Of a stretch of 64,000 nt of DNA, positions 1 to 64,000 are shown piece after piece. The stretch's first letter is position 1; each line of letters starts with the position of its first letter. The notes below the pieces were generated by a model. The model was given only the letters and a program-made list of their open reading frames with translations, was not told where the DNA came from and did not search any database. The DNA is taken from positions 760,282 to 824,281 of the forward strand of contig NZ_CP028105.1 of the NCBI RefSeq assembly GCF_003019675.1. The letters run 5' to 3'. This DNA is from Fusobacterium ulcerans (GTDB lineage Bacteria > Fusobacteriota > Fusobacteriia > Fusobacteriales > Fusobacteriaceae). The translations under genes and the position numbers were made by a program.

Positions 1-66
1 AAAAAAGCTATGGCTGATGTTGTTAGAGAAAAAATATTAATGTGTATGAGTGAAAATAGATATTAA
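1..66 (+). CDS. C-terminal tail of an unidentified protein (cut by window edge)
   Basis: Frame 1 is open from the first base and stops at 64-66, giving a 21-residue tail ending SENRY. The 5' part lies outside the window, so no family can be named. The sequence that follows begins GGGACTGTTACAAATTT about 30 bases after the stop. That resembles the terminal inverted repeat style of some insertion sequences, so a transposase tail is possible but unproven. Confidence 0.35.
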   Translation, partial: KKAMADVVREKILMCMSENRY

Positions 67-313
67 TATAATTTTCTATCAAATCCACATAACTATAAAA
101 GGGACTGTTACAAATTTAAAATAGCCCAATTATAAAAAAAGTTGACTTGAAGTTTTCTTCTTGTCAGCTTTTTCTTTTAAAATAAAAAACATTATCTTTT
201 CACATTCTTAATCTCATTTATTTTGAAAAACGATCTTTATACATAATTTTAAGTTCTCCATAAATTCTTTCCTTATTTTTGAATGTTGAAGCCTTTTTTA
301 ACTTCTTTTTTCT
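67..313. other. Gene-free stretch after the truncated ORF
   Basis: No credible coding sequence is seen. It holds a G-rich start of a possible IS end near 100 (GGGACTGTTACA) and one terminator-like hairpin (listed separately). The rest is AT-rich and downstream of the minus-strand unknown gene ending at 314. Confidence 0.4.
139..175 (+). terminator. Terminator-like hairpin, possibly bidirectional
   Basis: AAGTTGAC (139-146) pairs with GTCAGCTT (163-170) with one G-T pair, and partial pairing continues inward around a TTTT loop. T-rich sequence follows on the plus strand and an A-run precedes it, so it could stop both the truncated plus-strand gene and the minus-strand gene ending at 314. Confidence 0.5.
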
Positions 314-1141
314 TTAATAATCTTCTTGCTGTAATAAATACTCATTCCAATAATCTTCATCTCCCTCATAACTATGTAACCAAATATACATCATTAATAT
401 TTCCAGCTGTTTTTTTCGCCCTTTAATAAAAGGTTTATGTGCCAATCTAGCATATAAAATATCTACATTAAATAAATTAGTCTTTCTTTGATAATTATAT
501 CTATACTTTTTATCTATGATAGGATATTCTAATTTAATTCTTGTTTTTGCAGGCCATGCCTCTTGATTATCATCAAAAATTTTCAAATAATATTCCAATC
601 CCATAAAAATATTTACATTATATAAATGTAATACATCTTGAAGCCATTTTGAAATTTTTGGTGAAATATCTGGAATAAATGGTGCATGAGTATTTGTTTC
701 TTTTATATGATGTTCTTTGATAAATTTATAAAGCATTTCAGTTTGATTCTTTAAAAATGGATATTGTTTTATCAAGTTGGCATAACAATCATATGACAAA
801 GATCTAAACTCAGATTCTTCATACATAAAAGAAAAATCATCTACTTTTTTTAGAAAATTATCAATAATTCTATTAGTCTGTTTCCCATAAGTATCATAAA
901 TTGCTATAATCCATTCACGAATATCAGATGTATAATCTCTCAAAGTTTTTTCATATTTCATTATTTTTTCATTTTCTGCTGTAGTTCTTTTCTCTGCCCC
1001 TTGAATAGGTAAATATTGATCAAAATATTCAAAAATATAATTAATACAGCTTCTAATATTGTTCATTTTTTGTGAGTTATCAAACTCATTTATTCCATCT
1101 TCCAATTTCCTTTTTTCTATATATTCTTCTAATTTCAGCAT
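314..1141 (-). CDS. Unknown cytoplasmic protein, about 275 aa
   Basis: I do not recognise this protein. It has no signal peptide or membrane segment. It is rich in Lys, Tyr, Asp and Glu, and aromatic residues are common in the C-terminal half. I prefer the ATG at 1141 (MLKLEEYIEK...) over the one at 1159, because AGGAG lies five bases upstream of it. It follows the AAA ATPase gene by about 33 bases in the same direction, so the two are probably co-transcribed. Its position in an accessory stretch next to an ATPase and a Fic protein could suggest a defence or toxin role, but nothing in the sequence shows that. Confidence 0.6.
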   Translation of the reverse strand: MLKLEEYIEKRKLEDGINEFDNSQKMNNIRSCINYIFEYFDQYLPIQGAEKRTTAENEKIMKYEKTLRDYTSDIREWIIAIYDTYGKQTNRIIDNFLKKVDDFSFMYEESEFRSLSYDCYANLIKQYPFLKNQTEMLYKFIKEHHIKETNTHAPFIPDISPKISKWLQDVLHLYNVNIFMGLEYYLKIFDDNQEAWPAKTRIKLEYPIIDKKYRYNYQRKTNLFNVDILYARLAHKPFIKGRKKQLEILMMYIWLHSYEGDEDYWNEYLLQQEDY

Positions 1142-1174
1142 ATTTACTCCTACTCTCATATTTTTTTATTAAAA

Positions 1175-2473
1175 TCATAGACAAAATACTGCATACAAAG
1201 GAATACTTTTTATATTATTTTCAAATCCAAAATTCTTACTTGAAATCTTTACAGCATATTCAGGCTGGTATTTTTTCATATATACATCCAAACTCTTAGC
1301 CCTTGTATTATCTGCTGACTTCACTTCTACTGGAATTATCTTGCCCTCTCTCATTATTATAAAATCAACTTCAGCAGTTCCTCTAGGTGCTTTCCAATAA
1401 TATTGAGTATATTCATTAATATTCAAATGTATATTCACGTAATTTTCTGTCATGCCCCCTTTAAAATCATTCAACTCCATAGATAAATAAAGAATATCCT
1501 CTGGTACTATCTCTTTCTTGGCACATAAAAGCCCTATATCAGAAATATATATTTTAAAAGAATCTATATTCTTATAGTTTTCCAATGGTTTTTGTATGTC
1601 TTCAAGTCCATAAATTTTTGAAGTAATTCCTGATAATGTCAACCATTCTATTGCATTTTCAAATTCAGCAGCTCTTCCCCCAGATTTTACCAACTTATAC
1701 TGAAATCTAGTATTCTCTTTAGAAAGTTGTACTGTTATGTTATCATAAACAAGCCTTGTTTTTTTTATCTCATTAGTTATATTATATTTACTCATATCAT
1801 TTAGGTAGCTCAATAAAATCATATCTTGTGTATGACGGATTAATGTATAGTTCTGTGTTTCTTTAAATTTACTTACACATTCAGGCATTCCACCTACTAC
1901 CAAATATTTTCTGTAATACTCCATAGCTATATTATGTAAAGCTGATGGCATTGGTAAATTGTCATTAAAAGAATTCTTTATAGCTGTTACCAACTCCTTT
2001 TCTCCCATTGCTATCAAAAATTCTTCCATGTCCATAGGATACAAAGTTTTCATATCTACTTTACCAACAGGAAAAGAAAACTTTTGTCTATTTACAGCTA
2101 TTCCTAATAGACTTCCTGCTACTATTATATGATACTCTGGAGCCTGTTCACAAAAATATTTTAACGACGTTAAAGCTCTTTCACACAACTGTATCTCATC
2201 AAAAAAGATAAGAGTTTTTTCTTTAACAATTGTCTGACTAGAAATTCTTGAAAGAATAGGTATCAAATACTCTGGATTTATATTTTCCTCAAAGGTATCT
2301 TTTAGTCTAGCATCTGTTTCAAAGTTAAAATATGCTACATTTTCATATTCCTTTTTTCCAAATGCAAGAATAGAATAAGTCTTCCCTACTTGCCTTGCTC
2401 CTTGTAAAATGAGAGGTTTTCTATATGGACTATTTTTCCATTCCTTTAAATATTTAAATATTTTTCTGTACAC
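1175..2473 (-). CDS. AAA-type ATPase with DUF4143-like C-terminal domain
   Basis: The 432-residue protein starts with an ATPase domain: Walker A GARQVGKT at residues 25-32 and Walker B LIFFDEI near residue 90. The C-terminal third ends in an EVDFII...PVEVKS pattern, which resembles a PD-(D/E)xK nuclease core and is typical of the DUF4143 ATPase family. Family members are widespread, often sit in accessory regions, and have no settled function. The start codon is GTG at 2473, supported by GGAGGA nine bases upstream. The next gene downstream is an unknown protein, likely in the same transcript. Confidence 0.85.
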   Translation of the reverse strand: MYRKIFKYLKEWKNSPYRKPLILQGARQVGKTYSILAFGKKEYENVAYFNFETDARLKDTFEENINPEYLIPILSRISSQTIVKEKTLIFFDEIQLCERALTSLKYFCEQAPEYHIIVAGSLLGIAVNRQKFSFPVGKVDMKTLYPMDMEEFLIAMGEKELVTAIKNSFNDNLPMPSALHNIAMEYYRKYLVVGGMPECVSKFKETQNYTLIRHTQDMILLSYLNDMSKYNITNEIKKTRLVYDNITVQLSKENTRFQYKLVKSGGRAAEFENAIEWLTLSGITSKIYGLEDIQKPLENYKNIDSFKIYISDIGLLCAKKEIVPEDILYLSMELNDFKGGMTENYVNIHLNINEYTQYYWKAPRGTAEVDFIIMREGKIIPVEVKSADNTRAKSLDVYMKKYQPEYAVKISSKNFGFENNIKSIPLYAVFCL

Positions 2474-2592
2474 TACATATTCCTCCTTTTTACATTTTCT
2501 TTTATTATATCATTTACACCAAAAGGTGTAAATATTTTTATATTTTCAGCACTAATTCAAATGAATTTATTTCATTTTTGCAATTTTTCAAC

Positions 2593-2620
2593 AAAAAATA
2601 CCACAGATTTCTCTATGGTA
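2593..2620 (-). terminator. Intrinsic terminator downstream of fic
   Basis: Stem CCACAGA (2601-2607) and TCTATGG (2612-2618) has one mismatch and is extended by the flanking ATA/TAT. Read on the minus strand it is followed by a T-run (complement of 2593-2599). It lies about 90 bases after the Fic stop codon. Confidence 0.7.
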
Positions 2621-2655
2621 TTGATAAATCCAACTAATTATCCTTTTGAAAAATA
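2593..2655 (-). repeat. Degenerate second copy of the rpsI 3' end and terminator (att-like direct repeat A)
   Basis: This stretch matches 3849-3925 with a few substitutions and one 13-base gap. On the minus strand it reads the last rpsI codons as F-S-K-G-stop (true gene F-S-K-R-stop), followed by the same hairpin: CCACAGA 2601-2607 with TCTATGG 2612-2618, one mismatch. The two copies bracket the Fic gene. A duplicated gene end around an accessory gene is what site-specific integration into the rpsI 3' end, or a local duplication, would leave. Confidence 0.75.
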
Positions 2656-2708
2656 AAAACTTTCCATAAACATATATTCTCACATATAATTACATGTAAT
2701 TCCTATTC

Positions 2709-3626
2709 TTATTCTTCAAAAAGACTCAGCAACTTTTTAAAGTCATCTTGTGCAGATAAACAAGTATCTCCCAAATATTCTCTCTCATTTTCATACTCTT
2801 TTAATCCTCTATAATAAAAAACTTTATGTTTCTCATCTATTATAAATGGAATTATATTATGTTTTAAGCACTCTTTAAACATTATTAATCTTCCTACTCT
2901 ACCATTTCCATCTTGGAATGGATGTATGCTTTCAAATCTATAATGAAAATCTATTATATCATCAAAAGTTATATTTTTCTTTTCATTATAATCACTTAAT
3001 AATTTTTGTACCTCTCCTTTTACTTTTTTAGGAGGGGTAGTTTTCTTATCTCCTACTACATTAGATTTCAATTTATAATCCCCAACTTTAAACCACTCTT
3101 TCATACTATCAGAAGTATTAGTCTTTAAAATTTTATGTAACTCTTTTATTAACTCTTCGTTTAAAATATTTACATTCTCTAATATATAGTCAAAACATCT
3201 AAAGTGATTTAAGGTTTCATTTATATCATTTAAAGATAATGCTTCTTCCTCGTTTGAAATAATAGAATGTGTTTCATAAATATATCTTGTTTGTTCTTCT
3301 GAAAGCTTACTTCCTTCAATGTGATTAGAATTATAAGCAAATTTCACTTGAACCAAGTTATATATTCCACCTTTTAGTTTCATATCTTTTTCTTCTAAAA
3401 ATTGCTCTAATAATTTATTTTCATTCTCTTTTTTAAACTCAACTATATCTCCAACTTGACAATTTAAATATTGGCATATTTTCTCTAATACCTCTAAAGA
3501 TAGAGGTTCATTTTTAGAAAGTTTTGCAATAGTTGTTGAAGATAATCCTATATTCTTTTGTAAATCTATTTTTTTTATATTTTTATTTTCCAATACTTTA
3601 AAAAGTTTTTCATATGATATAGCCAT
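2709..3626 (-). CDS. Fic family protein (probable AMP-transferase) with N-terminal HTH
   Basis: Residues 1-65 form an Xre-like helix-turn-helix. The Fic domain carries the catalytic motif HPFQDGNGRVGR at residues 235-246, matching HxFx(D/E)GNGRxxR with the general-base His intact. An SNHIEG motif at 100-105 fits the inhibitory helix pattern (S/T)xxxE(G/N), so this looks like a self-inhibited class II Fic enzyme that transfers AMP from ATP to protein hydroxyls. I use the ATG at 3626, which has GGAGGT five bases upstream, rather than the in-frame ATG 20 codons earlier. No separate antitoxin is needed for this class and none is seen. The gene lies between two copies of the rpsI 3' end. Its target is unknown. 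Confidence 0.9.
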   Translation of the reverse strand: MAISYEKLFKVLENKNIKKIDLQKNIGLSSTTIAKLSKNEPLSLEVLEKICQYLNCQVGDIVEFKKENENKLLEQFLEEKDMKLKGGIYNLVQVKFAYNSNHIEGSKLSEEQTRYIYETHSIISNEEEALSLNDINETLNHFRCFDYILENVNILNEELIKELHKILKTNTSDSMKEWFKVGDYKLKSNVVGDKKTTPPKKVKGEVQKLLSDYNEKKNITFDDIIDFHYRFESIHPFQDGNGRVGRLIMFKECLKHNIIPFIIDEKHKVFYYRGLKEYENEREYLGDTCLSAQDDFKKLLSLFEE

Positions 3627-3848
3627 ACTACCTCCAGTAAAATTCTTTATATATATAAATATTATAGCATTTTTCTTTATTTTCATAAAGATATAACGTA
3701 AAAATAAAGAAAATATAAATATTTCAATAGAATTTTTAGCAGTTTACTACCATTCAAAAAGATTCTAGCAGCTTAAACTTACTACTAAAATCTTAATAAA
3801 ATTTTTATTTATTTTTCTATCAACATCATTTAACAAAGAGTTTTTTAA

Positions 3849-3925
3849 ACAAAAAAATACCACAGATTTCTCTGTGGCATTGATAAACAAGTTTTGGTAA
3901 ATCCAACCAATTATCTTTTTGAGAA
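3849..3925 (-). repeat. rpsI 3' end plus terminator (att-like direct repeat B)
   Basis: This is the copy contiguous with functional rpsI and the partner of the repeat at 2593-2655. It contains the last rpsI codons, the stop, a 13-base segment missing from the other copy, and the perfect terminator stem. Confidence 0.75.
3851..3878 (-). terminator. rplM-rpsI operon terminator
   Basis: CCACAGA (3860-3866) and TCTGTGG (3871-3877) form a perfect 7-bp stem with a TTTC loop. On the minus strand it is followed by TATTTTTTTG. It lies about 33 bases after the rpsI stop codon. Confidence 0.85.
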
Positions 3926-4315
3926 TTGAGGACTTCTTCTTGCTTTTTTCTTTCCATATTTCTTTCTTTCTACCATTCTTGAGTCTCTAGTTAGGAATCC
4001 AGCTTCTCTTAGAGCTGCTTTTAAAGTTTCATCAGAAAGTAGTAAAGCTCTTGCTACACCATGTCTAATAGCTCCAGCTTGTCCAGAGTTTCCTCCTCCA
4101 ACTACATTAACTCTTACTTCAAATTTGTCTAAAGTTTCAGTTAAAACTAATGGTTGCTCTACTATTCTAGAAAGAATTTGTCTTCCTCCAAAGTATTCAG
4201 CCATTGATTTTCCATTTATTTCAATTCCTTTTCCTCCAGGAATTAGTCTTACTCTTGCTACAGAAGTTTTTCTTCTACCAGTTCCTCTATATTGAATCAT
4301 TTCAGCCACTGTCAT
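3911..4315 (-). CDS. rpsI: 30S ribosomal protein S9
   Basis: The protein shows the standard S9 signature: [16 protein letters not shown] near the N-terminus, [19 protein letters not shown] in the middle, and the basic tail ending [12 protein letters not shown]. That tail reaches the ribosomal P-site tRNA in known structures. Length of 134 aa is normal. The ATG at 4315 is preceded by AGGGGG. It follows rplM by 10 bases, the usual L13-S9 operon. Its 3' end is duplicated beyond the Fic gene downstream. Confidence 0.98.
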
Positions 4316-4325
4316 TTACCCCCTA

Positions 4326-4760
4326 TTAAAATTCTACCTTTACTGGTTTTTGTGCTGTATGTGCATGCTCTGCACCTGCAAACACTCTTAATCTTGTTAG
4401 TTGTTCTCTTCCTAATTTATTTTTTGGAAGCATTCTTTTAACAGCTAGCATTAATAGTTCTTCTGGTTTCTTATCTAAGATTTCTCCTAGTTTTCTTTCT
4501 CTTAATCCACCTGGGAATCCAGAGTGATTGTAATATGTTTTATCAGTTAACTTCTTTCCAGTAACCATTATTTTAGCTACATTAGTAACTACTACAAAAT
4601 CTCCTCCATCAATGTGTGGAGTGAAAGTTAATTTGTCTTTACCCATTAATTTTTTAGCAACTTCAACTGCTAATCTACCTAATATTTGTCCTTCTGCGTC
4701 GTAATGATGCCATTCTCTAACAACATCTTCTTTTCTTTGCATAAAAGTATACTTTTTCAC
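4326..4760 (-). CDS. rplM: 50S ribosomal protein L13
   Basis: At 144 aa this is a normal L13, an early-assembling large-subunit protein. Recognisable segments are WHHYDAEGQILGRLA near residue 17, KLTFTPHIDGGDFVVVTNV, and the KMLPKNKLGRE stretch. Translation starts at GTG (4758-4760) with GAGGAGG about 12 bases upstream. No in-frame ATG has a better site: the next one, at the MQRKED segment, has no ribosome binding site. It is the first gene of the rplM-rpsI transcript. Confidence 0.98.
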   Translation of the reverse strand: MKKYTFMQRKEDVVREWHHYDAEGQILGRLAVEVAKKLMGKDKLTFTPHIDGGDFVVVTNVAKIMVTGKKLTDKTYYNHSGFPGGLRERKLGEILDKKPEELLMLAVKRMLPKNKLGREQLTRLRVFAGAEHAHTAQKPVKVEF

Positions 4761-4842
4761 TTTAATTTTTCCTCCTCAAATGTTATATCTTCATAATATA
4801 ACGCAACGGTCCTTTTGTGGGAAAGGTTTAATATACCTAACT
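4761..4842 (-). promoter_or_regulatory. rplM leader RNA, possible L13 autoregulatory site
   Basis: About 80 bases separate the -10 box from the rplM start. They contain a small hairpin: GTTATAT and ATATAAC around a TATGAAG loop, near 4782-4802. L13 leaders that control their own operon are known in other bacteria. I cannot confirm a match to a described L13 leader family by eye. Confidence 0.35.
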
Positions 4843-4871
4843 ATTATATTCATTTTCCCTTACTATGTCAA
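4843..4871 (-). promoter_or_regulatory. Consensus sigma-70 promoter of rplM-rpsI
   Basis: On the minus strand TTGACA (4866-4871) and TATAAT (4843-4848) are separated by 17 bases. This is a perfect match in both boxes and in spacing, as expected for a strong ribosomal protein promoter. Confidence 0.9.
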
Positions 4872-4880
4872 GCTTTTTCT

Positions 4881-5594
4881 TTATTTTTCCTCAGTTTTTT
4901 CAACATTTTCTTCTTCCTGCTTTTCTGGATCAGCTTCAGGCTGTTTAGGAATAGGATTTCCAAACATCCATTCAATTTGTCTTCTTATTCCAGTAAGATC
5001 AAATATCTTATCTCCAACAGTTATTCTGTCATTTTCTGGTATAGCAATATGCCCTTCTTCCAATGGAGCATTTTTATCAAGACTTATTTGAATTTTTACA
5101 GGCTCTGCATCTTCAACTGGTTTAAATTCAGTTTTAACAGTTTTGATTACTCCTTCAGCAGCTAGTATATGAGCTATTTCTTCATCAGCAAATCTTCTTT
5201 GAGGTGGATAGTCAGCTATAAATAGATCTGCTGTCTCAATAAATTTAACTTTATCTTCTGCTATTTTTTCAAATATATCTATTGTATATTTTCCTCTTTC
5301 TGTTATTAAGAATTTTTCTAAATCAAGTATTTTTTTACCTACTCCAAATGGATCTAAGTATACTCCAAATTCTCCTTTTGTAATTAATGTATCATCAGGT
5401 GCATTTAATCTTACTTCAAACATTGTTGGTCTTTCTAAATCAGAAAAAGTTAAGACTATTGATAAGTTTGCCATTGGAAATGGAAACATAGGTTGAATCA
5501 GATTATCAAAAGCTCCAAATATATCTACCATTCCTGAAACTTGTGGATTTACTTGTGCTTTGTATGCAGTTACAATACTTTTTAATTTTGCCAT
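4881..5594 (-). CDS. Conserved hypothetical protein (DUF6941-like?)
   Basis: The 237-residue protein begins MAKLKSIVTAYKAQ. The ATG at 5594 has AGGGG eight bases upstream, and the longer in-frame start 13 codons earlier lacks a site. The region VSGMVDIFGAFDNLIQP followed by FPMANLSIVLTFSDLERP, then LNAPDD, resembles the small DUF6941-type proteins in which a beta-rich domain shows an IFGxFD motif; this is only a resemblance. The C-terminal 25 residues are almost all Glu, Pro and Lys, suggesting a disordered acidic tail. It has no signal peptide. It lies upstream of the rplM promoter, in the same direction. Confidence 0.7.
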   Translation of the reverse strand: MAKLKSIVTAYKAQVNPQVSGMVDIFGAFDNLIQPMFPFPMANLSIVLTFSDLERPTMFEVRLNAPDDTLITKGEFGVYLDPFGVGKKILDLEKFLITERGKYTIDIFEKIAEDKVKFIETADLFIADYPPQRRFADEEIAHILAAEGVIKTVKTEFKPVEDAEPVKIQISLDKNAPLEEGHIAIPENDRITVGDKIFDLTGIRRQIEWMFGNPIPKQPEADPEKQEEENVEKTEEK

Positions 5595-5711
5595 TTTCTT
5601 ACCCCTTTTTTTGTTTTTTATTTTTACACTCAACTTTAATATACCATATTTTTATTTATTTTGTAAATAGTAATGGGGATATTTTAAAATATTTCCTTCC
5701 TTTAAAATTCC

Positions 5712-5762
5712 ATTAAAGAGAAAAATGAGAAGAGCTTGTTACCTGCCCCTCTCATTTTATTT
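5712..5762 (-). terminator. Terminator of the flavoprotein gene
   Basis: AAAATGAGA and TCTCATTTT form an inverted repeat around a GC-richer centre. On the minus strand it is followed by TTTCTC. It begins about 10 bases after the stop codon at 5768. Confidence 0.6.
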
Positions 5763-5767
5763 AATTT

Positions 5768-7510
5768 TTATTTCTCTTTAGCTGCATTTTCTCCAGCTAT
5801 TCTACCAAATACAGTTATATCTGTTAAAGCGTTTCCACCAAGTCTGTTAGTTCCATGGATTCCTCCAGTTACTTCTCCAGCTGCATACAGTCCAGGAATT
5901 GGATTCCCTTTAGTATTTATTACCTGAGCTTTCTCATTGATTTCTACTCCACCCATAGTATGGTGTACAGTAGGAATACGTGGCCCTGCATAATAAGGTG
6001 CTTTATCAAATTTTATACCAAAAAGTTTTCTTCCAAATGGATCTTTTTTAGCATCTACACATTTATTATAGTCTGCAATAGTCTTTTTAAGAGTATCAGC
6101 AGGAACTCCTATTTTCTCTGCAAGTTCATCTAATGTATCTGCCTTCACAGCTCTTCCAGCTTTTATTAAATCTCCAATAGGTTCATTAAAATTATTTTTA
6201 GTTTCTAATGTAGGATAAACTTTTGAATCTACTATTACCCACATATAGGCATCTTTCTGTTTGAAAAGAGCATTTGTCATAACATCTCTTCTCTCATCTT
6301 CTGCCACAAAACGTCTTCCATCTTTATTTACAAATATTCTGTCTTCAACAGTAGTTTCTATATTTCCACTTAAACTTCCAGTCACAGGATCTCCCATAGG
6401 AAGAAGTTGAATATCTTCCATCCCTATTAATTTAGCTCCTATTTTCTCAGCCATTTTCACTCCTGATCCATCTCCACCAGGGTGATTAGTTGTAAGAATA
6501 TTTTCTGTCAAATTAGAATTGAACTGCTGTCTATATTCTACATCTCCAGCAAATCCTCCAGTTGCAAGAATTACAGCTTTTTTAGCATTAAATACAATTT
6601 TATTTTTTGCATCTTCAGCTTCTACTCCAGCTACTTTTCCATCTTTTACAATAAAATCTTTTGCTTCAGTTTCATAGAAAATCATTATTCCATTTTGTTC
6701 AGCAAAATCTTTATGAGCAATAATCATTCCAGTTCCAACTGGTGTAGTTGGTTTATGACTTCTTGGATAAAGAGCTCCCAATACTGTAAACACTTCATCT
6801 TTGAAAGTTACTCCCAAACTTTCTAACCACTCTAATGCTGGATAAGCATTTTCAACAAGTATTCTTACAAGTTTTGGATTTCCTTTCTTATCTCCACCTT
6901 CATATGTATGTTGATAGTGAAGATCTACAGAATCCTCTATTCCTTGAGCTTTTTGTCTTTTAGTGTCTACAGCATTATATGCTCCCCCTGCCAGTACTGT
7001 ATTTCCACCTAATCTAGGCATTTTTTCTATAAGTATAACACTTGCTCCATTTTGTTTAGCTGAAGTAGCAGCAGCAAGTCCTGCTCCTCCACCACCAATA
7101 ACTACAACATCAGCAATATATTCTCTGTTTCCTTTTTTGATTTCTGGAGCTGGAACTCTTTTTCTAAGTTCTCTTACATCTCCTCCAGCTGCTTTCACTG
7201 CATTAGTAATAGCAGTAAGAACTCCTCTGCTGCTCACAGTAGCTCCTGCTACTGTATCTACACCAAGGCTTTGTTTCTCCAATACCATTGCTGGTATTCT
7301 TTCAATTGCCACACTTGATATAAATGGCGTCTCTTTGTTAGGAAGAACTTTTATATTCTCTATTCTATCCTTTGACACAGTTACTTCTACCTCTACTTTT
7401 CCCCCATAACCAGCAGCTTCCCCTTTATAGCTTCCTGGCTCATAAGAAAATGAAAAGGCTGAAAGAATCATCATAAATACAACTAATAAAATACTTCTTA
7501 TCTTTCCCAT
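5768..7510 (-). CDS. Exported FMN-binding/FAD fumarate-reductase-like flavoprotein
   Basis: Residues 1-20 form a signal peptide ending SAFSFS. Residues 25-100 are an FMN_bind domain containing VAGATVSS, the kind of site to which ApbE attaches FMN through the Thr. The rest is a FAD-dependent oxidoreductase: dinucleotide motif VVIGGGGAGLAAA, and active-site HHTMGGVEI and GTNRLGGNALTD typical of soluble fumarate reductase and urocanate reductase. It probably transfers electrons to fumarate or a related enoate outside the cytoplasmic membrane. The 580-aa form starting at 7510 has AGGAGGG upstream; a longer ORF start lacks this and would bury the signal peptide. The substrate cannot be told from sequence alone. 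Confidence 0.88.
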   Translation of the reverse strand: MGKIRSILLVVFMMILSAFSFSYEPGSYKGEAAGYGGKVEVEVTVSKDRIENIKVLPNKETPFISSVAIERIPAMVLEKQSLGVDTVAGATVSSRGVLTAITNAVKAAGGDVRELRKRVPAPEIKKGNREYIADVVVIGGGGAGLAAATSAKQNGASVILIEKMPRLGGNTVLAGGAYNAVDTKRQKAQGIEDSVDLHYQHTYEGGDKKGNPKLVRILVENAYPALEWLESLGVTFKDEVFTVLGALYPRSHKPTTPVGTGMIIAHKDFAEQNGIMIFYETEAKDFIVKDGKVAGVEAEDAKNKIVFNAKKAVILATGGFAGDVEYRQQFNSNLTENILTTNHPGGDGSGVKMAEKIGAKLIGMEDIQLLPMGDPVTGSLSGNIETTVEDRIFVNKDGRRFVAEDERRDVMTNALFKQKDAYMWVIVDSKVYPTLETKNNFNEPIGDLIKAGRAVKADTLDELAEKIGVPADTLKKTIADYNKCVDAKKDPFGRKLFGIKFDKAPYYAGPRIPTVHHTMGGVEINEKAQVINTKGNPIPGLYAAGEVTGGIHGTNRLGGNALTDITVFGRIAGENAAKEK

Positions 7511-7596
7511 ATTCCCTCCTGATATTTTAATATACTCTTCTAATATTATATTAGGTTTAAAATATTTGGTCAAGGATTATTATTGCCCCTTTTTCG

Positions 7597-9321
7597 TTAT
7601 TTGGAAATGTAAAATTCAAATGTCGTTCCTTTTCCTTCCTCTGAAACTACAGATATCTTTCCACCGTATTTCTCTATAAGGCTTTTTACAATTGCAAGAC
7701 CTAATCCTGTTCCGCCAAGATTACTTGTTCTTGCTCTGTCCACTCTATAAAATCTTTCAAAAACTTTATATTGCTCAGCTGCTGGTATTCCTATTCCATT
7801 ATCTGAAACAGAAAAATTATATCTGTCCTGCCCTTCTGATATTTTTACTTTTATCTCAGGAGTTTCAGACTTGTTATATATAATTCCATTTTCAATAAGA
7901 TTCTTTAATATCATTGTTATTTTATCAAAATCAACTCTTATATAATTATTTTCATCTAACACATCTATTTCATATTCAATAGAAGCATTTTTCTTTTTAA
8001 GAAGCATTTCCATAGTTGAATGAATATTATTTTTTATTTTTTCAATGCTTACCTGTGTTACATTTAATATATTTGAATTTTCAATTTTTGATATGTTCAG
8101 GAAATCCAACACTATATTTTCCAGTTTTTCCACATTGCTTTTAATCACACTTAAAAACTTTTCCCTCATAGGATCTGGGGCATCTTCAAGAGCTATCAGA
8201 TATCCTTTTATATTAGTGAGGGGAGTTTTTAATTCATGACTTACATTGCTGATAAAGTTTTTCTGAACTTCAACTGCTTTTCTCGTACTTGTGATGTCTT
8301 TTATAGTAATGAGAACCTGATTACTAAATTCTAACTGTTTCAATGTAACTATAAAATATCTTTTTAATCCCTGCACATAAATTTCTTCTTTTACATTTGT
8401 TTTTTCATTGATACCTTTTTTTATTATATCTATTATTTCTATATATCTTATACATTCTAAATATTTCTCTCTAGTTGAGTCTACAAGATAGCTGAGCACA
8501 TCATTCTTTACAACAAACTTTCCTTCATTGTTTAATAATCCTATAAAAATATCCACTGATGATACCACTAAAGACAGTGTTTTCCTTTCTCTCTCTAATC
8601 TCTCAATATTTTTCAGGTTTCTTCCCTGCCACTCTTTCAAAATATCCCAAAATTCAAAAAACCATTTTTCCTCTTTAAGATAGTTGATTTTTTCCTTTTC
8701 TCCAACTTCCAGAAATCTTTTCATCTTTTTAATCTTATTGTAAAAATCTCTCTTAATATAGTTCTTATAGAAAAAATGAATAGCAAAATTCAGTGCAAGA
8801 AAAAACATTATCTGAACTAATAAAAACTCTCTTATCTGTCTGATTTCCTTTGAATAATCACTGGATGTTCTTATTATATACTTTTCACCAAAATCATTTG
8901 TAAAGCTTGTTGTATAATAAGCAAGCTGATATCCTAAAGTTTTGCTTTTTCTAATAGCAAATCCTTCTTCTCCATTGATAGCCTCCTGCACTTCTTCTCT
9001 TTTCAAATGGTTGTCCATATGTTCTTCTCTGTCCACATTTTTAGAGTCAAATACAACATTGCCATCATAGTCTATCATTGTAAATCTAAGATCACTTTCT
9101 GAAAATACATCTTTGTACTTGTCATGTCTATAATCTTCTGCCAGCCTCTTAATTAAGATATTATCCTGTTTTAAATTCTGCTTCATTCTCTGTTGATAAA
9201 GATTTGAAAGAATAGTTGAATTGAGGCCGATAAATATCCCTTCTATAATCAATATCATTATCAAAGTGATTATTTCTTTTCTTCTAATTTGTATCCCACT
9301 CCTTTCACTGTCTTTATACAT
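7597..9321 (-). CDS. phoR: PhoR-type sensor histidine kinase
   Basis: The protein has a membrane segment near residues 18-36, an extracytoplasmic loop, a second segment near 165-185, a linker that may hold a PAS-like fold, and a HisKA domain with FISNVSHELKTPLTNIKGY. The HATPase domain has DNGIGIP and GTGLGLAIVKSL. It is the sensor for the response regulator just upstream. Assignment to phosphate control rests on the neighbouring pst-phoU genes. The ORF start at 9321 overlaps the regulator gene by 52 bases and has no clear ribosome site. An AGGAG at about 9300 suggests a slightly later non-ATG start, so the true N-terminus is uncertain. Confidence 0.85.
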   Translation of the reverse strand: MYKDSERSGIQIRRKEIITLIMILIIEGIFIGLNSTILSNLYQQRMKQNLKQDNILIKRLAEDYRHDKYKDVFSESDLRFTMIDYDGNVVFDSKNVDREEHMDNHLKREEVQEAINGEEGFAIRKSKTLGYQLAYYTTSFTNDFGEKYIIRTSSDYSKEIRQIREFLLVQIMFFLALNFAIHFFYKNYIKRDFYNKIKKMKRFLEVGEKEKINYLKEEKWFFEFWDILKEWQGRNLKNIERLERERKTLSLVVSSVDIFIGLLNNEGKFVVKNDVLSYLVDSTREKYLECIRYIEIIDIIKKGINEKTNVKEEIYVQGLKRYFIVTLKQLEFSNQVLITIKDITSTRKAVEVQKNFISNVSHELKTPLTNIKGYLIALEDAPDPMREKFLSVIKSNVEKLENIVLDFLNISKIENSNILNVTQVSIEKIKNNIHSTMEMLLKKKNASIEYEIDVLDENNYIRVDFDKITMILKNLIENGIIYNKSETPEIKVKISEGQDRYNFSVSDNGIGIPAAEQYKVFERFYRVDRARTSNLGGTGLGLAIVKSLIEKYGGKISVVSEEGKGTTFEFYISK

Positions 9322-9950
9322 CCAGATAGTTCAGGGATTTTATCCCTCAGTTTTGATATATACACATCCACAGTTCTGTCTCCTGTATAGTAGTTGCTGT
9401 TCCAAACTTTATCCAGTATTCTTTCCCTTGTAATAACCAGATCTCTGTTTTTTATGAGAAGTAAAAGCAAATCATATTCTTTTTTAGAAAGTTCTACCTC
9501 TTCTCCATTAGCTGTTACCATATGCCTGCTTTCATCAATTTCTATATCTTTAAATCTATATTTTTCATTTTTTATTTCTCTATCTGTTGTTTTAAGGAAC
9601 TTTTTTATTCTCAAAACAAGTTCTCTAGGGTCAAAAGGTTTTTTCATATAGTCATCTGCCCCTATTTCCAGTCCATCTAATACATCTTCTATCTCTGTTT
9701 TGGCAGTAAGCATTATTATCACTGGTTCTCCATATTCAGAAGATATATCTCTCACTATCTTTGTAAAGTTTTTTCCATCTAAATTAGGCAGCATCAAATC
9801 TAGGACAACTAAATCATTTTTATTTTCTTTTAAAAGCTTTAGTCCTTCTAATCCATCAGAGGCTCTATCTACTTCATATCCTTCTTTTGTTAAAAAATAT
9901 GTTATCAGTTCCTGTATCTCTTTATCGTCTTCTACAACTAGAATTCTCAT
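9270..9950 (-). CDS. phoB: PhoB/PhoP-type response regulator
   Basis: The 226-residue OmpR-family regulator starts with a receiver domain (MRILVVEDDKEI, phospho-acceptor in VVLDLMLPNLDG, Lys in MKKPFDP). It ends with a winged-helix DNA-binding domain (NRDLVITRERIL, GDRTVDVYISKLRDKI, VKGVGYKLE). GGGGGA lies upstream of the ATG. Its 3' end overlaps the kinase gene. The adjacent pst region holds arrays of direct-repeat hexamers that are the expected target of this regulator. Gene name is by family and context. Confidence 0.87.
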   Translation of the reverse strand: MRILVVEDDKEIQELITYFLTKEGYEVDRASDGLEGLKLLKENKNDLVVLDLMLPNLDGKNFTKIVRDISSEYGEPVIIMLTAKTEIEDVLDGLEIGADDYMKKPFDPRELVLRIKKFLKTTDREIKNEKYRFKDIEIDESRHMVTANGEEVELSKKEYDLLLLLIKNRDLVITRERILDKVWNSNYYTGDRTVDVYISKLRDKIPELSGCIKTVKGVGYKLEEKK

Positions 9951-9998
9951 CTGAGTCCCCCTGTTTTATTTTTTATTTCTATCTTAATTATATCATAA

Positions 9999-10121
9999 AA
10001 AAGAGACTAACTAAAAGATAGATTGAGTTTTAGAAATTTGAAAACTAGAGAAATCAATAATAAATATTTCTGCTGGAAAAGTTCTAAAACTTTATTTCTA
10101 TTTAATAAGTCAGTCTCTTTT
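9999..10121. repeat. Long palindromic intergenic repeat, copy 1
   Basis: Outer arms AAAAGAGACT (9999-10008) and AGTCTCTTTT (10112-10121) are perfect inverted repeats. An inner pair, GTTTTAGAA near 10027 and TTCTAAAAC at 10082-10090, also matches. Its 30-base core at 10051-10080 recurs, reverse-complemented, at 28356-28385 with one difference. The element sits between pstS and the phoB promoter and can fold into a long hairpin that would end pstS transcription. Confidence 0.75.
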
Positions 10122-10147
10122 ATAATAATCTCATTTTTCAGTCAATG

Positions 10148-10999
10148 CTATTTTACAGGTACAAATCCTTCATTTTTGATTATTTCCTGTCCCTTTGGAG
10201 ATATTGCATAATCAACTAGGCTTTTTACAACTCCCTCTCTAGCACTGTCAGCATACCAGAAAACTTCTCTAGCTATTGGATATGTTTTATTCAGAACATT
10301 TTCTGGAGTAGCTGCTACACCATCTACTGTTACAGCTTCCACTGATGAATCCATATATCCCATACCAATGTATCCTACAGCATATTTATTAGCTTTTACT
10401 TCTTGTTTTATTGCTTCGTTAGAAGGCATATACAAAGTTTTAGCTCCATATTCCTGAGTTCCTTTAGAGTTTCCTTCTCTGATTATATGTTCTTTAAAAA
10501 ATTCATGTGTTCCTGATGAAGAATCTCTTGACAGAACCACTATTTCTGCATCATCTCCACCTAATTCTTTCCAGTTAGTGATTTCCCCTCTGAATACTTT
10601 TCCCAGAGTTTTATCATCAATATCTTTTATTGGATTGCTCTTATTAGCTATGATTGTAATTCCATCAAATCCAACTACTATTTCATCTACATTTATTCCT
10701 TTAGCCTTAGCCTGTTCAATCTCTTTGTCTTTAATATTTCTTGATGCCATTGCTATATCAGTAGTTTTGTTTATCAAAGCTGATATTCCTACTCCTGATC
10801 CTCCACCAGTTACTGCTATTCTTGCTCCTTTGTTCTCACTCATAAATTTTTCTGCTATAGCTTGTGAAGCATTTAATATAGTATCTGATCCTTTTACCTG
10901 TACAACACTTGATCTTGCTTCAGCCTTTTGTCCTAATCCCATACCTCCCATAACTATTAAAGCTGCTATTAAACCCTTCTTTAAAAAACTTTTTTTCAT
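10148..10999 (-). CDS. pstS: Phosphate ABC transporter, phosphate-binding protein
   Basis: The 283-residue protein has a cleavable signal peptide (to about AEA, residue 28). The mature part has the PstS pattern: VKGSDTILNASQAIAEKF, GGGSGVGISALINKTTDIAMASR and SRDSSSGTHEFFKE, which supply phosphate-binding Ser, Asp and Arg residues. GAGGAGG precedes the ATG. It is transcribed away from pstCAB-phoU, which is unusual because pstS normally leads the same operon. The shared upstream region contains an array of four PhoB/PhoP-box-like hexamers facing this gene. Confidence 0.95.
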   Translation of the reverse strand: MKKSFLKKGLIAALIVMGGMGLGQKAEARSSVVQVKGSDTILNASQAIAEKFMSENKGARIAVTGGGSGVGISALINKTTDIAMASRNIKDKEIEQAKAKGINVDEIVVGFDGITIIANKSNPIKDIDDKTLGKVFRGEITNWKELGGDDAEIVVLSRDSSSGTHEFFKEHIIREGNSKGTQEYGAKTLYMPSNEAIKQEVKANKYAVGYIGMGYMDSSVEAVTVDGVAATPENVLNKTYPIAREVFWYADSAREGVVKSLVDYAISPKGQEIIKNEGFVPVK

Positions 11000-11068
11000 A
11001 ATCTTTACCTCCTCAATATATCTTAAATTAATTTTCTTTCACTTTACAACATCACTATATCTCTCTAT

Positions 11069-11107
11069 TGTTAATCAATTATTAAATTACTGTAAAATTA
11101 GCGTAAA
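11069..11107 (-). promoter_or_regulatory. Pho-box array facing pstS (four hexamers, 11-bp pitch)
   Basis: On the minus strand the hexamers TTTACG (11102-11107), TTTACA (11091-11096), TTAATA (11080-11085) and TTAACA (11069-11074) begin exactly 11 bases apart. Direct repeats of TT(A/T/C)ACA at 11-bp pitch are the known binding site of Bacillus PhoP. A TATAGT at 11054-11059 downstream is a possible -10 box. Confidence 0.75.
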
Positions 11108-11113
11108 ATTTTT

Positions 11114-11152
11114 TTTACACCATTTTTACATTGGATTAATACTGATTTTACA
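11114..11152 (+). promoter_or_regulatory. Pho-box array facing pstCAB-phoU (four hexamers, 11-bp pitch)
   Basis: Plus-strand hexamers TTTACA (11114-11119), TTTACA (11125-11130), TTAATA (11136-11141) and TTTACA (11147-11152) repeat every 11 bases. The array mirrors the one for pstS, with only six bases between them. The last hexamer may double as a -35 element for pstC. Confidence 0.78.
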
Positions 11153-11231
11153 CATTGGCTTTAAGATTATTTTAAATGAACAATATTAACTGCATAATGT
11201 ATGTAAATTTTTTATTCATATAGGAGGTATT

Positions 11232-12107
11232 ATGTTTTCCATAAGAAAGGTCAAAGATTCAGGTATGAGACATGCCTTATTCGGAATAGGAGTCTCAAAT
11301 ATCATAATCATATTCCTTATTTTTCTTTTTATATTTTTAAATGGAATAAAGTTCTTTAAGCACTATCCTCTATCAGAGTTTCTCTTTGGAACAAGATGGA
11401 TATCACTTTCAGAGTTTTATGGACTGCTTCCATTACTGGCAGGATCTTTCTGGGTAACATTGGTAGCCCTAATGATTTCTATTCCTGTAGGAATTTCTAC
11501 AGCAGTATATATCTCAGAATATGCCTCTCCTAAAACAAGAACTATGCTAAAAGTAACGATTGAAACAATGTCTGCAATACCATCAGTTGTTCTTGGATTT
11601 ATAGGCCTATATGTTCTTTCTGGCCCTATAAAGAATCTATTTAATCTAAACAGTGGTCTTACTGCTCTTACTGGTGGAATAATGCTGGCTTTCATGGCAA
11701 TTCCTACTATAGTAAGTATTGCTGATGATTCATTAAATGCTCTAGATAAATCATATAAAGAAGCTTCTTTAGCTCTTGGAGCAAATAAGATTGAAACTAT
11801 ATTCAATGTTCTTCTTCCTGCTGCTTTTCCAGGTATATTTGCTGGAATAATGCTGGGATTTGGAAGAATAATTGGGGAAACACTGACAGTTTTAATGGTT
11901 ACAGGAAACTCACCAATACTTGCACTTTCTCCTCTTTCTCCAGTGAGAACTCTTACAGCTACTATTGCAGCTGAAATGGGAGAAGTAGTTCAGGGAAGCA
12001 CACACTACTATGCTTTATTTGCAATAGGTATTGTCCTGTTCCTGATAAGTTTTATAACTAACAGTGTGGCAGATAATTTTATACAAAAATCTAGAAAAAT
12101 GAATTAA
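11232..12107 (+). CDS. pstC: Phosphate ABC transporter permease PstC
   Basis: The 291-residue membrane protein has six hydrophobic segments, starting near residues 20-40. The ABC permease signature for coupling to the ATPase is EASLALGANKIETIFNVLLPAAFPGI, in the loop after the fourth segment. AGGAGGT lies seven bases before the ATG. It is the first gene of pstC-pstA-pstB-phoU and pairs with PstA to form the phosphate channel. Gene order and a divergent pstS support PstC over a generic permease. Confidence 0.95.
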   Translation: MFSIRKVKDSGMRHALFGIGVSNIIIIFLIFLFIFLNGIKFFKHYPLSEFLFGTRWISLSEFYGLLPLLAGSFWVTLVALMISIPVGISTAVYISEYASPKTRTMLKVTIETMSAIPSVVLGFIGLYVLSGPIKNLFNLNSGLTALTGGIMLAFMAIPTIVSIADDSLNALDKSYKEASLALGANKIETIFNVLLPAAFPGIFAGIMLGFGRIIGETLTVLMVTGNSPILALSPLSPVRTLTATIAAEMGEVVQGSTHYYALFAIGIVLFLISFITNSVADNFIQKSRKMN

Positions 12108-12124
12108 TCACAGAGGAGAAAATT

Positions 12125-12967
12125 ATGCTTATAATTAAAAAAAATGGAGAAAAAATATTTGAAAATATAATAAAAGCAATTGGAATAATTTCTATACTCC
12201 CTGTCTTTCTGATTATTGGATATATAATATATAAAGGTATCCCAGCTATTTCTTGGGAATTTCTTACTGAAATGCCCAGAAATGGAATGAGAGAGGGAGG
12301 AATCTTTCCAGCTATTATAGGTACAATCTACCTAACTATTGGTACTATTGTTGTTTCAGTTCCCTTCGGAATCTTTACAGGAATATATCTTGTAGAATAT
12401 GCAAAGGATAATCTTCTTACAAGGATAATAAACCTTACAATCATTAACCTTGCAGGAATACCAAGTATAATATATGGACTTTTTGGAATGGCTCTTTTCG
12501 TAATATTTCTGGGATTTGGTGTTTCTATAATCTCTGGTTCTCTTACTCTGGGAATTATGTGTCTCCCTGTAATTATCACTTCTACAAGAGAATCTTTGCT
12601 GGCTATTCCTAATCATCTGAGAGAAGCTTCTCTAGCTCTTGGAGCTACAAAATGGGAAACTATTACTAAAGTAGTTCTTCCTGCCGCTCTTCCTGGAATA
12701 CTTACAGGAGTTATTTTAAGTATATCCAGAGCAGCTGGGGAGACAGCTCCTATAATGTTTACAGCAGTGGCGTTCTATCTTCCTTTTCTCCCAGAAACAC
12801 CTTGGGATCAGGTAATGGCTCTGCCGTATCACTTATATGTAATCTCTACACAGGTTCCTAATATGCCGGTAAGTTATATGAATGGTACTCTTTTCGTTCT
12901 TGTGGTAATAACTATCAGCTTCAATTTGATCGGAGCTGTAATCAGACAGAAATTTAACAACAAATAA
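12125..12967 (+). CDS. pstA: Phosphate ABC transporter permease PstA
   Basis: This 280-residue partner permease has about six membrane segments and the coupling motif EASLALGATKWETITKVVLPAALPGIL. The segment SRAAGETAPIMFTA near the C-terminus is typical of PstA. It follows pstC by 17 bases with GAGGAG just before the start. Together with PstC and the PstB ATPase it imports phosphate delivered by PstS. Confidence 0.95.
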   Translation: MLIIKKNGEKIFENIIKAIGIISILPVFLIIGYIIYKGIPAISWEFLTEMPRNGMREGGIFPAIIGTIYLTIGTIVVSVPFGIFTGIYLVEYAKDNLLTRIINLTIINLAGIPSIIYGLFGMALFVIFLGFGVSIISGSLTLGIMCLPVIITSTRESLLAIPNHLREASLALGATKWETITKVVLPAALPGILTGVILSISRAAGETAPIMFTAVAFYLPFLPETPWDQVMALPYHLYVISTQVPNMPVSYMNGTLFVLVVITISFNLIGAVIRQKFNNK

Positions 12968-13005
12968 TCTTTTATAATTCATAAACTTAGGAGGAAAAAT
13001 ATAAT

Positions 13006-13770
13006 ATGAGTAACGAAGATATCAGAATACTGGTAAAAGATTTCAATTTCTATTATGGCAGTTTTCAGGCTCTAAAAAATATAAATATGGAAATCAAAAG
13101 AAATAAAGTAACTGCACTTATAGGTCCATCAGGATGTGGTAAATCAACTTTTTTAAGATCAATAAACAGGATGAATGACCTAATCACTGGTGCAAAATAT
13201 GAAGGAGAAATCCTATTTGATGGAAAAAATATTTTTGATAAAGATTATGATATAGTTGAACTTAGAAAAAATATTGGAATGGTATTTCAAAAACCAAATC
13301 CATTCCCTAAAACAATATATGAAAATCTTGTATATGCTCCTAAACTTCATGGAGAAAAGGACAAAGATAAACTTGAAGAGATTGTTGAAAGCTCTTTAAA
13401 GTCTGTTGCTCTATGGAATGAGGTAAAAGATAAACTTCATCAGTCATCTCTTGGACTTTCTGGAGGACAGCAGCAGAGATTGTGTATAGCCAGAGCTATC
13501 TCAGTAAGTCCTGAAATACTTTTGATGGACGAGCCCACATCAGCTCTCGACCCAATTTCAACAGCTAAAATAGAAGAACTTATCAGACAGCTTGAAAAAC
13601 AATACAGCATAATTATTGTTACACACAATATGCAACAGGCTTCCAGAATATCAGAATATACTGGATTTTTCTATCAGGGAGTGTTGGAAGAATTTGACAA
13701 GACAGAAATAATATTTACAGCTCCAAACAACAAAAAAACAGAGGATTATATTACAGGAAAATTTGGATAA
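13006..13770 (+). CDS. pstB: Phosphate ABC transporter ATP-binding protein PstB
   Basis: The 254-residue ATPase has Walker [10 protein letters not shown] (residues 40-48), the signature [14 protein letters not shown], Walker [14 protein letters not shown] and switch [10 protein letters not shown]. The NRMNDL segment after Walker A and the TGFFYQG near the C-terminus are characteristic of PstB. It lies 38 bases after pstA with TAGGAGG upstream. It powers phosphate import and, in known systems, also reports transport state to PhoR through PhoU. Confidence 0.97.
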
Positions 13771-13830
13771 AATACTTTCTGATTCCAAATTTATATTTTC
13801 TCTATCACAAATCTAACTAGGAGGAATAAA

Positions 13831-14523
13831 ATGAAAAACTTGCAAGAAAGTCTTGAAGGACTTAACCAGCACTACTTGGAACTTTTAAAAAACCTTAACA
13901 GAGTACTTGATGTAAATATAGAAATGTTGTATAAACAAAAATTAGATTCTGCTCTATATGGTGAATGTGTAGTGGTGGAAGATGTTATAAATGCTTTTGA
14001 AGTAAAATTAAAAGAGGATTCTATAATATCAATAGCTAGATTCCAACCAGCAGCTGGAAATTTAAGACTGCTTATTATGCTTATTAATAGTGCTCGTCTT
14101 TTAGAGAGAATGGGTGATCTTCTTAAAGCTAATTTTAAAATAATAAAAGATATTGAAAAAAGTTCTCCACAAGTATCAAAATATCTAAAAGAAACTCTTT
14201 ACCCTATGGTATTAAAAATTAAAACTATCTATGAAACTTATATCTCCGCTTTTATAAATAGTGATGAAAAAGCTCTTTATCTCCTTCTTACACAAGATGA
14301 AGAAATTGATGAAATGGCTGAAAAAAATATGACTACTCTTATTGATTTGATGAAAGCTTCTCCAGATAATGTAGAAGGAGGAACTTATTTAGTACTTCTG
14401 AATAAAAAATACGAAAGGTTCTCAGATCATGTTATGCATTTGGCAGTTGACCTTGTATATATTTTAAAAGGAGAAAACCTCAGAAAGCTGGAACTTCTTG
14501 AAGAAAAGAAAATAAAAAAATAA
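13831..14523 (+). CDS. phoU: Phosphate signalling regulator PhoU
   Basis: The 230-residue, mostly helical protein shows PhoU repeats: a first bundle ending with ISIARFQPAAGNLRLLIMLI and LERMGDLLKANF, and a second with the RFSDHVMHLAVDLVYILKG segment. The E/R-x-x-D patterns in these are the metal-binding positions of the family. It is the last gene of the operon, 60 bases after pstB. In other bacteria PhoU links PstB to PhoR and keeps the Pho regulon off when phosphate is plentiful. No hairpin terminator is obvious right after it; a new promoter follows within 10 bases. Confidence 0.93.
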   Translation: MKNLQESLEGLNQHYLELLKNLNRVLDVNIEMLYKQKLDSALYGECVVVEDVINAFEVKLKEDSIISIARFQPAAGNLRLLIMLINSARLLERMGDLLKANFKIIKDIEKSSPQVSKYLKETLYPMVLKIKTIYETYISAFINSDEKALYLLLTQDEEIDEMAEKNMTTLIDLMKASPDNVEGGTYLVLLNKKYERFSDHVMHLAVDLVYILKGENLRKLELLEEKKIKK

Positions 14524-14530
14524 AAATTTA

Positions 14531-14559
14531 TTGACAATTATATTTTCATATGATATACC
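14531..14559 (+). promoter_or_regulatory. Sigma-70 promoter for the leader ORF and amidohydrolase unit
   Basis: TTGACA (14531-14536) and TATACC (14554-14559) are separated by exactly 17 bases. The predicted start near 14566 places the 25-codon leader ORF about 30 bases into the transcript. Confidence 0.75.
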
Positions 14560-14597
14560 TAAAACAATAAGAAATTAAAAAAAGGGGGAAGTTCAGA

Positions 14598-14675
14598 ATG
14601 TTATTTAACAAACTAAGGATAAGGAACAGGAAAAGCAATAAAAATATTGAATACCTTATCTCTTTTGTCTGCTAA
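14598..14675 (+). CDS. 25-codon leader ORF (candidate attenuator peptide)
   Basis: This short ORF has a strong ribosome site (GGGGGA eight bases before ATG). It encodes a basic peptide starting MLFNKLRIRNRK and ending IEYLISFVC. Codons 7, 9 and 11 are all AGG, which looks rare beside the AGA arginine codons of the neighbouring genes, and the last sense codon is TGC (Cys). A promoter lies just upstream and two terminator-like hairpins lie between it and the M20 amidohydrolase gene. This is the layout of a translation-coupled attenuation leader. The peptide matches nothing I know; a functional small protein is the alternative. Confidence 0.55.
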   Translation: MLFNKLRIRNRKSNKNIEYLISFVC

Positions 14676-14866
14676 ACGACATTATGACTTTTTGATGAAT
14701 AAATTTTAGATCATATCTTGATTATTTTTGAAGATTTGGGCTTATATTTTTTTATATAACCCATGATCATATTTTTTAAATCAATGTCAGTGTAGCATTC
14801 ATATGTTATACTGACTTTTTATTTTACAAAAAATTATATAAATATAAAATATCAATGGAGGGAAAA
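14676..14866 (+). promoter_or_regulatory. Structured leader between the small ORF and the amidohydrolase
   Basis: No further ORF is seen. The first half can fold as GATCAT (14709-14714) with ATGATC (14763-14768) enclosing a second stem, TGGG/CCCA plus TTATAT/ATATAA (14737-14763), followed by a T-run at 14773-14778. The second hairpin is listed separately. The two could compete as attenuator structures. Confidence 0.5.
14786..14825 (+). terminator. Intrinsic terminator (attenuator) upstream of the amidohydrolase
   Basis: GTCAGTGTA (14786-14794) pairs with TATACTGAC (14807-14815) with one G-T pair, followed by TTTTTATTTT. It lies after the leader ORF and before the structural genes, so termination here would block their expression. 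Confidence 0.75.
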
Positions 14867-16045
14867 ATGGAAAACATGTCAGCAAAACTTTCAAAACTTT
14901 TTTCAAAATACGCAGAGGAATTTAAAGAATTAAATGAATATCTATATAACAACCCTGAACTGGGATTACAGGAATTCAAAGCTTGTGCAGCTCACACTGA
15001 AATGCTTAAAAAACACGGATTTACAGTTGAAACAAACTTTGCAGGACTTCCTACTTCTTTTATGGGAAAATACAGCACTGGTAAACCTGGACCAAAAGTA
15101 GCTATTCTTGCTGAATATGATGCTCTTCCTGGAATAGGACATGGATGCGGACATAATATATTTGGTGTTACAAGTGTAGCAGCTGGTATTCTTACTAAAG
15201 AGATCATGGGAGATGTAGCTGGTGAAATAATGGTAATAGGTACTCCTGCTGAGGAAACAAACGGAGCTAAAGTTCAAATGGCTGCTCTGGGAGTTTTTGA
15301 TGATATAGATGTAGCTATGGCTGCTCATCCTACTGGTGAAGCTCATCACAGAAGTGGTACTTCTCAAGCTATGGAAGCTATCCAATTTACATTTAAAGGT
15401 AAAACTGCTCATGCTGCTGGAGCTCCTCATGAAGGAATAAATGCTCTTGATGGAGTATTAATACTTTTCAACTCTATCAATGCTCTTAGACAGCAAACTT
15501 TAGAAACAGCAAGAATTCATGGAGTAATATCTAATGGTGGAAAAGCTGCTAATATAATTCCTGATTTAGCTGTAGCTAACTTCTATGTAAGAGCTAAAAC
15601 ATTAGACTACTTAAAAGGTCTTGTAGAAAGAGTAAAAAATTGTGCTAAGGGAGCTGCTCTTGCCAGTGGAACTACTTTAGAGATAATAAACTATGAAACT
15701 AGCTTTGCTGATCTTGTTACTAATGAAAAACTTTCAGCAGCTTATGAAAAAAATCTAAAATCTTTAGGTGTTACTGACATCAGAAGCAAAGAATCAGGAG
15801 GATCGACAGATATGGGAGATGTAAGCCACTGCTGCCCAGCTATACATCCATATTTCCCACTTACAACAGCACACTTGACTGGTCACAGTGTAGAATTTGC
15901 AAGTGCATCTATAGCTCCAGAAGCTTACAAAGGAATGGAAGAATCTGCTATATCAATGGCACTTACAGCTATGGATATTTTCACTGATGCTGAATTATTA
16001 AAAGAAATAAAAGATGAATTTAACAAAAATGTTAAAAAAATGTAG
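14867..16045 (+). CDS. M20 family metallo-amidohydrolase
   Basis: The 392-residue enzyme has the M20 dizinc site: EYDALPGIGHGCGHN near residue 85, PAEETNGAK (catalytic and metal Glu), HPTGEAHH and a C-terminal HxxxF segment near TTAHLTGHS. Family members hydrolyse N-acyl or aminobenzoyl amino acids and dipeptides; the sequence most resembles the AbgB/AmhX-type amidohydrolases. I choose the ATG at 14867 because GGAGGG overlaps the earlier in-frame ATG at 14855. It leads a unit with two amino-acid-binding proteins, so it probably releases or recycles an amino acid brought in by that system. The exact substrate is unknown. Confidence 0.88.
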   Translation: MENMSAKLSKLFSKYAEEFKELNEYLYNNPELGLQEFKACAAHTEMLKKHGFTVETNFAGLPTSFMGKYSTGKPGPKVAILAEYDALPGIGHGCGHNIFGVTSVAAGILTKEIMGDVAGEIMVIGTPAEETNGAKVQMAALGVFDDIDVAMAAHPTGEAHHRSGTSQAMEAIQFTFKGKTAHAAGAPHEGINALDGVLILFNSINALRQQTLETARIHGVISNGGKAANIIPDLAVANFYVRAKTLDYLKGLVERVKNCAKGAALASGTTLEIINYETSFADLVTNEKLSAAYEKNLKSLGVTDIRSKESGGSTDMGDVSHCCPAIHPYFPLTTAHLTGHSVEFASASIAPEAYKGMEESAISMALTAMDIFTDAELLKEIKDEFNKNVKKM

Positions 16046-16085
16046 AGGATAAAATTTAAACTATAAAATCTTGGGAGGAAAATTT

Positions 16086-16835
16086 ATGAAAAAACTTATT
16101 ATATTATTTATGATGATTTTATCAACACTTTCTTTTGCAGCTAAAAAACTTTATGTGGGAACTAATGCTGAATTTAAGCCTTACGAATATCTTGAAGGAG
16201 ATAAAATAACTGGATTCGATATTGACTTTATGGATGCTATTGGAAAAGAAATTGGATATGAAGTTCATTGGGTAAATATGGGATTTGACGGACTGCTTCC
16301 TGCCCTTCAAATGAAAAAAGTAGATGCTGTTATCGCTGGTATGTCTCAAACTCCTGAAAGACAAAAAGCTGTTGATTTTTCAATGCCATATATGTTCACA
16401 AAATCTGAGCACTATGTTATAGTTAATGAAAATAGTCCTATTGTCAAAAAAGAGGAGTTAAAAGATAAAAAAGTAGGAGTTCAGATTGGAACTATTCAGG
16501 AAGAATTTACTATTGCATTAGATGGAATACCTCAAATATATAATGCATGGACTGGAGCTTTAATGGATCTTCAACAGGATAAAATCTCTGCTGTCATCAT
16601 TGCAGATGTATCTGGGAATGCTTATCTTGAAAATATGAAAGGTCTTAAAAAAGTTGACATTGTTATAGACAGTCAGCCTGGAGCTTCTATAGCTTTTAGA
16701 AAAGGTGAAACTGACCTTGTAAAAGCTGTAAATGAAGCTATTTTAAAATTAAGAGATGATGGAACTTACCTTCAATTATTAGAAAAGTATTTTCCTGAAA
16801 GAGCTGAAGAATTTAAAGAAACATTTAAAAAATAG
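16086..16835 (+). CDS. Amino acid ABC transporter substrate-binding protein, paralogue 1
   Basis: A signal peptide (MKKLIILFMMILSTLSFA) is followed by a family 3 solute-binding fold: LYVGTNAEFKPYEYLEG, GFDIDFMDAIGKEIGYEV, MKKVDAVIAGMSQTPERQKAVDFSMPY. The TPERxxxVDFSxPY pattern marks binders of polar amino acids such as arginine, lysine or glutamine. The ATG at 16086 has GGGAGG upstream; the ORF could extend to TTG at 16071 but that overlaps the ribosome site. It lies 40 bases after the amidohydrolase and 11 before a close paralogue. No permease or ATPase gene is adjacent, so the partner transporter must be encoded elsewhere. Confidence 0.92.
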   Translation: MKKLIILFMMILSTLSFAAKKLYVGTNAEFKPYEYLEGDKITGFDIDFMDAIGKEIGYEVHWVNMGFDGLLPALQMKKVDAVIAGMSQTPERQKAVDFSMPYMFTKSEHYVIVNENSPIVKKEELKDKKVGVQIGTIQEEFTIALDGIPQIYNAWTGALMDLQQDKISAVIIADVSGNAYLENMKGLKKVDIVIDSQPGASIAFRKGETDLVKAVNEAILKLRDDGTYLQLLEKYFPERAEEFKETFKK

Positions 16836-16846
16836 GGGGATAAAAA

Positions 16847-17599
16847 ATGAAAAAACTTGTACTTATATTTACACTGCTTTTATCAACACTTTCTTTTGCA
16901 GCTAAAAAACTTTATGTGGGGACTAACGCTGAATTTAAACCTTATGAATATCTTGAAGATGGTAAAATGGTTGGATTTGATATTGGAGTAATGGATGAAC
17001 TTGGAAAAAAATTAGGTTATGAAATAGAATGGGTAAACATGTCTTTTGATGGACTGCTTCCTGCCCTTCAAATGAAAAAAATAGATGCTGTTATTGCTGG
17101 TATGTCTCAAACTCCTGAAAGACAAAAAGCTGTATCTTTCTCTATACCATATATTTTCTTTACTTCTGAACACTATGTTATAGTTAATGAAAACAGTACT
17201 TTTAAAACAAAAGAGGATTTAAAAGGAAAAACTGCTGGAGTTCAAATGGGAAGTATGCAGGAGCAATTTGCTATAAATAATGGAAGTGTTCCTAAATTAT
17301 ATAATACTTTCACTAATGCTTTAATGGACCTTCAAAATGGAAAGGTTGACTGTGTAATTATTGCAGACAACTCTGGAAAAGAATATCTTAACACTATGGA
17401 CAGAATTAAAAAAATAGATTCTATTATTGATCCTAAACCAGGTGCTTCTATAGCATTTAGAAAATCTGATAAAGAACTTGCAGAAAAATTCAGCGACGCT
17501 ATAGTTGAATTAAAGACTACTAAAGAATATTCTGACCTTGTAGAAAAATATTTTCCTGAAAGATTTGAAGATTTTAAAGCGCAAAATTTGACAAAATAG
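16847..17599 (+). CDS. Amino acid ABC transporter substrate-binding protein, paralogue 2
   Basis: This 250-residue protein is a tandem duplicate of the preceding gene. The signal peptide, the LYVGTNAEFKPYEYLE start of the mature protein and the DGLLPALQMKK and AGMSQTPERQKAV segments are nearly identical. The C-terminal lobe has diverged more (GVQMGSMQEQFAINNGSVP here against GVQIGTIQEEFTIALDGIP). The two lobes enclose the ligand, so divergence in one may change specificity. It is the last gene of the unit, and a strong terminator follows. Confidence 0.92.
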   Translation: MKKLVLIFTLLLSTLSFAAKKLYVGTNAEFKPYEYLEDGKMVGFDIGVMDELGKKLGYEIEWVNMSFDGLLPALQMKKIDAVIAGMSQTPERQKAVSFSIPYIFFTSEHYVIVNENSTFKTKEDLKGKTAGVQMGSMQEQFAINNGSVPKLYNTFTNALMDLQNGKVDCVIIADNSGKEYLNTMDRIKKIDSIIDPKPGASIAFRKSDKELAEKFSDAIVELKTTKEYSDLVEKYFPERFEDFKAQNLTK

Positions 17600-17651
17600 G
17601 TTATAATATAATTACTGATACGCCTATTCTAATTTTGCTATCATATAAAAA

Positions 17652-17682
17652 ATCCCTCAGCCCTAACTGAGGGGTTTTTTAT
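17652..17682 (+). terminator. Terminator after the binding-protein genes (bidirectional)
   Basis: CCCTCAG (17654-17660) and CTGAGGG (17667-17673) form a GC-rich stem followed by TTTTTTAT on the plus strand. TTTTTTA also follows on the other strand, so it can serve the convergent aldo/keto reductase gene ending at 17683. Confidence 0.88.
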
Positions 17683-18537
17683 TTATTCTATATCCAATGG
17701 AATTTTTCTGTTAGGAGCAGGAAATTCACTATTTAAAAGCTTCATATCCTCTTCATCTAATTTTATATCCAAGCATTGAATATTTTCTTTCATATGTTTT
17801 AATTTTGATGCTTTAGGTATCGATATCATATTTTCCTGACTTAATGTGAAGCAGAGAAGTACCTGAATCGGAGATATTCCATATTTCTCACTTATTTTTG
17901 CAACAGATTTTGATCTTAAAAGTTTATCTTTTAGTCTCCCTCCCTGTGCCAGAGGACAATATGCCATTGTTGGAATATTTCTGGAATCAGTAAAAGGTTT
18001 TAAAGAATATTCTATACCACGAGAACCTAAGTGGTACAGCACCTGATTTACTTGACATTGATCCCCTTTTGCTGCATGAGTTATTTCAAACATATCATCT
18101 ATATCCATATTTGATACTCCCCAACGTTTTATTTTCCCTGAAGCTTTTAATTCCTCCATGCACTCAATAGTTTCATCAAGGGGAACTATTCCTCTCCAAT
18201 GAAGTAGATACATATCTAAATAGTCTGTTCCCAATCTTTTAAGAGTATTCTCACATGACTGAAATATCCTGTTTCTCCCTGCATTGCTCGGAAGAACTTT
18301 TGATACAATAAACAAAGAATCCCTGTCATACCCCTTTATAGCTTCTCCTACCAGATATTCACTGTTCCCATTCCCATACATTTCAGCTGTATCTATCAAA
18401 TTTACTCCATTATCAATAGCATATCTTATGCATTCTATCTCTTCTTTACGAGCTGATGATGAGTCTCCCATATACCAAGTTCCTATCCCCAGATTTCCAG
18501 TTATTATTCCATCTGGCAGCATTATCTTTTTTCTCAT
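17683..18537 (-). CDS. Aldo/keto reductase
   Basis: The 284-residue enzyme has the AKR catalytic tetrad: Asp in NLIDTAEMYGNG, Tyr in the same segment, Lys in FIVSKVLP and His in MYLLHWRG. The C-terminal part carries SIPKASKLKHMKEN, the NADPH phosphate-binding segment. It is cytoplasmic and reduces an aldehyde or ketone with NADPH. It borders the glucarate operon in the same direction, with a terminator between, so a role with sugar-acid intermediates is possible but not shown. Confidence 0.9.
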   Translation of the reverse strand: MRKKIMLPDGIITGNLGIGTWYMGDSSSARKEEIECIRYAIDNGVNLIDTAEMYGNGNSEYLVGEAIKGYDRDSLFIVSKVLPSNAGRNRIFQSCENTLKRLGTDYLDMYLLHWRGIVPLDETIECMEELKASGKIKRWGVSNMDIDDMFEITHAAKGDQCQVNQVLYHLGSRGIEYSLKPFTDSRNIPTMAYCPLAQGGRLKDKLLRSKSVAKISEKYGISPIQVLLCFTLSQENMISIPKASKLKHMKENIQCLDIKLDEEDMKLLNSEFPAPNRKIPLDIE

Positions 18538-18567
18538 TTTCTCCCTCCTAAATTATTTTTGAATAAT

Positions 18568-18618
18568 AAAAATAGAGTGACTTGTAAGTAAAATACCTTT
18601 TAGTCACTCCTATTTTTA
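18568..18618 (-). terminator. Terminator of the glucarate operon
   Basis: AAAATAGAGTGACT and AGTCACTCCTATTTT form a long stem with one bulge around a 20-base loop. The arms end in A- and T-runs, so it can act for the minus-strand operon that ends at 18620. Confidence 0.75.
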
Positions 18619-18619
18619 T

Positions 18620-19768
18620 TTAATGATCTCCTCTTAGGAAAAATGCTCTCATAGCCTTTTCTCCTGCAAATTCCAACAACTCTTTTACATCATGAATAGC
18701 TCTCTCCAGATTCATTGGTTCATTGATTATATCCATTACCAAATCTATTCCATTTGCATAGATATCATCAAGATTTCTGGCAGAGCTTCCTACTATTGCT
18801 ATAACAGGAATATCATATTTTTTAGCAGTCTTAGCGATACCTACTGGGGCTTTCCCATTGACAGATTGGTTATCGATTCTTCCTTCTCCAGTAATCACAA
18901 GATCTGCATCTTTTATCAGATTTTCAAGCTCTATAAGTTCCATTATTTTAACGATGCCTTCTTTAAATTCTGCCCCGCATATGCTTAGCAATGCATATCC
19001 AAGACCTCCAGCAGCACCGCTTCCAGGTTCTTTAGAGAATGACTTTCCTACTATATTATCTATAATATTTCCATAATTTTCAAGAATTTTATCAAGAATT
19101 TTTACATCTTCAGGTTTTGCACCTTTTTGAGGTCCGTAAATATACGAAGCTCCATTTTCTCCACACAAACAATTACGTACATCTGATAAAACTGTTATGT
19201 GAGCCTCAGATATTCTTGGATCTAATCCAGAAATATCTACTTTAGCCACATTTTTTAATTCTTCAGGTGTATATCCTATTCTTTCCCCAATTGAATTATA
19301 GAATTTCACCCCTAATGATGTAAGCATTCCTGCTCCACCATCATTAGTTGCACTCCCTCCCAAACCTATATAGATATCTCTTATTCCCATATCTAATATA
19401 GCTTTAAGCATCTCCCCTACTCCATATGTATTTGCCTTGTATGGATTAAGATTTTCACGTTTTACCAGATTCAATCCAGAAGATTCAGCCATTTCAAGAA
19501 CAGCAGCATTTCCTCGTATCACTCCAAACCTTGCTTTGACTTTATCTCCAAAAGGTCCAGGTACTTCTAAAAATTTGTATTCTCCATTGACAGCTTCAAC
19601 GATGGCTTCTACTGTTCCTTCTCCGCCATCTGCAATAGAAACTTTTTTTGTAACAATATTATTTCTGTCGAATTTCTTTATACCCTTTTCAATACTTTCT
19701 GCAACTTCTCTCGAAGATGCACTTCCCTTAAAAGAATCAACTGCTATAATGACTTTTATCTCTTTCAT
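18620..19768 (-). CDS. garK: Glycerate 2-kinase (GarK/GlxK type)
   Basis: The 382-residue protein matches the bacterial GarK/GlxK fold: IIAVDSFKGSASSREVAESI at the start, SIADGGEGTVEAI, the glycine-rich GLGGSATNDGGAGML, and DLVITGEGRIDNQS near the C-terminus. It phosphorylates D-glycerate, giving 2-phosphoglycerate that enters glycolysis. It is the last gene of the operon that begins with the GntP-type permease, 3 bases after the DapA-family gene. Its presence shows that the pathway here ends in glycerate, through tartronate semialdehyde. Confidence 0.93.
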   Translation of the reverse strand: MKEIKVIIAVDSFKGSASSREVAESIEKGIKKFDRNNIVTKKVSIADGGEGTVEAIVEAVNGEYKFLEVPGPFGDKVKARFGVIRGNAAVLEMAESSGLNLVKRENLNPYKANTYGVGEMLKAILDMGIRDIYIGLGGSATNDGGAGMLTSLGVKFYNSIGERIGYTPEELKNVAKVDISGLDPRISEAHITVLSDVRNCLCGENGASYIYGPQKGAKPEDVKILDKILENYGNIIDNIVGKSFSKEPGSGAAGGLGYALLSICGAEFKEGIVKIMELIELENLIKDADLVITGEGRIDNQSVNGKAPVGIAKTAKKYDIPVIAIVGSSARNLDDIYANGIDLVMDIINEPMNLERAIHDVKELLEFAGEKAMRAFFLRGDH

Positions 19769-19771
19769 AAG

Positions 19772-20671
19772 TTACCTCTTTATTTGACCAGCTTCTGCCA
19801 TCTTTCCTGCCATAAAATCTACAACAGTTTTACTAGATGGAAGGCTTGGTTTTATAGGTTCCCCTACATTCATCTTATTGATATTTGCCATATCTTTTGT
19901 AGCTACAGGGAAACTTGCCTTGTCCATAGACAATCTAACAGGATTAAGCTTGAATTGAAGTTCTAAAGATTCTTTAAGATCTCCTTCTCTATATTTATTG
20001 TATATAGATGCTACAAGTTCAGGGAATATATTAGCCGCAGTACATACCCCTCCCACTGCTCCAACTGTAAGTGAAGAGAATAATAGAGTATCTTTTCCAC
20101 CAAATATTTTAAATTCTATATCTCTTGTTCTTCTTATAAATTCAAGTAATTGATTTATATCTCCACTTGAATCTTTTATCCCAACAATATTTTTTACATT
20201 TCTTGCCAGTCTTTCTACTAAGTCAGCAGACAGTGTATATCCTATTCTAGGATTATTATATATCAAAAGCGGAAGTTCTTCAATAGATTCTGCTACTGTT
20301 TTATAATGAAGAAATAGTTCTTCCTCTGTAGGTTTTAAAAACATAGGCTGTAAAAGAGCAACTCCATCTACACCTATTCTTTTTCCCATTTGAGCCAATT
20401 TTATACATTTAGATGTTCTTATAGCTCCTATCCCCATTATTACTGGAACTCTTCCATTTACTTCTTCAACTATAGTCTTTGTAATAAGTTCATAGTCTTC
20501 ATCATCAAACATATAGAATTCACTATTGCTTCCATGAGCCAGTATTCCACTGACTCCTCCATCTATTACAAAATTTATCTGCTTTTTTAATTTTTCTATA
20601 TCTACATTCTCATTCTCATCCATTGGAGTAAGAATTGGAACATATATCCCTTTTAATAAATTTAAATCCAT
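19772..20671 (-). CDS. DapA-superfamily lyase, probable 5-keto-4-deoxyglucarate aldolase
   Basis: The 299-residue TIM-barrel protein has the Schiff-base Lys166 in IVGIKDSSGD, the catalytic Tyr138 in LLIYNNPRIGY, and GSNSE at 47-51 where DapA has GTTGE. Family members include dihydrodipicolinate synthase, N-acetylneuraminate lyase, KDG aldolase and 5-keto-4-deoxyglucarate dehydratase. It lies between gudD and garK, 13 and 3 bases away. The cluster has tartronate semialdehyde reductase and glycerate kinase but no GarL-type aldolase, so this enzyme most likely splits 5-keto-4-deoxyglucarate into pyruvate and tartronate semialdehyde. A dehydratase role would make its two partner enzymes pointless. 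Confidence 0.82.
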   Translation of the reverse strand: MDLNLLKGIYVPILTPMDENENVDIEKLKKQINFVIDGGVSGILAHGSNSEFYMFDDEDYELITKTIVEEVNGRVPVIMGIGAIRTSKCIKLAQMGKRIGVDGVALLQPMFLKPTEEELFLHYKTVAESIEELPLLIYNNPRIGYTLSADLVERLARNVKNIVGIKDSSGDINQLLEFIRRTRDIEFKIFGGKDTLLFSSLTVGAVGGVCTAANIFPELVASIYNKYREGDLKESLELQFKLNPVRLSMDKASFPVATKDMANINKMNVGEPIKPSLPSSKTVVDFMAGKMAEAGQIKR

Positions 20672-20684
20672 ATTGTATTTCCCC

Positions 20685-22013
20685 CTAATCCCTGTCTAAA
20701 CAAGGTCTTTTATTATCAAATTTCCAGTCTTTTATTAAATACTGCATAGCCACAGAGTCATCTCTTGCTCCTAAATTTTTCTCTACATATAATTTATGAG
20801 CTGCCATAATTTTATCCATATCTATTTCAATTCCAAGACCTGGAACATCTTTAGGGACTGTTATTTCTCCACCAACTATTTTATGAGCGTTTTTAGTTAA
20901 ATCTTGTCCATCCTGCCATATCCAGTGAGTATCGATAGCTGTAATATTTCCAGGAGCTGCTGCTGCAACATGACTGAACATTGCAAGAGAGATGTCAAAG
21001 TGATTGTTTGAGTGTGATCCCCAAGTCAATCCAAATTCATTACACATTTGTGCAACTCTTACAGATCCTTCCATAGTCCAGAAATGAGGATCTGCAAGAG
21101 GAATAGAAACACTGTTCAGAGCTATTGAATGCTGCATTTGTCTCCAGTCAGTAGCTATCATATTTGTTGCTGTAGGAAGACCTGTTGCCTTTCTGAATTC
21201 AGCCATAACTTCCCTTCCAGAGAATCCATTTTCTGCACCACATGGATCTTCAGCATAAGCAAGTATTCCATGCATATCTTTACATAAAGATATTGCTTCC
21301 TTTAGAGACCAAGCTCCATTTGGATCAAGTGTTATCCTTGCTTCTGGAAATGCTTCATGAAGAGCTTTTATAGCTTTAATTTCCTCTGCTCCCTTCAGCA
21401 CTCCTCCTTTTAATTTAAAGTCTTCAAATCCATATCTCTTGTGAGCTGCTTTTGCTAACTCAACAACAGCTTCTGGTGTCATTGCTTCTTTTCTTCTAAC
21501 TTTTCCCCAGTCATCTGAATTATCATCATTATCTAAATAAGGAAGATCAGTTTTATCTTTATCTCCTATGTAGAATAGATATCCTAATACTTTTACTTTT
21601 TCTCTTTGCTGTCCTTCTCCTAATAATGCTGCTACTGGCACATTTAAGAATTTTCCTAAAAGGTCCAATAGAGGAGCTTCAACTGCTGTCATTACATGAA
21701 CAGTAGTTCTAAGGTCAAATGTTTGATTTCCTCTTCCAGAAGAATCTCTGTCTTTAAATGTATCATAAATATTTTTTATTATATTTTTATATTCTCCAAT
21801 ACTTTTTCCTACTACTAATTCTTTTGCATCTTCCAAAGTTTTTCTTATTTTTTCCCCACCTGGAACTTCTCCCACTCCGATAGCTCCATTGTCTGCTTTT
21901 AAAATAACTACATTTCTTGTGAAGTAAGGCCCATGAGCTCCACTTAGATTAAGCAGCATGCTGTCATATCCAGCTACTGGAATTACATTCATTTCTACAA
22001 TTTTAGGTATCAT
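20685..22013 (-). CDS. gudD: Glucarate dehydratase
   Basis: The 442-residue enolase-superfamily enzyme (E. coli GudD has 446) shows the KxK base motif in [10 protein letters not shown], metal ligands in [21 protein letters not shown] and ATNMIATDW, and the His base in [19 protein letters not shown]. It dehydrates D-glucarate (and usually L-idarate) to 5-keto-4-deoxy-D-glucarate. The start at 22013 has AGGGAGA upstream; the longer ORF start at 22049 would overlap that site and garR. It follows garR closely in the operon. Confidence 0.95.
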
Positions 22014-22032
22014 ATGTACTCTCTCCCTTTTA

Positions 22033-22923
22033 TTATTTTTTTTCTCCAACTGTTACATTGTTTATTTTTTCATAGTAATTCAAGATTGCTGCATGATCTT
22101 TCTTTTCTCTTCCATCTATTTTTAAAGCCTGCATTATTTCCATTACTTGAGCAGTTAATGGCAGAGATGCATTTATTGAATGAGATGTATCAAGTGCATT
22201 TTGAAGATCTTTTATATGTAATTCAATTCTAAATCCTGGCTCAAAGTTTCTTGATATCATCATAGGAGCTTTTGCATTCATTACAGTACTTCCTGCAAGT
22301 CCTCCTTTTATTGCGTCAAATACTAACTGAGGATCTACCCCTGCTTTTTCACAAAGAACAAAAGCTTCACTTAATGCTGCAATATTAAGAGCAACTATCA
22401 TTTGGTTTGCTAATTTTGTAGTATTTCCTGCTCCTACATTTCCTACTCTTACTACTGATCCTGCCATAGTTTTCATAAGATCATAGTATTTATTAAATAT
22501 CTCTTCTTTTCCTCCAACCATAACAGATATAGTTCCATCTATTGCTTTTGGCTCTCCTCCTGAAACTGGTGCATCTAAAAGTTCTACTCCTGTTTCAGCT
22601 AATTTTGCTGCTATACTTTGGCTTTCTACTGGATTGATAGAACTCATGTCTATAACAGTAGTTCCTGCTTTTAACCCTTCAGCTGCTCCATTTTCATTAA
22701 AAAGAACTGCTTTTACATGAGGAGAATTTGGAAGCATTGTTATCAATACATCACAGTTTGCTCCAACCTCTTTAGCTGATCCAGCTGCTTTTGCTCCTGC
22801 TGCTGCTACATCATCCAGAGCTGCTTTATTCATATCAAATGCTACTACATCATATCCCGCTTTTAATACATTTTTACACATTGGTCTTCCCATGATACCT
22901 AATCCGATAAATCCTACTTTCAT
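22033..22923 (-). CDS. garR: Tartronate semialdehyde reductase
   Basis: The 296-residue beta-hydroxyacid dehydrogenase begins with the NAD(P) fold [20 protein letters not shown]. It has the substrate motif [22 protein letters not shown] and the catalytic Lys segment [17 protein letters not shown]. It reduces tartronate semialdehyde to D-glycerate. It is the second gene of the operon and feeds garK. Confidence 0.93.
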
Positions 22924-23065
22924 TTTTTACCTCCATTTTTATATTTTTAATGTTATTCTTACTTATTCTCTATAATATATTTTAGAATTATTTTCACTGG
23001 TAAACAATGTTATATGTGCTAAATTTCCAGCTTATTAATTGTTATATAAAACATCTGTCTTCTGA

Positions 23066-24463
23066 TTATTTTATAAATATACTTGCTATAAGGACTACTG
23101 CCAGTGCTGCTCCAGATCCAACAAATGAAATCATTGTCTTAGCCCAGAACTGATCTTTGATATCTTCCAAACCATACAATCCGTTAAATACCCAGAATCC
23201 ACTGTCATTAAAGTAACTGAATGCAACTCCCCCAGCACATGTAGACATTGCTGCAAGTACAGGACTGATTCCTAATTGTGATAATAGCGGAGCTGTCAAA
23301 GTAGCTGCTGTAGTAAGTGCTACTGTTGCTGATCCCAATGCTATTCTCATCAAAGCTGCTATTATGAATGGAATCAGTAATCCAGGAATACCTATGTATA
23401 TTACTGCATTTCCTAAAGCATTTCCTATTCCTGACTCTCTCACTACAAATCCTAAAGCTCCTCCTGCTCCTGTTATAAGCATGATCATTCCTGTAGATTG
23501 AATAGCTTCATTCATAGCATCATGAACTTCTTTTTTAGTCATTTTAGCTCCAAGCCCATAAATAGAGATTAATGTTCCTATTATCAGAGCTGTTATAGGG
23601 CTTCCAAATAATTCTACTGCTGTCATGTAGCTTCCTTTTAAACCAATAAATTTAGTTATTGTATTTATAAATATCAAGATTAAAGGAACTATAACTGGTG
23701 CAAAAGATAAACCAACTGATGGTAAATTTCTAGCTTTATGAAGTTCTTCAATATTTTCTATTGATTTTAAATACTCTTTTTTGAAATCCATTCTTGTAAA
23801 TTCATTTTCACCACAAGCTGGATCATCTGATGGTACTTGATAAATTTTTGTTCCCAACCATTTACAATAAAGCATAGAAACTATATAAACTGGTATTGTA
23901 CATAGAATACCTGCCATTATCATAACTCCAACATCTATTCCCAAGATACCTGCTACTGTTAAAGGTCCAGGTGTAGGTGGAACAAATACATGTGTCAGCT
24001 GTAATCCAGTTGCAAGTGCAAGTCCTAGTCCAACTACTGATTTCCCACTAAGTTTAGATAAAGCTTTTGCTATTGGTGTTAAAATAACTAATGCTGAATC
24101 TGAGAAAACTGGTATAGATACTATATAACCTGTAAGTCCCAATGCCCATTCCTCTTTATTCTTTCCAATCAGCTTGATTACAGTGAACGCCATTTGCTCT
24201 GCTGCTCCTGATTTTTCCAGAATTATCCCCATCATAACTCCAAGACCAATAATTATCCCTGTACTTCCCAATGTGTTTCCAAAACCTGTTGTTATACTTT
24301 TCATGACTACTGTAACTTCCATTCCTCCAATTAACCCTGTTACAATAGTTGCTATTATTAAAGCTATAAATGTGTGAATTTTTGTTTTTAATGATAGTGC
24401 TATCAATATTCCTATTCCTATTGCTAGTCCAACAAGCATTTGTGTACTGCTTACTGCTCCCAT
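23066..24463 (-). CDS. GntP family sugar-acid:proton symporter
   Basis: The 465-residue protein has about 12 to 14 membrane segments and GntP family features such as GLTGYIVSIPVFSDSALVIL and LQLTHVFVPPTPGPLTVAGILG. Relatives carry gluconate, D-serine, glycerate or related acids. As first gene of the glucarate operon it is the likely uptake system for glucarate, galactarate or glycerate. That would be a different family from E. coli GudP/GarP, which belong to the major facilitator superfamily. AGGAGG precedes the ATG. Confidence 0.9.
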   Translation of the reverse strand: MGAVSSTQMLVGLAIGIGILIALSLKTKIHTFIALIIATIVTGLIGGMEVTVVMKSITTGFGNTLGSTGIIIGLGVMMGIILEKSGAAEQMAFTVIKLIGKNKEEWALGLTGYIVSIPVFSDSALVILTPIAKALSKLSGKSVVGLGLALATGLQLTHVFVPPTPGPLTVAGILGIDVGVMIMAGILCTIPVYIVSMLYCKWLGTKIYQVPSDDPACGENEFTRMDFKKEYLKSIENIEELHKARNLPSVGLSFAPVIVPLILIFINTITKFIGLKGSYMTAVELFGSPITALIIGTLISIYGLGAKMTKKEVHDAMNEAIQSTGMIMLITGAGGALGFVVRESGIGNALGNAVIYIGIPGLLIPFIIAALMRIALGSATVALTTAATLTAPLLSQLGISPVLAAMSTCAGGVAFSYFNDSGFWVFNGLYGLEDIKDQFWAKTMISFVGSGAALAVVLIASIFIK

Positions 24464-24529
24464 TAAACTTCCTCCTTACAATTTGTTTTATTTTTGATTA
24501 TATTAATAATATCACTTATTGTTTTAAGT

Positions 24530-24590
24530 TTCTATGTTACACAAGCTATTATTTTTAAATTTTTTTTTATTTTTTTTGTTCTATGTAATA
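24530..24590. promoter_or_regulatory. Possible CdaR operators in the gntP/cdaR divergent region
   Basis: The near-identical 12-mers TTCTATGTTACA (24530-24541) and TTCTATGTAATA (24579-24590) start 49 bases apart between the divergent genes. They are candidates for regulator binding; no promoter could be assigned with confidence. Confidence 0.3.
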
Positions 24591-24661
24591 AAAAACATTT
24601 TAAAATTCCAGACTTTAATGGTATAATTAAATAAAATCATGATCTTAGAGAGGGGGAAAAG

Positions 24662-25753
24662 ATGAATATATCAGTGAGTCTGGCAACCAATATTTTAAAT
24701 AAAATGAAAGAGATAATACATCAGGATTTGAATTATATAGATAAGAGTGGTATTATCATTGCCAGTACAGACCCAAACAGAACTGGTACTTTTCATGCTG
24801 CTGCTCTAAAATGTATAAAAGAAAAAGCTCCTCTTATTATCAGCAGTGATGATGAGTTTCAAGGAAGCAGAAAAGGAATCAACATGCCTATTTACTTTAA
24901 CAATGCAATTATAGGAGTAATAGGAATAACTGGAGATAAAAATGAAGTAGAGAAATATGGTGAAATTATAAGAATGATGACTGAAATTCTTATAAAAGAA
25001 GCATGGATAAAAGATTCAGATATAAGAACAAAAGAAATTAACAGAACTTTTATAGAGCGTATTGTTTTAGGATATGATTATGATTTTTTCCCTACAGCAG
25101 ACTTTACATTTCCTTATGCTGTCATAGTTGGAAAACTTAATAAAAACAGCAGTTTCTTAATGAATGATAAAATTTATGATATCTTAAAAAACTCTCTTTC
25201 ATACAATAAAAACAATGTTTATACTATATCAAGAAATGAAATTATTATCCTGTATCATTTCCATAAAGATGAAAATATATCTAAAACAATACTTCAGCTT
25301 CAAGAAAAACTTTTAGAAAAAACAAAGCTGGATTTTAGATTTGGAATAGGAACAAAAGCACTTGAATACAATGCCTTAAAAGATTCATATAAGGCTGCAA
25401 AGGAAATTTTAAACTTTATGATAAAGTTTTCTTTAAAGAAACCTGTCTCTGAATATGAAAAAATGGATCTTGAATTTATATTTTTAAATTTAAAAAAATC
25501 AGATATTGATAATTTCACAAATAAAATTTTAAAAAACTTTACTCCAAAAGAGGTAGAGGAATTTTCTACTTTAATGAATTCTTATGAAGAAAATAATGGA
25601 AGTATTCTCCACACATCTGAAGATCTTTTCATGCACAAGAATACTCTCCAATATAAACTCAATAAAATAAAACAGCTAAGTGGCTATGATCCCAGACAGC
25701 TCAAAGACTTTATTGTTTTAAGTCTGGCTTTTAAACTTCAGAGAACTATTTAG
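24662..25753 (+). CDS. cdaR: CdaR-type sugar diacid regulator
   Basis: The 363-residue protein has an N-terminal sugar-diacid recognition domain (residues 1-115, with the NYIDKSGIIIASTDPNRTG motif). The C-terminal PucR-type helix-turn-helix has LFMHKNTLQYKLNKIKQLSGYDPR. In E. coli CdaR activates gud and gar genes in response to glucarate, galactarate or glycerate. It is divergent from the gntP-garR-gudD-lyase-garK operon, which it probably activates. GAGAGGGGG precedes the ATG. Its 3' end overlaps the convergent LysR gene by 8 bases. Confidence 0.92.
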   Translation: MNISVSLATNILNKMKEIIHQDLNYIDKSGIIIASTDPNRTGTFHAAALKCIKEKAPLIISSDDEFQGSRKGINMPIYFNNAIIGVIGITGDKNEVEKYGEIIRMMTEILIKEAWIKDSDIRTKEINRTFIERIVLGYDYDFFPTADFTFPYAVIVGKLNKNSSFLMNDKIYDILKNSLSYNKNNVYTISRNEIIILYHFHKDENISKTILQLQEKLLEKTKLDFRFGIGTKALEYNALKDSYKAAKEILNFMIKFSLKKPVSEYEKMDLEFIFLNLKKSDIDNFTNKILKNFTPKEVEEFSTLMNSYEENNGSILHTSEDLFMHKNTLQYKLNKIKQLSGYDPRQLKDFIVLSLAFKLQRTI

Positions 25754-26654
25754 TATTATTTTTCCAATAGTCTTCAGCTAGTTTTATAAAGCTTTTTGCT
25801 GCCTTGCTGAGATAGGCTCCCTTTCTATATACTGTGCATAACTCCCATGAAGGAGATTCTGGAAGAGAAAAATAAGTTATCTTGTCATTTTTCTTTGCAT
25901 ATGTTTCAGAAATAAATGTACAAGCTAAATGGCTTGAAGCCATTTGATATAATGTTCTGCTGCTCTTTGTCTCAAATAATATATTTGGAGCAAACCCAGC
26001 TTTTTCAAAGAGTGGATCTATTATTTCTCTCATTGTTGTATTTTTAGACAGCAAAACAAAAGTGTCATTTTTAAATAATTTTAAATCTGTTCTCTGAACA
26101 TTTTTTTCTTTAACTGATTTAGCTAAAGGATGAATAGATGGAACAGCCATTATTATATTTTCTTCAAGGATAGGAATATATGTATTATTTCCTGTCCTTT
26201 GTTCTTCTGACAAAGTCATAAATCCAATATCCATCTGCCCATTCTCTATCATTTTCTCCTGCATTTTTACATTCATCTCTACAGGTTCTACAGATACATT
26301 TGGAAACATCTCATAAAATTTAGGATATACAGAAGCAAACATCGATATTCCTCTTTCTGGTGTAAGCCCTATTCTTAAATTCCCCTTATGTTTTTCCAGC
26401 AGATCATTTATTTGATCATAAGTTTCCTTCTTTATGTTCAATATCTTTTCTGCATTTTTTATATATATTTCCCCTATCTCTGTAAGTTTCCAATTAGTTC
26501 TCGAACGATAGAATAACTGGCTTCCAAGCTCTTTCTCCAATTTTAAAAGCTGCTGGTTCAATGCTGATTGTGTAATATACATTTTTTCTGCTGCCTTTGT
26601 TACATTTCTCTCTTCTGCTATTTTTACTATATACTCTAACTGTTTTAATTCCAT
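25746..26654 (-). CDS. LysR-type transcriptional regulator
   Basis: The 302-residue protein has the winged HTH at residues 1-60 (MELKQLEYIVKIAEERNVTK, then AAEKMYITQSALNQQLLKLE) and a periplasmic-binding-like effector domain after residue 90. It is divergent from the galactarate dehydratase gene across a 125-base gap, the classic LysR arrangement, so garD is its likely target. It probably senses a sugar acid, which is an inference from its position. Confidence 0.92.
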   Translation of the reverse strand: MELKQLEYIVKIAEERNVTKAAEKMYITQSALNQQLLKLEKELGSQLFYRSRTNWKLTEIGEIYIKNAEKILNIKKETYDQINDLLEKHKGNLRIGLTPERGISMFASVYPKFYEMFPNVSVEPVEMNVKMQEKMIENGQMDIGFMTLSEEQRTGNNTYIPILEENIIMAVPSIHPLAKSVKEKNVQRTDLKLFKNDTFVLLSKNTTMREIIDPLFEKAGFAPNILFETKSSRTLYQMASSHLACTFISETYAKKNDKITYFSLPESPSWELCTVYRKGAYLSKAAKSFIKLAEDYWKNNTK

Positions 26655-26705
26655 TTCCCCTCCATTACTCTTAAAAAAATTAAGAGAAATCTAATTATAA
26701 TGAAT

Positions 26706-26734
26706 TTGACTTATTTGTAATTATTTTATACACT
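26706..26734 (+). promoter_or_regulatory. Putative garD promoter
   Basis: TTGACT (26706-26711) and TACACT (26729-26734) are spaced by 17 bases in the lysR/garD divergent region. The -10 box is weak, as expected for an activator-dependent promoter. Confidence 0.5.
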
Positions 26735-26779
26735 AAAATCAATAAGAATACAAGTAATTATTTGAAAGGAGTTGTTTTC

Positions 26780-28297
26780 ATGGGAAAAAATTTATACATT
26801 AAAGTCAATGAAAAAGACAATGTAGCAATTGCAGTTGATAAAATATCAGCTGGTGTAGAGATCATGAAGGGAATATTTACAACTGAGGAAATTCCACAAG
26901 GTCATAAAATAGCTCTATGCGACATTGCAAAAGATTCTCCTATTATTCGTTATGGTGTAGAATTGGGATATGCCATCAATGATATAAAAAAAGGAGCATG
27001 GATTAATGAGCATATGCTAAAACTTCCTACACCCCCTGCTTTAGATGAAATGAAGTTTGGAGTTAATATTGTAACTTCTCTTCCTAAAGCACCTGTCAGA
27101 ACTTTCGAAGGGTATCGTAATCCAAATGGAGGCTACGCTGGTACTAGAAATATTTTGGGGATAAGTACAACAGTACAATGTGTAACTGGCGTATTAAATG
27201 TAGCTGTAAAAAAAATTAAAGAGGAGCTTTTACCAAAATATCCTAATGTAGATGATGTAATTCCCATCAACCATGCTTATGGATGTGGAGTTGCCATCAA
27301 TGCCCCTGAAGCTGTCATCCCTATACGTGCACTGCGTAATCTTGCTAAACATCCAAATTTTGGCGGTGAACTTATGGTAGTAGCTTTAGGATGTGAAAAA
27401 TTAACTGTAGAAATGCTTATTGATGAAGCTAATATTTCTCCAGAAAATGTAATCACTCTTCAGGAAATTAAAGGCTTCACTGCAATGATAGATGCTGTTA
27501 TGAATATGGCAGATAAAAAACTGGCTCGTTTAAATGCAAGAAAAAGAGAAACTCTTCCTTTATCTGATCTTCTTGTGGGAATGCAGTGTGGAGGAAGCGA
27601 TGCCTTTTCTGGAGTAACTGCTAATCCTAGTGCTGGATATGCTGCTGATATGCTGGTTGAAGGTGGAGCTACTGTCATGTTTTCAGAGGTGACAGAGGTT
27701 AGAGATGGAGTACATATGATTGCAGAACGTTGTATCAATGAAGATGTAATGAAAAAATTAGCTTCTGAAATGAAATGGTATGATAATTATTTAGAGAATG
27801 GGCAAGTGGACAGAAGTGCTAATCCTACTCCTGGAAATAAGAAGGGGGGACTTTCAAATATAGTAGAAAAAGCTATGGGATCTATTGCAAAGTCTGGTAG
27901 CTCTCCAATAGTTGAAGTATTATCTCCTGCTGAAACTCCTACTAAAAAAGGATTGATATATGCTGCTACTCCTGCAAGTGATATTGTATGCGGACCTTGT
28001 CAGCTGGCTTCTGGAATTGGGCTTCAAGTATTTATGACAGGAAGAGGTACTCCATATGGACTGGCTCTTGCACCTGTTATCAAAGTATGTTCAAGAAATG
28101 ATATGAAAGATATGTGGAGTGATCTAATAGATGTAAGTGCAGGGCCTATTGCTGCTGGGGATGCCACTATTAAAGATATAGGTACAGATATTTTTAATAT
28201 GATAATCGATGTTGCAAGTGGAAGAAAACAACCTTGGGCTGAGAAATACAAACTTCATAATGACTTCTGTATTTTCAATCCAGCACCAATCACATAA
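26780..28297 (+). CDS. garD: Galactarate dehydratase
   Basis: The 505-residue protein belongs to the UxaA/GarD family: an N-terminal SAF-like domain (residues 1-90) and a large C-terminal dehydratase domain with [44 protein letters not shown] and [24 protein letters not shown]. coli GarD has 523 residues; altronate dehydratase UxaA is the closest alternative. Cluster context with glucarate genes favours galactarate, giving the same 5-keto-4-deoxyglucarate product. The start at 26780 has AAGGAG eight bases upstream; a TTG start at 26762 would include that site. It is controlled from the divergent region shared with the LysR gene. Confidence 0.88.
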
Positions 28298-28315
28298 TTT
28301 TATAGGATAAACAAA

Positions 28316-28527
28316 AAAGAAGTTGATTTATTAAATTAAAATACAGTCTTTAAAATTTTCCAGTAGAAATATTTATTATTGATTTTGCTCATAAAACTAA
28401 AAATGGTGAACTCGCTTCACTCAAACAGCACCATTTTTTAAGTTTTACTTGCTTCATCAATTACATAAATTTTTCTAATTTCCAAATTTCAAAAACTTAT
28501 TTGTTTTTAATCAACTTCTTTTTATTT
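28316..28527. repeat. Long palindromic intergenic repeat, copy 3, with nested hairpin insert
   Basis: Outer arms AAAAGAAGTTGATT (about 28316-28329) and AATCAACTTCTTTT (about 28510-28523) are inverted repeats. The 30-base core 28356-28385 matches copy 1 (10051-10080, reverse complement) with one difference. The right arm region also resembles copy 1. About 90 bases not found in the others interrupt it, containing the hairpin AAAAATGGTG (28399-28408) and CACCATTTTT (28429-28438). It lies between convergent garD and ispA and can terminate both. Confidence 0.7.
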
Positions 28528-28530
28528 TAA

Positions 28531-29418
28531 TTATTTATTTCTATTTCCAATATAATCAGCTAACTCTAAAAGAATATTGCTTTTTTCTACACCAAACTTT
28601 TCTGCAACTATTGTCTTAGCTTCAGCTATTGTTTCTTTTAAAAGAGCTTTGCTTTCTGCCATTCCAATCAATGCAGGATATGTTGATTTTCCAAGCTCAA
28701 TATCGCTTCCTACTGGTTTTCCAAGAGTAGAGAAATCTCCTTCAATATCAAGAATATCATCTTTTATTTGGAATGCAAGACCTATAAGGTCAGCAAATTT
28801 CACAAGAATCTCTTTTTCCTCTTTATCAGCATCTCCTATTATACAAGCTAATTCTACAGGAAGCTTCATTAATTTTCCTGTCTTGTTAGAATGGATATAT
28901 TTAAGAGTTTCCAAGTCTATTTTTTTACCCTCACTTGCTATATCTATCATCTGTCCGCCGATCATGCCGTTTATACCTGCATAGCTTGATGTCAGTCTAA
29001 CTATTTCAATTACTTTTTCAGCTGGAAGATGTTTATTCTTATCTGTAAGTATATAGAAGGCATGTGTTAAAAGAGCATCTCCTATCAATATTCCTTCTGC
29101 TTCTCCAAATTTCTTATGAGTAGTAAGTTTTCCTCTTCTGTAGTCATCATTATCAAGAGCTGGAAGATCATCATGTACCAATGAATATGAATGTATCATT
29201 TCAATGGCAGCAGCTGAAGCTATTCCATTTTCTTTTTCACACCCGAGTATATCCAATATCATGAAAAGCAGAATAGGTCTTAATCTTTTTCCGCCATTTA
29301 AAACTGCATATTTCATTCCTTCGGCTATAACCTCTGGATAGTTAAGCTCACTTAAATATGTATCCATACTTGATTCTATTAACTTTTTATTACTATCTAA
29401 ATAATTTTTAAAAAACAT
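28531..29418 (-). CDS. ispA: Polyprenyl (farnesyl/geranylgeranyl) diphosphate synthase
   Basis: The 295-residue enzyme has both Asp-rich motifs: DDLPALDNDDYRRGK (first, near residue 78) and DDILDIEGD (second, near 220). It also has GGKRLRP near residue 40, which holds the isopentenyl-diphosphate binding Arg. It condenses isopentenyl diphosphate with allylic diphosphates to C15 or C20 chains for undecaprenyl and quinone synthesis. Chain length cannot be fixed by eye. It is the last gene of the prfA-prmC-queA-rsmD-xseB-ispA run, one base after xseB. Confidence 0.92.
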   Translation of the reverse strand: MFFKNYLDSNKKLIESSMDTYLSELNYPEVIAEGMKYAVLNGGKRLRPILLFMILDILGCEKENGIASAAAIEMIHSYSLVHDDLPALDNDDYRRGKLTTHKKFGEAEGILIGDALLTHAFYILTDKNKHLPAEKVIEIVRLTSSYAGINGMIGGQMIDIASEGKKIDLETLKYIHSNKTGKLMKLPVELACIIGDADKEEKEILVKFADLIGLAFQIKDDILDIEGDFSTLGKPVGSDIELGKSTYPALIGMAESKALLKETIAEAKTIVAEKFGVEKSNILLELADYIGNRNK

Positions 29419-29419
29419 T

Positions 29420-29638
29420 TTAGACCTCCTCAGTCAGAATATTGCCACTATCTTCTGTTACTTTTAAAATTTTTCCTTCTGCTTTATTCAATAAATCTGA
29501 GGATTTTTTTAAAAGCTTCATAGCATTTTCATATTCTTTTATAGACTCAGTCAGTGTAAGTTCGCCATTTTCCAGTTTTTCTATTATTTCATCTACTTCC
29601 AAAAGATTATCTTCAAAACTTCCGCTTCTCTTTACCAT
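29420..29638 (-). CDS. xseB: Exodeoxyribonuclease VII small subunit
   Basis: The 72-residue protein is all helical with the XseB pattern FEDNLLEVDEIIEKLENGEL and LTESIKEYENAMKLLK, followed by a NKAEGKI segment. It binds several copies to the XseA catalytic subunit to form the single-strand nuclease that degrades DNA to oligonucleotides. xseA is not in the window. The frequent xseB-ispA pairing across bacteria supports both calls. Confidence 0.92.
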   Translation of the reverse strand: MVKRSGSFEDNLLEVDEIIEKLENGELTLTESIKEYENAMKLLKKSSDLLNKAEGKILKVTEDSGNILTEEV

Positions 29639-29669
29639 CTTATCACCCCAGAAATTTTTATAATTAAAA

Positions 29670-30218
29670 TTATCTTGTATAAAAAGTTATACACTTTTTA
29701 CCATATTTTCTTTCATCAGCTCTTTTAAACTCTCCGATTTCTTCTTCCAGTTCTTCAAAAACATGATGTTCACTGATAATAAGTCCGCCATCTGCAAGTA
29801 TCCCGTTTTTTTCTATTGCTTTTATTACTCTGGTACAGATTTCTTCTTTGTAAGGAGGATCCATGAATATTATATCAAATTTTTCCCCTTTTCTTCCTAG
29901 TATTTCAATAGCTCTCAAAGCATCATTTTTGTATGCTCTGCATCTATCTTCATATTCTAAGGTATTTACATTTTCTATTATATATTTTAAAGCTTCAGTG
30001 TCCTTCTCTATCATTACTGCTCTCTTTGCCCCTCTGCTAAGAGCTTCAAGAGATATACTTCCACTTCCGCTGAAAAGATCTAAAAATACACTGTCAGGTA
30101 CATATGGTGCTATGATAGAAAAAAGAGATTCCTTCATGCTTCCCAAAGTAGGTCTTGTATCTGTTCCTTTCCTGCTTTTTATTCTCTTATTTTTTGCATC
30201 TCCTGCAATTATTTTCAT
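29670..30218 (-). CDS. rsmD: 16S rRNA m2G966 methyltransferase RsmD
   Basis: The 182-residue SAM-dependent enzyme begins MKIIAGDAKNKRIKSRKG, has the SAM motif FLDLFSGSGSISLEALSRGA and the catalytic IIFMDPPYKEE. It methylates N2 of guanine 966 in 16S rRNA. It lies between queA and xseB with gaps of 12 and 31 bases. In many genomes rsmD is next to coaD; here it is not. Confidence 0.93.
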   Translation of the reverse strand: MKIIAGDAKNKRIKSRKGTDTRPTLGSMKESLFSIIAPYVPDSVFLDLFSGSGSISLEALSRGAKRAVMIEKDTEALKYIIENVNTLEYEDRCRAYKNDALRAIEILGRKGEKFDIIFMDPPYKEEICTRVIKAIEKNGILADGGLIISEHHVFEELEEEIGEFKRADERKYGKKCITFYTR

Positions 30219-30230
30219 CTATATCAACTC

Positions 30231-31262
30231 CTAATAGATAAACATAGCATCCCCAAAACTAAAGAAATGATACTCCTCTTTTACAGCTATATCATATACT
30301 TTCAACATGAACTCTCTTGATGAAAGTGCTGAAACAAGCATAAGAAGTGTTGACTTAGGAAGATGGAAATTAGTAATGAGGGCATCTATCACTTTAAATT
30401 CAAAGCCGGGATAAATAAATATCTCTGTGCTTCCTTTTAGTGCCTTTACCAGTCCATTTTCATCTACAGCAGATTCTAATGCTCTTGTGCTGGTAGTTCC
30501 TACTGAAATTATTCTTTTCCCGTTTTTCTTTCCTTCATTGATTATATCAGCTGCTTCCTGAGGTATTTCATATACTTCTTCATGCATCTTGTGTTCCAAT
30601 ACATTTTCAGTTTGTACAGGTCTGAATGTTCCTAACCCTACCTCTAAAAATATATCTACTATCTTTATCCCTTTTTTCTCTATTTTTTCTAAAAGTTCTT
30701 TTGTAAAATGAAGTCCAGCAGTAGGGGCTGCAACAGACTCTCCTTTGATAGCATAGACAGTCTGATACCTGTCTTTTTCTTTCAAAGCTTCCACAATATA
30801 TGGAGGAAGAGGCATTTTTCCCAATCTATCCAGAACTTCTTCAAAAGCTCCCTCATATGTAAATTTTATAATTCTGTTTCCATCATCTTTTATCTCTAAA
30901 AGCTCTCCTATCAGCTCATTTCCATGACCAATAAAAAGCTTTTGTCCTACTTTTAACTTTTTAGCTGGCTTCAAAAGACATTCCCAAGTATCAAGATCTA
31001 TTCTTTTAATAAGAAGTATCTCTAAAACTCCACCTGTTTCTTTATGACCAAAAAGTCTTGCTGGGATAACTTTTGTAGAATTTCTTACTAATATATCCCC
31101 TTCATTTAGATAATCTATTATATCATAAAATTTTTTATGTTCTATACTCTCATTTTTTCTATTCACCAGCATAAGTCTCGCATGATCTCTAGGTTCTCTA
31201 GGCTGCTGACCAATCAATTTTTCTGGCAGATGATAATCATAATCACTCAATAATGTAGACAC
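30231..31262 (-). CDS. queA: S-adenosylmethionine:tRNA ribosyltransferase-isomerase
   Basis: The 343-residue protein has the QueA hallmarks: [52 protein letters not shown] and a C-terminal [15 protein letters not shown]. It transfers the ribose of SAM to preQ1-tRNA to make epoxyqueuosine. The start codon is GTG at 31262, overlapping the prmC stop by one base (TAGTG), which suggests coupled translation. Confidence 0.96.
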
Positions 31263-32380
31263 TATTTGTCACCACTCTTCTTTCCAATCACTACTCTATC
31301 TATTCCTCCATAGTCTTTTACTATAGAAAGAACATCAAATCCATTTTCTTCCATTAATTCTTTAACAACTTCAGCCTGATTATATCCAACTTCAAAAGCT
31401 AAGAATCCACCTTCATTTAAATAATCACATGCCTCTTTTGAGATTTTAGAATAGAAATAATATCCATTTCCATTGTCTGTAAGAGCTGATGAAGGTTCAT
31501 AGTTTAACACTTCAGGCATCAATTCGTTATATTCTTCCAAAGGTATATAAGGAGGATTTGAAACTATCAGATCAAATTTCATGTCTTTAAAAGATGAAAA
31601 TACATCTGATTTTATAAATTTCACATTCTCAATTTTATTCAGTTCTCCATTTGCCTTAGCTACTTCTAAAGCTCCCTCACTTATATCAGCTCCAGTTATA
31701 TCACTGTGAGCACATTCTTTTCCAAGGGATATTGCTATTGCACCGCTTCCAGTACCTATATCCAGAACTTTAGGAGCTTCCAGCTCATTTAAAATAATTT
31801 TACATTGTTCCACTAATATTTCTGTATCGCTTCTAGGTATTAAAACTCTCTCATCTACCTTAAATGGATATCCATAAAATTCCCATTCTCCAAGAAGATA
31901 TTGAAGAGGTTTTCTGTTTTTACCTCTAAGCTTTAGATATTCTCTTATTTTTTCTTTTTTTTCTTCTTCTATTTTTTTATTAAAATTTAGAGTCAATGTC
32001 AGCCTGTTTACATCTAGTATATGAGCAAATATGTATTCTGCATCCAGCTTTGGACTGGCTACACCATATTTTTTCAGATATTCTGCTGATTTATTAAGAA
32101 GCTCTAAATTTTCATCTCTATAGTTTGCAGTTTCAACTTTGATATCTTCACTTTTTAAAAGTTCATCAAATCCTATTCTTTTTCTAGCCATTTCTTTAAG
32201 ATATGTTTTTACCTTTTCTTTCTGCTCAGAAGAAAGTTCCATATCAAAATAAGCATACAATGTTATCCTATCCAGCTTTAAAACATTAGATATAACCTTT
32301 TCACTTTCCAGACGTGGTTTTGAAAAAGAGTATTTTTGCAAATACTCTTTTGAAAAATTCAATATCTCAAGTAAATTCAT
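31262..32380 (-). CDS. prmC: Peptide chain release factor methyltransferase with duplicated N-terminal domain
   Basis: At 372 aa this is about 90 residues longer than usual PrmC. The helical N-terminal domain is present twice: residues 3-71 ([20 protein letters not shown]) and 91-168 ([20 protein letters not shown]) align along their length. The catalytic domain follows with [20 protein letters not shown], the SAM loop [15 protein letters not shown] and the NPPY motif in [13 protein letters not shown]. It methylates the Gln of the GGQ motif in release factors. Its substrate RF1 is encoded two bases upstream. The duplicated domain is intact in frame and not a sequencing break. Confidence 0.94.
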
Positions 32381-32382
32381 GA

Positions 32383-33459
32383 TTACTCTTCTGAAACACT
32401 TGAAAGCATTTCTGCCTGGCTGAATGTGATTAATGCATCAATCATTTCATCAAGGTCTCCATCTAAATATGCTTCAAGCTGATATACTGTAAATTTTATT
32501 CTGTGGTCTGTAATTCTTCCTTGAGGATAGTTGTATGTTCTGATTTTTTCAGATCTGTCTCCAGTTCCTACTTGAAGTCTTCTTTCACTTTCCACTTGGC
32601 TTCTTTGTTTTTCACATTCCATTTCAAAAAGCTTTGAAGCTAGATGTTTCATTGCCTTTTCTCTGTTTTTAAGCTGTGATCTCTCATCCTGACATTGAAC
32701 TATAATACCAGTAGGAAGGTGAGTAATTCTAACTGCTGAGTCAGTCATATTTACGTGCTGTCCTCCTGCTCCTCCTGATCTGTATGTATCTATTTTAAGA
32801 TCTCTTGGATCAATTTTTACTTCTTTTACATCTTCTACTTCTGGAAGTACTGCTACTGTAGCAGTAGAAGTGTGTACTCTACCAGCTGATTCAGTTTCAG
32901 GAACTCTTTGTACTCTGTGTACCCCTGATTCAAATTTTAATCTTGAATAAGCTCCAAATCCATTTATACTGAATACTGCTTCCTTTATTCCACCAATACC
33001 CATTTCCTGCTTTTCGATTATTTCCATTTTCCATTTTTTTCTTTCAGCATATCTTGAATACATTCTGAATAAGTTTCCAGCAAAAAGAGCTGCTTCATCT
33101 CCTCCTGCTCCTCCTCTTATTTCTATGATAACGTTTTTATCATCATTTTCATCTTTTGGAAGTAAAAGTACTTTTAACTCTTTTTCAAGTTCTGGAATAG
33201 ATTCTTCAAGTTCTTTTAACTCTTCATGCATCATTTCTCTCATGTCTTGATCTTTTTCAGTTTTAAGATTTTCTTTGATAAAATCAAAATCTTCTACAAC
33301 CCTTTTATACTCTTTATATTTTTCAACTATTGGAGTTATTTCACTCAATGATTTGTTGCATTCCATCATTTTTTTAGGGTCTGCCAGTACCTCTGGGGAA
33401 CCGAGCAATTCATTCAATTCATCGAATCTTTTTACTACTTCTTCTAATTTTCCGAACAC
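32383..33459 (-). CDS. prfA: Peptide chain release factor 1
   Basis: The 358-residue protein has the GGQ motif in RSGGAGGQHVNMTDSAVR and the RF1-type codon-recognition tripeptide P-E-T in RVPETESAGRVHTS (E. coli has P-A-T). It reads UAA and UAG stop codons and triggers peptide release. It is the first gene of the run that continues with prmC, the enzyme that methylates its GGQ glutamine. Confidence 0.97.
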   Translation of the reverse strand: MFGKLEEVVKRFDELNELLGSPEVLADPKKMMECNKSLSEITPIVEKYKEYKRVVEDFDFIKENLKTEKDQDMREMMHEELKELEESIPELEKELKVLLLPKDENDDKNVIIEIRGGAGGDEAALFAGNLFRMYSRYAERKKWKMEIIEKQEMGIGGIKEAVFSINGFGAYSRLKFESGVHRVQRVPETESAGRVHTSTATVAVLPEVEDVKEVKIDPRDLKIDTYRSGGAGGQHVNMTDSAVRITHLPTGIIVQCQDERSQLKNREKAMKHLASKLFEMECEKQRSQVESERRLQVGTGDRSEKIRTYNYPQGRITDHRIKFTVYQLEAYLDGDLDEMIDALITFSQAEMLSSVSEE

Positions 33460-33544
33460 TATTTCTCATCTCCTTTTTCACACTATAACTTTATAATTAT
33501 ATCATAAACATATAAAAAAATCAATTTTCCTTAGACTATAACAT

Positions 33545-33576
33545 AAAAAAGGACTGATTTTTTTCTCAGTCCATTA
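33545..33576 (-). terminator. Terminator of the ECF sigma operon
   Basis: GGACTGA and TCAGTCC form a perfect stem. On the minus strand it is followed by TTTTTTATG. It lies just after the stop of the MORN-repeat protein gene at 33585. Confidence 0.85.
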
Positions 33577-33584
33577 GTTTCTAG

Positions 33585-34109
33585 CTAATTATTATTGGGG
33601 AAAATATCCTTTGCTGTTTCTTCATCATTATCATATTGAAATCTTACTATGTCACCATTGTTTTTATAAAATATTCTTTCTTTTATTCTTCCATTCTCAT
33701 AGAATTTAAAAGCAACTCCAGTTTTTTTACCTTCAGTGAAATGTCCCAATTCCTGTAATCTGGAATTTTTATCAAAGATTATATAATTTCCTTCTTCTTT
33801 ATCATTATTATACATAACTCTATATTTCAACTGACCATTTTCATAAAAATAGAAATATTCTCCATCTTTCTTATCCTCTTTATATGAAATTTTTTCTTTC
33901 ATATTTCCATTTTTATAAAATATAAACCAGTCCCCTAATTTTTTATTGTTCTTATAAACTCCTTTTTCATGAACTTTACCATTTGTATAATATGAAAAAT
34001 ATTCTCCTGTAGTCTTATCCCAAGAGACTTTATAGGTTTCTCTTCCAAAAGCAATACTGCTCATAACGAATGAAGCTGCAATGAGTATCGCACATATAAT
34101 TCTTTTCAC
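33585..34109 (-). CDS. Exported MORN-repeat (YwqK-like) protein
   Basis: After a signal peptide (ILIAASFVMSSIAFG) the protein is built from about five 22-residue MORN/YwqK repeats of the form YKNGxxKEKxxYKxxKKDGEY. I prefer the GTG at 34109 with AGGTG eight bases upstream over the ATG at 34124. Such repeats form extended beta sheets that bind membranes or proteins; YwqK relatives were named as antitoxins but this one is exported. It is the last gene of the ECF sigma operon, 20 bases after the preceding gene, which suggests an envelope role. Confidence 0.8.
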   Translation of the reverse strand: MKRIICAILIAASFVMSSIAFGRETYKVSWDKTTGEYFSYYTNGKVHEKGVYKNNKKLGDWFIFYKNGNMKEKISYKEDKKDGEYFYFYENGQLKYRVMYNNDKEEGNYIIFDKNSRLQELGHFTEGKKTGVAFKFYENGRIKERIFYKNNGDIVRFQYDNDEETAKDIFPNNN

Positions 34110-34129
34110 TGAAATACACCTCATTCTGG

Positions 34130-34552
34130 TTATTTGTTGTTTAGTAATCTCTGCTCATCATTTATTCTTCTGATAGCTATATCTCTAGCTTTCATGTATT
34201 GCTCCTGAGTTATATATTTCTGCATTTCTATCTGACTTCTTATTCTGTCTTTTAGTATAGAAGCTTCTATTTGTCCCATTTTATCAAAAAGCTTATCTAT
34301 TTGCTCAATATTGTTTTCTGGTCCTTCCAATACATATTTATTTACTTCTAATTCAAGTTGTTTTTTTTCTAATAGTAACATTTTGTAATTTGTACTTACT
34401 TTTCCTACCATTCCTTTTGCTTTCTCTATATTCTCTTGAGAAACTCCAACTTTCTTAAAATCTTCGTCAGATACTATCCCTAATCCATCATTATTTGCAA
34501 ATACTAGGGAAGAAAAGATAACTACAAACACGCTGCTTAAAAATTTTCTCAT
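34130..34552 (-). CDS. Small periplasmic protein, possible Spy/CpxP-like chaperone
   Basis: The 140-residue protein has a signal peptide (SVFVVIFSSLVFA) and a helical mature part rich in Glu, Lys and Gln. The stretch KMGQIEASILKDRIRSQIEMQKYITQEQYMKARDIA resembles the LTxxQ-type helical hairpins of Spy, CpxP and ZraP envelope-stress proteins; the match is by shape only. Its place between a putative anti-sigma factor and a MORN protein in an ECF operon supports envelope stress. Confidence 0.65.
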   Translation of the reverse strand: MRKFLSSVFVVIFSSLVFANNDGLGIVSDEDFKKVGVSQENIEKAKGMVGKVSTNYKMLLLEKKQLELEVNKYVLEGPENNIEQIDKLFDKMGQIEASILKDRIRSQIEMQKYITQEQYMKARDIAIRRINDEQRLLNNK

Positions 34553-34564
34553 TCCTGTCCTCCA

Positions 34565-34882
34565 CTAAATTTGTACTTCTAATCCAAATAAGTCATCTGT
34601 ATTTAAATCTATTTTTTTATCATCAAAAATTGAATTATTAAAAATATGATCTAATGTAATATCTTCTTTTATTGCTTTATTATCAGCAAAACTTCTATTA
34701 ACCACATACTTATCCATACCAGTCATAGGAACTTCCTTGAAAAGCATCTGATAAGTTGAACTTGTAAAAATTCCCAATACAAACAAAGATAATGAGAATA
34801 CTCCCCTTCTCCTGTTTTTCCTTTTTTCCTCTTCTAAAAGAGTTTTATATATATTAGCTCTTACTCTGTCTTTAGGCGTCAT
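34565..34882 (-). CDS. Putative anti-sigma factor, single-pass membrane protein
   Basis: The 105-residue protein begins with a charged cytoplasmic segment (MTPKDRVRANIYKTLLEEEKR). It has one membrane helix near residues 28-46 (FSLSLFVLGIFTSSTYQMLF) and an acidic exterior tail. It follows the ECF sigma gene by one base. Cytoplasmic N-terminus, one helix and sigma neighbour are the usual layout of an anti-sigma factor, but no known anti-sigma domain is visible. Confidence 0.6.
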   Translation of the reverse strand: MTPKDRVRANIYKTLLEEEKRKNRRRGVFSLSLFVLGIFTSSTYQMLFKEVPMTGMDKYVVNRSFADNKAIKEDITLDHIFNNSIFDDKKIDLNTDDLFGLEVQI

Positions 34883-34883
34883 T

Positions 34884-35333
34884 CTAACTTCCTCCCATAT
34901 CTTTAATAGCTTTATAGTATACTGATTTTACCGTGGATATATTCATATCCTTCATATCAGCTATTTCTTTAAGCTTATAACCATATATGTCTTTTAAAAC
35001 TACGATCTCTCGTTCCTGGAGAGAGAGTTCTTTAAGCCGTTCCTCTAGTATAAGAGGCGTGTCCACATCTGAATTACATTCAAGGGCAAGTATTTCTTCA
35101 TTTATATCCAGTTCTACTTTCCTTTTTCTGAAAAAATCATATATTTTGTTGATAGCAATTTTATATATCCAAGTATATATATTACTGTCAGCTCTGAATT
35201 TTTTCAGATTTTTGTAAACACTTATAAAGACCTCCTGAGATATATCCTCGGCATCTTCAGGATTCTTTACCACACCTAATATTTTGTAATATATCCTATC
35301 AAAATACTGTTCAAAAATCTCATCAAAGTCCAT
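34884..35333 (-). CDS. ECF-family RNA polymerase sigma factor
   Basis: The 149-residue protein has sigma region 2 (FDEIFEQYFDRIYYKILGVV, DAEDISQEVFISVYKNL, NIYTWIYKIAINKIYDFFRK) and region 4 (LKELSLQEREIVVLKDIYGY, then LKEIADMKDMNISTVKSVYYK). The GTG at 35351 lies in the ribosome site (GTGAGGG), so I use the ATG at 35333. It leads an operon with a putative anti-sigma factor and two exported proteins. A sequence just upstream resembles an ECF promoter, which would mean self-activation. F. nucleatum is known to have one ECF stress sigma; this may be its orthologue. Confidence 0.92.
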   Translation of the reverse strand: MDFDEIFEQYFDRIYYKILGVVKNPEDAEDISQEVFISVYKNLKKFRADSNIYTWIYKIAINKIYDFFRKRKVELDINEEILALECNSDVDTPLILEERLKELSLQEREIVVLKDIYGYKLKEIADMKDMNISTVKSVYYKAIKDMGGS

Positions 35334-35367
35334 TATATTTTTATCCCTCACAAACTGTTATATTTAA

Positions 35368-35396
35368 TTAGACGACATAAGTTGTAAAAAAGTTTA
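35368..35396 (-). promoter_or_regulatory. Putative ECF-type (autoregulated) promoter
   Basis: On the minus strand TAAACTT (35390-35396) and CGTCTAA (35368-35374) are separated by 15 bases. E. coli sigma-E promoters read GAACTT and GTCTAA/TCTGA with similar spacing. It sits 35 bases before the sigma factor start. Confidence 0.55.
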
Positions 35397-35399
35397 GTT

Positions 35400-35831
35400 T
35401 TAAAAAGATTTTTTGCTGTTTATTCTTCCGCCTACACTTATTTCAAATTTATTTCCTACCAAATCCACTACTGTATCCTCTTGAACATTTATTATCTTAG
35501 TCATAGCCATATTTCTTTCTAAATGACTTCTTCCACTTTCGCTGTCACGATCCCCTTTTCCTCTCCTGAAAGAAAAATCCATAATCCCTCTTACCATTGG
35601 AGTTTCAATATATTTAAGCCTGTATTCTCCAAGCTCTACATAATAAGGAACTCCTGAATCTAGGAAAATTCTATTTATTTCTACACTTTGTATTTCACTT
35701 CTATCGTAATTTACAATAAGAGTTTTTCTTCCTTCTATTTTATCAAGAGATATTTCATGACTGCTCTTTATTGACGTGCATCCTATTACCAGTATTATAA
35801 TTAATAGGCTAATCAGATATCTTACCTTCAT
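35400..35831 (-). CDS. Putative lipoprotein, unknown function
   Basis: The 143-residue protein has a lipoprotein signal (LIIILVIGC, Cys near residue 18). The rest is beta-rich with no recognised domain. The start at 35831 has GGAGG nine bases upstream, within the 3' end of ispG, so the genes overlap by 23 bases and are probably coupled. It ends 67 bases before the sigma factor start. Confidence 0.72.
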
Positions 35832-36879
35832 TTTCTTCATCCTCCATTATTAATTTTTTTAATTCTATCAATATTTCAGACTCTTTTACTTTTTTTACAA
35901 TCTGCCCTTTTTTGAAAAGTACACCTTCTCCTTTTCCACCAGCTACACCATAATCAGCTTCTCTAGCTTCTCCAGGTCCGTTTACTACACATCCCATAAC
36001 AGCTATCTTTATTTTACGGTTTTCTTTTTCAAATTCCTTTTCTACTTTTTTAGCAAGACCTATCAAATCTATTTCAGTTCTTCCACAAGTAGGACAAGAA
36101 ACAATTTCCACTCCTGCTTCCATCAATCCCAACACTTTGAGAATTTCTTTTGCTACTTTTATCTCTTCTACTGGATCTTCTGTCAAAGATACTCTGATTG
36201 TATTTCCAATTCCATCTACTAAAAGCGATCCTATCCCAATGGCTGATTTTACTGTTCCCTGAAATGCTGTTCCTGCTTCTGTTACTCCTAAATGAAGTGG
36301 ATAATTCACTTTTTCACTTATTTTTCTATATGCCTCTACCATCATTTTTACATTGCTTGACTTTAGAGACACAATTATATCATGAAAATCATTTTTTTCC
36401 AATAAACCAATATGGTACATTGCACTTTCTACCATAGCATCAGCAGTTGGACTTCCATATTTCTTTAATATTTCTTTTTCCAACGAACCAGAGTTTACTC
36501 CTATTCTTATTGGTATATTTTTTTCTTTTGCCTTTTGAACTACTTTTGCTACATTTTCATCAGCACCAATGTTTCCGGGATTTATTCTAAGTTTATCTAT
36601 TCCATTTTCCATAGCTGCTAAAGCAAGCTTATAATCAAAATGTATATCTGCCGCCAATGGAATTGTTACTTTTTTCTTTATTTCTTTTATAGCCTCTGCT
36701 GCTTCCATATTATTTATAGTCATTCTTACAAGCTGGCATCCTGCTTCTTCCAGTCTTTTTATTTGGGCTACAGTAGCTTCTACATCACTTGTCATAGTAT
36801 TTGTCATAGATTGAATAACAATATTATTCTCTCCACCTATTATTATATTCCCCACTTTTACTGCTCTTGTCTTTTTCAT
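35809..36879 (-). CDS. ispG: 4-hydroxy-3-methylbut-2-enyl diphosphate synthase
   Basis: The 356-residue enzyme of the MEP isoprenoid pathway begins [20 protein letters not shown]. It has the [4Fe-4S] Cys residues in [12 protein letters not shown] and [15 protein letters not shown]. It reduces methylerythritol cyclodiphosphate. The product feeds ispA elsewhere in the window. It lies upstream of a lipoprotein gene with which it overlaps. Confidence 0.96.
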
Positions 36880-36898
36880 TATTCCATCTCCTAAACAA

Positions 36899-36929
36899 AG
36901 AAGTCCTGTTAAAAAACAGGACTTTTCTT
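36899..36929 (-). terminator. Terminator after the M23 peptidase gene
   Basis: AAGTCCTGTT and AACAGGACTT form a perfect 10-bp stem with an A/T loop. T-rich sequence follows on the minus strand (TCTTTGTTT). It separates the miaB-rho-peptidase run from ispG. Confidence 0.8.
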
Positions 36930-36933
36930 ATTT

Positions 36934-37989
36934 TTATTTTCTTGTTAAGTAACTCATAGGGTTCTCTGTTTTACCATTTTTTCTAACTTCAAAATGAAGG
37001 TGAGGTCCTGTCACTCTTCCAGACATTCCTGTTTTCCCTATTAATTCACCTTTATTAACATTCTGCCCAACTTTTACACCAATTTTATCTAAATGAGCAT
37101 ATCTAGTTTCATAACCATTAGAATGTTTCAGTATTATTATTTTTCCATATCCATTCATATATCCAGCATAACTTACTTTTCCAGTTTGAGCTGCACGTAA
37201 AGGTACATATCTTGCTTTTAAGTCTACTCCTGCATGGAATATATATCTTTTTAACACTGGATGGAATCTACTTCCATATGGACTGCTTACTCCTTTATAT
37301 TCAACTGGGAATCTAAATCCTGCACTTGCAGTTACTGTCACTCCACCTCTTCCAGAATTAGCAAGAACTCTTACATCAGGATTTTTCAGGAAAATATCCT
37401 GTCCAACTTTAAGACTTTTTGCATCTACATCATTAAAAGCAGTTATATCATCAAGCTTCATTTTAAATTTTGAAGCTATCTTAGATAAAGAATCACCTTT
37501 TTGAACTTTATAAAATATTCCATTTTCAGAAACAATAGTTAATTTCTGCCCTATTTTTAAATTTTTTACAGAAACATTAGGGTTATTAGCAAGAAGCATA
37601 GTCATAGTCATCCCATTTGCTTCAGCTATTTCAGAAATTGTATCTCCCTGCTTGACTACATATTCGCTTTTTACAGGCAGCTTTTTTTCAGGTGTGACAA
37701 CCTGATCAATAACTGTTTCTCTAATTCCTTCTTTATCTGTTTCAGAACTTCCTTCATCTTTTTTATCAAAACCTAATGGTTTATATTCATTTGCAAAATT
37801 ATATTCTTTTTCAAATGTATAAAAACTATCTTTAAGCAGAGCTACTCCACCATTTTGTTCTTCAGTAGCATCATAATAATCTGTAAACTTCTTTAAATCC
37901 ACCACTTCCTCTTTGAAAGGACTGGCAAGCTCTATTCCAAAATAAAAAACAACTGCTAATATTATAAAAACTTTTATTTTAGATTTCAT
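36934..37989 (-). CDS. LysM and M23-domain murein endopeptidase-like protein
   Basis: The 351-residue protein has an N-terminal signal or membrane anchor ([15 protein letters not shown]). Two LysM peptidoglycan-binding repeats follow ([18 protein letters not shown]..., [18 protein letters not shown]...). The C-terminal M23 domain has intact zinc ligands: FHAGVDL and HLHFEVR. It probably cuts peptide cross-links in murein, or activates amidases. The start at 37989 has GAGGAC upstream and overlaps rho by 11 bases. Confidence 0.9.
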
Positions 37990-39241
37990 TTTTAGTCCTC
38001 TTCTCCCCTTTTTCATAAAATTCTAAAAGCTTTTTATTGCTTTCTGTATTGAGTATGGTGTCTATAAGTTTTCTCGAAGCTGTGGCCCTGTCATACTGTG
38101 CCAAATATCTTCTTATACTCCAGATACTTTCTAATTCATTCTTTGGTATTAGAAGTTCCTCTTTTCTAGTTCCTGAACGCTGAATATCTATGGCTGGAAA
38201 TATTCTTAATTCAGCTAGATTTCTGTCTAAATGTATATCACAGTTTCCTGTTGACTTAAACTCCTCATATATTATATCGTCCATCTTACTTCCTGTATCT
38301 ACAAGAACTGTTGCTATAATTGTAAGACTTCCTCCCCCTCTTATATTTCTGGCAGTTCCAAAAAAATTCTTAGGATAATATAATGCTGTTGGGTCTATTC
38401 CTCCTGATATTAATTTTCCGCTTGAAGGAATAACTATATTATATGCTCTTGCAAGCCTTGTTAGAGAGTCCATAAGTATAACTATATTTTCTCCGTTTTC
38501 TACTTTTCTTTTTGCTCTTTCCAATATCATCTCTGTGACTTTTATATGATTTCTTGGGTCTTCATCAAATGTAGAAGCGAATACCTGTGCTCCTATTACT
38601 GATTCTTTTATATCTGTAACTTCTTCTGGTCTTTCATCTATCAGAAGTATCCATACTTCTGTTTCTTTATTCTGCTCTATCATTGAATTTGCTATACTGC
38701 TTATAAGCATAGTTTTTCCAGCTTTTGGAGGAGCTATTATCAAAGCTCTCTGCCCTTTTCCTATTGGTGCAACAAGGTCTATTATCCTTCCTGAAACATT
38801 TTTTCTGTCAGTCTCCAGAATAAATCTCTCAGTTGGATAAGCTGGTACAAGATCCTCAAATGGTACTCTTGACTCAGCAGCTTCCAGCGTTCCGCTGTTT
38901 ACTAACAGCACTCTTCTTAGAGCATAGTTTTTTTCATCTCCAGAAGGTTCTCTCACCTCTCCAACTACTATATCTTCAGTTCTTAATTTAAATTTTCTTA
39001 CTTGCGAGGCTGATACATAGACATCTTTTTCTACACTGGTATTTCTCAAAAATCCATAACCGTCAGGCAGAACTTCCAAGCTTCCCCAAGCAATATCTAA
39101 TCCTTCTTTTTCTTCAATATCTTTTTCTATCAATTCTTTCAGTTCAGATTTTTTTATTCCATTTTTATATTCTATCCCCAATTGCTTTGCTATTTCTTGA
39201 AGTTCTTTTAAAAGAAATCTATCCAACTTATCCATATTCAC
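37979..39241 (-). CDS. rho: Transcription termination factor Rho
   Basis: The 420-residue hexameric RNA helicase has an N-terminal Rho_N helix domain ([20 protein letters not shown]), a cold-shock-like RNA-binding domain (GYGFLRNTS), Walker A APPKAGKT, Walker [18 protein letters not shown] and the arginine-finger segment. It lies 11 bases after miaB. Length is standard and no insertion domain is present. Confidence 0.97.
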
Positions 39242-39252
39242 CTCAGTTAATT

Positions 39253-40563
39253 TTAGTCTACAATATCACCATATAAAGTCCATGTTTTGCAATCATATAT
39301 CTTTACATTTACAAAAGTTCCCTCTAAGGCTTTATCTCCTTTAAAAAGAACTATTTTATTAGTTGAAGTTCTTCCAGTAAGAACATCTTTATTCTTTCTG
39401 CTTTCTCCTTCTACTAAGATTCTCACTGTTTTACCCATATAAGTTTCACTTTCTGCTAATGAGCAGCTATTTTGAACTTCTATTAATCTCTGAAGTCTCT
39501 CTTTTTTAACTTCTGAGTCTATCTGTTCATCCATCTCAGCCGCTTTTGTTCCTTGTCTTATTGAGTACATAAACATAAATGAATTTTCAAATTGTATTCT
39601 TTTTACTACATCTAAAGTATCTAAGAAGTCTTCTTCAGTCTCTCCTGGGAATCCAACTATTATATCAGCAGTCAGAGCTACTCCAGGTATTCTTTCTTTT
39701 ATTTTTTCAGCAAGAGCTATATACTGCTCTTTTGTATATCCTCTGTTCATCATTTTCAAAATTCTTGTAGAACCTGATTGCAATGGAAGATGCAGTGATT
39801 TTGCTATCTTATCATTTTTAGCTATAACATCTATTACTTCATCTGAAAAATCTCTTGGGTGAGGAGAAATAAATCTTACTAAGAAATCTCCTTCTACTTT
39901 GCATATTTCTTCTAAAAGTTTTGCAAAGTTGTCTCCATTTTTAAAATCTTTTCCATAAGAATTTACATTTTGCCCTAAAAGTATTATCTCTTTATATCCT
40001 TTTTCTGCATATTGTTTTACATCGTGTATTATTTCATCTAAAGGTACTGATCTTTCTCTTCCCCTTACATAGGGTACAATACAATATGTACAAAAATTAT
40101 TGCATCCATAAGTTATTGAAATTGAAGCTGTTTTCTTCGAATCAAAGTCAGCATCCAATCTTGGAGGCAATTCATCTTCACAGTCAGTATAAATGACATG
40201 TTTATTTGTTTTATGTTCTATGTCATCTATTGCCTGAGGTATTCTTCCTATATTTTGATTTCCCATTATTATATCTATCTGAGGGAATTTTTTTAGTAGT
40301 TCTTTTCCCTGCTCCTGAGCAAAACATCCAGTAATTCCTATGATGCTTCCTCTTCTTTCTTTTATATGTTTTAGTTCTCCTAATTTTCCATATATTTGTG
40401 TTGCTGCTCCTTCTCTTACTGTACATGTATTAAGAAAAATTGCGTCTGATTCCTCTATATTTTCAGTTATTTCATATCCTATATTTTGAAAGATTTTCTT
40501 TATCTTAGCACTTTCATTTACGTTCATCTGACATCCATATGTTATAATCGATGCTTTTTTCAC
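39253..40563 (-). CDS. miaB: tRNA-2-methylthio-N6-isopentenyladenosine synthase
   Basis: The 436-residue radical SAM enzyme has the N-terminal UPF0004 domain with Cys ligands ([27 protein letters not shown]), the radical SAM CxxxCxxC in [17 protein letters not shown], and a C-terminal TRAM domain. It adds a methylthio group to i6A37 of tRNA. It is the first gene of the miaB-rho-M23 run. Confidence 0.96.
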
Positions 40564-40805
40564 TCTATTCCTCCTAAAACTATTGCTGCTTATGTCTATT
40601 TTTTATTATAACAATTTTTTTACTGTTTTACAAACAATAAAATAAAAAAAGTATTATCTTTTCATAATAATTACTCAGATTTTTTCTGAACAAAAGAATA
40701 TTAGGACAACCTTTTAAATTTTATCATTTCTTTATGACCTGAATGTGTCAAAAGCTTTTATCAAATAAAAAATTTCTTGAAGATTTAAATAAATATTCTT
40801 CAATG

Positions 40806-40833
40806 TTGTTATGTGCATTATGAATGATATAAT
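40806..40833 (+). promoter_or_regulatory. Promoter of the MmcQ/YjbR gene
   Basis: TTGTTA (40806-40811) and a consensus TATAAT (40828-40833) are 16 bases apart. AAGGAG at 40841-40846 precedes the ATG at 40858. The rest of the 294-base gap from 40564 shows only a weak hairpin (TTGAAGA/TCTTCAA near 40775-40802). Confidence 0.7.
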
Positions 40834-40857
40834 ATAAAAAAAGGAGATGATAAAAGC

Positions 40858-41532
40858 ATGATTTATCAAGGAAAAATATTTAATAATCGAAAAATTGTAA
40901 TCAGCCATTTATTAGCATATGGCTTTGTTAAAAAAGATGAACAATATATTTACTCAATAAATTTAATGGAAAACTCTTTTAATTTAAATGTAATTATAAA
41001 AGAAACAAATGAAATAGAGATAAAAATTATAGATATAGAAACTAATGATGAGTATACTCCAGTTTATGTCCAAAGTATAAATGGAGGATTTGTTGGAAAA
41101 ATACGAAAAGAATATGAAGCAATACTTAGTGATATTGTTGAAAAATGTACAATAAAAGATATATTTAAAAGTGATTATGCAAAAAAAATTATAAAATACA
41201 TTGCAGAAAAATATAAGGATGAACCTGAATACTTATGGGATAAAACTCCAAACAATGCAGTTTTTCGTGAAAAATCAACTGAAAAATGGTATGCAGCTTT
41301 ATTAGAAGTTGAAAAAAGTAAAATTGGGATAAATGAAGAGGGAAAAATTGAAATTATTGATTTGAAAGCAGCACCAGATAAAATATTTTCTCTTGTGGAT
41401 AATGTCAATTATCTTCCCGGCTACCACATGAACAAAAAACATTGGTTTACTATTAAATTAGATGGTTCTATTTCAATTAAAACAATTTATACATTGATAG
41501 ATGAAAGCTTTAATATTATTAAGAAAAAATAA
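40858..41532 (+). CDS. MmcQ/YjbR family protein
   Basis: The 224-residue protein has a variable N-terminal half and a C-terminal MmcQ/YjbR domain. The domain carries LWDKTPNNAVFR, WYAALLEVEKSKIG, IEIIDLKAAPDKI and the closing PGYHMNKKHWFTIKLDGS. The fold is related to DNA-binding and phosphonate enzymes, but the family function is unsettled. It stands alone on the plus strand between two minus-strand runs with its own promoter. Confidence 0.85.
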   Translation: MIYQGKIFNNRKIVISHLLAYGFVKKDEQYIYSINLMENSFNLNVIIKETNEIEIKIIDIETNDEYTPVYVQSINGGFVGKIRKEYEAILSDIVEKCTIKDIFKSDYAKKIIKYIAEKYKDEPEYLWDKTPNNAVFREKSTEKWYAALLEVEKSKIGINEEGKIEIIDLKAAPDKIFSLVDNVNYLPGYHMNKKHWFTIKLDGSISIKTIYTLIDESFNIIKKK

Positions 41533-41602
41533 ATTTTAATTTTTTTATTAAACTTAATCATCTATAATTTTTGCATTATGGGAAATAATTAAAAGAAAAA
41601 AT

Positions 41603-41636
41603 CTCCCTTTTAAATAATTCTAAAAGGGAGACTCAT
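41603..41636 (-). terminator. Terminator of the ato operon
   Basis: TCTCCCTTTTA and TAAAAGGGAGA form a perfect 11-bp stem. On the minus strand it is followed by TTTTTTCTTTT. It lies about 15 bases after the atoA stop codon. Confidence 0.88.
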
Positions 41637-41651
41637 ATCAAACCTACTCAA

Positions 41652-42329
41652 TTAAAGTGATAAGATTTTTACATCATCAGCAACTTTTAATTCTGCTCCT
41701 GTTGATGCTTTTATATCTTCGATTGAAGAATATGGACTTACTTCAATAAGAAGTAATCCTTCTGGAGTTACTTTTATAACACCTTTTTCAGTGATTATTA
41801 AGTTTACTTGTCCAGCAGCTGTTAATGGAAGATCACATTTATCAAGGATTTTTACTGCTCCTTTAGCTGTATGTTCCATAGCAACTATAACTTCTTTAGC
41901 TCCAACTACAAGGTCCATAGCTCCACCCATTCCCGGAACCATTTTTCCAGGAACCATCCAGTTTGCTAGGTTTCCTTCTTTATCTACTTGAAGAGCTCCA
42001 AGAACAGTAGCATCTACGTGTCCTCCTCTTATGATTCCAAATGAAGTACAAGAATCAAAGAATTGTGCTCCTGGAAGAACAGTTACAAACCCTGCTCCAG
42101 CGTTTACTATATCTTTATCTTCTTTTCCAGGTTCTGGAGCTGGTCCTACTCCAATAATTCCATTTTCTGATTGGAACACAACCTCTATTCCTTCTGGTAC
42201 ATAGTTAGCTACTAGAGTAGGAAGTCCTATTCCTAAGTTTACTACATATCCATCTTTAAATTCTTGTGCAACTCTTTTTGCAATATATTCTCTTACTAAT
42301 TTTTTATCTAATTCCATTTCTTGCTTCAC
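41652..42329 (-). CDS. atoA: Acetate/butyrate CoA-transferase, subunit B
   Basis: The 225-residue subunit carries the catalytic Glu in VVFQSENGIIGVGP and the GGHVDATVLGALQVD and GMGGAMDLVVGAK segments typical of type I CoA-transferase beta chains. With subunit A it moves CoA between acetyl-CoA and short-chain acids such as butyrate or acetoacetate. It lies 5 bases after atoD. atoE in the same run supports short-chain acid metabolism. Confidence 0.94.
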   Translation of the reverse strand: MKQEMELDKKLVREYIAKRVAQEFKDGYVVNLGIGLPTLVANYVPEGIEVVFQSENGIIGVGPAPEPGKEDKDIVNAGAGFVTVLPGAQFFDSCTSFGIIRGGHVDATVLGALQVDKEGNLANWMVPGKMVPGMGGAMDLVVGAKEVIVAMEHTAKGAVKILDKCDLPLTAAGQVNLIITEKGVIKVTPEGLLLIEVSPYSSIEDIKASTGAELKVADDVKILSL

Positions 42330-42334
42330 CTCTC

Positions 42335-42982
42335 CTATTTAACTATGTAGTCTACGAATATTCTAGATGTCATTACATGATCTGGGTCGATTTCTCCCAC
42401 TTTTACTAATTTTTCTGCAAAAACTATAACTGTATCTGCTGCTGTTGCCATCATTGGGTTAAAGTTTTTAGTTGTTTTAGCATAAATAACATTTCCTAAT
42501 TCATCAACCACAGAACCGTTTAAAAGTGCTACATCAGCTCTTAGAGGTTTTTCTAAAATATATTTTTTTCCATCTACTGTAATAATTTCTTTTCCTTCTT
42601 CAACAATAGTTCCTATTCCTGTTGGTGTTAAGATTCCTCCAAGTCCATTTCCTCCAGCTCTTACTCTTTCAGCTAATGTTCCTTGAGGTGCTAATTCAAC
42701 TTCCATTTCACCAGTCTGCATTCTTCTTCCAGTTTCTGGGTTTGTTCCGATATGAGAAGCAATTACTTTTTTAACTTGATTGTTAACAACAAGTCTTCCA
42801 ATTCCTCTGTCTGGGAATCCTGTATCATTACCTATAACAGTAAGGTCTTTTACACCTTTAGCTACTAAAGCATCTATTATTTTTTCTGGTGTTCCTACTC
42901 CTAGGAATCCTCCAATAAAAACTGTCATTCCATCTTTTACATGAGATACAGCTTCTTCCATTGAAACTAATTTGTTTTTCAT
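42335..42982 (-). CDS. atoD: Acetate/butyrate CoA-transferase, subunit A
   Basis: The 215-residue alpha chain shows MTVFIGGFLGVGTPEKIIDAL near the start, GGNGLGGILTPTGIGT, and RADVALLNGSVVDELGNV, the CoA-transferase family I pattern. It pairs with the adjacent subunit B. It follows the DNA glycosylase gene by 21 bases. Confidence 0.94.
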   Translation of the reverse strand: MKNKLVSMEEAVSHVKDGMTVFIGGFLGVGTPEKIIDALVAKGVKDLTVIGNDTGFPDRGIGRLVVNNQVKKVIASHIGTNPETGRRMQTGEMEVELAPQGTLAERVRAGGNGLGGILTPTGIGTIVEEGKEIITVDGKKYILEKPLRADVALLNGSVVDELGNVIYAKTTKNFNPMMATAADTVIVFAEKLVKVGEIDPDHVMTSRIFVDYIVK

Positions 42983-43003
42983 TTTGCCCTCCTAACACTT
43001 TTT

Positions 43004-43660
43004 TTATTTAAATATTTCTCCGGCTTCCTTGTACCATAGAAGTAAATCTAAACTATCCATAGATATATCTATATAATCACAATAAGCTTTCATCTTTTCT
43101 TCGATCTCTAAATATAATTTAGGAGTCAGAGATTTGGGAATTTCTTCCAACACTTCTAATTTTACTAAATTTTTCAGGATATGTCTATCTAAAATCGAAA
43201 TTTTCTTTCCGAATCCGACGTTTCTCAGAAAATGACTGGCTTCTTTATAGGCCATCCCTTTAATATTTTTTACTATCCATTCTCTCTTTTCATTTACATC
43301 AGAAATACTTTCGAAAAAATCTTTTGTTACTATTTTTCCGTTTTTATCTTTCATCTGTTCCCTGAGAGTAACAAGATATTTTGCTTTATTATTTTTAAAT
43401 CTTACTATATTTAAATATTCCACCATCTCTTCAGCAGTTCCATTAAATAAAAGTCCGTTATCTCTAAGAGTTGTAATAGCCTTCCATGCATTTACTGCTT
43501 TAGACTGAGGTGTAAGGATACAGAAAGAAAGCTCTGTATGAATCTCCTCATTGCTTCCTTTCTCCCATACATTCTTAAAATCTTTTAATCTTTTTTCTAT
43601 TTCATCTTTTTTTTCTTCGTATATTTTTTTTATTTCATAAAAATATTCATTTTTTTTCAT
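43004..43660 (-). CDS. ogg: N-glycosylase/DNA lyase (Ogg2-type 8-oxoguanine glycosylase)
   Basis: The 218-residue HhH-GPD enzyme has the region YKEASHFLRNVGFGKKISIL with the catalytic Lys, followed by LDRHILKN with the catalytic Asp. Size and motif order fit the Ogg2 group common in archaea and anaerobes. It removes 8-oxoguanine and cuts the strand by beta-elimination. It lies inside the ato unit, 7 bases after atoE and 21 before atoD, an unexpected place for a repair gene. Confidence 0.88.
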   Translation of the reverse strand: MKKNEYFYEIKKIYEEKKDEIEKRLKDFKNVWEKGSNEEIHTELSFCILTPQSKAVNAWKAITTLRDNGLLFNGTAEEMVEYLNIVRFKNNKAKYLVTLREQMKDKNGKIVTKDFFESISDVNEKREWIVKNIKGMAYKEASHFLRNVGFGKKISILDRHILKNLVKLEVLEEIPKSLTPKLYLEIEEKMKAYCDYIDISMDSLDLLLWYKEAGEIFK

Positions 43661-43667
43661 TCTATAC

Positions 43668-45047
43668 CTAGAACAACAAGAATCCTGCTGAGATAATTAC
43701 TCCTGAACATAGAAGTACTATCAGACAGTATCCCATGATATCTTTAGCCCCTAGTCCTGCTATACCTAAAGCTGGTAAAGCCCAGAACGGCTGAATCATA
43801 TTTGTCCAAGCATCTCCCCAAGCAATAGCCATAGCTGATTTTGCTGTAGTTACACCTATAGCAACACCTGCCGGCATTACAATTGGAGCTTGAACTGCCC
43901 ATTGTCCTCCTCCAGAAGGTACGAAGAAGTTTACTATTCCTGCACTTAAGAATGAGAATAGTGGGAATGTTTTTGGTGTAGAAATATTTACGAAGAAATT
44001 AGACATTAATATAGCCAATGATGAACCATCAGCATTTGCTCCTGTCATGATACCCATAATTCCAGCATAGAATGGGAATTGTAAAAGTATTCCTGCTGCC
44101 CCTTTAGTTGCTTCACCAAAGGCATTTATGAATTTTCTAGGTGTTCCATGAAGGATGATTCCTGTAAATAGGAATATAAAGTTAACTAGGTTAAGGTTAA
44201 GATTGAATCCTTTAGTAACAAAATATTGAAGGATATAAGCCCAACCCATAACTCCTAAAATTATAGAAACAACTTTACTGTTTTCTATTTTTTCAGCTGG
44301 AGTCATATTTTCACGAATTAAAACTTTTTCTTCAGGTTCTTCCAATAATTTTGGATCAACAGTAACAACTTCATTTTCAGCTGGATACATAGCTCTGTTT
44401 ACTAATGGAAGCATTATGATAAGTGCTCCAAGAATAAATAAGTTCATTGGTGAAAATATAGTTAAACTTGTTGGAATATTTTCAGTTACAGCACCAGCAG
44501 TTTGTTTAGAAAGAGCTGCAACACTGTCACTTGCCACTTGTAAAGGAATAGATCCAGATAATCCTCCATGCCACACTAAGAATCCTGTGTAAGCTGAAGC
44601 TATAAGAAGTCTGTAGTCTACACCTTTTACTTTTTTAGCTATTTCTTTTGCAAAAATAGCTCCTATAACCAATCCAAATCCCCAGTTCAATATACATGCT
44701 ATAGTAGAAACTAAAGTTACTACAACAATAGCCTGTCTCGGACTAGATAATTTAGATGCCATATTTGATAATATCTTTTTAAATACACTTGAGCTAGCCA
44801 TTGTATGTCCAGTTACAAGCACTAATGCCATCTGCATTGAGAATGCCAGTAATGACCAGAATCCATTTGTCCAGTGACCAATAACTCTCATTGGTGATTG
44901 TTTAGTGAAAATAACTGCTCCTGCAAATACAATAAATGTCAGCATTGCACAGAAAATATATGGATCTGGCAAATACTTTTGCATTAAAGAAACACAGAAA
45001 GATGTAAATCTTTTAAATGCTCCTTGTTTAGTTTGTTGATTGTTCAT
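43668..45047 (-). CDS. atoE: Short-chain fatty acid transporter AtoE
   Basis: The 459-residue protein has about 10 to 12 membrane segments. Segments such as RFTSFCVSLMQKYLPDPYIF, ILNWGFGLVIGAIFAKEIA, WHGGLSGSIPLQ and FFVPSGGGQWAVQAPIVMPAG match the AtoE family. It carries short-chain acids such as butyrate or acetoacetate. It is the first gene of atoE-ogg-atoD-atoA. Confidence 0.93.
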   Translation of the reverse strand: MNNQQTKQGAFKRFTSFCVSLMQKYLPDPYIFCAMLTFIVFAGAVIFTKQSPMRVIGHWTNGFWSLLAFSMQMALVLVTGHTMASSSVFKKILSNMASKLSSPRQAIVVVTLVSTIACILNWGFGLVIGAIFAKEIAKKVKGVDYRLLIASAYTGFLVWHGGLSGSIPLQVASDSVAALSKQTAGAVTENIPTSLTIFSPMNLFILGALIIMLPLVNRAMYPAENEVVTVDPKLLEEPEEKVLIRENMTPAEKIENSKVVSIILGVMGWAYILQYFVTKGFNLNLNLVNFIFLFTGIILHGTPRKFINAFGEATKGAAGILLQFPFYAGIMGIMTGANADGSSLAILMSNFFVNISTPKTFPLFSFLSAGIVNFFVPSGGGQWAVQAPIVMPAGVAIGVTTAKSAMAIAWGDAWTNMIQPFWALPALGIAGLGAKDIMGYCLIVLLCSGVIISAGFLLF

Positions 45048-45189
45048 TTCTTTCCTCCCTCATAATCTTTAAATTTGAAACCGAAATTTCCTATTATAAG
45101 TATATACTCATCACTATCCAAAGTCAATATATTTAATCACATCTATGACACGATTGGTCCACAATACGTGAAATGCCTCTATTATTTAT

Positions 45190-46626
45190 TTATACTTTCT
45201 CTGCTTCCAGTGCTTCATCATCATAAACATCTTTTATATCCTCAGCTTTTTTAGCCAACTCAAACCAGAAGTTTACAACTTTATCTTCAGAAAAATATAC
45301 TCCAAATTTACTCTTATGATTTTCAAGTATCCCTCTTACAATAGACAGACCTAATCCATGCCCGTCTCTGTCTCTAACTTTATCTAATCTATAGAATGGT
45401 GTCCAGATACTGTCCAAATCCCCTTCTGTCAATCGATCTGTTTCATTACTTACAATTATTCTTTCCTTGTTTCCAAGATCTTCTGTACTGATAATTACAT
45501 CTCTTTCTCCAGAAGAATATTTAAGAGCATTTACCACAAGATTATCCAATACTCTTTCAATATATTTTTCATCACATAAAACAAAAATTTCCTTGCTTCC
45601 ATTATAAATTATTTTCTTGTATTTAGAAGAATATTTGTCTCTTATATCCTTTATCATAGGATAAAAATTAACTTCCTCTATATCCATTTTAAAATATCCT
45701 GATTCCATTTGTGATATAAGCAGAAGCTCTTTAACAAGAGAATCCATTTTCAAACTTTCTTCCATAATGACTTCACAATAGAAATTTTTATCCTCTTCAT
45801 TTGCAACATTTTCTACCAGTCCCTGAGCATATCCTTGTATTATTGATATAGGTGTTTTCAGTTCATGGCTGACACTTGCTATAAATTCTTTTCTTAATTT
45901 ATCCAATCTTTTCTCATTTTCAATGTCTATCATAAGCTTCTTATTGACTTTGTTTAGCTCGTCTATACTTTTTTCCAGTGTTTCTCCCATTCGGTTAATA
46001 GAATAACCTAGTTCTCCAATTTCATCCTTGCTGTCTTTTTCAAACTTCCTGTTGAAATCAAGTTCTGATATTTTCTGAGTTATCTCTTTTATTTCCAGTA
46101 TAGGATCAGTCATTTTTTTAGAAAATATAAAGGACATGGATGACCCTATTATCAGAGCCAGTACAATTATTAAAAGGTGATATCTTGTAGATATCTCTAG
46201 TCCTTCCTGAATAAAACTTAGAGGCGTTATTATCTCAATATACCTGTCACTTCTGTAAGGCATAAAAAGTATTAGGACTTTTCCTCTATAATCAAGAAGA
46301 GTTATTTCTTCAAAAACATATTCGTTACCTTTAAGTTTTTCTGCTATGCTGTCTATTTCACCTTTGGAAAGTATTGATTCTGTCTCCAGTCTGTAAAGTT
46401 CTTGATTTTTTTTTATAAGTATGGCAACATTTGAATGCATTTCAAGATTTTGAAAATCTATGACATATTTAGGATCGACAAGTATTTTTCCCAGTTCTAC
46501 AAGTTTTTCTTTCTTGTTTTTTATATAGAATTTTTCCAGATATATACTATTTGTTACTAATAATCCTAGAATTATCATAACTACTACACTGAACATCAGG
46601 AAAAATATCTTCCATCTTATCTTCAT
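45190..46626 (-). CDS. Sensor histidine kinase of the copper operon
   Basis: The 478-residue kinase has membrane helices near residues 7-27 and 150-172 around an extracytoplasmic sensor domain, then HAMP (KKMTDPILEIKEITQKISEL), HisKA with FIASVSHELKTPISIIQGYA and HATPase with GHGLGLSIVRGIL. It overlaps the response regulator by 4 bases. Being co-directional with copZ-copA-csoR suggests it senses copper or envelope damage by metal; the sensor domain itself shows no clear metal motif. It is the last gene of the operon. Confidence 0.88.
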   Translation of the reverse strand: MKIRWKIFFLMFSVVVMIILGLLVTNSIYLEKFYIKNKKEKLVELGKILVDPKYVIDFQNLEMHSNVAILIKKNQELYRLETESILSKGEIDSIAEKLKGNEYVFEEITLLDYRGKVLILFMPYRSDRYIEIITPLSFIQEGLEISTRYHLLIIVLALIIGSSMSFIFSKKMTDPILEIKEITQKISELDFNRKFEKDSKDEIGELGYSINRMGETLEKSIDELNKVNKKLMIDIENEKRLDKLRKEFIASVSHELKTPISIIQGYAQGLVENVANEEDKNFYCEVIMEESLKMDSLVKELLLISQMESGYFKMDIEEVNFYPMIKDIRDKYSSKYKKIIYNGSKEIFVLCDEKYIERVLDNLVVNALKYSSGERDVIISTEDLGNKERIIVSNETDRLTEGDLDSIWTPFYRLDKVRDRDGHGLGLSIVRGILENHKSKFGVYFSEDKVVNFWFELAKKAEDIKDVYDDEALEAEKV

Positions 46627-47288
46627 TTGTCTCCCTCGAATTTATATCCAAATCCTCTTACTGTCTGAATAAAATTATCTCCTATTTTCTTTCTCAATCT
46701 TTTTATATGTGTATCTACAGTTCTTGAATCACCAAAGTAATCCCATCCCCATACTGAGTTCAAAATCTTTTCTCTGGACAGAGCCAGTCCTTTGTTCTCT
46801 ATAAAGAAATATAAAAGGTCATATTCTTTAGGAGTTAGCTCCAGCACTACATCCCCTAATTTTACTTCTCTCTTAGAAGTATCAATAACAAGATCTCCAA
46901 ATTCTAAATATGTTTTATCTACTATTTTCCCATCTCTTCTCAGCAAGGCTTTTACTTTTGCTACTAACAATTTAGGATTGAAAGGCTTTATCATATATTC
47001 ATCAGTTTCAAGTTCAAATCCAAATAACTGATCACTTTCATCAGCTCTAGCTGTAAGCATGATAATAGGAACCTGAGATTCTTCTCTTATTTTTCTGCAT
47101 ACACTCCAACCATCTATTTTCGGCATCATTATATCCAGAATAACAATATCATATGTAGTCTGGAAAAAGAGTTCAAGTCCCTCTTCTCCGTCTCCAGCTT
47201 CATCTACACTATATCCTTCTCTCACAAGGTAATCCTTTATGAGCTTTCTTATTTTCCATTCATCATCTACTACGAGTATCTTTTTCAT
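46623..47288 (-). CDS. OmpR-family response regulator of the copper operon
   Basis: The 221-residue regulator has a receiver domain (MKKILVVDDEWKIRK, phospho-Asp in IVILDIMMPKIDGW, IKPFNPKLL) and a winged-helix domain ending RTVDTHIKRLRKKI and TVRGFGYKFEG. The receiver Lys region reads ELETDEYMIKPF where GADDY is usual, so the GAD is replaced by ETD. I use the ATG at 47288 because GGGGGG lies in front and the upstream TTG would overlap it. It follows the CsoR-like gene by 27 bases. Confidence 0.9.
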   Translation of the reverse strand: MKKILVVDDEWKIRKLIKDYLVREGYSVDEAGDGEEGLELFFQTTYDIVILDIMMPKIDGWSVCRKIREESQVPIIMLTARADESDQLFGFELETDEYMIKPFNPKLLVAKVKALLRRDGKIVDKTYLEFGDLVIDTSKREVKLGDVVLELTPKEYDLLYFFIENKGLALSREKILNSVWGWDYFGDSRTVDTHIKRLRKKIGDNFIQTVRGFGYKFEGDK

Positions 47289-47315
47289 AAAGCCCCCCAA
47301 TCAAAAATCTTTTCC

Positions 47316-47894
47316 TTACTTAATCATTTTATTCAAAGTGTATAAAAGTTCTGTGATGACTCTGTCTTCATTTCCTGATTTTATATCCCTTACTATACAA
47401 TTTTTTATATGTGATTCAAGTACTAATTTTGACACTCCATCAAGTTCTCCTTTTACTAGAGATATCTCATTTAATACTTCGTTGCAATGTTCTTCTTCTA
47501 CAAGCTCTTTTATCTTTCCTACCTGTATTTCTATCTTTTTTATCATTTCAGGCAGATCTTCCTTTATTTTTTTACTTGTTTTATCAATCATTTTATTTAG
47601 TGTCTGTACAAGTTCAGAGATTATTTCATCTTCAGCTCCTGCTTTTATATCATTGACTACACAATTTCTTATGTGAGATTCAAGTATTAATTTTGACACT
47701 CCATTTAAGGCAGATTTTACAGATGATATCTGATTAAGAACATCATCACATCCGACTTTATTACCAAGCATTTTTCCTATTCCTCTTATTTGTCCCTCTA
47801 TCCTGTTTATCCTCGCTTCTAATTTCCTTTTGAATGCTGGACATTCTTTGCTCATACATTCGTCAGATATGCAGGTTCTCTTTAGCTTCTCCAT
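47316..47894 (-). CDS. csoR: Tandem-fused CsoR-type copper repressor
   Basis: The 192-residue protein is two CsoR domains in one chain (normal CsoR is about 90-110 aa). Both halves keep the Cu(I) ligand set Cys-His-Cys: C49, H74, C78 and C137, H162, C166, in parallel ESHIRNC and ESHIKNC motifs. The first half keeps the basic helix with RINRIEGQIRGI used for DNA binding; in the second it is replaced by LPEMIKKIEIQVGKIKELV, so DNA contact is probably lost there. Extra Cys residues lie at 8, 13 and 18. It lies 15 bases after copA and probably represses its own operon through a G/C-tract palindrome at 50604. Confidence 0.9.
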   Translation of the reverse strand: MEKLKRTCISDECMSKECPAFKRKLEARINRIEGQIRGIGKMLGNKVGCDDVLNQISSVKSALNGVSKLILESHIRNCVVNDIKAGAEDEIISELVQTLNKMIDKTSKKIKEDLPEMIKKIEIQVGKIKELVEEEHCNEVLNEISLVKGELDGVSKLVLESHIKNCIVRDIKSGNEDRVITELLYTLNKMIK

Positions 47895-47909
47895 CTTTGA
47901 TCCCCCTTG

Positions 47910-50381
47910 TTACTGCTTTTTAAAGTTTTTAAGCCTCAATGCATTAGTTACTACTGAAACAGAACTCATAGCCATTGCTCCTCCTGCTATCATAGGATTC
48001 AAAAGATGTCCTGTGAAAGGATAAAGCACTCCAGCAGCTATTGGTATTCCTAAAGTATTGTAAATGAAAGCCCAGAATAAATTTTGCTTTATATTTCTTA
48101 TAGTAGCATTGCTTAAATCCATTGCTGTAAGTACATCTTTTAGATTTCTCTTCATCAATACAATATCTGCACTTTCCATAGCAATATCAGTTCCGCCTCC
48201 TATAGCTATTCCTACATCAGCTTGTACCAAAGCTGGAGAGTCATTTATTCCATCTCCTACCATAGCTACATTATATCCTTCTTCCTGTAATTCTTTTACT
48301 TTCAAATATTTATCTTCTGGTGTTACTTCAGCAAATATCATATCTATTCCAACTTGTTTTCCTATTGCTTCAGCTGTTATCTTATTATCTCCAGTAATCA
48401 TCCCAATTTTATATCCTTTTTCTTTCAATTCTTTGATAGTGTCCACAGCTTCTTCTTTCATTACATCAGCAACTGCTATTATACCTAAGAATTTTCCATC
48501 TATAGCCATATACATTGGAGTTTTTCCTTGTGATGCCAGTTCATCCAATTCTTTTTTCATAGTTATTTCTATATTTTTAGCTTTCATCAGTTTGACATTT
48601 CCTATCAAAACTTCACTTTCTTCTATTTTACCATATACTCCCTGTCCAGTTATAGAAATAAAATCATTTACTTGTGGAAATATAAGTCCTCTATTTTTTG
48701 CCTCTTCTACAATAGCCTCTCCTAATGGGTGCTCTGAGTGTAATTCAAGAGCTCCAGCTATTTGTAAAGTATCATTTTCTTTGTACCCTTCCATAGTCAA
48801 AATATCTGTAACTTTTGGTTTTCCTTCTGTCAATGTTCCTGTTTTGTCAAAAACTACAGTATTTACTTTGTGAGCTTTTTCCAGAGCTTCTCCAGATTTT
48901 ATCAATATTCCCAATTCTGCTCCTCTTCCTGTTCCTACCATTATAGCTGTAGGAGTAGCAAGTCCTAATGAACATGGGCATGCAATTACCATTACAGAAA
49001 TAAAAATAGTAAGTGCAAAGATAGAAGGAGTATTATTTATTTCTACAATACCACGACTTCCTAGATAATACCAGATAATTCCTGCTGCTGTTGCTATAAT
49101 CATTACTATTGGAACAAAATAAGCTGATACCTTATCTGCTATTTTAGCAATAGGAGCTTTTGAACCTTGAGCATTTTCTACCAGTTTTATTATTTTAGAT
49201 ATCACAGTATCTTTACCAACTGCTGTTGCCTCTATTTTAAGACTTCCATTTTTGTTGATACTTGCACCATAGACTATATCTCCTGCTGCTTTATCTATTG
49301 GAATACTCTCTCCAGTAAGCATAGATTCATCTACTGTACTGTTTCCATCTATTACTTTTCCATCTACTGGGATACTTTCTCCAGGTTTTACTAAAAGAAC
49401 CTCGCCTTTTTCAACTTCTTCTATATCTACCTGTACTATCTCGCCATTTCTTACAAGGTTGGCTTTTTTGCTTTTTAAACTCATAAGTTTTTTTATAGCC
49501 TCTGAAGTTTTTCCTTTACTTACACCTTCCAGATATTTCCCTAAAAGTATAAGAGCAAGAATAACTACTGCTGATTCATAGTATAGAGAATGTACATAAT
49601 GATAATTCCCTTCTGCTATCTTAAAAGTTCCATAAATACTATAAAGCAAAGCTGATCCTGTTCCTGTAGCTATCAAAGAATCCATACTTGGACTTCTCAT
49701 AAATAATTGTTTAATTCCTACAGTATAGAATCTTCTTCCTATATATACCACTGGCAGAGCAAGTATAAACTGTATAATTGCAAAATTCAGTGGATTGATA
49801 TCAGGTGAAATAATAGAAGGAACTGGAAGTCCTACCATTGTTCCCATTGCTATGTAAAAAACAATAGCAGAAAAAACAATTGCTATTTTAAATTCTAAAA
49901 ACTCCCTTTTTAGATGTTCTTCCTTTTCTTTGTCCTTTAGGTTTTCAGAAGATTCCTCATGCTTTGTTCCAGTATATCCCATTTTTTTCATTACTTCAAG
50001 GATTTCTGAAAGTTTAATAACATCTGAATCATAAACAATTTTTCCTCTGCTGTTTGCTAAGTTTACTATTACTGATTTTACTCCATTAAGCTTTGAAACT
50101 TTTTTTTCTATTTTATTAACACAGACCTGACAGCTTATTCCGTCTATATCTAGCTCCACATCTTTCAAGTCTGATTCTTCTTCTATTTCATATCCTAATT
50201 TTTTTACAACTTCCATTATTGTCTCATCTTTCAATAGAGATTCATCATAATCCACTGAAAGTTTTTCTGTAGAAAGATTTACTACGGCTTCTTTCATTCC
50301 ATCTAATTTAGATAGTTTCTTTTCTATCTTATTGACACAAACTTGGCAGCTCACGCCGCCAAGCTGATAACTCTTTTTCAT
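47910..50381 (-). CDS. copA: Copper-exporting P1B-type ATPase
   Basis: The 823-residue pump has two N-terminal metal-binding domains, each with CQVC in GVSCQVCVNKIEKKL and GISCQVCVNKIEKKV. About eight membrane helices follow, with the CPC transport site in VIACPCSLGLATP, the phosphorylation motif VFDKTGTLTEG, the HP locus (SEHPLGEAI) and MVGDGINDSPAL. CPC with CxxC domains indicates Cu(I) export. Its start overlaps the copZ stop by one base (TAATG), so translation is coupled. Confidence 0.96.
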   Translation of the reverse strand: MKKSYQLGGVSCQVCVNKIEKKLSKLDGMKEAVVNLSTEKLSVDYDESLLKDETIMEVVKKLGYEIEEESDLKDVELDIDGISCQVCVNKIEKKVSKLNGVKSVIVNLANSRGKIVYDSDVIKLSEILEVMKKMGYTGTKHEESSENLKDKEKEEHLKREFLEFKIAIVFSAIVFYIAMGTMVGLPVPSIISPDINPLNFAIIQFILALPVVYIGRRFYTVGIKQLFMRSPSMDSLIATGTGSALLYSIYGTFKIAEGNYHYVHSLYYESAVVILALILLGKYLEGVSKGKTSEAIKKLMSLKSKKANLVRNGEIVQVDIEEVEKGEVLLVKPGESIPVDGKVIDGNSTVDESMLTGESIPIDKAAGDIVYGASINKNGSLKIEATAVGKDTVISKIIKLVENAQGSKAPIAKIADKVSAYFVPIVMIIATAAGIIWYYLGSRGIVEINNTPSIFALTIFISVMVIACPCSLGLATPTAIMVGTGRGAELGILIKSGEALEKAHKVNTVVFDKTGTLTEGKPKVTDILTMEGYKENDTLQIAGALELHSEHPLGEAIVEEAKNRGLIFPQVNDFISITGQGVYGKIEESEVLIGNVKLMKAKNIEITMKKELDELASQGKTPMYMAIDGKFLGIIAVADVMKEEAVDTIKELKEKGYKIGMITGDNKITAEAIGKQVGIDMIFAEVTPEDKYLKVKELQEEGYNVAMVGDGINDSPALVQADVGIAIGGGTDIAMESADIVLMKRNLKDVLTAMDLSNATIRNIKQNLFWAFIYNTLGIPIAAGVLYPFTGHLLNPMIAGGAMAMSSVSVVTNALRLKNFKKQ

Positions 50382-50578
50382 TATTCCTCAACCTCATATC
50401 CCGCATCATCCAGCGCTTCAACTATTTTTTTAAAATCATATCCCTCTGGGATATCAACAGATGCTTCTCCAATTTTTACATCTAACAATTCTACTCCATC
50501 TAATCCCTCTAAAGCTTCCTTTACATGTGCCACACATTTCTGACAACCCATTCCATCTATTTTTATTACTTTTTTCAT
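50381..50578 (-). CDS. copZ: Copper chaperone CopZ-like protein
   Basis: The 65-residue heavy-metal-associated domain has the GMGCQKC motif with Cu-binding Cys12 and Cys15, and a ferredoxin-like fold pattern. It hands Cu(I) to CopA and perhaps to the CsoR-like repressor. It is the first gene of the operon behind a promoter with a CsoR-type palindrome. Confidence 0.92.
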   Translation of the reverse strand: MKKVIKIDGMGCQKCVAHVKEALEGLDGVELLDVKIGEASVDIPEGYDFKKIVEALDDAGYEVEE

Positions 50579-50603
50579 AAATTATCCCTCCTGATTTTTC
50601 ATT

Positions 50604-50620
50604 ATAGGGTATACCCCTAT
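50604..50620. promoter_or_regulatory. CsoR-type operator in the copZ promoter
   Basis: ATAGGGTATACCCCTAT is a near-palindrome with G/C tracts around a TA-rich centre, the form of known CsoR operators. It sits just downstream of the -10 box, over the likely transcription start, ideal for repression. A similar half-like site, ATATACCCCTATAT, lies at 50675-50688. Confidence 0.72.
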
Positions 50621-50623
50621 TTC

Positions 50624-50652
50624 ATAGTAACTCAATTTTATATAAAAGTCAA
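50624..50652 (-). promoter_or_regulatory. copZ-copA operon promoter
   Basis: On the minus strand TTGACT (50647-50652) and TACTAT (50624-50629) are 17 bases apart. The operator at 50604-50620 lies immediately downstream, between promoter and copZ. Confidence 0.78.
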
Positions 50653-50674
50653 TATGTTTTAATGAATTTTAACC

Positions 50675-50688
50675 ATATACCCCTATAT
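50675..50688. promoter_or_regulatory. Second CsoR-like site upstream of copZ promoter
   Basis: ATATACCCCTATAT carries the same ATACCCCTAT core as the operator at 50604-50620, 71 bases further upstream. It may be a second binding site, for example for the second domain of the tandem repressor, or chance. Confidence 0.4.
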
Positions 50689-50859
50689 TAACCTTCAGAA
50701 AAAATTAAATTTTATTTTTTCACTATTCTATATTAATTATTTGAAATATGTTGTTATTATCCTCTTATTTTTTTATTTTTATATAAACTTTAATTAAGAA
50801 AAATAAATTTTAAAACTTTATTTTTGTTTCAATTTGCTCTATAAATTTTATTTTTATTT

Positions 50860-50888
50860 TTGACAAATTTGATTCTTTTTGGTACAAT
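50860..50888 (+). promoter_or_regulatory. Strong promoter for the leader RNA/GDPD unit
   Basis: TTGACA (50860-50865) and TACAAT (50883-50888) have 17-base spacing. It starts a transcript near 50895 that passes a short ORF and a terminator hairpin before reaching the GDPD gene at 51073. The interval 50689-50859 is AT-rich and shows nothing else. Confidence 0.8.
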
Positions 50889-50894
50889 TTCAAT

Positions 50895-50985
50895 CATTAA
50901 GTATTAATTTAATATGTTGGCGGAGAAAAGTGAAAGCTAAGATAAATCTATGGAAAGCCATGGACTTATTTTAGTTTATTTTTTT
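50895..50985 (+). ncRNA. Short structured transcript: leader/attenuator or small RNA
   Basis: A predicted ~90-nt RNA runs from the promoter to a hairpin: CTAAGATAA (50937-50945) with TTATTTTAG (50966-50974), and inside it CTATGG/CCATGG around AAAG. TTTATTTTTTTTG follows. A 14-codon ORF (GTG at 50930, preceded by GGCGGAGA; reads MKAKINLWKAMDLF) fills the same stretch and ends at the hairpin base. It could be an attenuator leader or a free-standing small RNA. I do not recognise a described riboswitch. Confidence 0.5.
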
Positions 50986-51072
50986 TGTAAAAATATTGTA
51001 AAAAAACTGGTAAAAATTTGAAAAATATATTATTATCTAAAAGGTGATTTTTAAGAATTGGAGGAAGATAAA

Positions 51073-51801
51073 ATGACAAAGAATTTTGCTCATAGAGGAT
51101 TTAGTGGAAAATACCCTGAAAATACCATGCTTGCTTTTGAAAAAGCTATAGAAGCTGGTGCTGATGGAATAGAACTTGATGTTCAGCTCACTAAAGATGG
51201 AGAGGTAATTATTATCCATGATGAAACAATAGATCGTACTACAGATGGAAAAGGATTAGCAGCAGATTATACTTATGAAGAGTTATGCAGATTTGATGCT
51301 TCATTTATCTATCGTGGTCAAATGGGATTTAATAAGATTCCTACACTGAGAGAGTATTTAGAACTTGTAAAAGATAAAAATATTGTAACTAACATTGAAC
51401 TTAAAACAGGAATTCTTGAATACATTGGTATTGAAGAAAAAGTATGGGAACTTATACAGGAATATAAATTGGAGAAAAAAGTTATAATATCAAGCTTCAA
51501 CCATTACAGTATCCTTCGTATGAAAAAAATAGCTCCTGATTTAAAATATGGACTTTTATCTGAAACTTGGTTTGTAGATGCTGGTAAATATACTCATGAG
51601 CTAGGTATTCAATGCTACCATCCTGTTCACTATAATTTAGTTCCTGAAGTTATAGAGGAAATCAAAAAATATGGAATAGAAATAAATACATATACTGTAA
51701 ATAAAGAAAAAGATATGCGTTATCTTATTGAAAAAGGAATAGATATTATCATTGGAAATTTTCCTGATCTGGCAGGAAAAATAATTAAAGAATATAAATA
51801 A
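51073..51801 (+). CDS. Glycerophosphodiester phosphodiesterase
   Basis: The 242-residue TIM-barrel enzyme shows FAHRGFSGKYPENTMLAF (catalytic His), DGIELDVQLTKDGEVIIIHD (metal Glu and Asp, second His), and NIELKTG. It has no signal peptide, so it acts in the cytoplasm on glycerophosphodiesters, giving glycerol-3-phosphate and an alcohol. GGAGGA lies before the ATG at 51073; the TTG at 51058 is in that site. The AGCS symporter gene follows 32 bases later. Confidence 0.94.
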   Translation: MTKNFAHRGFSGKYPENTMLAFEKAIEAGADGIELDVQLTKDGEVIIIHDETIDRTTDGKGLAADYTYEELCRFDASFIYRGQMGFNKIPTLREYLELVKDKNIVTNIELKTGILEYIGIEEKVWELIQEYKLEKKVIISSFNHYSILRMKKIAPDLKYGLLSETWFVDAGKYTHELGIQCYHPVHYNLVPEVIEEIKKYGIEINTYTVNKEKDMRYLIEKGIDIIIGNFPDLAGKIIKEYK

Positions 51802-51833
51802 ATTTTTATATAAAAACACTGGGAGGAGTTAAT

Positions 51834-53195
51834 ATGGACCAATTTGAATTTCTATTGGAGAGAATCAATGGAATAATATGGGGAAAATGGCTTGTTTTTA
51901 TTTTATTGGGACTTGGAATACTTTATACTTTTACAAATGGTTTTATCCAAGTAAGATACTTTGGGTTTATCATGAAGAAAACACTTATTGAATCTTTTAA
52001 ATCTAGAAATGAGGAAAAAGGTGAAGGATCTATCCCTTCTTTCAAAGCAATGATGGTAACTCTTGCTGGAAATGTAGGTGGAGGAAATGTTGTTGGTATA
52101 GCTACTGCTATCACTGCTGGTGGTATGGGTGCTGTATTCTGGATGTGGGTAGCTGCATTTTTCGGAATGGCTTTGAAATATGGAGAAATCGTTCTTTCTC
52201 AGCTGTATCGTGGAAAAGACTCAGAAGGAAATATCTTGAGTGGACCTATGTATTATATCAGAGATGGACTGAAAATGCCTTGGCTTGGAGTAGTTATTGC
52301 TGTACTTATGTGTACAAAAATGATGGGAGCAAACCTTGTTCAGTCTAATACTATTGCTGGAATTTTAAATTCTAACTACAATATTCCTACTTATATTACT
52401 GGAATAATTTTGATCTGCCTCCTAATGGCTATTACTCTTGGAGGACTAAAAAGAGTTGCTAATATAGCTACTGCTCTTGTTCCAATAATGTCGATTTTCT
52501 ATATATGTGCTGGAATTTTAGTTATTTTATTAAATGCACATCAGGTTCCTGCTATATTTGCTACTATTTTCAGAGAAGCATTTTCTTTAAAAGCTGCTGC
52601 TGGAGGTACTGGTGGATATGTTATGGCAAGAGCTCTTCAATATGGTATCACTCGTGGTATGTATTCTAATGAGGCTGGAGAAGGAACTGCACCTTTTGCC
52701 CATGGTTCTGCAATAGTTGAACATCCTTGCAGAGAGGGAATTGCTGGTGTTACAGAAGTTTTCCTAGACACTATCATAGTTTGTACTATCACAGCTCTTA
52801 TTGTTGGAGTTACTGGACTTTACAAAACAGATACTCCTGGTTCTGTTATGGCTATTGAAGCATTTGGTACTGTATGGTCACCATTGAAGCATGCTGCAAC
52901 ATTATCTTTATTGATTTTCTGTTTCACTACTTTAATGGGACAATGGTTCAATGCTGCTAAAAGTTTTACTTATGCTTTTGGTCCTGAAGTAACTGCTAAA
53001 TGCAGATATGTGTTCCCTTTCCTATGCATTATTGGATCAATCACTAAAATCAGCCTTGTTTGGACTATTCAAGACTTGGCTATGGGATTAGTTGTTATTC
53101 CTAACATGATAGCATTGGTTGTTTTATTCCCTAAAGTTGTTGAGCAGACTAAAGATTATTTCTCAAATCCAAAATTTTATCCGGGAGATAAATAA
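51834..53195 (+). CDS. Sodium:amino acid symporter, AGCS family
   Basis: The 453-residue membrane protein has the AGCS signature: SFKAMMVTLAGNVGGGNVVG, VFWMWVAAFFGMALKYGEIV and NEAGEGTAPFAHG. Members import alanine, glycine or related amino acids with sodium. It is encoded just after a GDPD gene and ends before a bidirectional terminator pair. Substrate is not determined. Confidence 0.94.
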   Translation: MDQFEFLLERINGIIWGKWLVFILLGLGILYTFTNGFIQVRYFGFIMKKTLIESFKSRNEEKGEGSIPSFKAMMVTLAGNVGGGNVVGIATAITAGGMGAVFWMWVAAFFGMALKYGEIVLSQLYRGKDSEGNILSGPMYYIRDGLKMPWLGVVIAVLMCTKMMGANLVQSNTIAGILNSNYNIPTYITGIILICLLMAITLGGLKRVANIATALVPIMSIFYICAGILVILLNAHQVPAIFATIFREAFSLKAAAGGTGGYVMARALQYGITRGMYSNEAGEGTAPFAHGSAIVEHPCREGIAGVTEVFLDTIIVCTITALIVGVTGLYKTDTPGSVMAIEAFGTVWSPLKHAATLSLLIFCFTTLMGQWFNAAKSFTYAFGPEVTAKCRYVFPFLCIIGSITKISLVWTIQDLAMGLVVIPNMIALVVLFPKVVEQTKDYFSNPKFYPGDK

Positions 53196-53207
53196 CTAAC
53201 AATAAAA

Positions 53208-53262
53208 ATGGATGTCTTCTAATATAAACATAATTTAGAAGTCATCCGTTTTTTATTTTATA
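53208..53262 (+). terminator. Terminator of the GDPD-symporter unit
   Basis: GGATGTCTTCTAA and TTTAGAAGTCATCC pair with one offset around a TATAAACATAA loop. GTTTTTTATTTTA follows on the plus strand, about 15 bases after the symporter stop. Confidence 0.85.
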
Positions 53263-53276
53263 TTTATGTAAAAGAA

Positions 53277-53302
53277 AAAAGGGCTTAAACCCTTTTTTCA
53301 AT
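53277..53302 (-). terminator. Terminator of the malX-malY operon
   Basis: AAAAGGGC and the matching GGGTTT/AAACCC palindrome are flanked by A- and T-runs. It lies 12 bases beyond the malY stop at 53314 on the minus strand and just after the convergent symporter terminator. Confidence 0.7.
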
Positions 53303-53313
53303 ATACAAAAAGA

Positions 53314-54495
53314 TTATTTTTTTATACTCAGTATGTGATTTACTGCCTTTTCTATTCTCTGTAACCCATCTTCTACTTTTTTAATAGAGCATCCTACATT
53401 AAGCCTCAAGAAGTATCTTCCCTCTTCTCCGTAAGTCAGTCCCGGCATTATTGCTACTCCCCCAATATCAATAAGATGCTTTTGAAACTCTTCATTTGAA
53501 ATCCCTAATCCTGAAAAATCTATCCATGCAAAATATGAACCTTGTGGAATTTCACATTTTAATAATGGAATATTTTTTTCCAGATACTCTTTTACATATT
53601 TTATATTATTTTCTGTATATTTTACCAGTTCATCTACCCAGTATCCACACTTGTCATATGCTGCTATTGTAGCTATTACTGCAAGTATTGAAGGTGATGA
53701 AAGAGCATCTCTATTTTTTAATATTCTTAAAAATTCATCTCTGTCACTTTGATTTGTTATAAACAGATATGATCCGCACAATGCTGGTATATTAAAAGTT
53801 TTTGAAGCTGATGTACATAAAACTATATTATCTATATAATCTCCTGCCTGTGATAAAATAGGTTTATGTTTCCCTCTATAAATTATATCCATATGTATCT
53901 CATCTGAAATTATGAAAACATTGTACTTTTTACATATCTCTATCATTTTTTTTAGTTCTTTTTCAGTCCATACTTTACCAGTAGGGTTATGAGGACTACA
54001 TAAAAGAAATATTTTTGCTTCTTTGCATTTAGATTCAAAATCATCAAAATCTATTTCATATCCATTTTCAACTTTTTTCAATGATGAAGTGAGAAGTTTT
54101 CTCTCATTATCTCCTATCACTTTAAAAAATCCGTCATATCCCGGAGTATTTATCAACACTCCATCACCTTTTTTAGACTTCATTTCAATAAATTTTGATA
54201 CTGCATAGATTACGCTCGGGCTGTATACTATCCACTCTTTATCTATCTGAAAATCAAATCTTCTGTTATACCATCCCTCAATGGAATTTTTAAAATCATC
54301 ATGATTCCATCTGCTGTATCCAAATATTCTGTGATTTATTCTTTTTATAAGAGCATCTACTATCTCTTCTGGAGATTCCAGATCCATATCTGATATAGTG
54401 AAAGGAAGAAGATCATCCTTTCCGAATCTGTCTTTTACATAATCCCATTGAGTACAGTAAGTCCCTCTTCTATCCTTTACTTCATCAAATCTCAT
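53314..54495 (-). CDS. malY: MalY/PatB-type PLP-dependent C-S lyase/aminotransferase
   Basis: The 393-residue fold-type I PLP enzyme has the Lys site in LCTSASKTFNIPAL, LLCSPHNPTGKVW, ISDEIHMDIIY, and the C-terminal FLRLNVGCS with the carboxylate Arg. MalY and PatB cleave cystathionine or cysteine conjugates; E. coli MalY also modulates MalT. The start at 54495 has GGTGAGA upstream. It lies 18 bases after a MalX-type PTS gene, the same malX-malY order as in E. coli. Confidence 0.9.
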   Translation of the reverse strand: MRFDEVKDRRGTYCTQWDYVKDRFGKDDLLPFTISDMDLESPEEIVDALIKRINHRIFGYSRWNHDDFKNSIEGWYNRRFDFQIDKEWIVYSPSVIYAVSKFIEMKSKKGDGVLINTPGYDGFFKVIGDNERKLLTSSLKKVENGYEIDFDDFESKCKEAKIFLLCSPHNPTGKVWTEKELKKMIEICKKYNVFIISDEIHMDIIYRGKHKPILSQAGDYIDNIVLCTSASKTFNIPALCGSYLFITNQSDRDEFLRILKNRDALSSPSILAVIATIAAYDKCGYWVDELVKYTENNIKYVKEYLEKNIPLLKCEIPQGSYFAWIDFSGLGISNEEFQKHLIDIGGVAIMPGLTYGEEGRYFLRLNVGCSIKKVEDGLQRIEKAVNHILSIKK

Positions 54496-54512
54496 TATTC
54501 TCACCATTCTGA

Positions 54513-56048
54513 TTATTTTTTCATTAATTTTTCTAATTTATTTTTTACAACATGTACTTGAGGTCCTATTACTACCTGAAGATTTGTATCATCTAATTTT
54601 ACTACTGCTATTGCTCCAGTTGCTTTTATTTCATCTGAATCTACAACTGACATATCTTTTACAACCATTCTAAGTCTTGTGATACAGTTATCAAGAGAAA
54701 CAATGTTATCTTTTCCACCTAGAGCTTTTAACATTCTTTCTTCATCATATCCACCTAATTTTACATTATCTCCTTCAGTTATAGCTTCTCTTCCTGGAGT
54801 TTTTAAATTAAATTTCAATATTGCATATTTGAATACTGTATAATAAACTGCAAACCACACAGCACCTACTAAAAGAACTAAGTACCATTTTGTTCTTGTT
54901 CCCTGTAATACTCCAAATACTATAAAGTCTATAAGGTTTCCATCAGTATTTCCAATTGCTACTTTTAATATTCCCATCATCATAAATCCAAGTCCAACCA
55001 TGATACAGTGGAAAACATATAAAACTGGTGATAAGAAAAGGAATATAAATTCTAACGGCTCTGTTATTCCACCAATTACACATGCTACAAGTCCAGAAGC
55101 AAGAAGTCCTTTTATTTTTTTTCTGTTTTCAGGTCTTGCAGTATTATATATTGCTAAAGCTATTGCTGGAAGTCCAAACATATATGAAGGCATTTTTCCT
55201 TGAGAAAGGAATTTTGTTACATTAGGATCAAGTATTCCATCAGCAAACTGTTTGTAGAATATTGTAAGAGCTCCTGAAACAACCTCTCCGTTTACTACTG
55301 CCTCTCCACCAGCTGGTGTAAATCTTATCATAGCAACTAATATATGATGTAATCCAAATGGTCTTAGCAACCCTTCTCCAGCTCCAAAAAGGAATGGTCC
55401 GAAAGCTCCAGCTTTTCCTATCATTTTTCCTACACCCATAATCATATTATTAAAGAAAGGCCAGATGAATGGAATTAATAAACTGATAACTCCAACTATT
55501 ACTGCTGTAGCAATAGGTACAAATCTTGCTCCACCAAAGAATGCAAGTGCATCAGGAAGTTTGATTTCGCAGTATCTGTCATGAATTTTATAAACGATTA
55601 TACCGATTAAAACTCCACCAAGAACTCCTACATCAATACTTTGAATACCAAGAACCATAGACTGCCCTGCTGCTTTCATATTTTCAGGTGTAGCTAAAGT
55701 CCCAGTTGCTTTTAAGAAGAAGTTAACTGATAAGCTCGACATAGCAAATCCCACATATCCAGAAAATGCTGCTACCCCTTTATCTTGTCTAGCAAGTCCT
55801 AATGGTATAGCCATTGCAAACATAACTGGTAAATTTGAAAATGCAAATGAACCTATTGTTGCCATAAATTCAAAGAATATTTTTAGAATAGGATTCTTTA
55901 AAAATGGAAGTATTTCAGCTGTTACTGAACTTGCAAATGAACTTCCTATCCCTAACATGATACCACAAGCTGCTAATAGTGATACTGGCAGCATAAATGT
56001 TTTTCCTAATCCTTGAAAAAATTCCCAAAAACTAACTTTTTTATTCAT
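54513..56048 (-). CDS. malX: PTS glucose/maltose-type EIICB component
   Basis: The 511-residue protein joins an EIIC channel (about ten membrane segments, LPVSLLAACGIMLGIGS, GGITEPLEFIFLFLSPVLY) to a C-terminal EIIB domain whose phospho-Cys is in SLDNCITRLRM. There is no EIIA domain, so phosphate must come from a separate EIIA. It most resembles MalX-type glucose/maltose permeases, and the malY neighbour supports that. GGAGG precedes the ATG at 56048. A PRD regulator gene lies upstream in the same direction. Confidence 0.92.
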   Translation of the reverse strand: MNKKVSFWEFFQGLGKTFMLPVSLLAACGIMLGIGSSFASSVTAEILPFLKNPILKIFFEFMATIGSFAFSNLPVMFAMAIPLGLARQDKGVAAFSGYVGFAMSSLSVNFFLKATGTLATPENMKAAGQSMVLGIQSIDVGVLGGVLIGIIVYKIHDRYCEIKLPDALAFFGGARFVPIATAVIVGVISLLIPFIWPFFNNMIMGVGKMIGKAGAFGPFLFGAGEGLLRPFGLHHILVAMIRFTPAGGEAVVNGEVVSGALTIFYKQFADGILDPNVTKFLSQGKMPSYMFGLPAIALAIYNTARPENRKKIKGLLASGLVACVIGGITEPLEFIFLFLSPVLYVFHCIMVGLGFMMMGILKVAIGNTDGNLIDFIVFGVLQGTRTKWYLVLLVGAVWFAVYYTVFKYAILKFNLKTPGREAITEGDNVKLGGYDEERMLKALGGKDNIVSLDNCITRLRMVVKDMSVVDSDEIKATGAIAVVKLDDTNLQVVIGPQVHVVKNKLEKLMKK

Positions 56049-56079
56049 CTTTTCCTCCAAAGTCTTTTATTTTATAGCT

Positions 56080-56108
56080 ATTATATCTCAATAAACTCCT
56101 AAAGTTAA
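56080..56108 (-). promoter_or_regulatory. malX promoter
   Basis: On the minus strand TTAACT (56103-56108) and TATAAT (56080-56085) are 17 bases apart, 32 bases before the malX start. No antiterminator site could be recognised between. Confidence 0.65.
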
Positions 56109-56165
56109 TATACATACTTTTTCATATTTTTTTGAAAAAAAGTTTTACCATAAAATTATATAAAA

Positions 56166-56218
56166 AAGAGACAGCTACTACAGATCATTCTAATCTATTT
56201 CAGCTGTCTCCTATTTAT
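56166..56218 (-). terminator. Terminator of the PRD regulator gene
   Basis: GAGACAGCT and AGCTGTCTC form a perfect 9-bp stem around a 30-base loop, just after the stop at 56223. TCTTTTTTAT follows on the minus strand. Confidence 0.75.
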
Positions 56219-56222
56219 TTTT

Positions 56223-57998
56223 TTATTCTTTTAAAAGTTTTTTTATTTTATTTCTTATATCATCAGATTTTTCCAATCCAATTATTTCATTGAGAAGTTT
56301 TTTCTTCTCTATCAATCTTATTAATTCAGATATAACTTTCAAATGTTCTATTTTGTTTCTGGCTGCAAGAAGAAATAAGATATCTGCATCTTCCTCTTCA
56401 TCTACTTTTATTCCTTGTTTTGAAACTATAAGAGTTATTCCCGGCTTCAAACAATTTTCTTTTTCCTTGTCATAACAAAATAATATTCTTTTATCTATGA
56501 AGAGATATCTTCCAAATTTTTCTACCATATCCTTTAGATTATATATACTCTTCTCCTTTATACATTTTTCTTTCAATAAAATATTCAGACCAGTTTCTAA
56601 AGCTTCACTGAAAGTTATTCTCTCATGGGAAACATATATACGATTTCTTCCTAAAAGTCTTATCAATCCATAGTCTGTCTCTTCTTCTCTGTCATCATCT
56701 ATAAACATGCCAAATTTTTCTTTTATATCCTCAGCTAAAAGGTCGTCATCTACATCCCTTGCATTTTGCTGTACCAATTTTAAAAGCTCTTTTAAAGATA
56801 TTTTTTTATTTTTTTTCTGCTCTAAATATTCCTCTATATATTTTGAAACATAGAATATCTCTTCATCTCTCAATGGTTCTTTGAGATGATGCTGGTTTTT
56901 CTCTGCAATCTCTTTTACCTTATTAAAAATTTCTATATTTATTTCATTAAAATCAAGAGATTTATTTAAATAAAAATTATTCTTTATTCTATAAATAGCT
57001 GGAAGAAGATACTTCAAAAGTTTATCTATTAATTCTCTCTCTTTAAGAAGATTTGTTTTCATTTCCATATCTAGATTTTCCAAAACTTTAGAAATGAATC
57101 TTTCCAATATGAGAATATTCTCAGAAAAAGTATCATTATAAAATCCACTCAAAAAATATTCTGTAAGATGGAGCATTTCATATTCTTGATTTTTGTCTAT
57201 AACTTTTTCAAGAACCTCCTTTATTTTCTTATACTCTTCAAGTTTTCTTAAAAAATCACTGTTATTTTTTTGTGTAATTATATGTCCATTTTTTATTCTT
57301 TCAAATGTAGCTATAAAATATATTGCTATTATATTTTTAAATTCGTTGGTAAAGTGAGCTTCAAGTTTTTCCTCTATCTCATCAATTACATCAGCTATTT
57401 TTTTTACATCATATCCTTTTACATACTCAGCTATTACTTTTTGCTCCTCTTTCTCACTGAGATACTTTTTCTTTATAAAAGCTATCTCTCTATTTTTTAT
57501 CTCAATATGATCCAACATTTTTAATAATTTTAAATGTCTTAACTTTTTTTCTTTTCCTGCTATATCCATTTTATTTTCATCTCTATGGAAATAAAGTTCA
57601 AATTCAGCAAGATAATTTTCTAAATCTTTGATATCCTTTTTTATAGTGGTTCTGCTGACTTTTAAGTCTGCTTCCATCTCTGATATTTTTACATTATCTC
57701 TAAACAGATAATTTATAAGAATATATTCTTCTCTTTCTTCTTGAGAAAAAACATACATACTCATATCTAAAGCCTCTACAAATTTTTCAAGTTCAATATC
57801 AGTTATAGAAAATTCAAGATTTCCTTTTTTTATCATTACTTCTGGAAGCTTCATTTTTTTAAGATAAAAATTTATATTTTCTACACTGTATCTTATATTT
57901 CGTTCGCTGACATTATATTTTTCTGCCAGAGAACTTATAGGGAAAATATTATTATTTATTTTTTCTAAAAGTTTTATATCTTTTCTATTTAAACTCAT
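56223..57998 (-). CDS. BglG-type PRD-containing transcriptional regulator
   Basis: The 591-residue protein begins with two HTH domains (SLAEKYNVSERNIRYSVENI, KISEMEADLKVSRTTIKKDI). Two PRD-like helical domains (about 165-395) and an EIIA-type C-terminal domain (about 450-590) follow. At the position where EIIA domains have the phospho-His (usual IALPHA) the sequence reads ILFCYDK, so this His is missing and the domain cannot be phosphorylated in the usual way. It probably activates a PTS operon, with malX-malY downstream the obvious candidate. Confidence 0.83.
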   Translation of the reverse strand: MSLNRKDIKLLEKINNNIFPISSLAEKYNVSERNIRYSVENINFYLKKMKLPEVMIKKGNLEFSITDIELEKFVEALDMSMYVFSQEEREEYILINYLFRDNVKISEMEADLKVSRTTIKKDIKDLENYLAEFELYFHRDENKMDIAGKEKKLRHLKLLKMLDHIEIKNREIAFIKKKYLSEKEEQKVIAEYVKGYDVKKIADVIDEIEEKLEAHFTNEFKNIIAIYFIATFERIKNGHIITQKNNSDFLRKLEEYKKIKEVLEKVIDKNQEYEMLHLTEYFLSGFYNDTFSENILILERFISKVLENLDMEMKTNLLKERELIDKLLKYLLPAIYRIKNNFYLNKSLDFNEINIEIFNKVKEIAEKNQHHLKEPLRDEEIFYVSKYIEEYLEQKKNKKISLKELLKLVQQNARDVDDDLLAEDIKEKFGMFIDDDREEETDYGLIRLLGRNRIYVSHERITFSEALETGLNILLKEKCIKEKSIYNLKDMVEKFGRYLFIDKRILFCYDKEKENCLKPGITLIVSKQGIKVDEEEDADILFLLAARNKIEHLKVISELIRLIEKKKLLNEIIGLEKSDDIRNKIKKLLKE

Positions 57999-58072
57999 AT
58001 TTTTCCCTCCATTATATAATTTATATCTATATATTAAAGCATTTTTTGAAACTTAGCAAGCTTAAAAAAAAG

Positions 58073-58162
58073 AAAGAGATTGACTAAAAAACTAAAATAA
58101 ATTTTAGAAATCTGAAAAAATTCTAAAATTATATTTCTAGTAGTTATAAGTCAATCTCAAAT
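58073..58162. repeat. Long palindromic intergenic repeat, copy 2 (short form)
   Basis: Outer arms AGAGATTGACT (near 58075) and AGTCAATCTC (near 58148) are inverted repeats. The inner pair is ATTTTAGAAAT and ATTCTAAAAT. Both arms and inner pair resemble copy 1 (9999-10121), but the 30-base core of copies 1 and 3 is missing, as if deleted. It lies after the SIMPL gene stop and can serve as its terminator. Confidence 0.7.
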
Positions 58163-58168
58163 CTTATT

Positions 58169-59269
58169 TTATTTAACTTTATTTATGATATCAAAACTTG
58201 CTGACACTCTCGCTGTTATCTTCATTTCCTGAGCAGTTGAAAATGGTATATCTGTAGAGTCTGAATCTGCTTGACTTACAAAATATTTAGCATTAACTCT
58301 GTTTTGATTCATCATAACAGCTGGAGCTGGAACAGGAAGATAATCTCTTCCACTTTGAGTTCTGTCCCAAACAGTTACATCTCCAAGTTCATAACCTCTG
58401 TTCTTTATTATAACCTTTGCTTTTTCATACAAATTATTCATAGCTTTTTCATAAGCTTCCATTGTAGCTTTATCCCTTAATTCTTCAGAAATATCATAAG
58501 TCATACTTCCCGGATTTTTTATTCTAAGAGTTTCACATTTTTTCAGTAATTTTCCCATATCTACTGATGAACTCATTTTTACTTTAAAAGCATGAGTTAT
58601 TGTATAAGTTTTTTTCTTCTCAGTTTCCTTTGTTTCCTCTACATTATAGTTGAATATAGACACATCCTGAACTCCTAATTTTTTCAATGATGATTCTATT
58701 CTGTCATACTTTTCTTTTGCAAGTTTTCTCGATGTTTCTCTATTTTTATCAAATGATTCTATCACAAAATAGAAGTTTTTCTTGTAGTCGCTGTTTATAT
58801 TTTTAAGCTCTATAATATTTTCTTTGCTCAGTATATCTGTTGCTGGATAGAATTTATCATTTTCCATAGTAATAATTACCTGAAATGTTGTTTTATATAT
58901 ATTTGATTTTTCATCTTTTAATTTTTCTTCTACCTTTTCTCCTTTAGCATATCTTGAAGTTTCAATATCATTTTCTTTTACTCCTATTGAAAGAAGATAT
59001 TTTTTCAGATCATTCATAGACTTTGCATTTTCTTCTGAAGCTTTCTCCAATGTATCAGCCTCTGTCATAAGTTCAAAATTTGTAATTATTATATCTGGCT
59101 TCACTGTTACTTCTCCCACCCCAGATACATCATTTATCTTTCCAGTTACAATATATTCCTTTCCATACTGTAATCTTTCTCTTTCCAACCCGTTATCTTC
59201 TCCCGGAGCTGAATAAACAGCACTAGTTAAAAGAAGAGCAAACAATATCATTAAAGTTTTTTTATACAT
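58169..59269 (-). CDS. Exported SIMPL domain protein (DUF541)
   Basis: The 366-residue protein has a signal peptide (MILFALLLTSAVYS) and a SIMPL/DUF541 domain. Conserved parts are VSGVGEVTVKPDI, LKKYLLSIGVKENDIETS, and the TARVSASFDI end. The family forms oligomeric rings at the cell surface; roles in oxidative stress have been proposed for E. coli YggE. This copy is longer than YggE (about 246 aa), with extra length in the middle. It stands alone, with the repeat downstream as a terminator. Confidence 0.85.
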   Translation of the reverse strand: MYKKTLMILFALLLTSAVYSAPGEDNGLERERLQYGKEYIVTGKINDVSGVGEVTVKPDIIITNFELMTEADTLEKASEENAKSMNDLKKYLLSIGVKENDIETSRYAKGEKVEEKLKDEKSNIYKTTFQVIITMENDKFYPATDILSKENIIELKNINSDYKKNFYFVIESFDKNRETSRKLAKEKYDRIESSLKKLGVQDVSIFNYNVEETKETEKKKTYTITHAFKVKMSSSVDMGKLLKKCETLRIKNPGSMTYDISEELRDKATMEAYEKAMNNLYEKAKVIIKNRGYELGDVTVWDRTQSGRDYLPVPAPAVMMNQNRVNAKYFVSQADSDSTDIPFSTAQEMKITARVSASFDIINKVK

Positions 59270-59397
59270 AACTACCCCCTATTTCAATTCAAAATACAAT
59301 AAAAATTATCTCAGTCTATTTTTTAAAATTATATCTAAATTTTATCATCTTTATATACATATTACAAATACAATAAATATTATATATAAATAAAAAG

Positions 59398-59440
59398 GGA
59401 AACTACAAAACAAATGAAATGTTTTTAGCTTCCCCAATAT
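59398..59440 (-). terminator. Terminator after the small exported protein gene
   Basis: GGGAA-CTA and TAG-TTCCC arms pair with a bulge. T-rich TTTTTATTT follows on the minus strand, just after the stop at 59444. Confidence 0.6.
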
Positions 59441-59443
59441 TTA

Positions 59444-59833
59444 TTATTTTATATTTTTAAGTATATTTTCTCCAGCTTTCACCTGTTCATCAAGATGTCT
59501 GCCGAATTTATAAAGCTGATAATATGTTCCAATAGTAGGAGTTCCTTTTCTTATACTTCCTATATGAAACTCTATCATCTCTTTGGAATTTTTCATTCCA
59601 TTAGATTTAAAAGCTTTATACATTCCTGTTAATTCTTTTATTTCATTTTTTGTTTCTTCTGATATCTTTTCATCATTCAGAAGAGTATCAAACTTTTCCA
59701 TATTTTTCTCATAAAATGTAGAATAGTTTTTAAATGATGAGATATTTGCCTGTTTAAAATATGATACTCCTATAAAGTTAATCAAAGCTGCTGCTATAAA
59801 AACAGCAGACAGTATAGAAATCAATTTTTTCAT
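59444..59833 (-). CDS. Small exported or membrane-anchored protein, unknown function
   Basis: The 129-residue protein has one N-terminal hydrophobic segment (LISILSAVFIAAALINFIGV) that is either a signal peptide or an anchor. The rest is Lys/Glu-rich and probably helical. I do not recognise a family. It follows uppP by 10 bases in the same direction, so it is likely co-transcribed with hldD and uppP and may act at the envelope. Confidence 0.7.
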   Translation of the reverse strand: MKKLISILSAVFIAAALINFIGVSYFKQANISSFKNYSTFYEKNMEKFDTLLNDEKISEETKNEIKELTGMYKAFKSNGMKNSKEMIEFHIGSIRKGTPTIGTYYQLYKFGRHLDEQVKAGENILKNIK

Positions 59834-59843
59834 CAGATCACTC

Positions 59844-60653
59844 TCACATAAATATAAAGAACAATACTACTATTCCTAATACTATTCTATATATTCCAAA
59901 AGAAACAAAATCTCTTTTTTTGATGTACTGCATAAACCATCTGATAACAAGATATGCCACAACAAAAGAAACTACAGAACCCACTCCTAATAACTGCCAT
60001 TCAACAGGAGAAAATTTAAGCCCGTTTTTCATAAGCTTTAGCAATGTAGCTCCAAACATAGTTGGTATTGCTAAAAAGAATGAAAATTCTGTTGCTACTC
60101 CTCTTGAAAGCCCTAAAAGCAAACTTCCTATGATAGTTGCTCCTGATCTTGAAGTTCCAGGAATCATAGCAAGACATTGGAAAAGTCCAACTGTAAATGC
60201 TGTTTTGTATCCCAATTTTTGAAAGGAATCTATATGAGCTGTTCCTGTATAGCATTTCTCTACAACTATAAGTATTATTCCATAAAATATCAGTGTCATA
60301 GCTACTACCACTACATTTCCCATAAAATATTCAGAAATATAGTCATCCAAAAGAAGTCCAATTACAGCAGCTGGAAATACTCCAACCACTACCTTTGCCC
60401 AAAGTCTGAATCTCTGCACAAATACTTCCTTCTCTCTTACAAAAGGATTTATATCCTTCCAAAAATATATTACCACTGCAAGTATTGCCCCAAGCTGAAC
60501 TATTATTAAAAAACTATCCATAAAATTTTTAGAGAAAAAACTGCTGTTTATAAATTTTTCCACTAATATCATATGCCCTGTACTGCTTACAGGAAGAAAC
60601 TCTGTCATCCCTTCTACTATTCCTAGAATTATGACAATCAAAAATGGATTCAT
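59844..60653 (-). CDS. uppP: Undecaprenyl-diphosphatase UppP (BacA)
   Basis: The 269-residue membrane protein has the family motifs EGMTEFLPVSSTGHMIL near the N-terminus and MIPGTSRSGATIIGSLLLG in the middle, with about eight membrane segments. It removes one phosphate from undecaprenyl diphosphate so the lipid carrier can be reused for murein and surface sugars. It lies 14 bases after hldD. Confidence 0.96.
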   Translation of the reverse strand: MNPFLIVIILGIVEGMTEFLPVSSTGHMILVEKFINSSFFSKNFMDSFLIIVQLGAILAVVIYFWKDINPFVREKEVFVQRFRLWAKVVVGVFPAAVIGLLLDDYISEYFMGNVVVVAMTLIFYGIILIVVEKCYTGTAHIDSFQKLGYKTAFTVGLFQCLAMIPGTSRSGATIIGSLLLGLSRGVATEFSFFLAIPTMFGATLLKLMKNGLKFSPVEWQLLGVGSVVSFVVAYLVIRWFMQYIKKRDFVSFGIYRIVLGIVVLFFIFM

Positions 60654-60667
60654 CTAATTTTTTCCTC

Positions 60668-61666
60668 CTATAAGTATGGATCTTCTTTAGCCATATAGTT
60701 CTGTACATAATCCTTTACTCCATCTTCTAATGAATGAAATTTTTTTACATATCCTGCTCTTCTTAATTTTTCCATAGTTGCCTGAGTGAAATATTGATAT
60801 CTTCCTCTCAAATCCTCTGGCATAGGTACAAACTCAATTACTTCTTCCTGAGCAAGTTCAGGATTATTTGATGCTGCTCTCATTGTAGCCATAGATAAAT
60901 CCAAGAAACTTCTAGCTTCTCCTGTTCCTATATTATATACTCCAGATTCTATTTTTTCTGTCAATAAGAAATACAGAACATCTACTACATCTTTCAAATA
61001 AACGAAATCTCTTAGCTGTTCCCCATCTTTATATCCCTCTTTATGCGATTTAAAAAGTTTTACTCCACCATTTTCTTTGTACTGGTTGAATGTATGGAAT
61101 ACCATTGAAGCCATTCTTCCTTTGTGATATTCCTGTGGTCCATATACATTAAAGAATTTAGTTCCTGCCCATTGTTTTGGAGCTATTTTTTGTTTAAATG
61201 CCCAGTCGTCAAATATTTTTTTAGAATATCCATATTTATTTAAAGGCATAAGTTTTTTTAACTCTTCAGGTGTTACATCATCATTATATCCAAGTTCTCC
61301 AGCTCCATAAGTTGCTGCTGATGAAGCATAGACATAATTTATCTGTCTTGCAGCACAAAATTCCCACAATTTTTTGCTGTATCCATAATTGTTTGACATA
61401 AGGTAGTCTCCATCTTTCTCTGTTGTTGCAGAGCAAGCCCCCATATGTACTACTCCTGTTATTTTTTCAGCATTTGCAGGATTTGAAAGCCATTCAAAAA
61501 GATCATCTCTATCCACCCAATCAGCATAATCTCTTTTTCTTAAATTAAGCCATTTCTCTTCTGTTCTGAATTTATCAACTACTATAATGTCATTGATTCC
61601 CATTTCATTCAGCTTCCAGACAAATGCACTTCCAATCATTCCAGCTGCTCCAGTTACTATAATCAT
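60668..61666 (-). CDS. hldD: ADP-L-glycero-D-manno-heptose-6-epimerase
   Basis: The 332-residue short-chain dehydrogenase has the nucleotide motif TGAAGMIGSAFVWKLNE, YASSAATYG and the catalytic YGYSK (MPLNKYGYSKKIFDDW). Segments VYGPQEYHKGRMASM and EEVIEFVPMPEDLRGRYQYFTQA are typical of HldD. It makes the heptose donor for lipopolysaccharide core, so the organism has an outer membrane. The start at 61666 has GGGAGGA upstream; the earlier ATG at 61687 lacks it. Confidence 0.95.
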   Translation of the reverse strand: MIIVTGAAGMIGSAFVWKLNEMGINDIIVVDKFRTEEKWLNLRKRDYADWVDRDDLFEWLSNPANAEKITGVVHMGACSATTEKDGDYLMSNNYGYSKKLWEFCAARQINYVYASSAATYGAGELGYNDDVTPEELKKLMPLNKYGYSKKIFDDWAFKQKIAPKQWAGTKFFNVYGPQEYHKGRMASMVFHTFNQYKENGGVKLFKSHKEGYKDGEQLRDFVYLKDVVDVLYFLLTEKIESGVYNIGTGEARSFLDLSMATMRAASNNPELAQEEVIEFVPMPEDLRGRYQYFTQATMEKLRRAGYVKKFHSLEDGVKDYVQNYMAKEDPYL

Positions 61667-61691
61667 AAGTTCCTCCCATATATTCAAAAAA

Positions 61692-62522
61692 TTATCTGCT
61701 GTTTCTTTCTTTTATCAATCTGAATTGTGAATATTCCAATCCAGTGTCTCCTATATCTACACCTTCTCTGTTAGCTCCATGGAAATCTGATCCTCCAGTT
61801 ACTAAGAGAGAATGTCTTTTTGCCATTTTCTTATATTTTCTTTTTTCTGCTGGAGTGAAAGTACCATAAATTGCTTCCAGTCCTCCAAGCCCCAGTTTTT
61901 TAAGTTCTGATATCATATTTTCTAAAAGCCCATCATTTTGTGTAATCAGCTTTGGATGAGCCATAGATATAAAAGCTCCATTTGCATGAAGCATTCTTAC
62001 TGCTCTCTCTGGTGGAAAATTTTCTTTTGGAATATATGCTGCTTCATTTTTTCCAAGATACTTTTCAAAAGCATCATTTTTAGAAGCAGCTGCCCCTATC
62101 TCTACTAGATAGTTTGCTATATGGACTCTGCTAATAATATTTCCAGGTGCCATATTTTTAACCTTTTCCATATCCATCACTATACCACATTTTTCTAATT
62201 TTTCCACTACTTTTTTATTTCTATTTTCCCTTGCCTTTTTTAATTCTTCCAGTTCAGCAAGAAATTCCTCATCTTCGAGATTAAGAAAATATCCCAGTAT
62301 ATGCACTTCCAAATTATCAACATTACATGATATTTCTATTCCTTGTATAAATTCTATTCCCACTTCATCAGCAGTTTTTTTACCCTCTGCCAGTCCATCT
62401 ACTGTATCATGATCTGTTATAGCTATTGTTTTCATACCAAATGATTTTGCTCTTTTTACAACTTCCTCTGGTGTGAAAGTTCCATCAGAAGCTATTGTAT
62501 GTATATGCATATCCACTTCCAT
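61692..62522 (-). CDS. PHP-domain phosphoesterase
   Basis: The 276-residue protein has the metal ligands DMHIHTIASDGTFTPEE, AITDHDTVDGLAEG, IEISC, AHPKLI and GGSDFHG of PHP phosphoesterases. Close relatives act on 3',5'-bisphosphonucleotides or short RNA ends (YciV/RnmA group). GAGGTGAG lies before the ATG. It precedes hldD by 25 bases and may head that transcript. The substrate is inferred only by family. Confidence 0.88.
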   Translation of the reverse strand: MEVDMHIHTIASDGTFTPEEVVKRAKSFGMKTIAITDHDTVDGLAEGKKTADEVGIEFIQGIEISCNVDNLEVHILGYFLNLEDEEFLAELEELKKARENRNKKVVEKLEKCGIVMDMEKVKNMAPGNIISRVHIANYLVEIGAAASKNDAFEKYLGKNEAAYIPKENFPPERAVRMLHANGAFISMAHPKLITQNDGLLENMISELKKLGLGGLEAIYGTFTPAEKRKYKKMAKRHSLLVTGGSDFHGANREGVDIGDTGLEYSQFRLIKERNSR

Positions 62523-62555
62523 AAACTCTCACCTCTTGTATATTTAGTAAAGAAA

Positions 62556-62582
62556 GGCGTCTATTTTCCCACAGACGCCCCA
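62556..62582 (-). terminator. Terminator after the lipoprotein gene
   Basis: GGCGTCT and AGACGCC form a perfect 7-bp stem around ATTTTCCCAC. On the minus strand it is followed by TTTCTTTA. It lies about 30 bases after the stop at 62611. Confidence 0.65.
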
Positions 62583-62610
62583 CCTTTTTGTTATATTATT
62601 CTTTTATTTA

Positions 62611-63351
62611 TTAGTTATCCCATTTATCCAATTTTGAGAAATATTCAGGGTAAGCAATATATAATGCTTTAGCATTTATATTATTTTTTTCTATAGCAGT
62701 TTTATTATCTTTTGCATTAATATTAGCTATTTTTATCATTCTAGCAGAAACTTCTCTGTTGTACCATACTTCTGTAGAGAAGAATTCATCTCTTTTGATG
62801 AATTTGTTAAGAAGTTTTCTTAACTGCTTAGTATCTTTTTCATTTAGATCTGTTTGTTTTGAAAATGCAACTATTTTATTCCACTCATCTTCAGTAGCAA
62901 CTACATCTTTAATATGATTAGATGGATTTTGCATTCTAACAAATGATTCTCTTACCATTCTATCAACTAATCCTTTTGGATCTTTGATATTTTCATTTTC
63001 CAAGAAGAATTTTCTAGGCATTTTTTTATTATATTTTGTTACTAAACCTAAAAATTGATCGTACTCATCATCAGTTATCTCAGTTACATCTTTTTTCTCT
63101 AATGACAATAAGAATTGGAAATCCTTTTCACTCATTTTTCCAGTTTTTCTCAAATACATAATAGGATTTTCGTCTCCATACCAGTCTTCAATAAGTGCTT
63201 CTCCCTCAATAACGTTGATTATAGTTTTATCCCATTCTTTAGCTGAAGCTTTTGTTATGTTGTATTTTTGTTCTAAAGAGCTTCCTTTTTCCATAGAGCT
63301 ACAAGAAATAAAAAACATTGAAATCAATAAACCTAAAAATAACTTTTTCAT
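62611..63351 (-). CDS. Putative lipoprotein, unknown function
   Basis: The 246-residue protein has a lipoprotein signal (LGLLISMFFISCSS, Cys17). The mature part is helical and charged, with repeated KxxD/E and EKDT segments. I do not recognise a domain. It lies 21 bases after secA and has its own terminator, so it may be read with secA. Confidence 0.72.
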   Translation of the reverse strand: MKKLFLGLLISMFFISCSSMEKGSSLEQKYNITKASAKEWDKTIINVIEGEALIEDWYGDENPIMYLRKTGKMSEKDFQFLLSLEKKDVTEITDDEYDQFLGLVTKYNKKMPRKFFLENENIKDPKGLVDRMVRESFVRMQNPSNHIKDVVATEDEWNKIVAFSKQTDLNEKDTKQLRKLLNKFIKRDEFFSTEVWYNREVSARMIKIANINAKDNKTAIEKNNINAKALYIAYPEYFSKLDKWDN

Positions 63352-63372
63352 TTAGTTCCTCCTAATTTTTGA

Positions 63373-64000
63373 TTACACTCTTCCACAGCAGTTTTTATGT
63401 TTTTTTCCGCTTCCACAAGGACAAGGATCATTTCTTCCTATTTTTTCAGAAGTTCTTGGTTGATTATTATCCTCTTCTTCATCCTCAGTATTATAATTTA
63501 CTTTACCCAGCGATTCTTCCTTTGGCTTTAATTCTTCCTCTTCTGGACTCTTAATTATAACTTTAAACAGGAATGAAGTTGTTTGTTCCTTTATTGTTTC
63601 AAGCATTTGCTCATAAAGTTCTCCAGAAAGAAGTTTATATTCTACTATTGGATCTCTTTGTCCATATGCTCTCAGGTAAATTCCTTCTCTCAATCCATCT
63701 AATGATTTCAAATGCTCTCTCCATCTTGAGTCAACTACTTCAAACAGTATATATTTCTCAAGTCTTCTCATTAGATCAGAACCTATTCTATTTTCTTTTT
63801 CATCATATTCTTTTACAATATCATTATACAATTTTTCTGCATAATTTTCTATACTTGTAGATTTATATTCAGTTAAATCTGTTATTTCATATCCGTATTT
63901 TTCATTTAAGAACTCTGCAAGCCCTATAATATCCCAGTCATCTTTAAATTCTCCAACAAATCTCTCTGTTACTTGTGAATGAATAGTATCTTTAAGCATA
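63373..64000 (-). CDS. secA: Preprotein translocase ATPase SecA, C-terminal part (cut by window edge)
   Basis: The 208 residues seen are the end of SecA. The helical scaffold/wing part has [50 protein letters not shown]. The zinc motif at the end is [16 protein letters not shown]. The motor domains lie beyond 64000. SecA drives export through SecYEG, and the zinc tail binds SecB or phospholipid in other bacteria. Confidence 0.97.

What the first reader, a model, noticed from the sequence alone, without database searches (positions are those of the whole stretch)
14531..14866. Leader peptide plus tandem attenuators ahead of an amino-acid amidohydrolase/binding-protein unit
Seen: a 17-bp-spaced promoter, a 25-codon ORF with a strong ribosome site, then two terminator-type hairpins (14709-14778 and 14786-14825) before the M20 gene. 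The ORF has three AGG arginine codons within five codons and ends in Cys-stop. Known: translation-coupled attenuation uses exactly this order. Inferred: the unit senses charged tRNA (Arg or Cys) or ribosome stalling and controls uptake and hydrolysis of an amino-acid derivative. The peptide resembles no leader I know. This is my best candidate for an undescribed regulatory system.
Basis: partly seen in the sequence, partly recalled or inferred. Interest (0 to 1): 0.8.

Follow-up and report, generated by a model that had tools for sequence, protein, structure and literature searches.

The report
Arginine-sensing leader-peptide attenuator in Fusobacterium
Ahead of an arginine-scavenging gene cluster this gut bacterium carries a tiny decoy gene rich in a rare arginine codon, so that when arginine runs low a stalled ribosome most likely lets RNA polymerase pass a stop signal; the same device sits before other arginine genes across the bacterial family, including the biosynthesis gene argG, in a genome with no detectable ArgR repressor.

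Summary
The reported elements are real: promoter (TTGACA-17-TATACC), strong ribosome site, 25-codon ORF with AGG at codons 7, 9 and 11, and a strong intrinsic terminator (14786-14825). The other hairpin (14709-14768) is not a proper terminator, so 'tandem attenuators' is not supported, and the final Cys codon is not conserved. The best explanation is classical ribosome-mediated transcription attenuation specific for arginine. All 12 genomes of the genus have a leader ORF containing AGG before the orthologous M20 gene; 11 of 18 orthologues examined in other genera do too, some with otherwise unrelated peptides. AGG triplets lie in the reading frame 51 times and out of frame once. In the same genome, AGG leaders precede three more arginine-type binding-protein genes, one followed directly by argG; 22 of 27 argG clusters located across the family have an AGG leader plus terminator. 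In two other genera the M20 gene sits in one cluster with argH and argG. No ArgR was found. Folding with a ribosome placed on the arginine codons, versus on the stop codon, switches antiterminator to terminator in the window and most relatives. Nothing here was tested by experiment, and RNA covariation is weak. I found no published description in the literature searched.

The parts
14531..14559 (+). sigma-70-type promoter TTGACA-17-TATACC
   Evidence: sequence; also present upstream of the leader in genus orthologues
14584..14588 (+). Shine-Dalgarno GGGGG of the leader ORF
   Evidence: purine-rich SD at this place in the genus orthologues
14598..14675 (+). leader ORF MLFNKLRIRNRKSNKNIEYLISFVC*
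   Evidence: leader ORF in 12 of 12 genus genomes
14616..14630 (+). regulatory Arg codons AGG (14616-14618, 14622-14624, 14628-14630)
   Evidence: 51 AGG in frame against 1 out of frame over 26 leaders
14597..14624 (+). segment 1: pairs with segment 2 when no ribosome is on the leader
   Evidence: inner helix 90% paired over 13 sequences
14654..14683 (+). segment 2: its end, TGCTAAACGACATT (14670-14683), overlaps the stop codon and is the antiterminator strand
14783..14797 (+). segment 3: 5' arm of the terminator, complementary to 14670-14683
   Evidence: own partner ranks 1 of 23
14786..14825 (+). intrinsic terminator hairpin 14786-14815 (segments 3:4) and U tract
14867..16045 (+). M20 amidohydrolase/dipeptidase gene (ATG at 14867 after SD GGAGGG; in-frame ATG also at 14855)
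   Evidence: TIGR01891 above cut-off; PDB relatives HmrA and PM20D2 Xaa-Arg dipeptidase
16086..16835 (+). ArtJ/ArtI-like amino-acid-binding protein (first copy)
16847..17599 (+). ArtJ/ArtI-like amino-acid-binding protein (second copy)

Best explanation
This is a ribosome-mediated transcription attenuator that reads arginine supply through the rare Arg codon AGG. Without translation, segment 1 (start of the leader ORF) pairs with segment 2 (its end), the terminator 3:4 forms and transcription stops near 14820. With enough charged tRNA-Arg the ribosome runs to the stop codon, covers segment 2, and the terminator again forms. When arginyl-tRNA is short the ribosome stalls at AGG codons 7, 9 or 11 and covers segment 1; segment 2 then pairs with segment 3, the terminator cannot form, and the M20 peptidase and two arginine-type binding proteins are made, scavenging arginine from peptides or derivatives. 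The same device precedes binding-protein and argG genes, so it acts as a distributed arginine regulator in a genome where no ArgR was found. Shown by sequence: ORF, AGG frame conservation, terminator, gene context, lack of an ArgR match. Supported by modelling: the three-way switch. Inferred: stalling, termination in vivo, enzyme substrate.
For: (1) Leader ORF with at least one AGG upstream of the M20 orthologue in 12 of 12 genus genomes and 11 of 18 orthologues examined in other genera. (2) Arg is the most enriched residue in codons 2-15 (5.6-fold; next is Asn, 3.1-fold) and one of two residues present in every member of all 10 groups. (3) AGG is in frame 51 times, out of frame once; argG leaders 33 against 1. 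(4) An AGG leader plus terminator lies ahead of binding-protein-argG clusters in 22 of 27 located loci; that detection did not require AGG. (5) In two other genera M20, binding protein, argH and argG lie in one cluster. (6) No ArgR match in a complete genome. (7) Ribosome-position folding: window 0.75 on Arg codons, 0.29 at stop; only 2 of 60 shuffles reach that difference; Arg exceeds stop in all 18 argG leaders, some by little. (8) The same genome has a single tRNA-Arg(CCT) among the tRNA genes typed. (9) A leader with five His codons before a complete amino-acid ABC transporter in the same genome shows the same contrast.
Against: No expression or termination data. Inner 1:2 helix shows no covariation beyond shuffles. 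Own versus swapped segment 2:3 pairing is only modestly better than permuted, p 0.026-0.075 depending on the set. Some leaders show no stall/stop contrast: L042, L043, L098, L102 and the very short ones L099, L101, L103. L043 has an early in-frame stop. Seven non-genus M20 orthologues have no leader immediately upstream. Starts for L099, L101, L102 and L103 were picked by eye.
Confidence: 0.83

Rival explanations
1. The AGG triplets are there only because segment 1 must be purine-rich to pair with segment 2 (or mimic SD sites); the element is an RNA switch or constitutive attenuator and the peptide frame is irrelevant.
For: AGG codons do lie in segment 1 and pair with CCUU-type sequence.
Against: 51 AGG in frame against 1 out of frame over 26 leaders, 33 against 1 in argG leaders; leader ORF with SD kept although sequences diverge beyond alignment; linkage to argG.
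Confidence: 0.05
2. A nascent leader peptide arrests the ribosome in response to arginine, ornithine or an antibiotic (as SpeFL or erm-type leaders do).
For: A recurring L-R-x-R pattern; RLR-type leaders are known in antibiotic-inducible systems (PMC8632094); Salmonella speF orf34 has AGG-CGG and responds to ornithine and arginine (PMC6386406).
Against: Arg codons are at positions 2-11, too early for most arrest peptides (general knowledge); peptides differ greatly between genera apart from Arg; controlled genes are arginine genes, not resistance genes.
Confidence: 0.06
3. The leader senses cysteine through the terminal TGC codon.
For: Cys-stop in the window and five close relatives.
Against: Absent from the C terminus of the other orthologues; a ribosome at TGC gives nearly the stop-codon state (0.36 against 0.29); TGCTA is part of segment 2.
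Confidence: 0.02
4. The terminator is simply the 3' end of the upstream pst-phoU operon or of a small RNA, and the M20 gene has another promoter.
For: phoU ends just upstream at 14523; a TTTACA-16-TAAAAT match lies at 14823-14850.
Against: A conserved promoter lies between phoU and the leader; in other genera the leader and terminator persist with other upstream genes.
Confidence: 0.04

Closest known systems
Ribosome-mediated transcription attenuators of trp/his/leu/thr operons (enterobacteria)
   Same: Leader ORF with control codons, alternative 1:2, 2:3 and 3:4 structures, intrinsic terminator, stop codon overlapping segment 2
   Different: Control codon is Arg AGG; controls scavenging and binding-protein genes plus argG; occurs in Fusobacteriaceae; long linker with an extra hairpin between segments 2 and 3
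Salmonella speF orf34 leader (PMC6386406)
   Same: Short leader ORF with rare Arg codons (AGG, CGG) whose pausing responds to arginine
   Different: speF works through Rho, RBS sequestration and RNase G, has no intrinsic terminator, and controls ornithine decarboxylase
His leader peptides at hisS/hisZ in bacilli (PMC2965389)
   Same: Leader peptides outside Proteobacteria acting with premature terminators
   Different: Histidine-specific, Firmicutes
T-box riboswitches on amino-acid genes
   Same: Read tRNA charging to control amino-acid genes by antitermination
   Different: No leader ORF; the tRNA binds RNA directly; no T-box was found in Fusobacteria (PMC2494555) and no Rfam match in the window

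Membership tests
Ribosome-mediated transcription attenuator | Translatable leader ORF with SD, conserved in frame | tested here: met
Ribosome-mediated transcription attenuator | Enrichment of codons for the amino acid handled by the controlled genes | tested here: met
   AGG/Arg; argG, argH, ArtJ-like context
Ribosome-mediated transcription attenuator | Intrinsic terminator between leader ORF and first gene | tested here: met
Ribosome-mediated transcription attenuator | Mutually exclusive 1:2, 2:3 and 3:4 structures set by ribosome position | tested here: met
   window and most relatives; not met in L042, L043, L098, L099, L101, L102, L103
Ribosome-mediated transcription attenuator | Compensatory covariation of the alternative helices | tested here: inconclusive
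Ribosome-mediated transcription attenuator | Read-through rises when the cognate aminoacyl-tRNA is limiting | not testable with these tools
   needs experiment
T-box or other Rfam riboswitch | Match to a described RNA family | tested here: not met
   no Rfam match at gathering score in the window
SpeFL-type arrest peptide | Conserved peptide core acting on Rho-dependent termination | tested here: not met
   peptides share little beyond Arg; an intrinsic terminator is present
PM20D2-like Xaa-Arg dipeptidase (controlled enzyme) | Sequence relation to PM20D2 and specificity for basic residues | tested here: inconclusive
   HmrA and PM20D2 are the only PDB relatives below 1e-20; specificity not testable

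The most novel reading that the evidence does not exclude
Fusobacteriaceae regulate arginine supply mainly without a repressor protein, through a distributed set of independent leader-peptide attenuators that all read the single rare codon AGG, and hence the charging of one minor tRNA-Arg(CCU), as the sensor of arginine shortage.
Probability: 0.5. Interest if true: 0.72.

Novelty: new variant of a known kind. Interest (0 to 1): 0.6.

Why it matters
Arginine genes are usually presented as ArgR-controlled, and the classical attenuator textbook set has no arginine member. A family-wide arginine attenuator set in Fusobacteria, human gut and oral bacteria some of which are linked to disease, would extend ribosome-mediated attenuation to a phylum where the papers searched describe none. 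It would explain how bacteria with no detectable ArgR control arginine acquisition, and it offers a natural test of the selective-charging theory (PMC1183508) for why attenuators choose particular synonymous codons. It also predicts that many unannotated short ORFs upstream of amino-acid binding proteins in these genomes are sensors that reveal the substrate of the transporter.

Tried and rejected
Rfam scan of the window: no match. Cys sensing: rejected. Tandem terminators: the first hairpin is not a terminator by scan. Covariation of the 1:2 helix: no signal above shuffles; a first alignment used wrong coordinates and was replaced. Swap test of segments 2 and 3: only modest. Other M20 genes of the genome: 29 M20_dimer genes, and I judged only the window gene to have a convincing leader plus terminator. 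The other AGG-bearing short ORFs with terminator in the window, on the - strand, are set aside as background: the one at 53527 lies inside an aminotransferase gene, the one near 56401 was not read further. The genome-contig scan gave few Fusobacteriaceae, so the genome search was used. Ten literature searches found no description of an arginine leader attenuator in Fusobacterium; most subscription papers are not held.

Full report
Setting. The window lies in a 3.54-Mb single-contig genome. Its nearest held relatives form one genus with eleven other genomes, one of which shares a contig length with a record titled Fusobacterium mortiferum. The finding sits between phoU (end of a pst cluster) and an M20 gene followed by two tandem binding-protein genes.

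The observation. Promoter, SD, 25-codon ORF, AGG codons and terminator are present as described. AGG makes up 7.2% of Arg codons and 0.25% of all codons in the window's genes, so three within five codons is not chance. The first of the two hairpins lacks an adjoining U tract and is not listed by the terminator scan; only the second is a terminator. Two features were missed: a long hairpin between the start and end of the ORF (segments 1:2), and complementarity between the stop-codon region TGCTAAACGACATT (14670-14683) and the terminator's 5' arm AATGTCAGTGTAGCA (14783-14797).

Conservation upstream of M20. All 12 genomes of the genus have a leader ORF at this place, with peptides as different as MLFNKLRIRNRKSNKN..., MFFSKLRIRKNEN..., MLLRTLKLRKFN... 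and MLLRNRKLRNLNN.... In other genera of the family, 11 of 18 M20 orthologues examined have one, including MMLLRRRQLNINF..., MKLSVRRQLNIK..., MLKNTRRQRNIK..., MRKIRMRHRRTKNRISV* and the very short MENRYIEN*. What they share is Arg encoded by AGG or AGA. Over ten groups Arg is enriched 5.6-fold in codons 2-15, more than any other residue. AGG occurs 51 times in frame and once out of frame, which argues against a purely RNA-level or purine-content explanation. Starts of the g5 and g13 leaders were chosen by eye, so they carry less weight. The terminal Cys is confined to the window type and its closest relatives.

Other genes with the same device. A binding-protein survey of the same genome found further leader ORFs ahead of binding proteins: MLKALKLRNRKYTT..., MLRRLRNRLKINNN... 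and MLFKNLRSMPQLN..., the last first seen as a DNA match. A search for argininosuccinate synthase, made because the hypothesis predicted an arginine link, placed argG directly downstream of the first of these binding proteins. Over the family, argG was located in 27 of 30 loci; in 22 a leader ORF with SD, downstream terminator and at least one AGG was found by a script that did not require AGG. Of the 18 argG leaders then modelled, AGG was in frame 33 times and out of frame once. Orthologues of the other two binding proteins carry AGG leaders in other genomes of the genus. In two other genera the M20 gene, a binding protein, argH-like and argG genes lie in one cluster behind the M20 leader. 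The genome has no ArgR match. It has tRNA-Arg(CCT), which reads AGG, found once among the tRNA genes typed.

Mechanism modelling. With the transcript cut at the terminator loop, I computed how much of the terminator's 5' arm is captured by upstream RNA for each ribosome position. In the window it is 0.75 with the ribosome on the Arg codons, 0.29 at the stop codon and 0.43 with no ribosome. The stall-minus-stop difference (0.45) was reached by 2 of 60 shuffles of the intervening RNA (null 0.03 +- 0.16). The same direction holds for most relatives, for the His-type leader used as an internal comparison, and for all 18 argG leaders, in three of them by less than 0.1. It fails for L042, L043, L098, L102 and the very short leaders L099, L101 and L103. 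Tests of pairing by sequence change are weaker: the inner 1:2 helix is 90% paired without excess covariation, and own segment 2:3 partners beat swapped ones only modestly. The three-way switch is therefore supported by thermodynamics and anatomy, not by strong covariation.

The controlled enzyme. The M20 protein passes TIGR01891, and its only PDB relatives below 1e-20 are HmrA and PM20D2, named Xaa-Arg dipeptidase. The binding proteins match the Lys/Arg/Orn and ArtI/ArtJ models below their curated cut-offs. A role in freeing and capturing arginine is likely, but the exact substrate is inferred.

Known relatives. The mechanism is that of trp- and his-type attenuators. Salmonella speF orf34 also uses rare Arg codons but acts through Rho, RBS masking and RNase G (PMC6386406). 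No T-boxes were reported in Fusobacteria (PMC2494555). A 2010 survey knew of no leader-peptide systems outside Proteobacteria and Actinobacteria before its own His leaders in bacilli (PMC2965389). A term-seq study of F. nucleatum does not mention attenuation in its main text (PMC11005410). Rare or selectively charged codons in leaders are expected on theory (PMC1183508). I therefore file it as a new variant, by specificity and use, of a known kind.

Noticed in passing
L201 (same genome, C1:3213700-3218500); leader read in L109: Leader MKVTSVLKNTLHHHHHR* (five His codons) plus terminator ahead of a complete amino-acid ABC transporter (binding protein, permease, ATPase): a likely histidine attenuator. 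The binding protein scores best to a cystine-type model, so the leader may correct its annotation.
   Followed up: partly
L019 (another genus of the family), match 1501-1554: Leader MSKRLTWWCKNES... with two Trp codons and a terminator-like hairpin ahead of a lipoprotein binding protein: a likely tryptophan attenuator.
   Followed up: no
L198:1-2602: AGG leader, binding protein and argG in one cluster; the 40-codon leader is longer than the others and its stop lies far upstream of the terminator.
   Followed up: yes
L199 and L200: Two more AGG-leader binding-protein clusters, one followed by an alanine-racemase-like gene, the other by a glycerol-dehydrogenase-like gene and an aminotransferase; possible arginine-related catabolism.
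   Followed up: partly
L043 (G008), leader upstream of M20: In-frame TAA at codon 14 cuts the leader short although the downstream frame stays open; attenuation may be altered in this species.
   Followed up: partly
window 16071-17599: Two tandem arginine-type binding proteins with no permease or ATPase gene following in the cluster; the partner transporter must lie elsewhere.
   Followed up: no
L234 (G015): M20-binding protein-argH-argG cluster also holds a gene between the binding protein and argH whose start looks like an opine/octopine-type dehydrogenase; not searched.
   Followed up: no

Follow-up and report, generated by a model that had tools for sequence, protein, structure and literature searches.

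Here, we describe a CsoR protein of Fusobacterium ulcerans in which two CsoR domains, D1 and D2, are joined in a single chain and in which the positions equivalent to the DNA-contact residues of S. lividans CsoR are constrained crosswise between the two domains. The gene lies in the 64,000-nucleotide stretch of contig NZ_CP028105.1 that was analyzed, referred to as the window (Table 1). A copper-type CsoR chain comprises about 90 to 120 amino acids and a single domain; with 192 amino acids and two domains, the tandem protein is therefore treated as a CsoR variant. To our knowledge, the CsoR proteins described so far are single-domain homo-oligomers. The sequence-only reading of this DNA likewise knew of no described tandem CsoR, and none was found in the literature searched, which had most subscription journals outside its scope; the protein is thus an undescribed variant within the known CsoR family. 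We consider it probable, if by no great measure, that this protein acts as a repressor of its own copper-export operon, that each chain would correspond to two CsoR subunits providing composite DNA-binding elements, and that Cu(I) would release it.

Table 1. Features of the tandem csoR locus (positions in the window)
Feature	Position	Strand	Basis or remark
Tandem csoR gene, 192 aa, two PF02583 domains	47316..47894	-	Open ORF and Pfam
Domain D1, helices 19-44, 49-84, 88-103	47586..47840	-	AF2; CsoR 4uig match
Linker, residues 104-113	47556..47585	-	AF2
Domain D2, helices 114-133, 137-172, 176-191	47322..47555	-	AF2; CsoR 4uig match
RLXR-type DNA-binding motif of D1 (R28-I-N-R31)	47802..47813	-	Equivalent of R54/R57 of S. 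lividans CsoR (PMC3902906)
Degenerate motif of D2 (M117-I-K-K120)	47535..47546	-	First Arg in 0/12 D2
Q55, alpha2 Gln conserved in D1 (S. lividans Q81)	47730..47732	-	
E143, in place of Gln in D2	47466..47468	-	
K189-M-I-K192, alpha3 lysines of D2 (equivalent to S. lividans R129/R132)	47319..47330	-	Both Lys in 12/12
C49, putative Cu ligand of D1	47748..47750	-	Alignment
H74, putative Cu ligand of D1	47673..47675	-	Alignment
C78, putative Cu ligand of D1	47661..47663	-	Alignment
C137, putative Cu ligand of D2	47484..47486	-	Alignment
H162, putative Cu ligand of D2	47409..47411	-	Alignment
C166, putative Cu ligand of D2	47397..47399	-	Alignment; Ser in 1/12 species
copZ-like HMA protein (first operon gene)	50381..50578	-	
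copA, copper P-type ATPase	47910..50381	-	TIGR01511 621.5 bits, cut-off 397
OmpR-type response regulator	46623..47300	-	
Sensor histidine kinase	45190..46626	-	
Operator-like palindrome AATAGGGGTATACCCTATA	50603..50621	-	Position and conservation, 12/12
Promoter-like TTGAC/TACTAT, abutting the palindrome upstream	50624..50652	-	
Half-site TATAGGGGTATAT, 66 bp upstream of the operator	50675..50687	-	

PF02583 (CsoR/DUF156) matched the chain in two stretches with 132.5 bits (Pfam cut-off 22.8), and D2 run alone still scored 51.3 bits, above the same cut-off. In the AF2 model from which the helix and linker ranges were taken (pLDDT 81.4, pTM 0.76), the domains extend over about residues 19 to 103 and 114 to 191, and three helices are predicted in each, as in CsoR. 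D1 superposed on S. lividans CsoR 4uig with a Z score of 9.5 and an rmsd of 1.2 over 89 residues, and D2, modelled alone with AF2, with a Z score of 11.5 and an rmsd of 1.6 over 87 residues; by themselves these Z scores carry little weight, with unrelated helical proteins reaching 8.0 in the D1 list and 9.7 in the D2 list. We accept the three-helix CsoR fold for both domains because the PF02583 sequence match agrees with the superposition. Foldseek with the whole-chain model gave no match at E <= 0.001. Four-helix-bundle structures matched in the fold search span portions of D1 and D2, a result that does not settle how the two domains pack against each other.

The distribution of DNA-contact residues over the two domains is central to our reading. 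Mapping by HMMER alignment to 4adz and by the structural ranges places R54, R57, Q81, R129, and R132 of the S. lividans protein at D1 positions 28, 31, 55, 101, and 104 and at D2 positions 117, 120, 143, 189, and 192. The tandem domains were aligned with 27 single-domain DUF156 ORFs, leaving out L033, L038, L040, L041, L048, L049, and the rhodanese fusions L034-L037. The Arg equivalent to R54 and the Gln equivalent to Q81 are both invariant in the single-domain proteins (27/27) and in D1 (12/12) and both absent from D2 (0/12), and at the R57-equivalent position all 12 D1 domains carry Arg and all 12 D2 domains Lys. The alpha3 positions follow the opposite pattern. The R129-equivalent is Lys or Arg in 19/19 copper-type single-domain rows, those left after removal of eight non-copper-type rows (L031, L032, L039, L042-L046), and Lys in 12/12 D2 and 8/12 D1 domains. 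Lys at the R132-equivalent was found in all 17 single-domain rows reaching this position and in 12/12 D2 domains, and in none of the 12 D1 domains.

The same crosswise pattern is apparent when whole helices are compared. With an independent tree, that of CopA from these 12 genomes, as the reference, Fitch changes numbered 20 in D1 versus 39 in D2 for alpha1 (20 columns) and 22 versus 51 for alpha2 (36 columns), and the relation is reversed for alpha3, with 32 versus 15 (17 columns); mean column identity varies between the domains in the same manner. The contrast has a Fisher p of 2.5e-5 and a permutation p of 1.5e-4, values to be taken as descriptive because the alpha3 contrast had been noticed before testing. 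In the S. lividans study, mutation of R54, R57, or Q81 impaired operator binding most, and R132A and R129A reduced it about 4-fold and about 2-fold, respectively (PMC3902906). Judged by these positions, D1 and D2 look complementary in their DNA contacts rather than active and inactive. The sequence-only reading had described a protein with only one DNA-binding half: the loss of the basic alpha1 motif from the second half that it reported holds in 12/12 species, and D2 does lack the alpha1 and alpha2 contacts, but it keeps the alpha3 lysines more strictly than D1, so that the description applies in part.

The same source describes each face of the CsoR tetramer as two alpha1-alpha2-alpha3' elements, with a positive tract that carries RLXR motifs at both ends and alpha3 Arg132 in the center (PMC3902906). 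Because of this alpha1-alpha2-alpha3' arrangement, we read the crosswise residues as a composite element. One tandem chain would equal two CsoR subunits, and two chains would probably be the equivalent of a CsoR tetramer. With alpha3' provided by another subunit, D1 alpha1-alpha2, contributing the RLXR motif and the Gln, together with D2 alpha3, contributing the lysines, would form a complete DNA-binding element, and the converse pair of D2 alpha1-alpha2 and D1 alpha3, having lost its contacts, would be blank; a single composite element of the former kind is, we infer, the best reading. Two geometries can be envisaged. D1 might pair with D2 within the chain, which would result in mixed copper sites and one RLXR motif per face, or D1 might pair with D1' and D2 with D2', which would result in one complete and one blank face. 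A two-chain pseudo-tetramer with one complete DNA face, a blank opposite face, and two kinds of copper sites is a tentative proposal, to which we give perhaps one chance in three; if true, it would show directly which subunits' helices make one DNA-binding element.

Some of the pattern may have other causes. Position 104 of D1 is located at the linker, and the loss of the C-terminal Lys there may thus be a consequence of the fusion itself; K105, which is invariant in D1, might substitute for it. Likewise, the conservation of D2 alpha3 may be structural, because alpha3 interactions also keep the CsoR tetramer together, as stated in the source cited above (PMC3902906). Hence, D2 could serve only for structure and copper sensing, as an internal dimerization partner that makes no DNA contact, with D1 alone binding DNA and D2 alpha3 retained for packing. 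The absence of the RLXR motif and the Gln from all 12 D2 domains fits this explanation, as does the net charge of the alpha1 stretch, which is -1 to +1 in D2 versus +2 to +4 in D1. However, the strictest positions of D2 alpha3 include the two DNA-side lysines, whose D1 equivalents are wholly or partly lost, and we judge a purely structural D2 rather unlikely, at about one chance in four.

Each domain carries a complete set of the copper ligands of CsoR, C49/H74/C78 in D1 and C137/H162/C166 in D2, in agreement with the two full Cys-His-Cys sites per chain noted from the sequence alone. The set is conserved in 12/12 D1 and 11/12 D2 domains of the tandem carriers; in one species (L012, from genome G005), the second Cys of D2 is replaced by Ser, with the equivalents of C137 and H162 kept. 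The Tyr preceding the first Cys, which from M. tuberculosis CsoR we take to be a second-shell residue, was found in 17/19 copper-type single-domain relatives versus 0/24 tandem domains, and D2 has His or Cys at this position, resulting in His-Cys or Cys-Cys before alpha2. The loss of this Tyr from all tandem domains may imply that the copper sites behave differently from those of usual CsoR proteins, and the sites of D1 and D2 may be unequal, considering the missing Tyr and the loss of C166 in one species. This raises the possibility that the tandem protein senses a signal other than Cu(I), such as another metal or a thiol, or that its sites are nonequivalent and only one of them signals. Beyond the Tyr missing from 24/24 domains and the altered residues before alpha2 of D2, the D2 site broken in 1/12 speaks in its favor; retention of Cys-His-Cys to the extent given above and the presence of CopA and an HMA protein in all 12 operons speak against it, and we regard it as improbable. 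As a separate observation, the N-terminal tail (residues 8 to 18) contains C8, C13, and C18, which are present in 5/6 species of the window's clade and do not occur as a set elsewhere. Two single-domain relatives (L017 and L026) have Cys-His-His instead of Cys-His-Cys.

The gene order copZ, copA, tandem csoR, response regulator, histidine kinase is the same in 12/12 carriers, that is, in 11 further regions and the window. The two-component pair downstream of the gene in every carrier could suggest that D2 is a protein interaction module coupling the repressor to the neighboring response regulator or histidine kinase. However, both also follow single-domain csoR genes: copA, csoR, response regulator, and histidine kinase are likewise found in G021 and G035, and csoR and the pair in G033. 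The pair thus also occurs without a D2 domain, and we consider such coupling very unlikely.

Immediately behind a TTGAC/TA..T promoter, abutting its -10 element, and over the expected copZ transcription start, a G-tract palindrome was found in 12/12 carriers. Its core is ATAGGGGTATACCCTAT in six species, ATAGGGGGGTACCCCTAT in five, and ATAGGGGGTATCCCCTAT in one, and in palindromes of the first type 11 bp separate the AT-rich arms, the spacing given for type 2 CsoR sites in PMC3902906. The 66-bp spacing of the upstream half-site is the same in 5/6 species of the window's clade, the sixth having a one-base variant. A like palindrome precedes copA in four of five copA-linked single-domain relatives (G018, G021, G014, and G066). 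Nine single-domain upstream regions yielded this palindrome in four and a direct repeat in G035; those of G026, G038, G034, and G033 contained no clear palindrome. Since the palindrome type is common to single-domain relatives, the fusion appears to have left the operator type unchanged. Scanning the window with up to two mismatches returned one site versus 0.77 expected by chance, and scanning genome G000 with up to three mismatches returned two sites versus three in the reversed control, with no excess; sites with zero or one mismatch occur once each in six genomes, located at the cop promoter. With no excess in the mismatch scans, the case for an operator rests on position and conservation, which make the palindrome over the copZ start an operator-like candidate site of the tandem CsoR. 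The apo protein would cover this palindrome until Cu(I) binds at the Cys-His-Cys sites, each of which requires ligands from a pair of domains; the protein would then come off the DNA, and copZ-copA-csoR could be transcribed. A further operator-like site with three mismatches is present at G000:C1:3469541-3469559, with matching sites in G001, G002, and G007 (L169-L172); no ORF of 80 aa was found there in L169, and no Rfam match in L169 or L171.

The fused ORF is free of stop codons in 12/12 genomes of the genus examined. PF02583 was present in 64/98 Fusobacteriota genomes, and the search for two DUF156 domains in one open frame returned none in the 86 other Fusobacteriota genomes. The best 80 contig matches of a wider genome search included a sole tandem, in F. 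mortiferum An814 (L063), which is one of the 12 carriers and gives a protein identical to that of L007. A single-domain csoR was found in L064, a MAG that NCBI names Fusobacterium; therefore, the fusion is absent from some organisms bearing this genus name. Among the matches listed for 149 Bacillota genomes with PF02583, no adjacent double match occurred, and inspection of nine long open frames revealed a credible second PF02583 domain in none of them. A tandem profile (A1) applied at E <= 1e-31, a cut that could overlook a distant tandem, matched 0/398 Bacillota and 2/198 Spirochaetota, both to the first domain alone. On plasmids, 304 records matched, 20 of them covering at least 80% of the query, and none of these 20 was a tandem: 16 were single-gene stretches counted twice and four were csoR and copZ pairs. 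Thus, the Bacillota, Spirochaetota, and plasmid samples lend no support to the tandem as a common architecture.

In a domain tree based on few columns (79 for 51 rows), D1 and D2 each form one clade (97/90 and 100/100), and their union is weak (79/20). Monophyly of each domain fits a single fusion preceding the diversification of the genus. The weak union is compatible with an origin of D2 by duplication of D1 as well as by capture of another CsoR. Two separate csoR genes adjoin on one strand in Paenibacillus tritici (L109, 4941-5291 and 5419-5751), and a side-by-side pair of this kind could give rise to a fusion. The genome of the tandem also encodes a second, single-domain DUF156 protein (G000:C1:132867-133103; L031 1519-1791), which belongs to another clade and has Pro before the first Cys. 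Where computable, omega was 0.006-0.13 for D2 and 0.01-0.18 for D1 (uncomputable in 5/13 and 1/13 pairs, respectively), indicating strong purifying selection on both domains. Chance, a false joining of two genes by a sequencing error (the caveat attached to the sequence-only reading) or during assembly, and a decaying duplicate or pseudogene can be ruled out for practical purposes, given the same fused ORF and the same five-gene operon in 12/12 genomes and omega far below 1 in both domains.

The tandem protein shares the PF02583 fold, the Cys-His-Cys ligands, the copA operon, and the G-tract promoter palindrome with the CsoR proteins of S. lividans (4adz/4uig), M. tuberculosis (2hh7), and G. 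thermodenitrificans (4m1p), and differs from described CsoR in having two domains per chain, divided DNA-contact residues, and no Tyr before the first Cys. Single-domain CsoR proteins of other Fusobacteriaceae (e.g., G021, G018, and G014) have a copA neighbor, sometimes the response regulator and histidine kinase, and a like operator type; unlike the tandem, they hold RLXR, Gln, Cys-His-Cys, and the alpha3 lysines all in one domain. Rhodanese-DUF156 fusions of about 201 to 207 aa from other Fusobacteriaceae genera (L034-L037) resemble the tandem in their DUF156 domain, but their partner domain is an N-terminal rhodanese (by Pfam on L035 and L036), not a second DUF156; their DUF156 domain is without the full Cys-His-Cys set. 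InrS, RcnR, FrmR, and CstR belong to the same fold family but are single-domain proteins with other effectors. InrS 5fmn was the top PDB sequence match of D2, and all tandem matches to the NCBIfam models for RcnR, FrmR, and RicR were below the cut-offs.

In an ordinary CsoR all subunits are identical, and alpha1 in one subunit and alpha3 in another are therefore not easily mutated separately. The tandem fusion breaks this symmetry, and evolution seems to have already divided the contacts. Point mutants of the tandem protein could reveal which subunits contact the DNA, and through which of their helices; the protein could also tell whether release needs every copper site to be filled. A 2026 review regards how CsoR holds DNA as still unclear, because the 2:1 model has no high-resolution structure behind it (PMC13101592). 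The tandem CsoR of Fusobacterium may thus offer a natural test of how DNA is gripped in this poorly understood repressor family.
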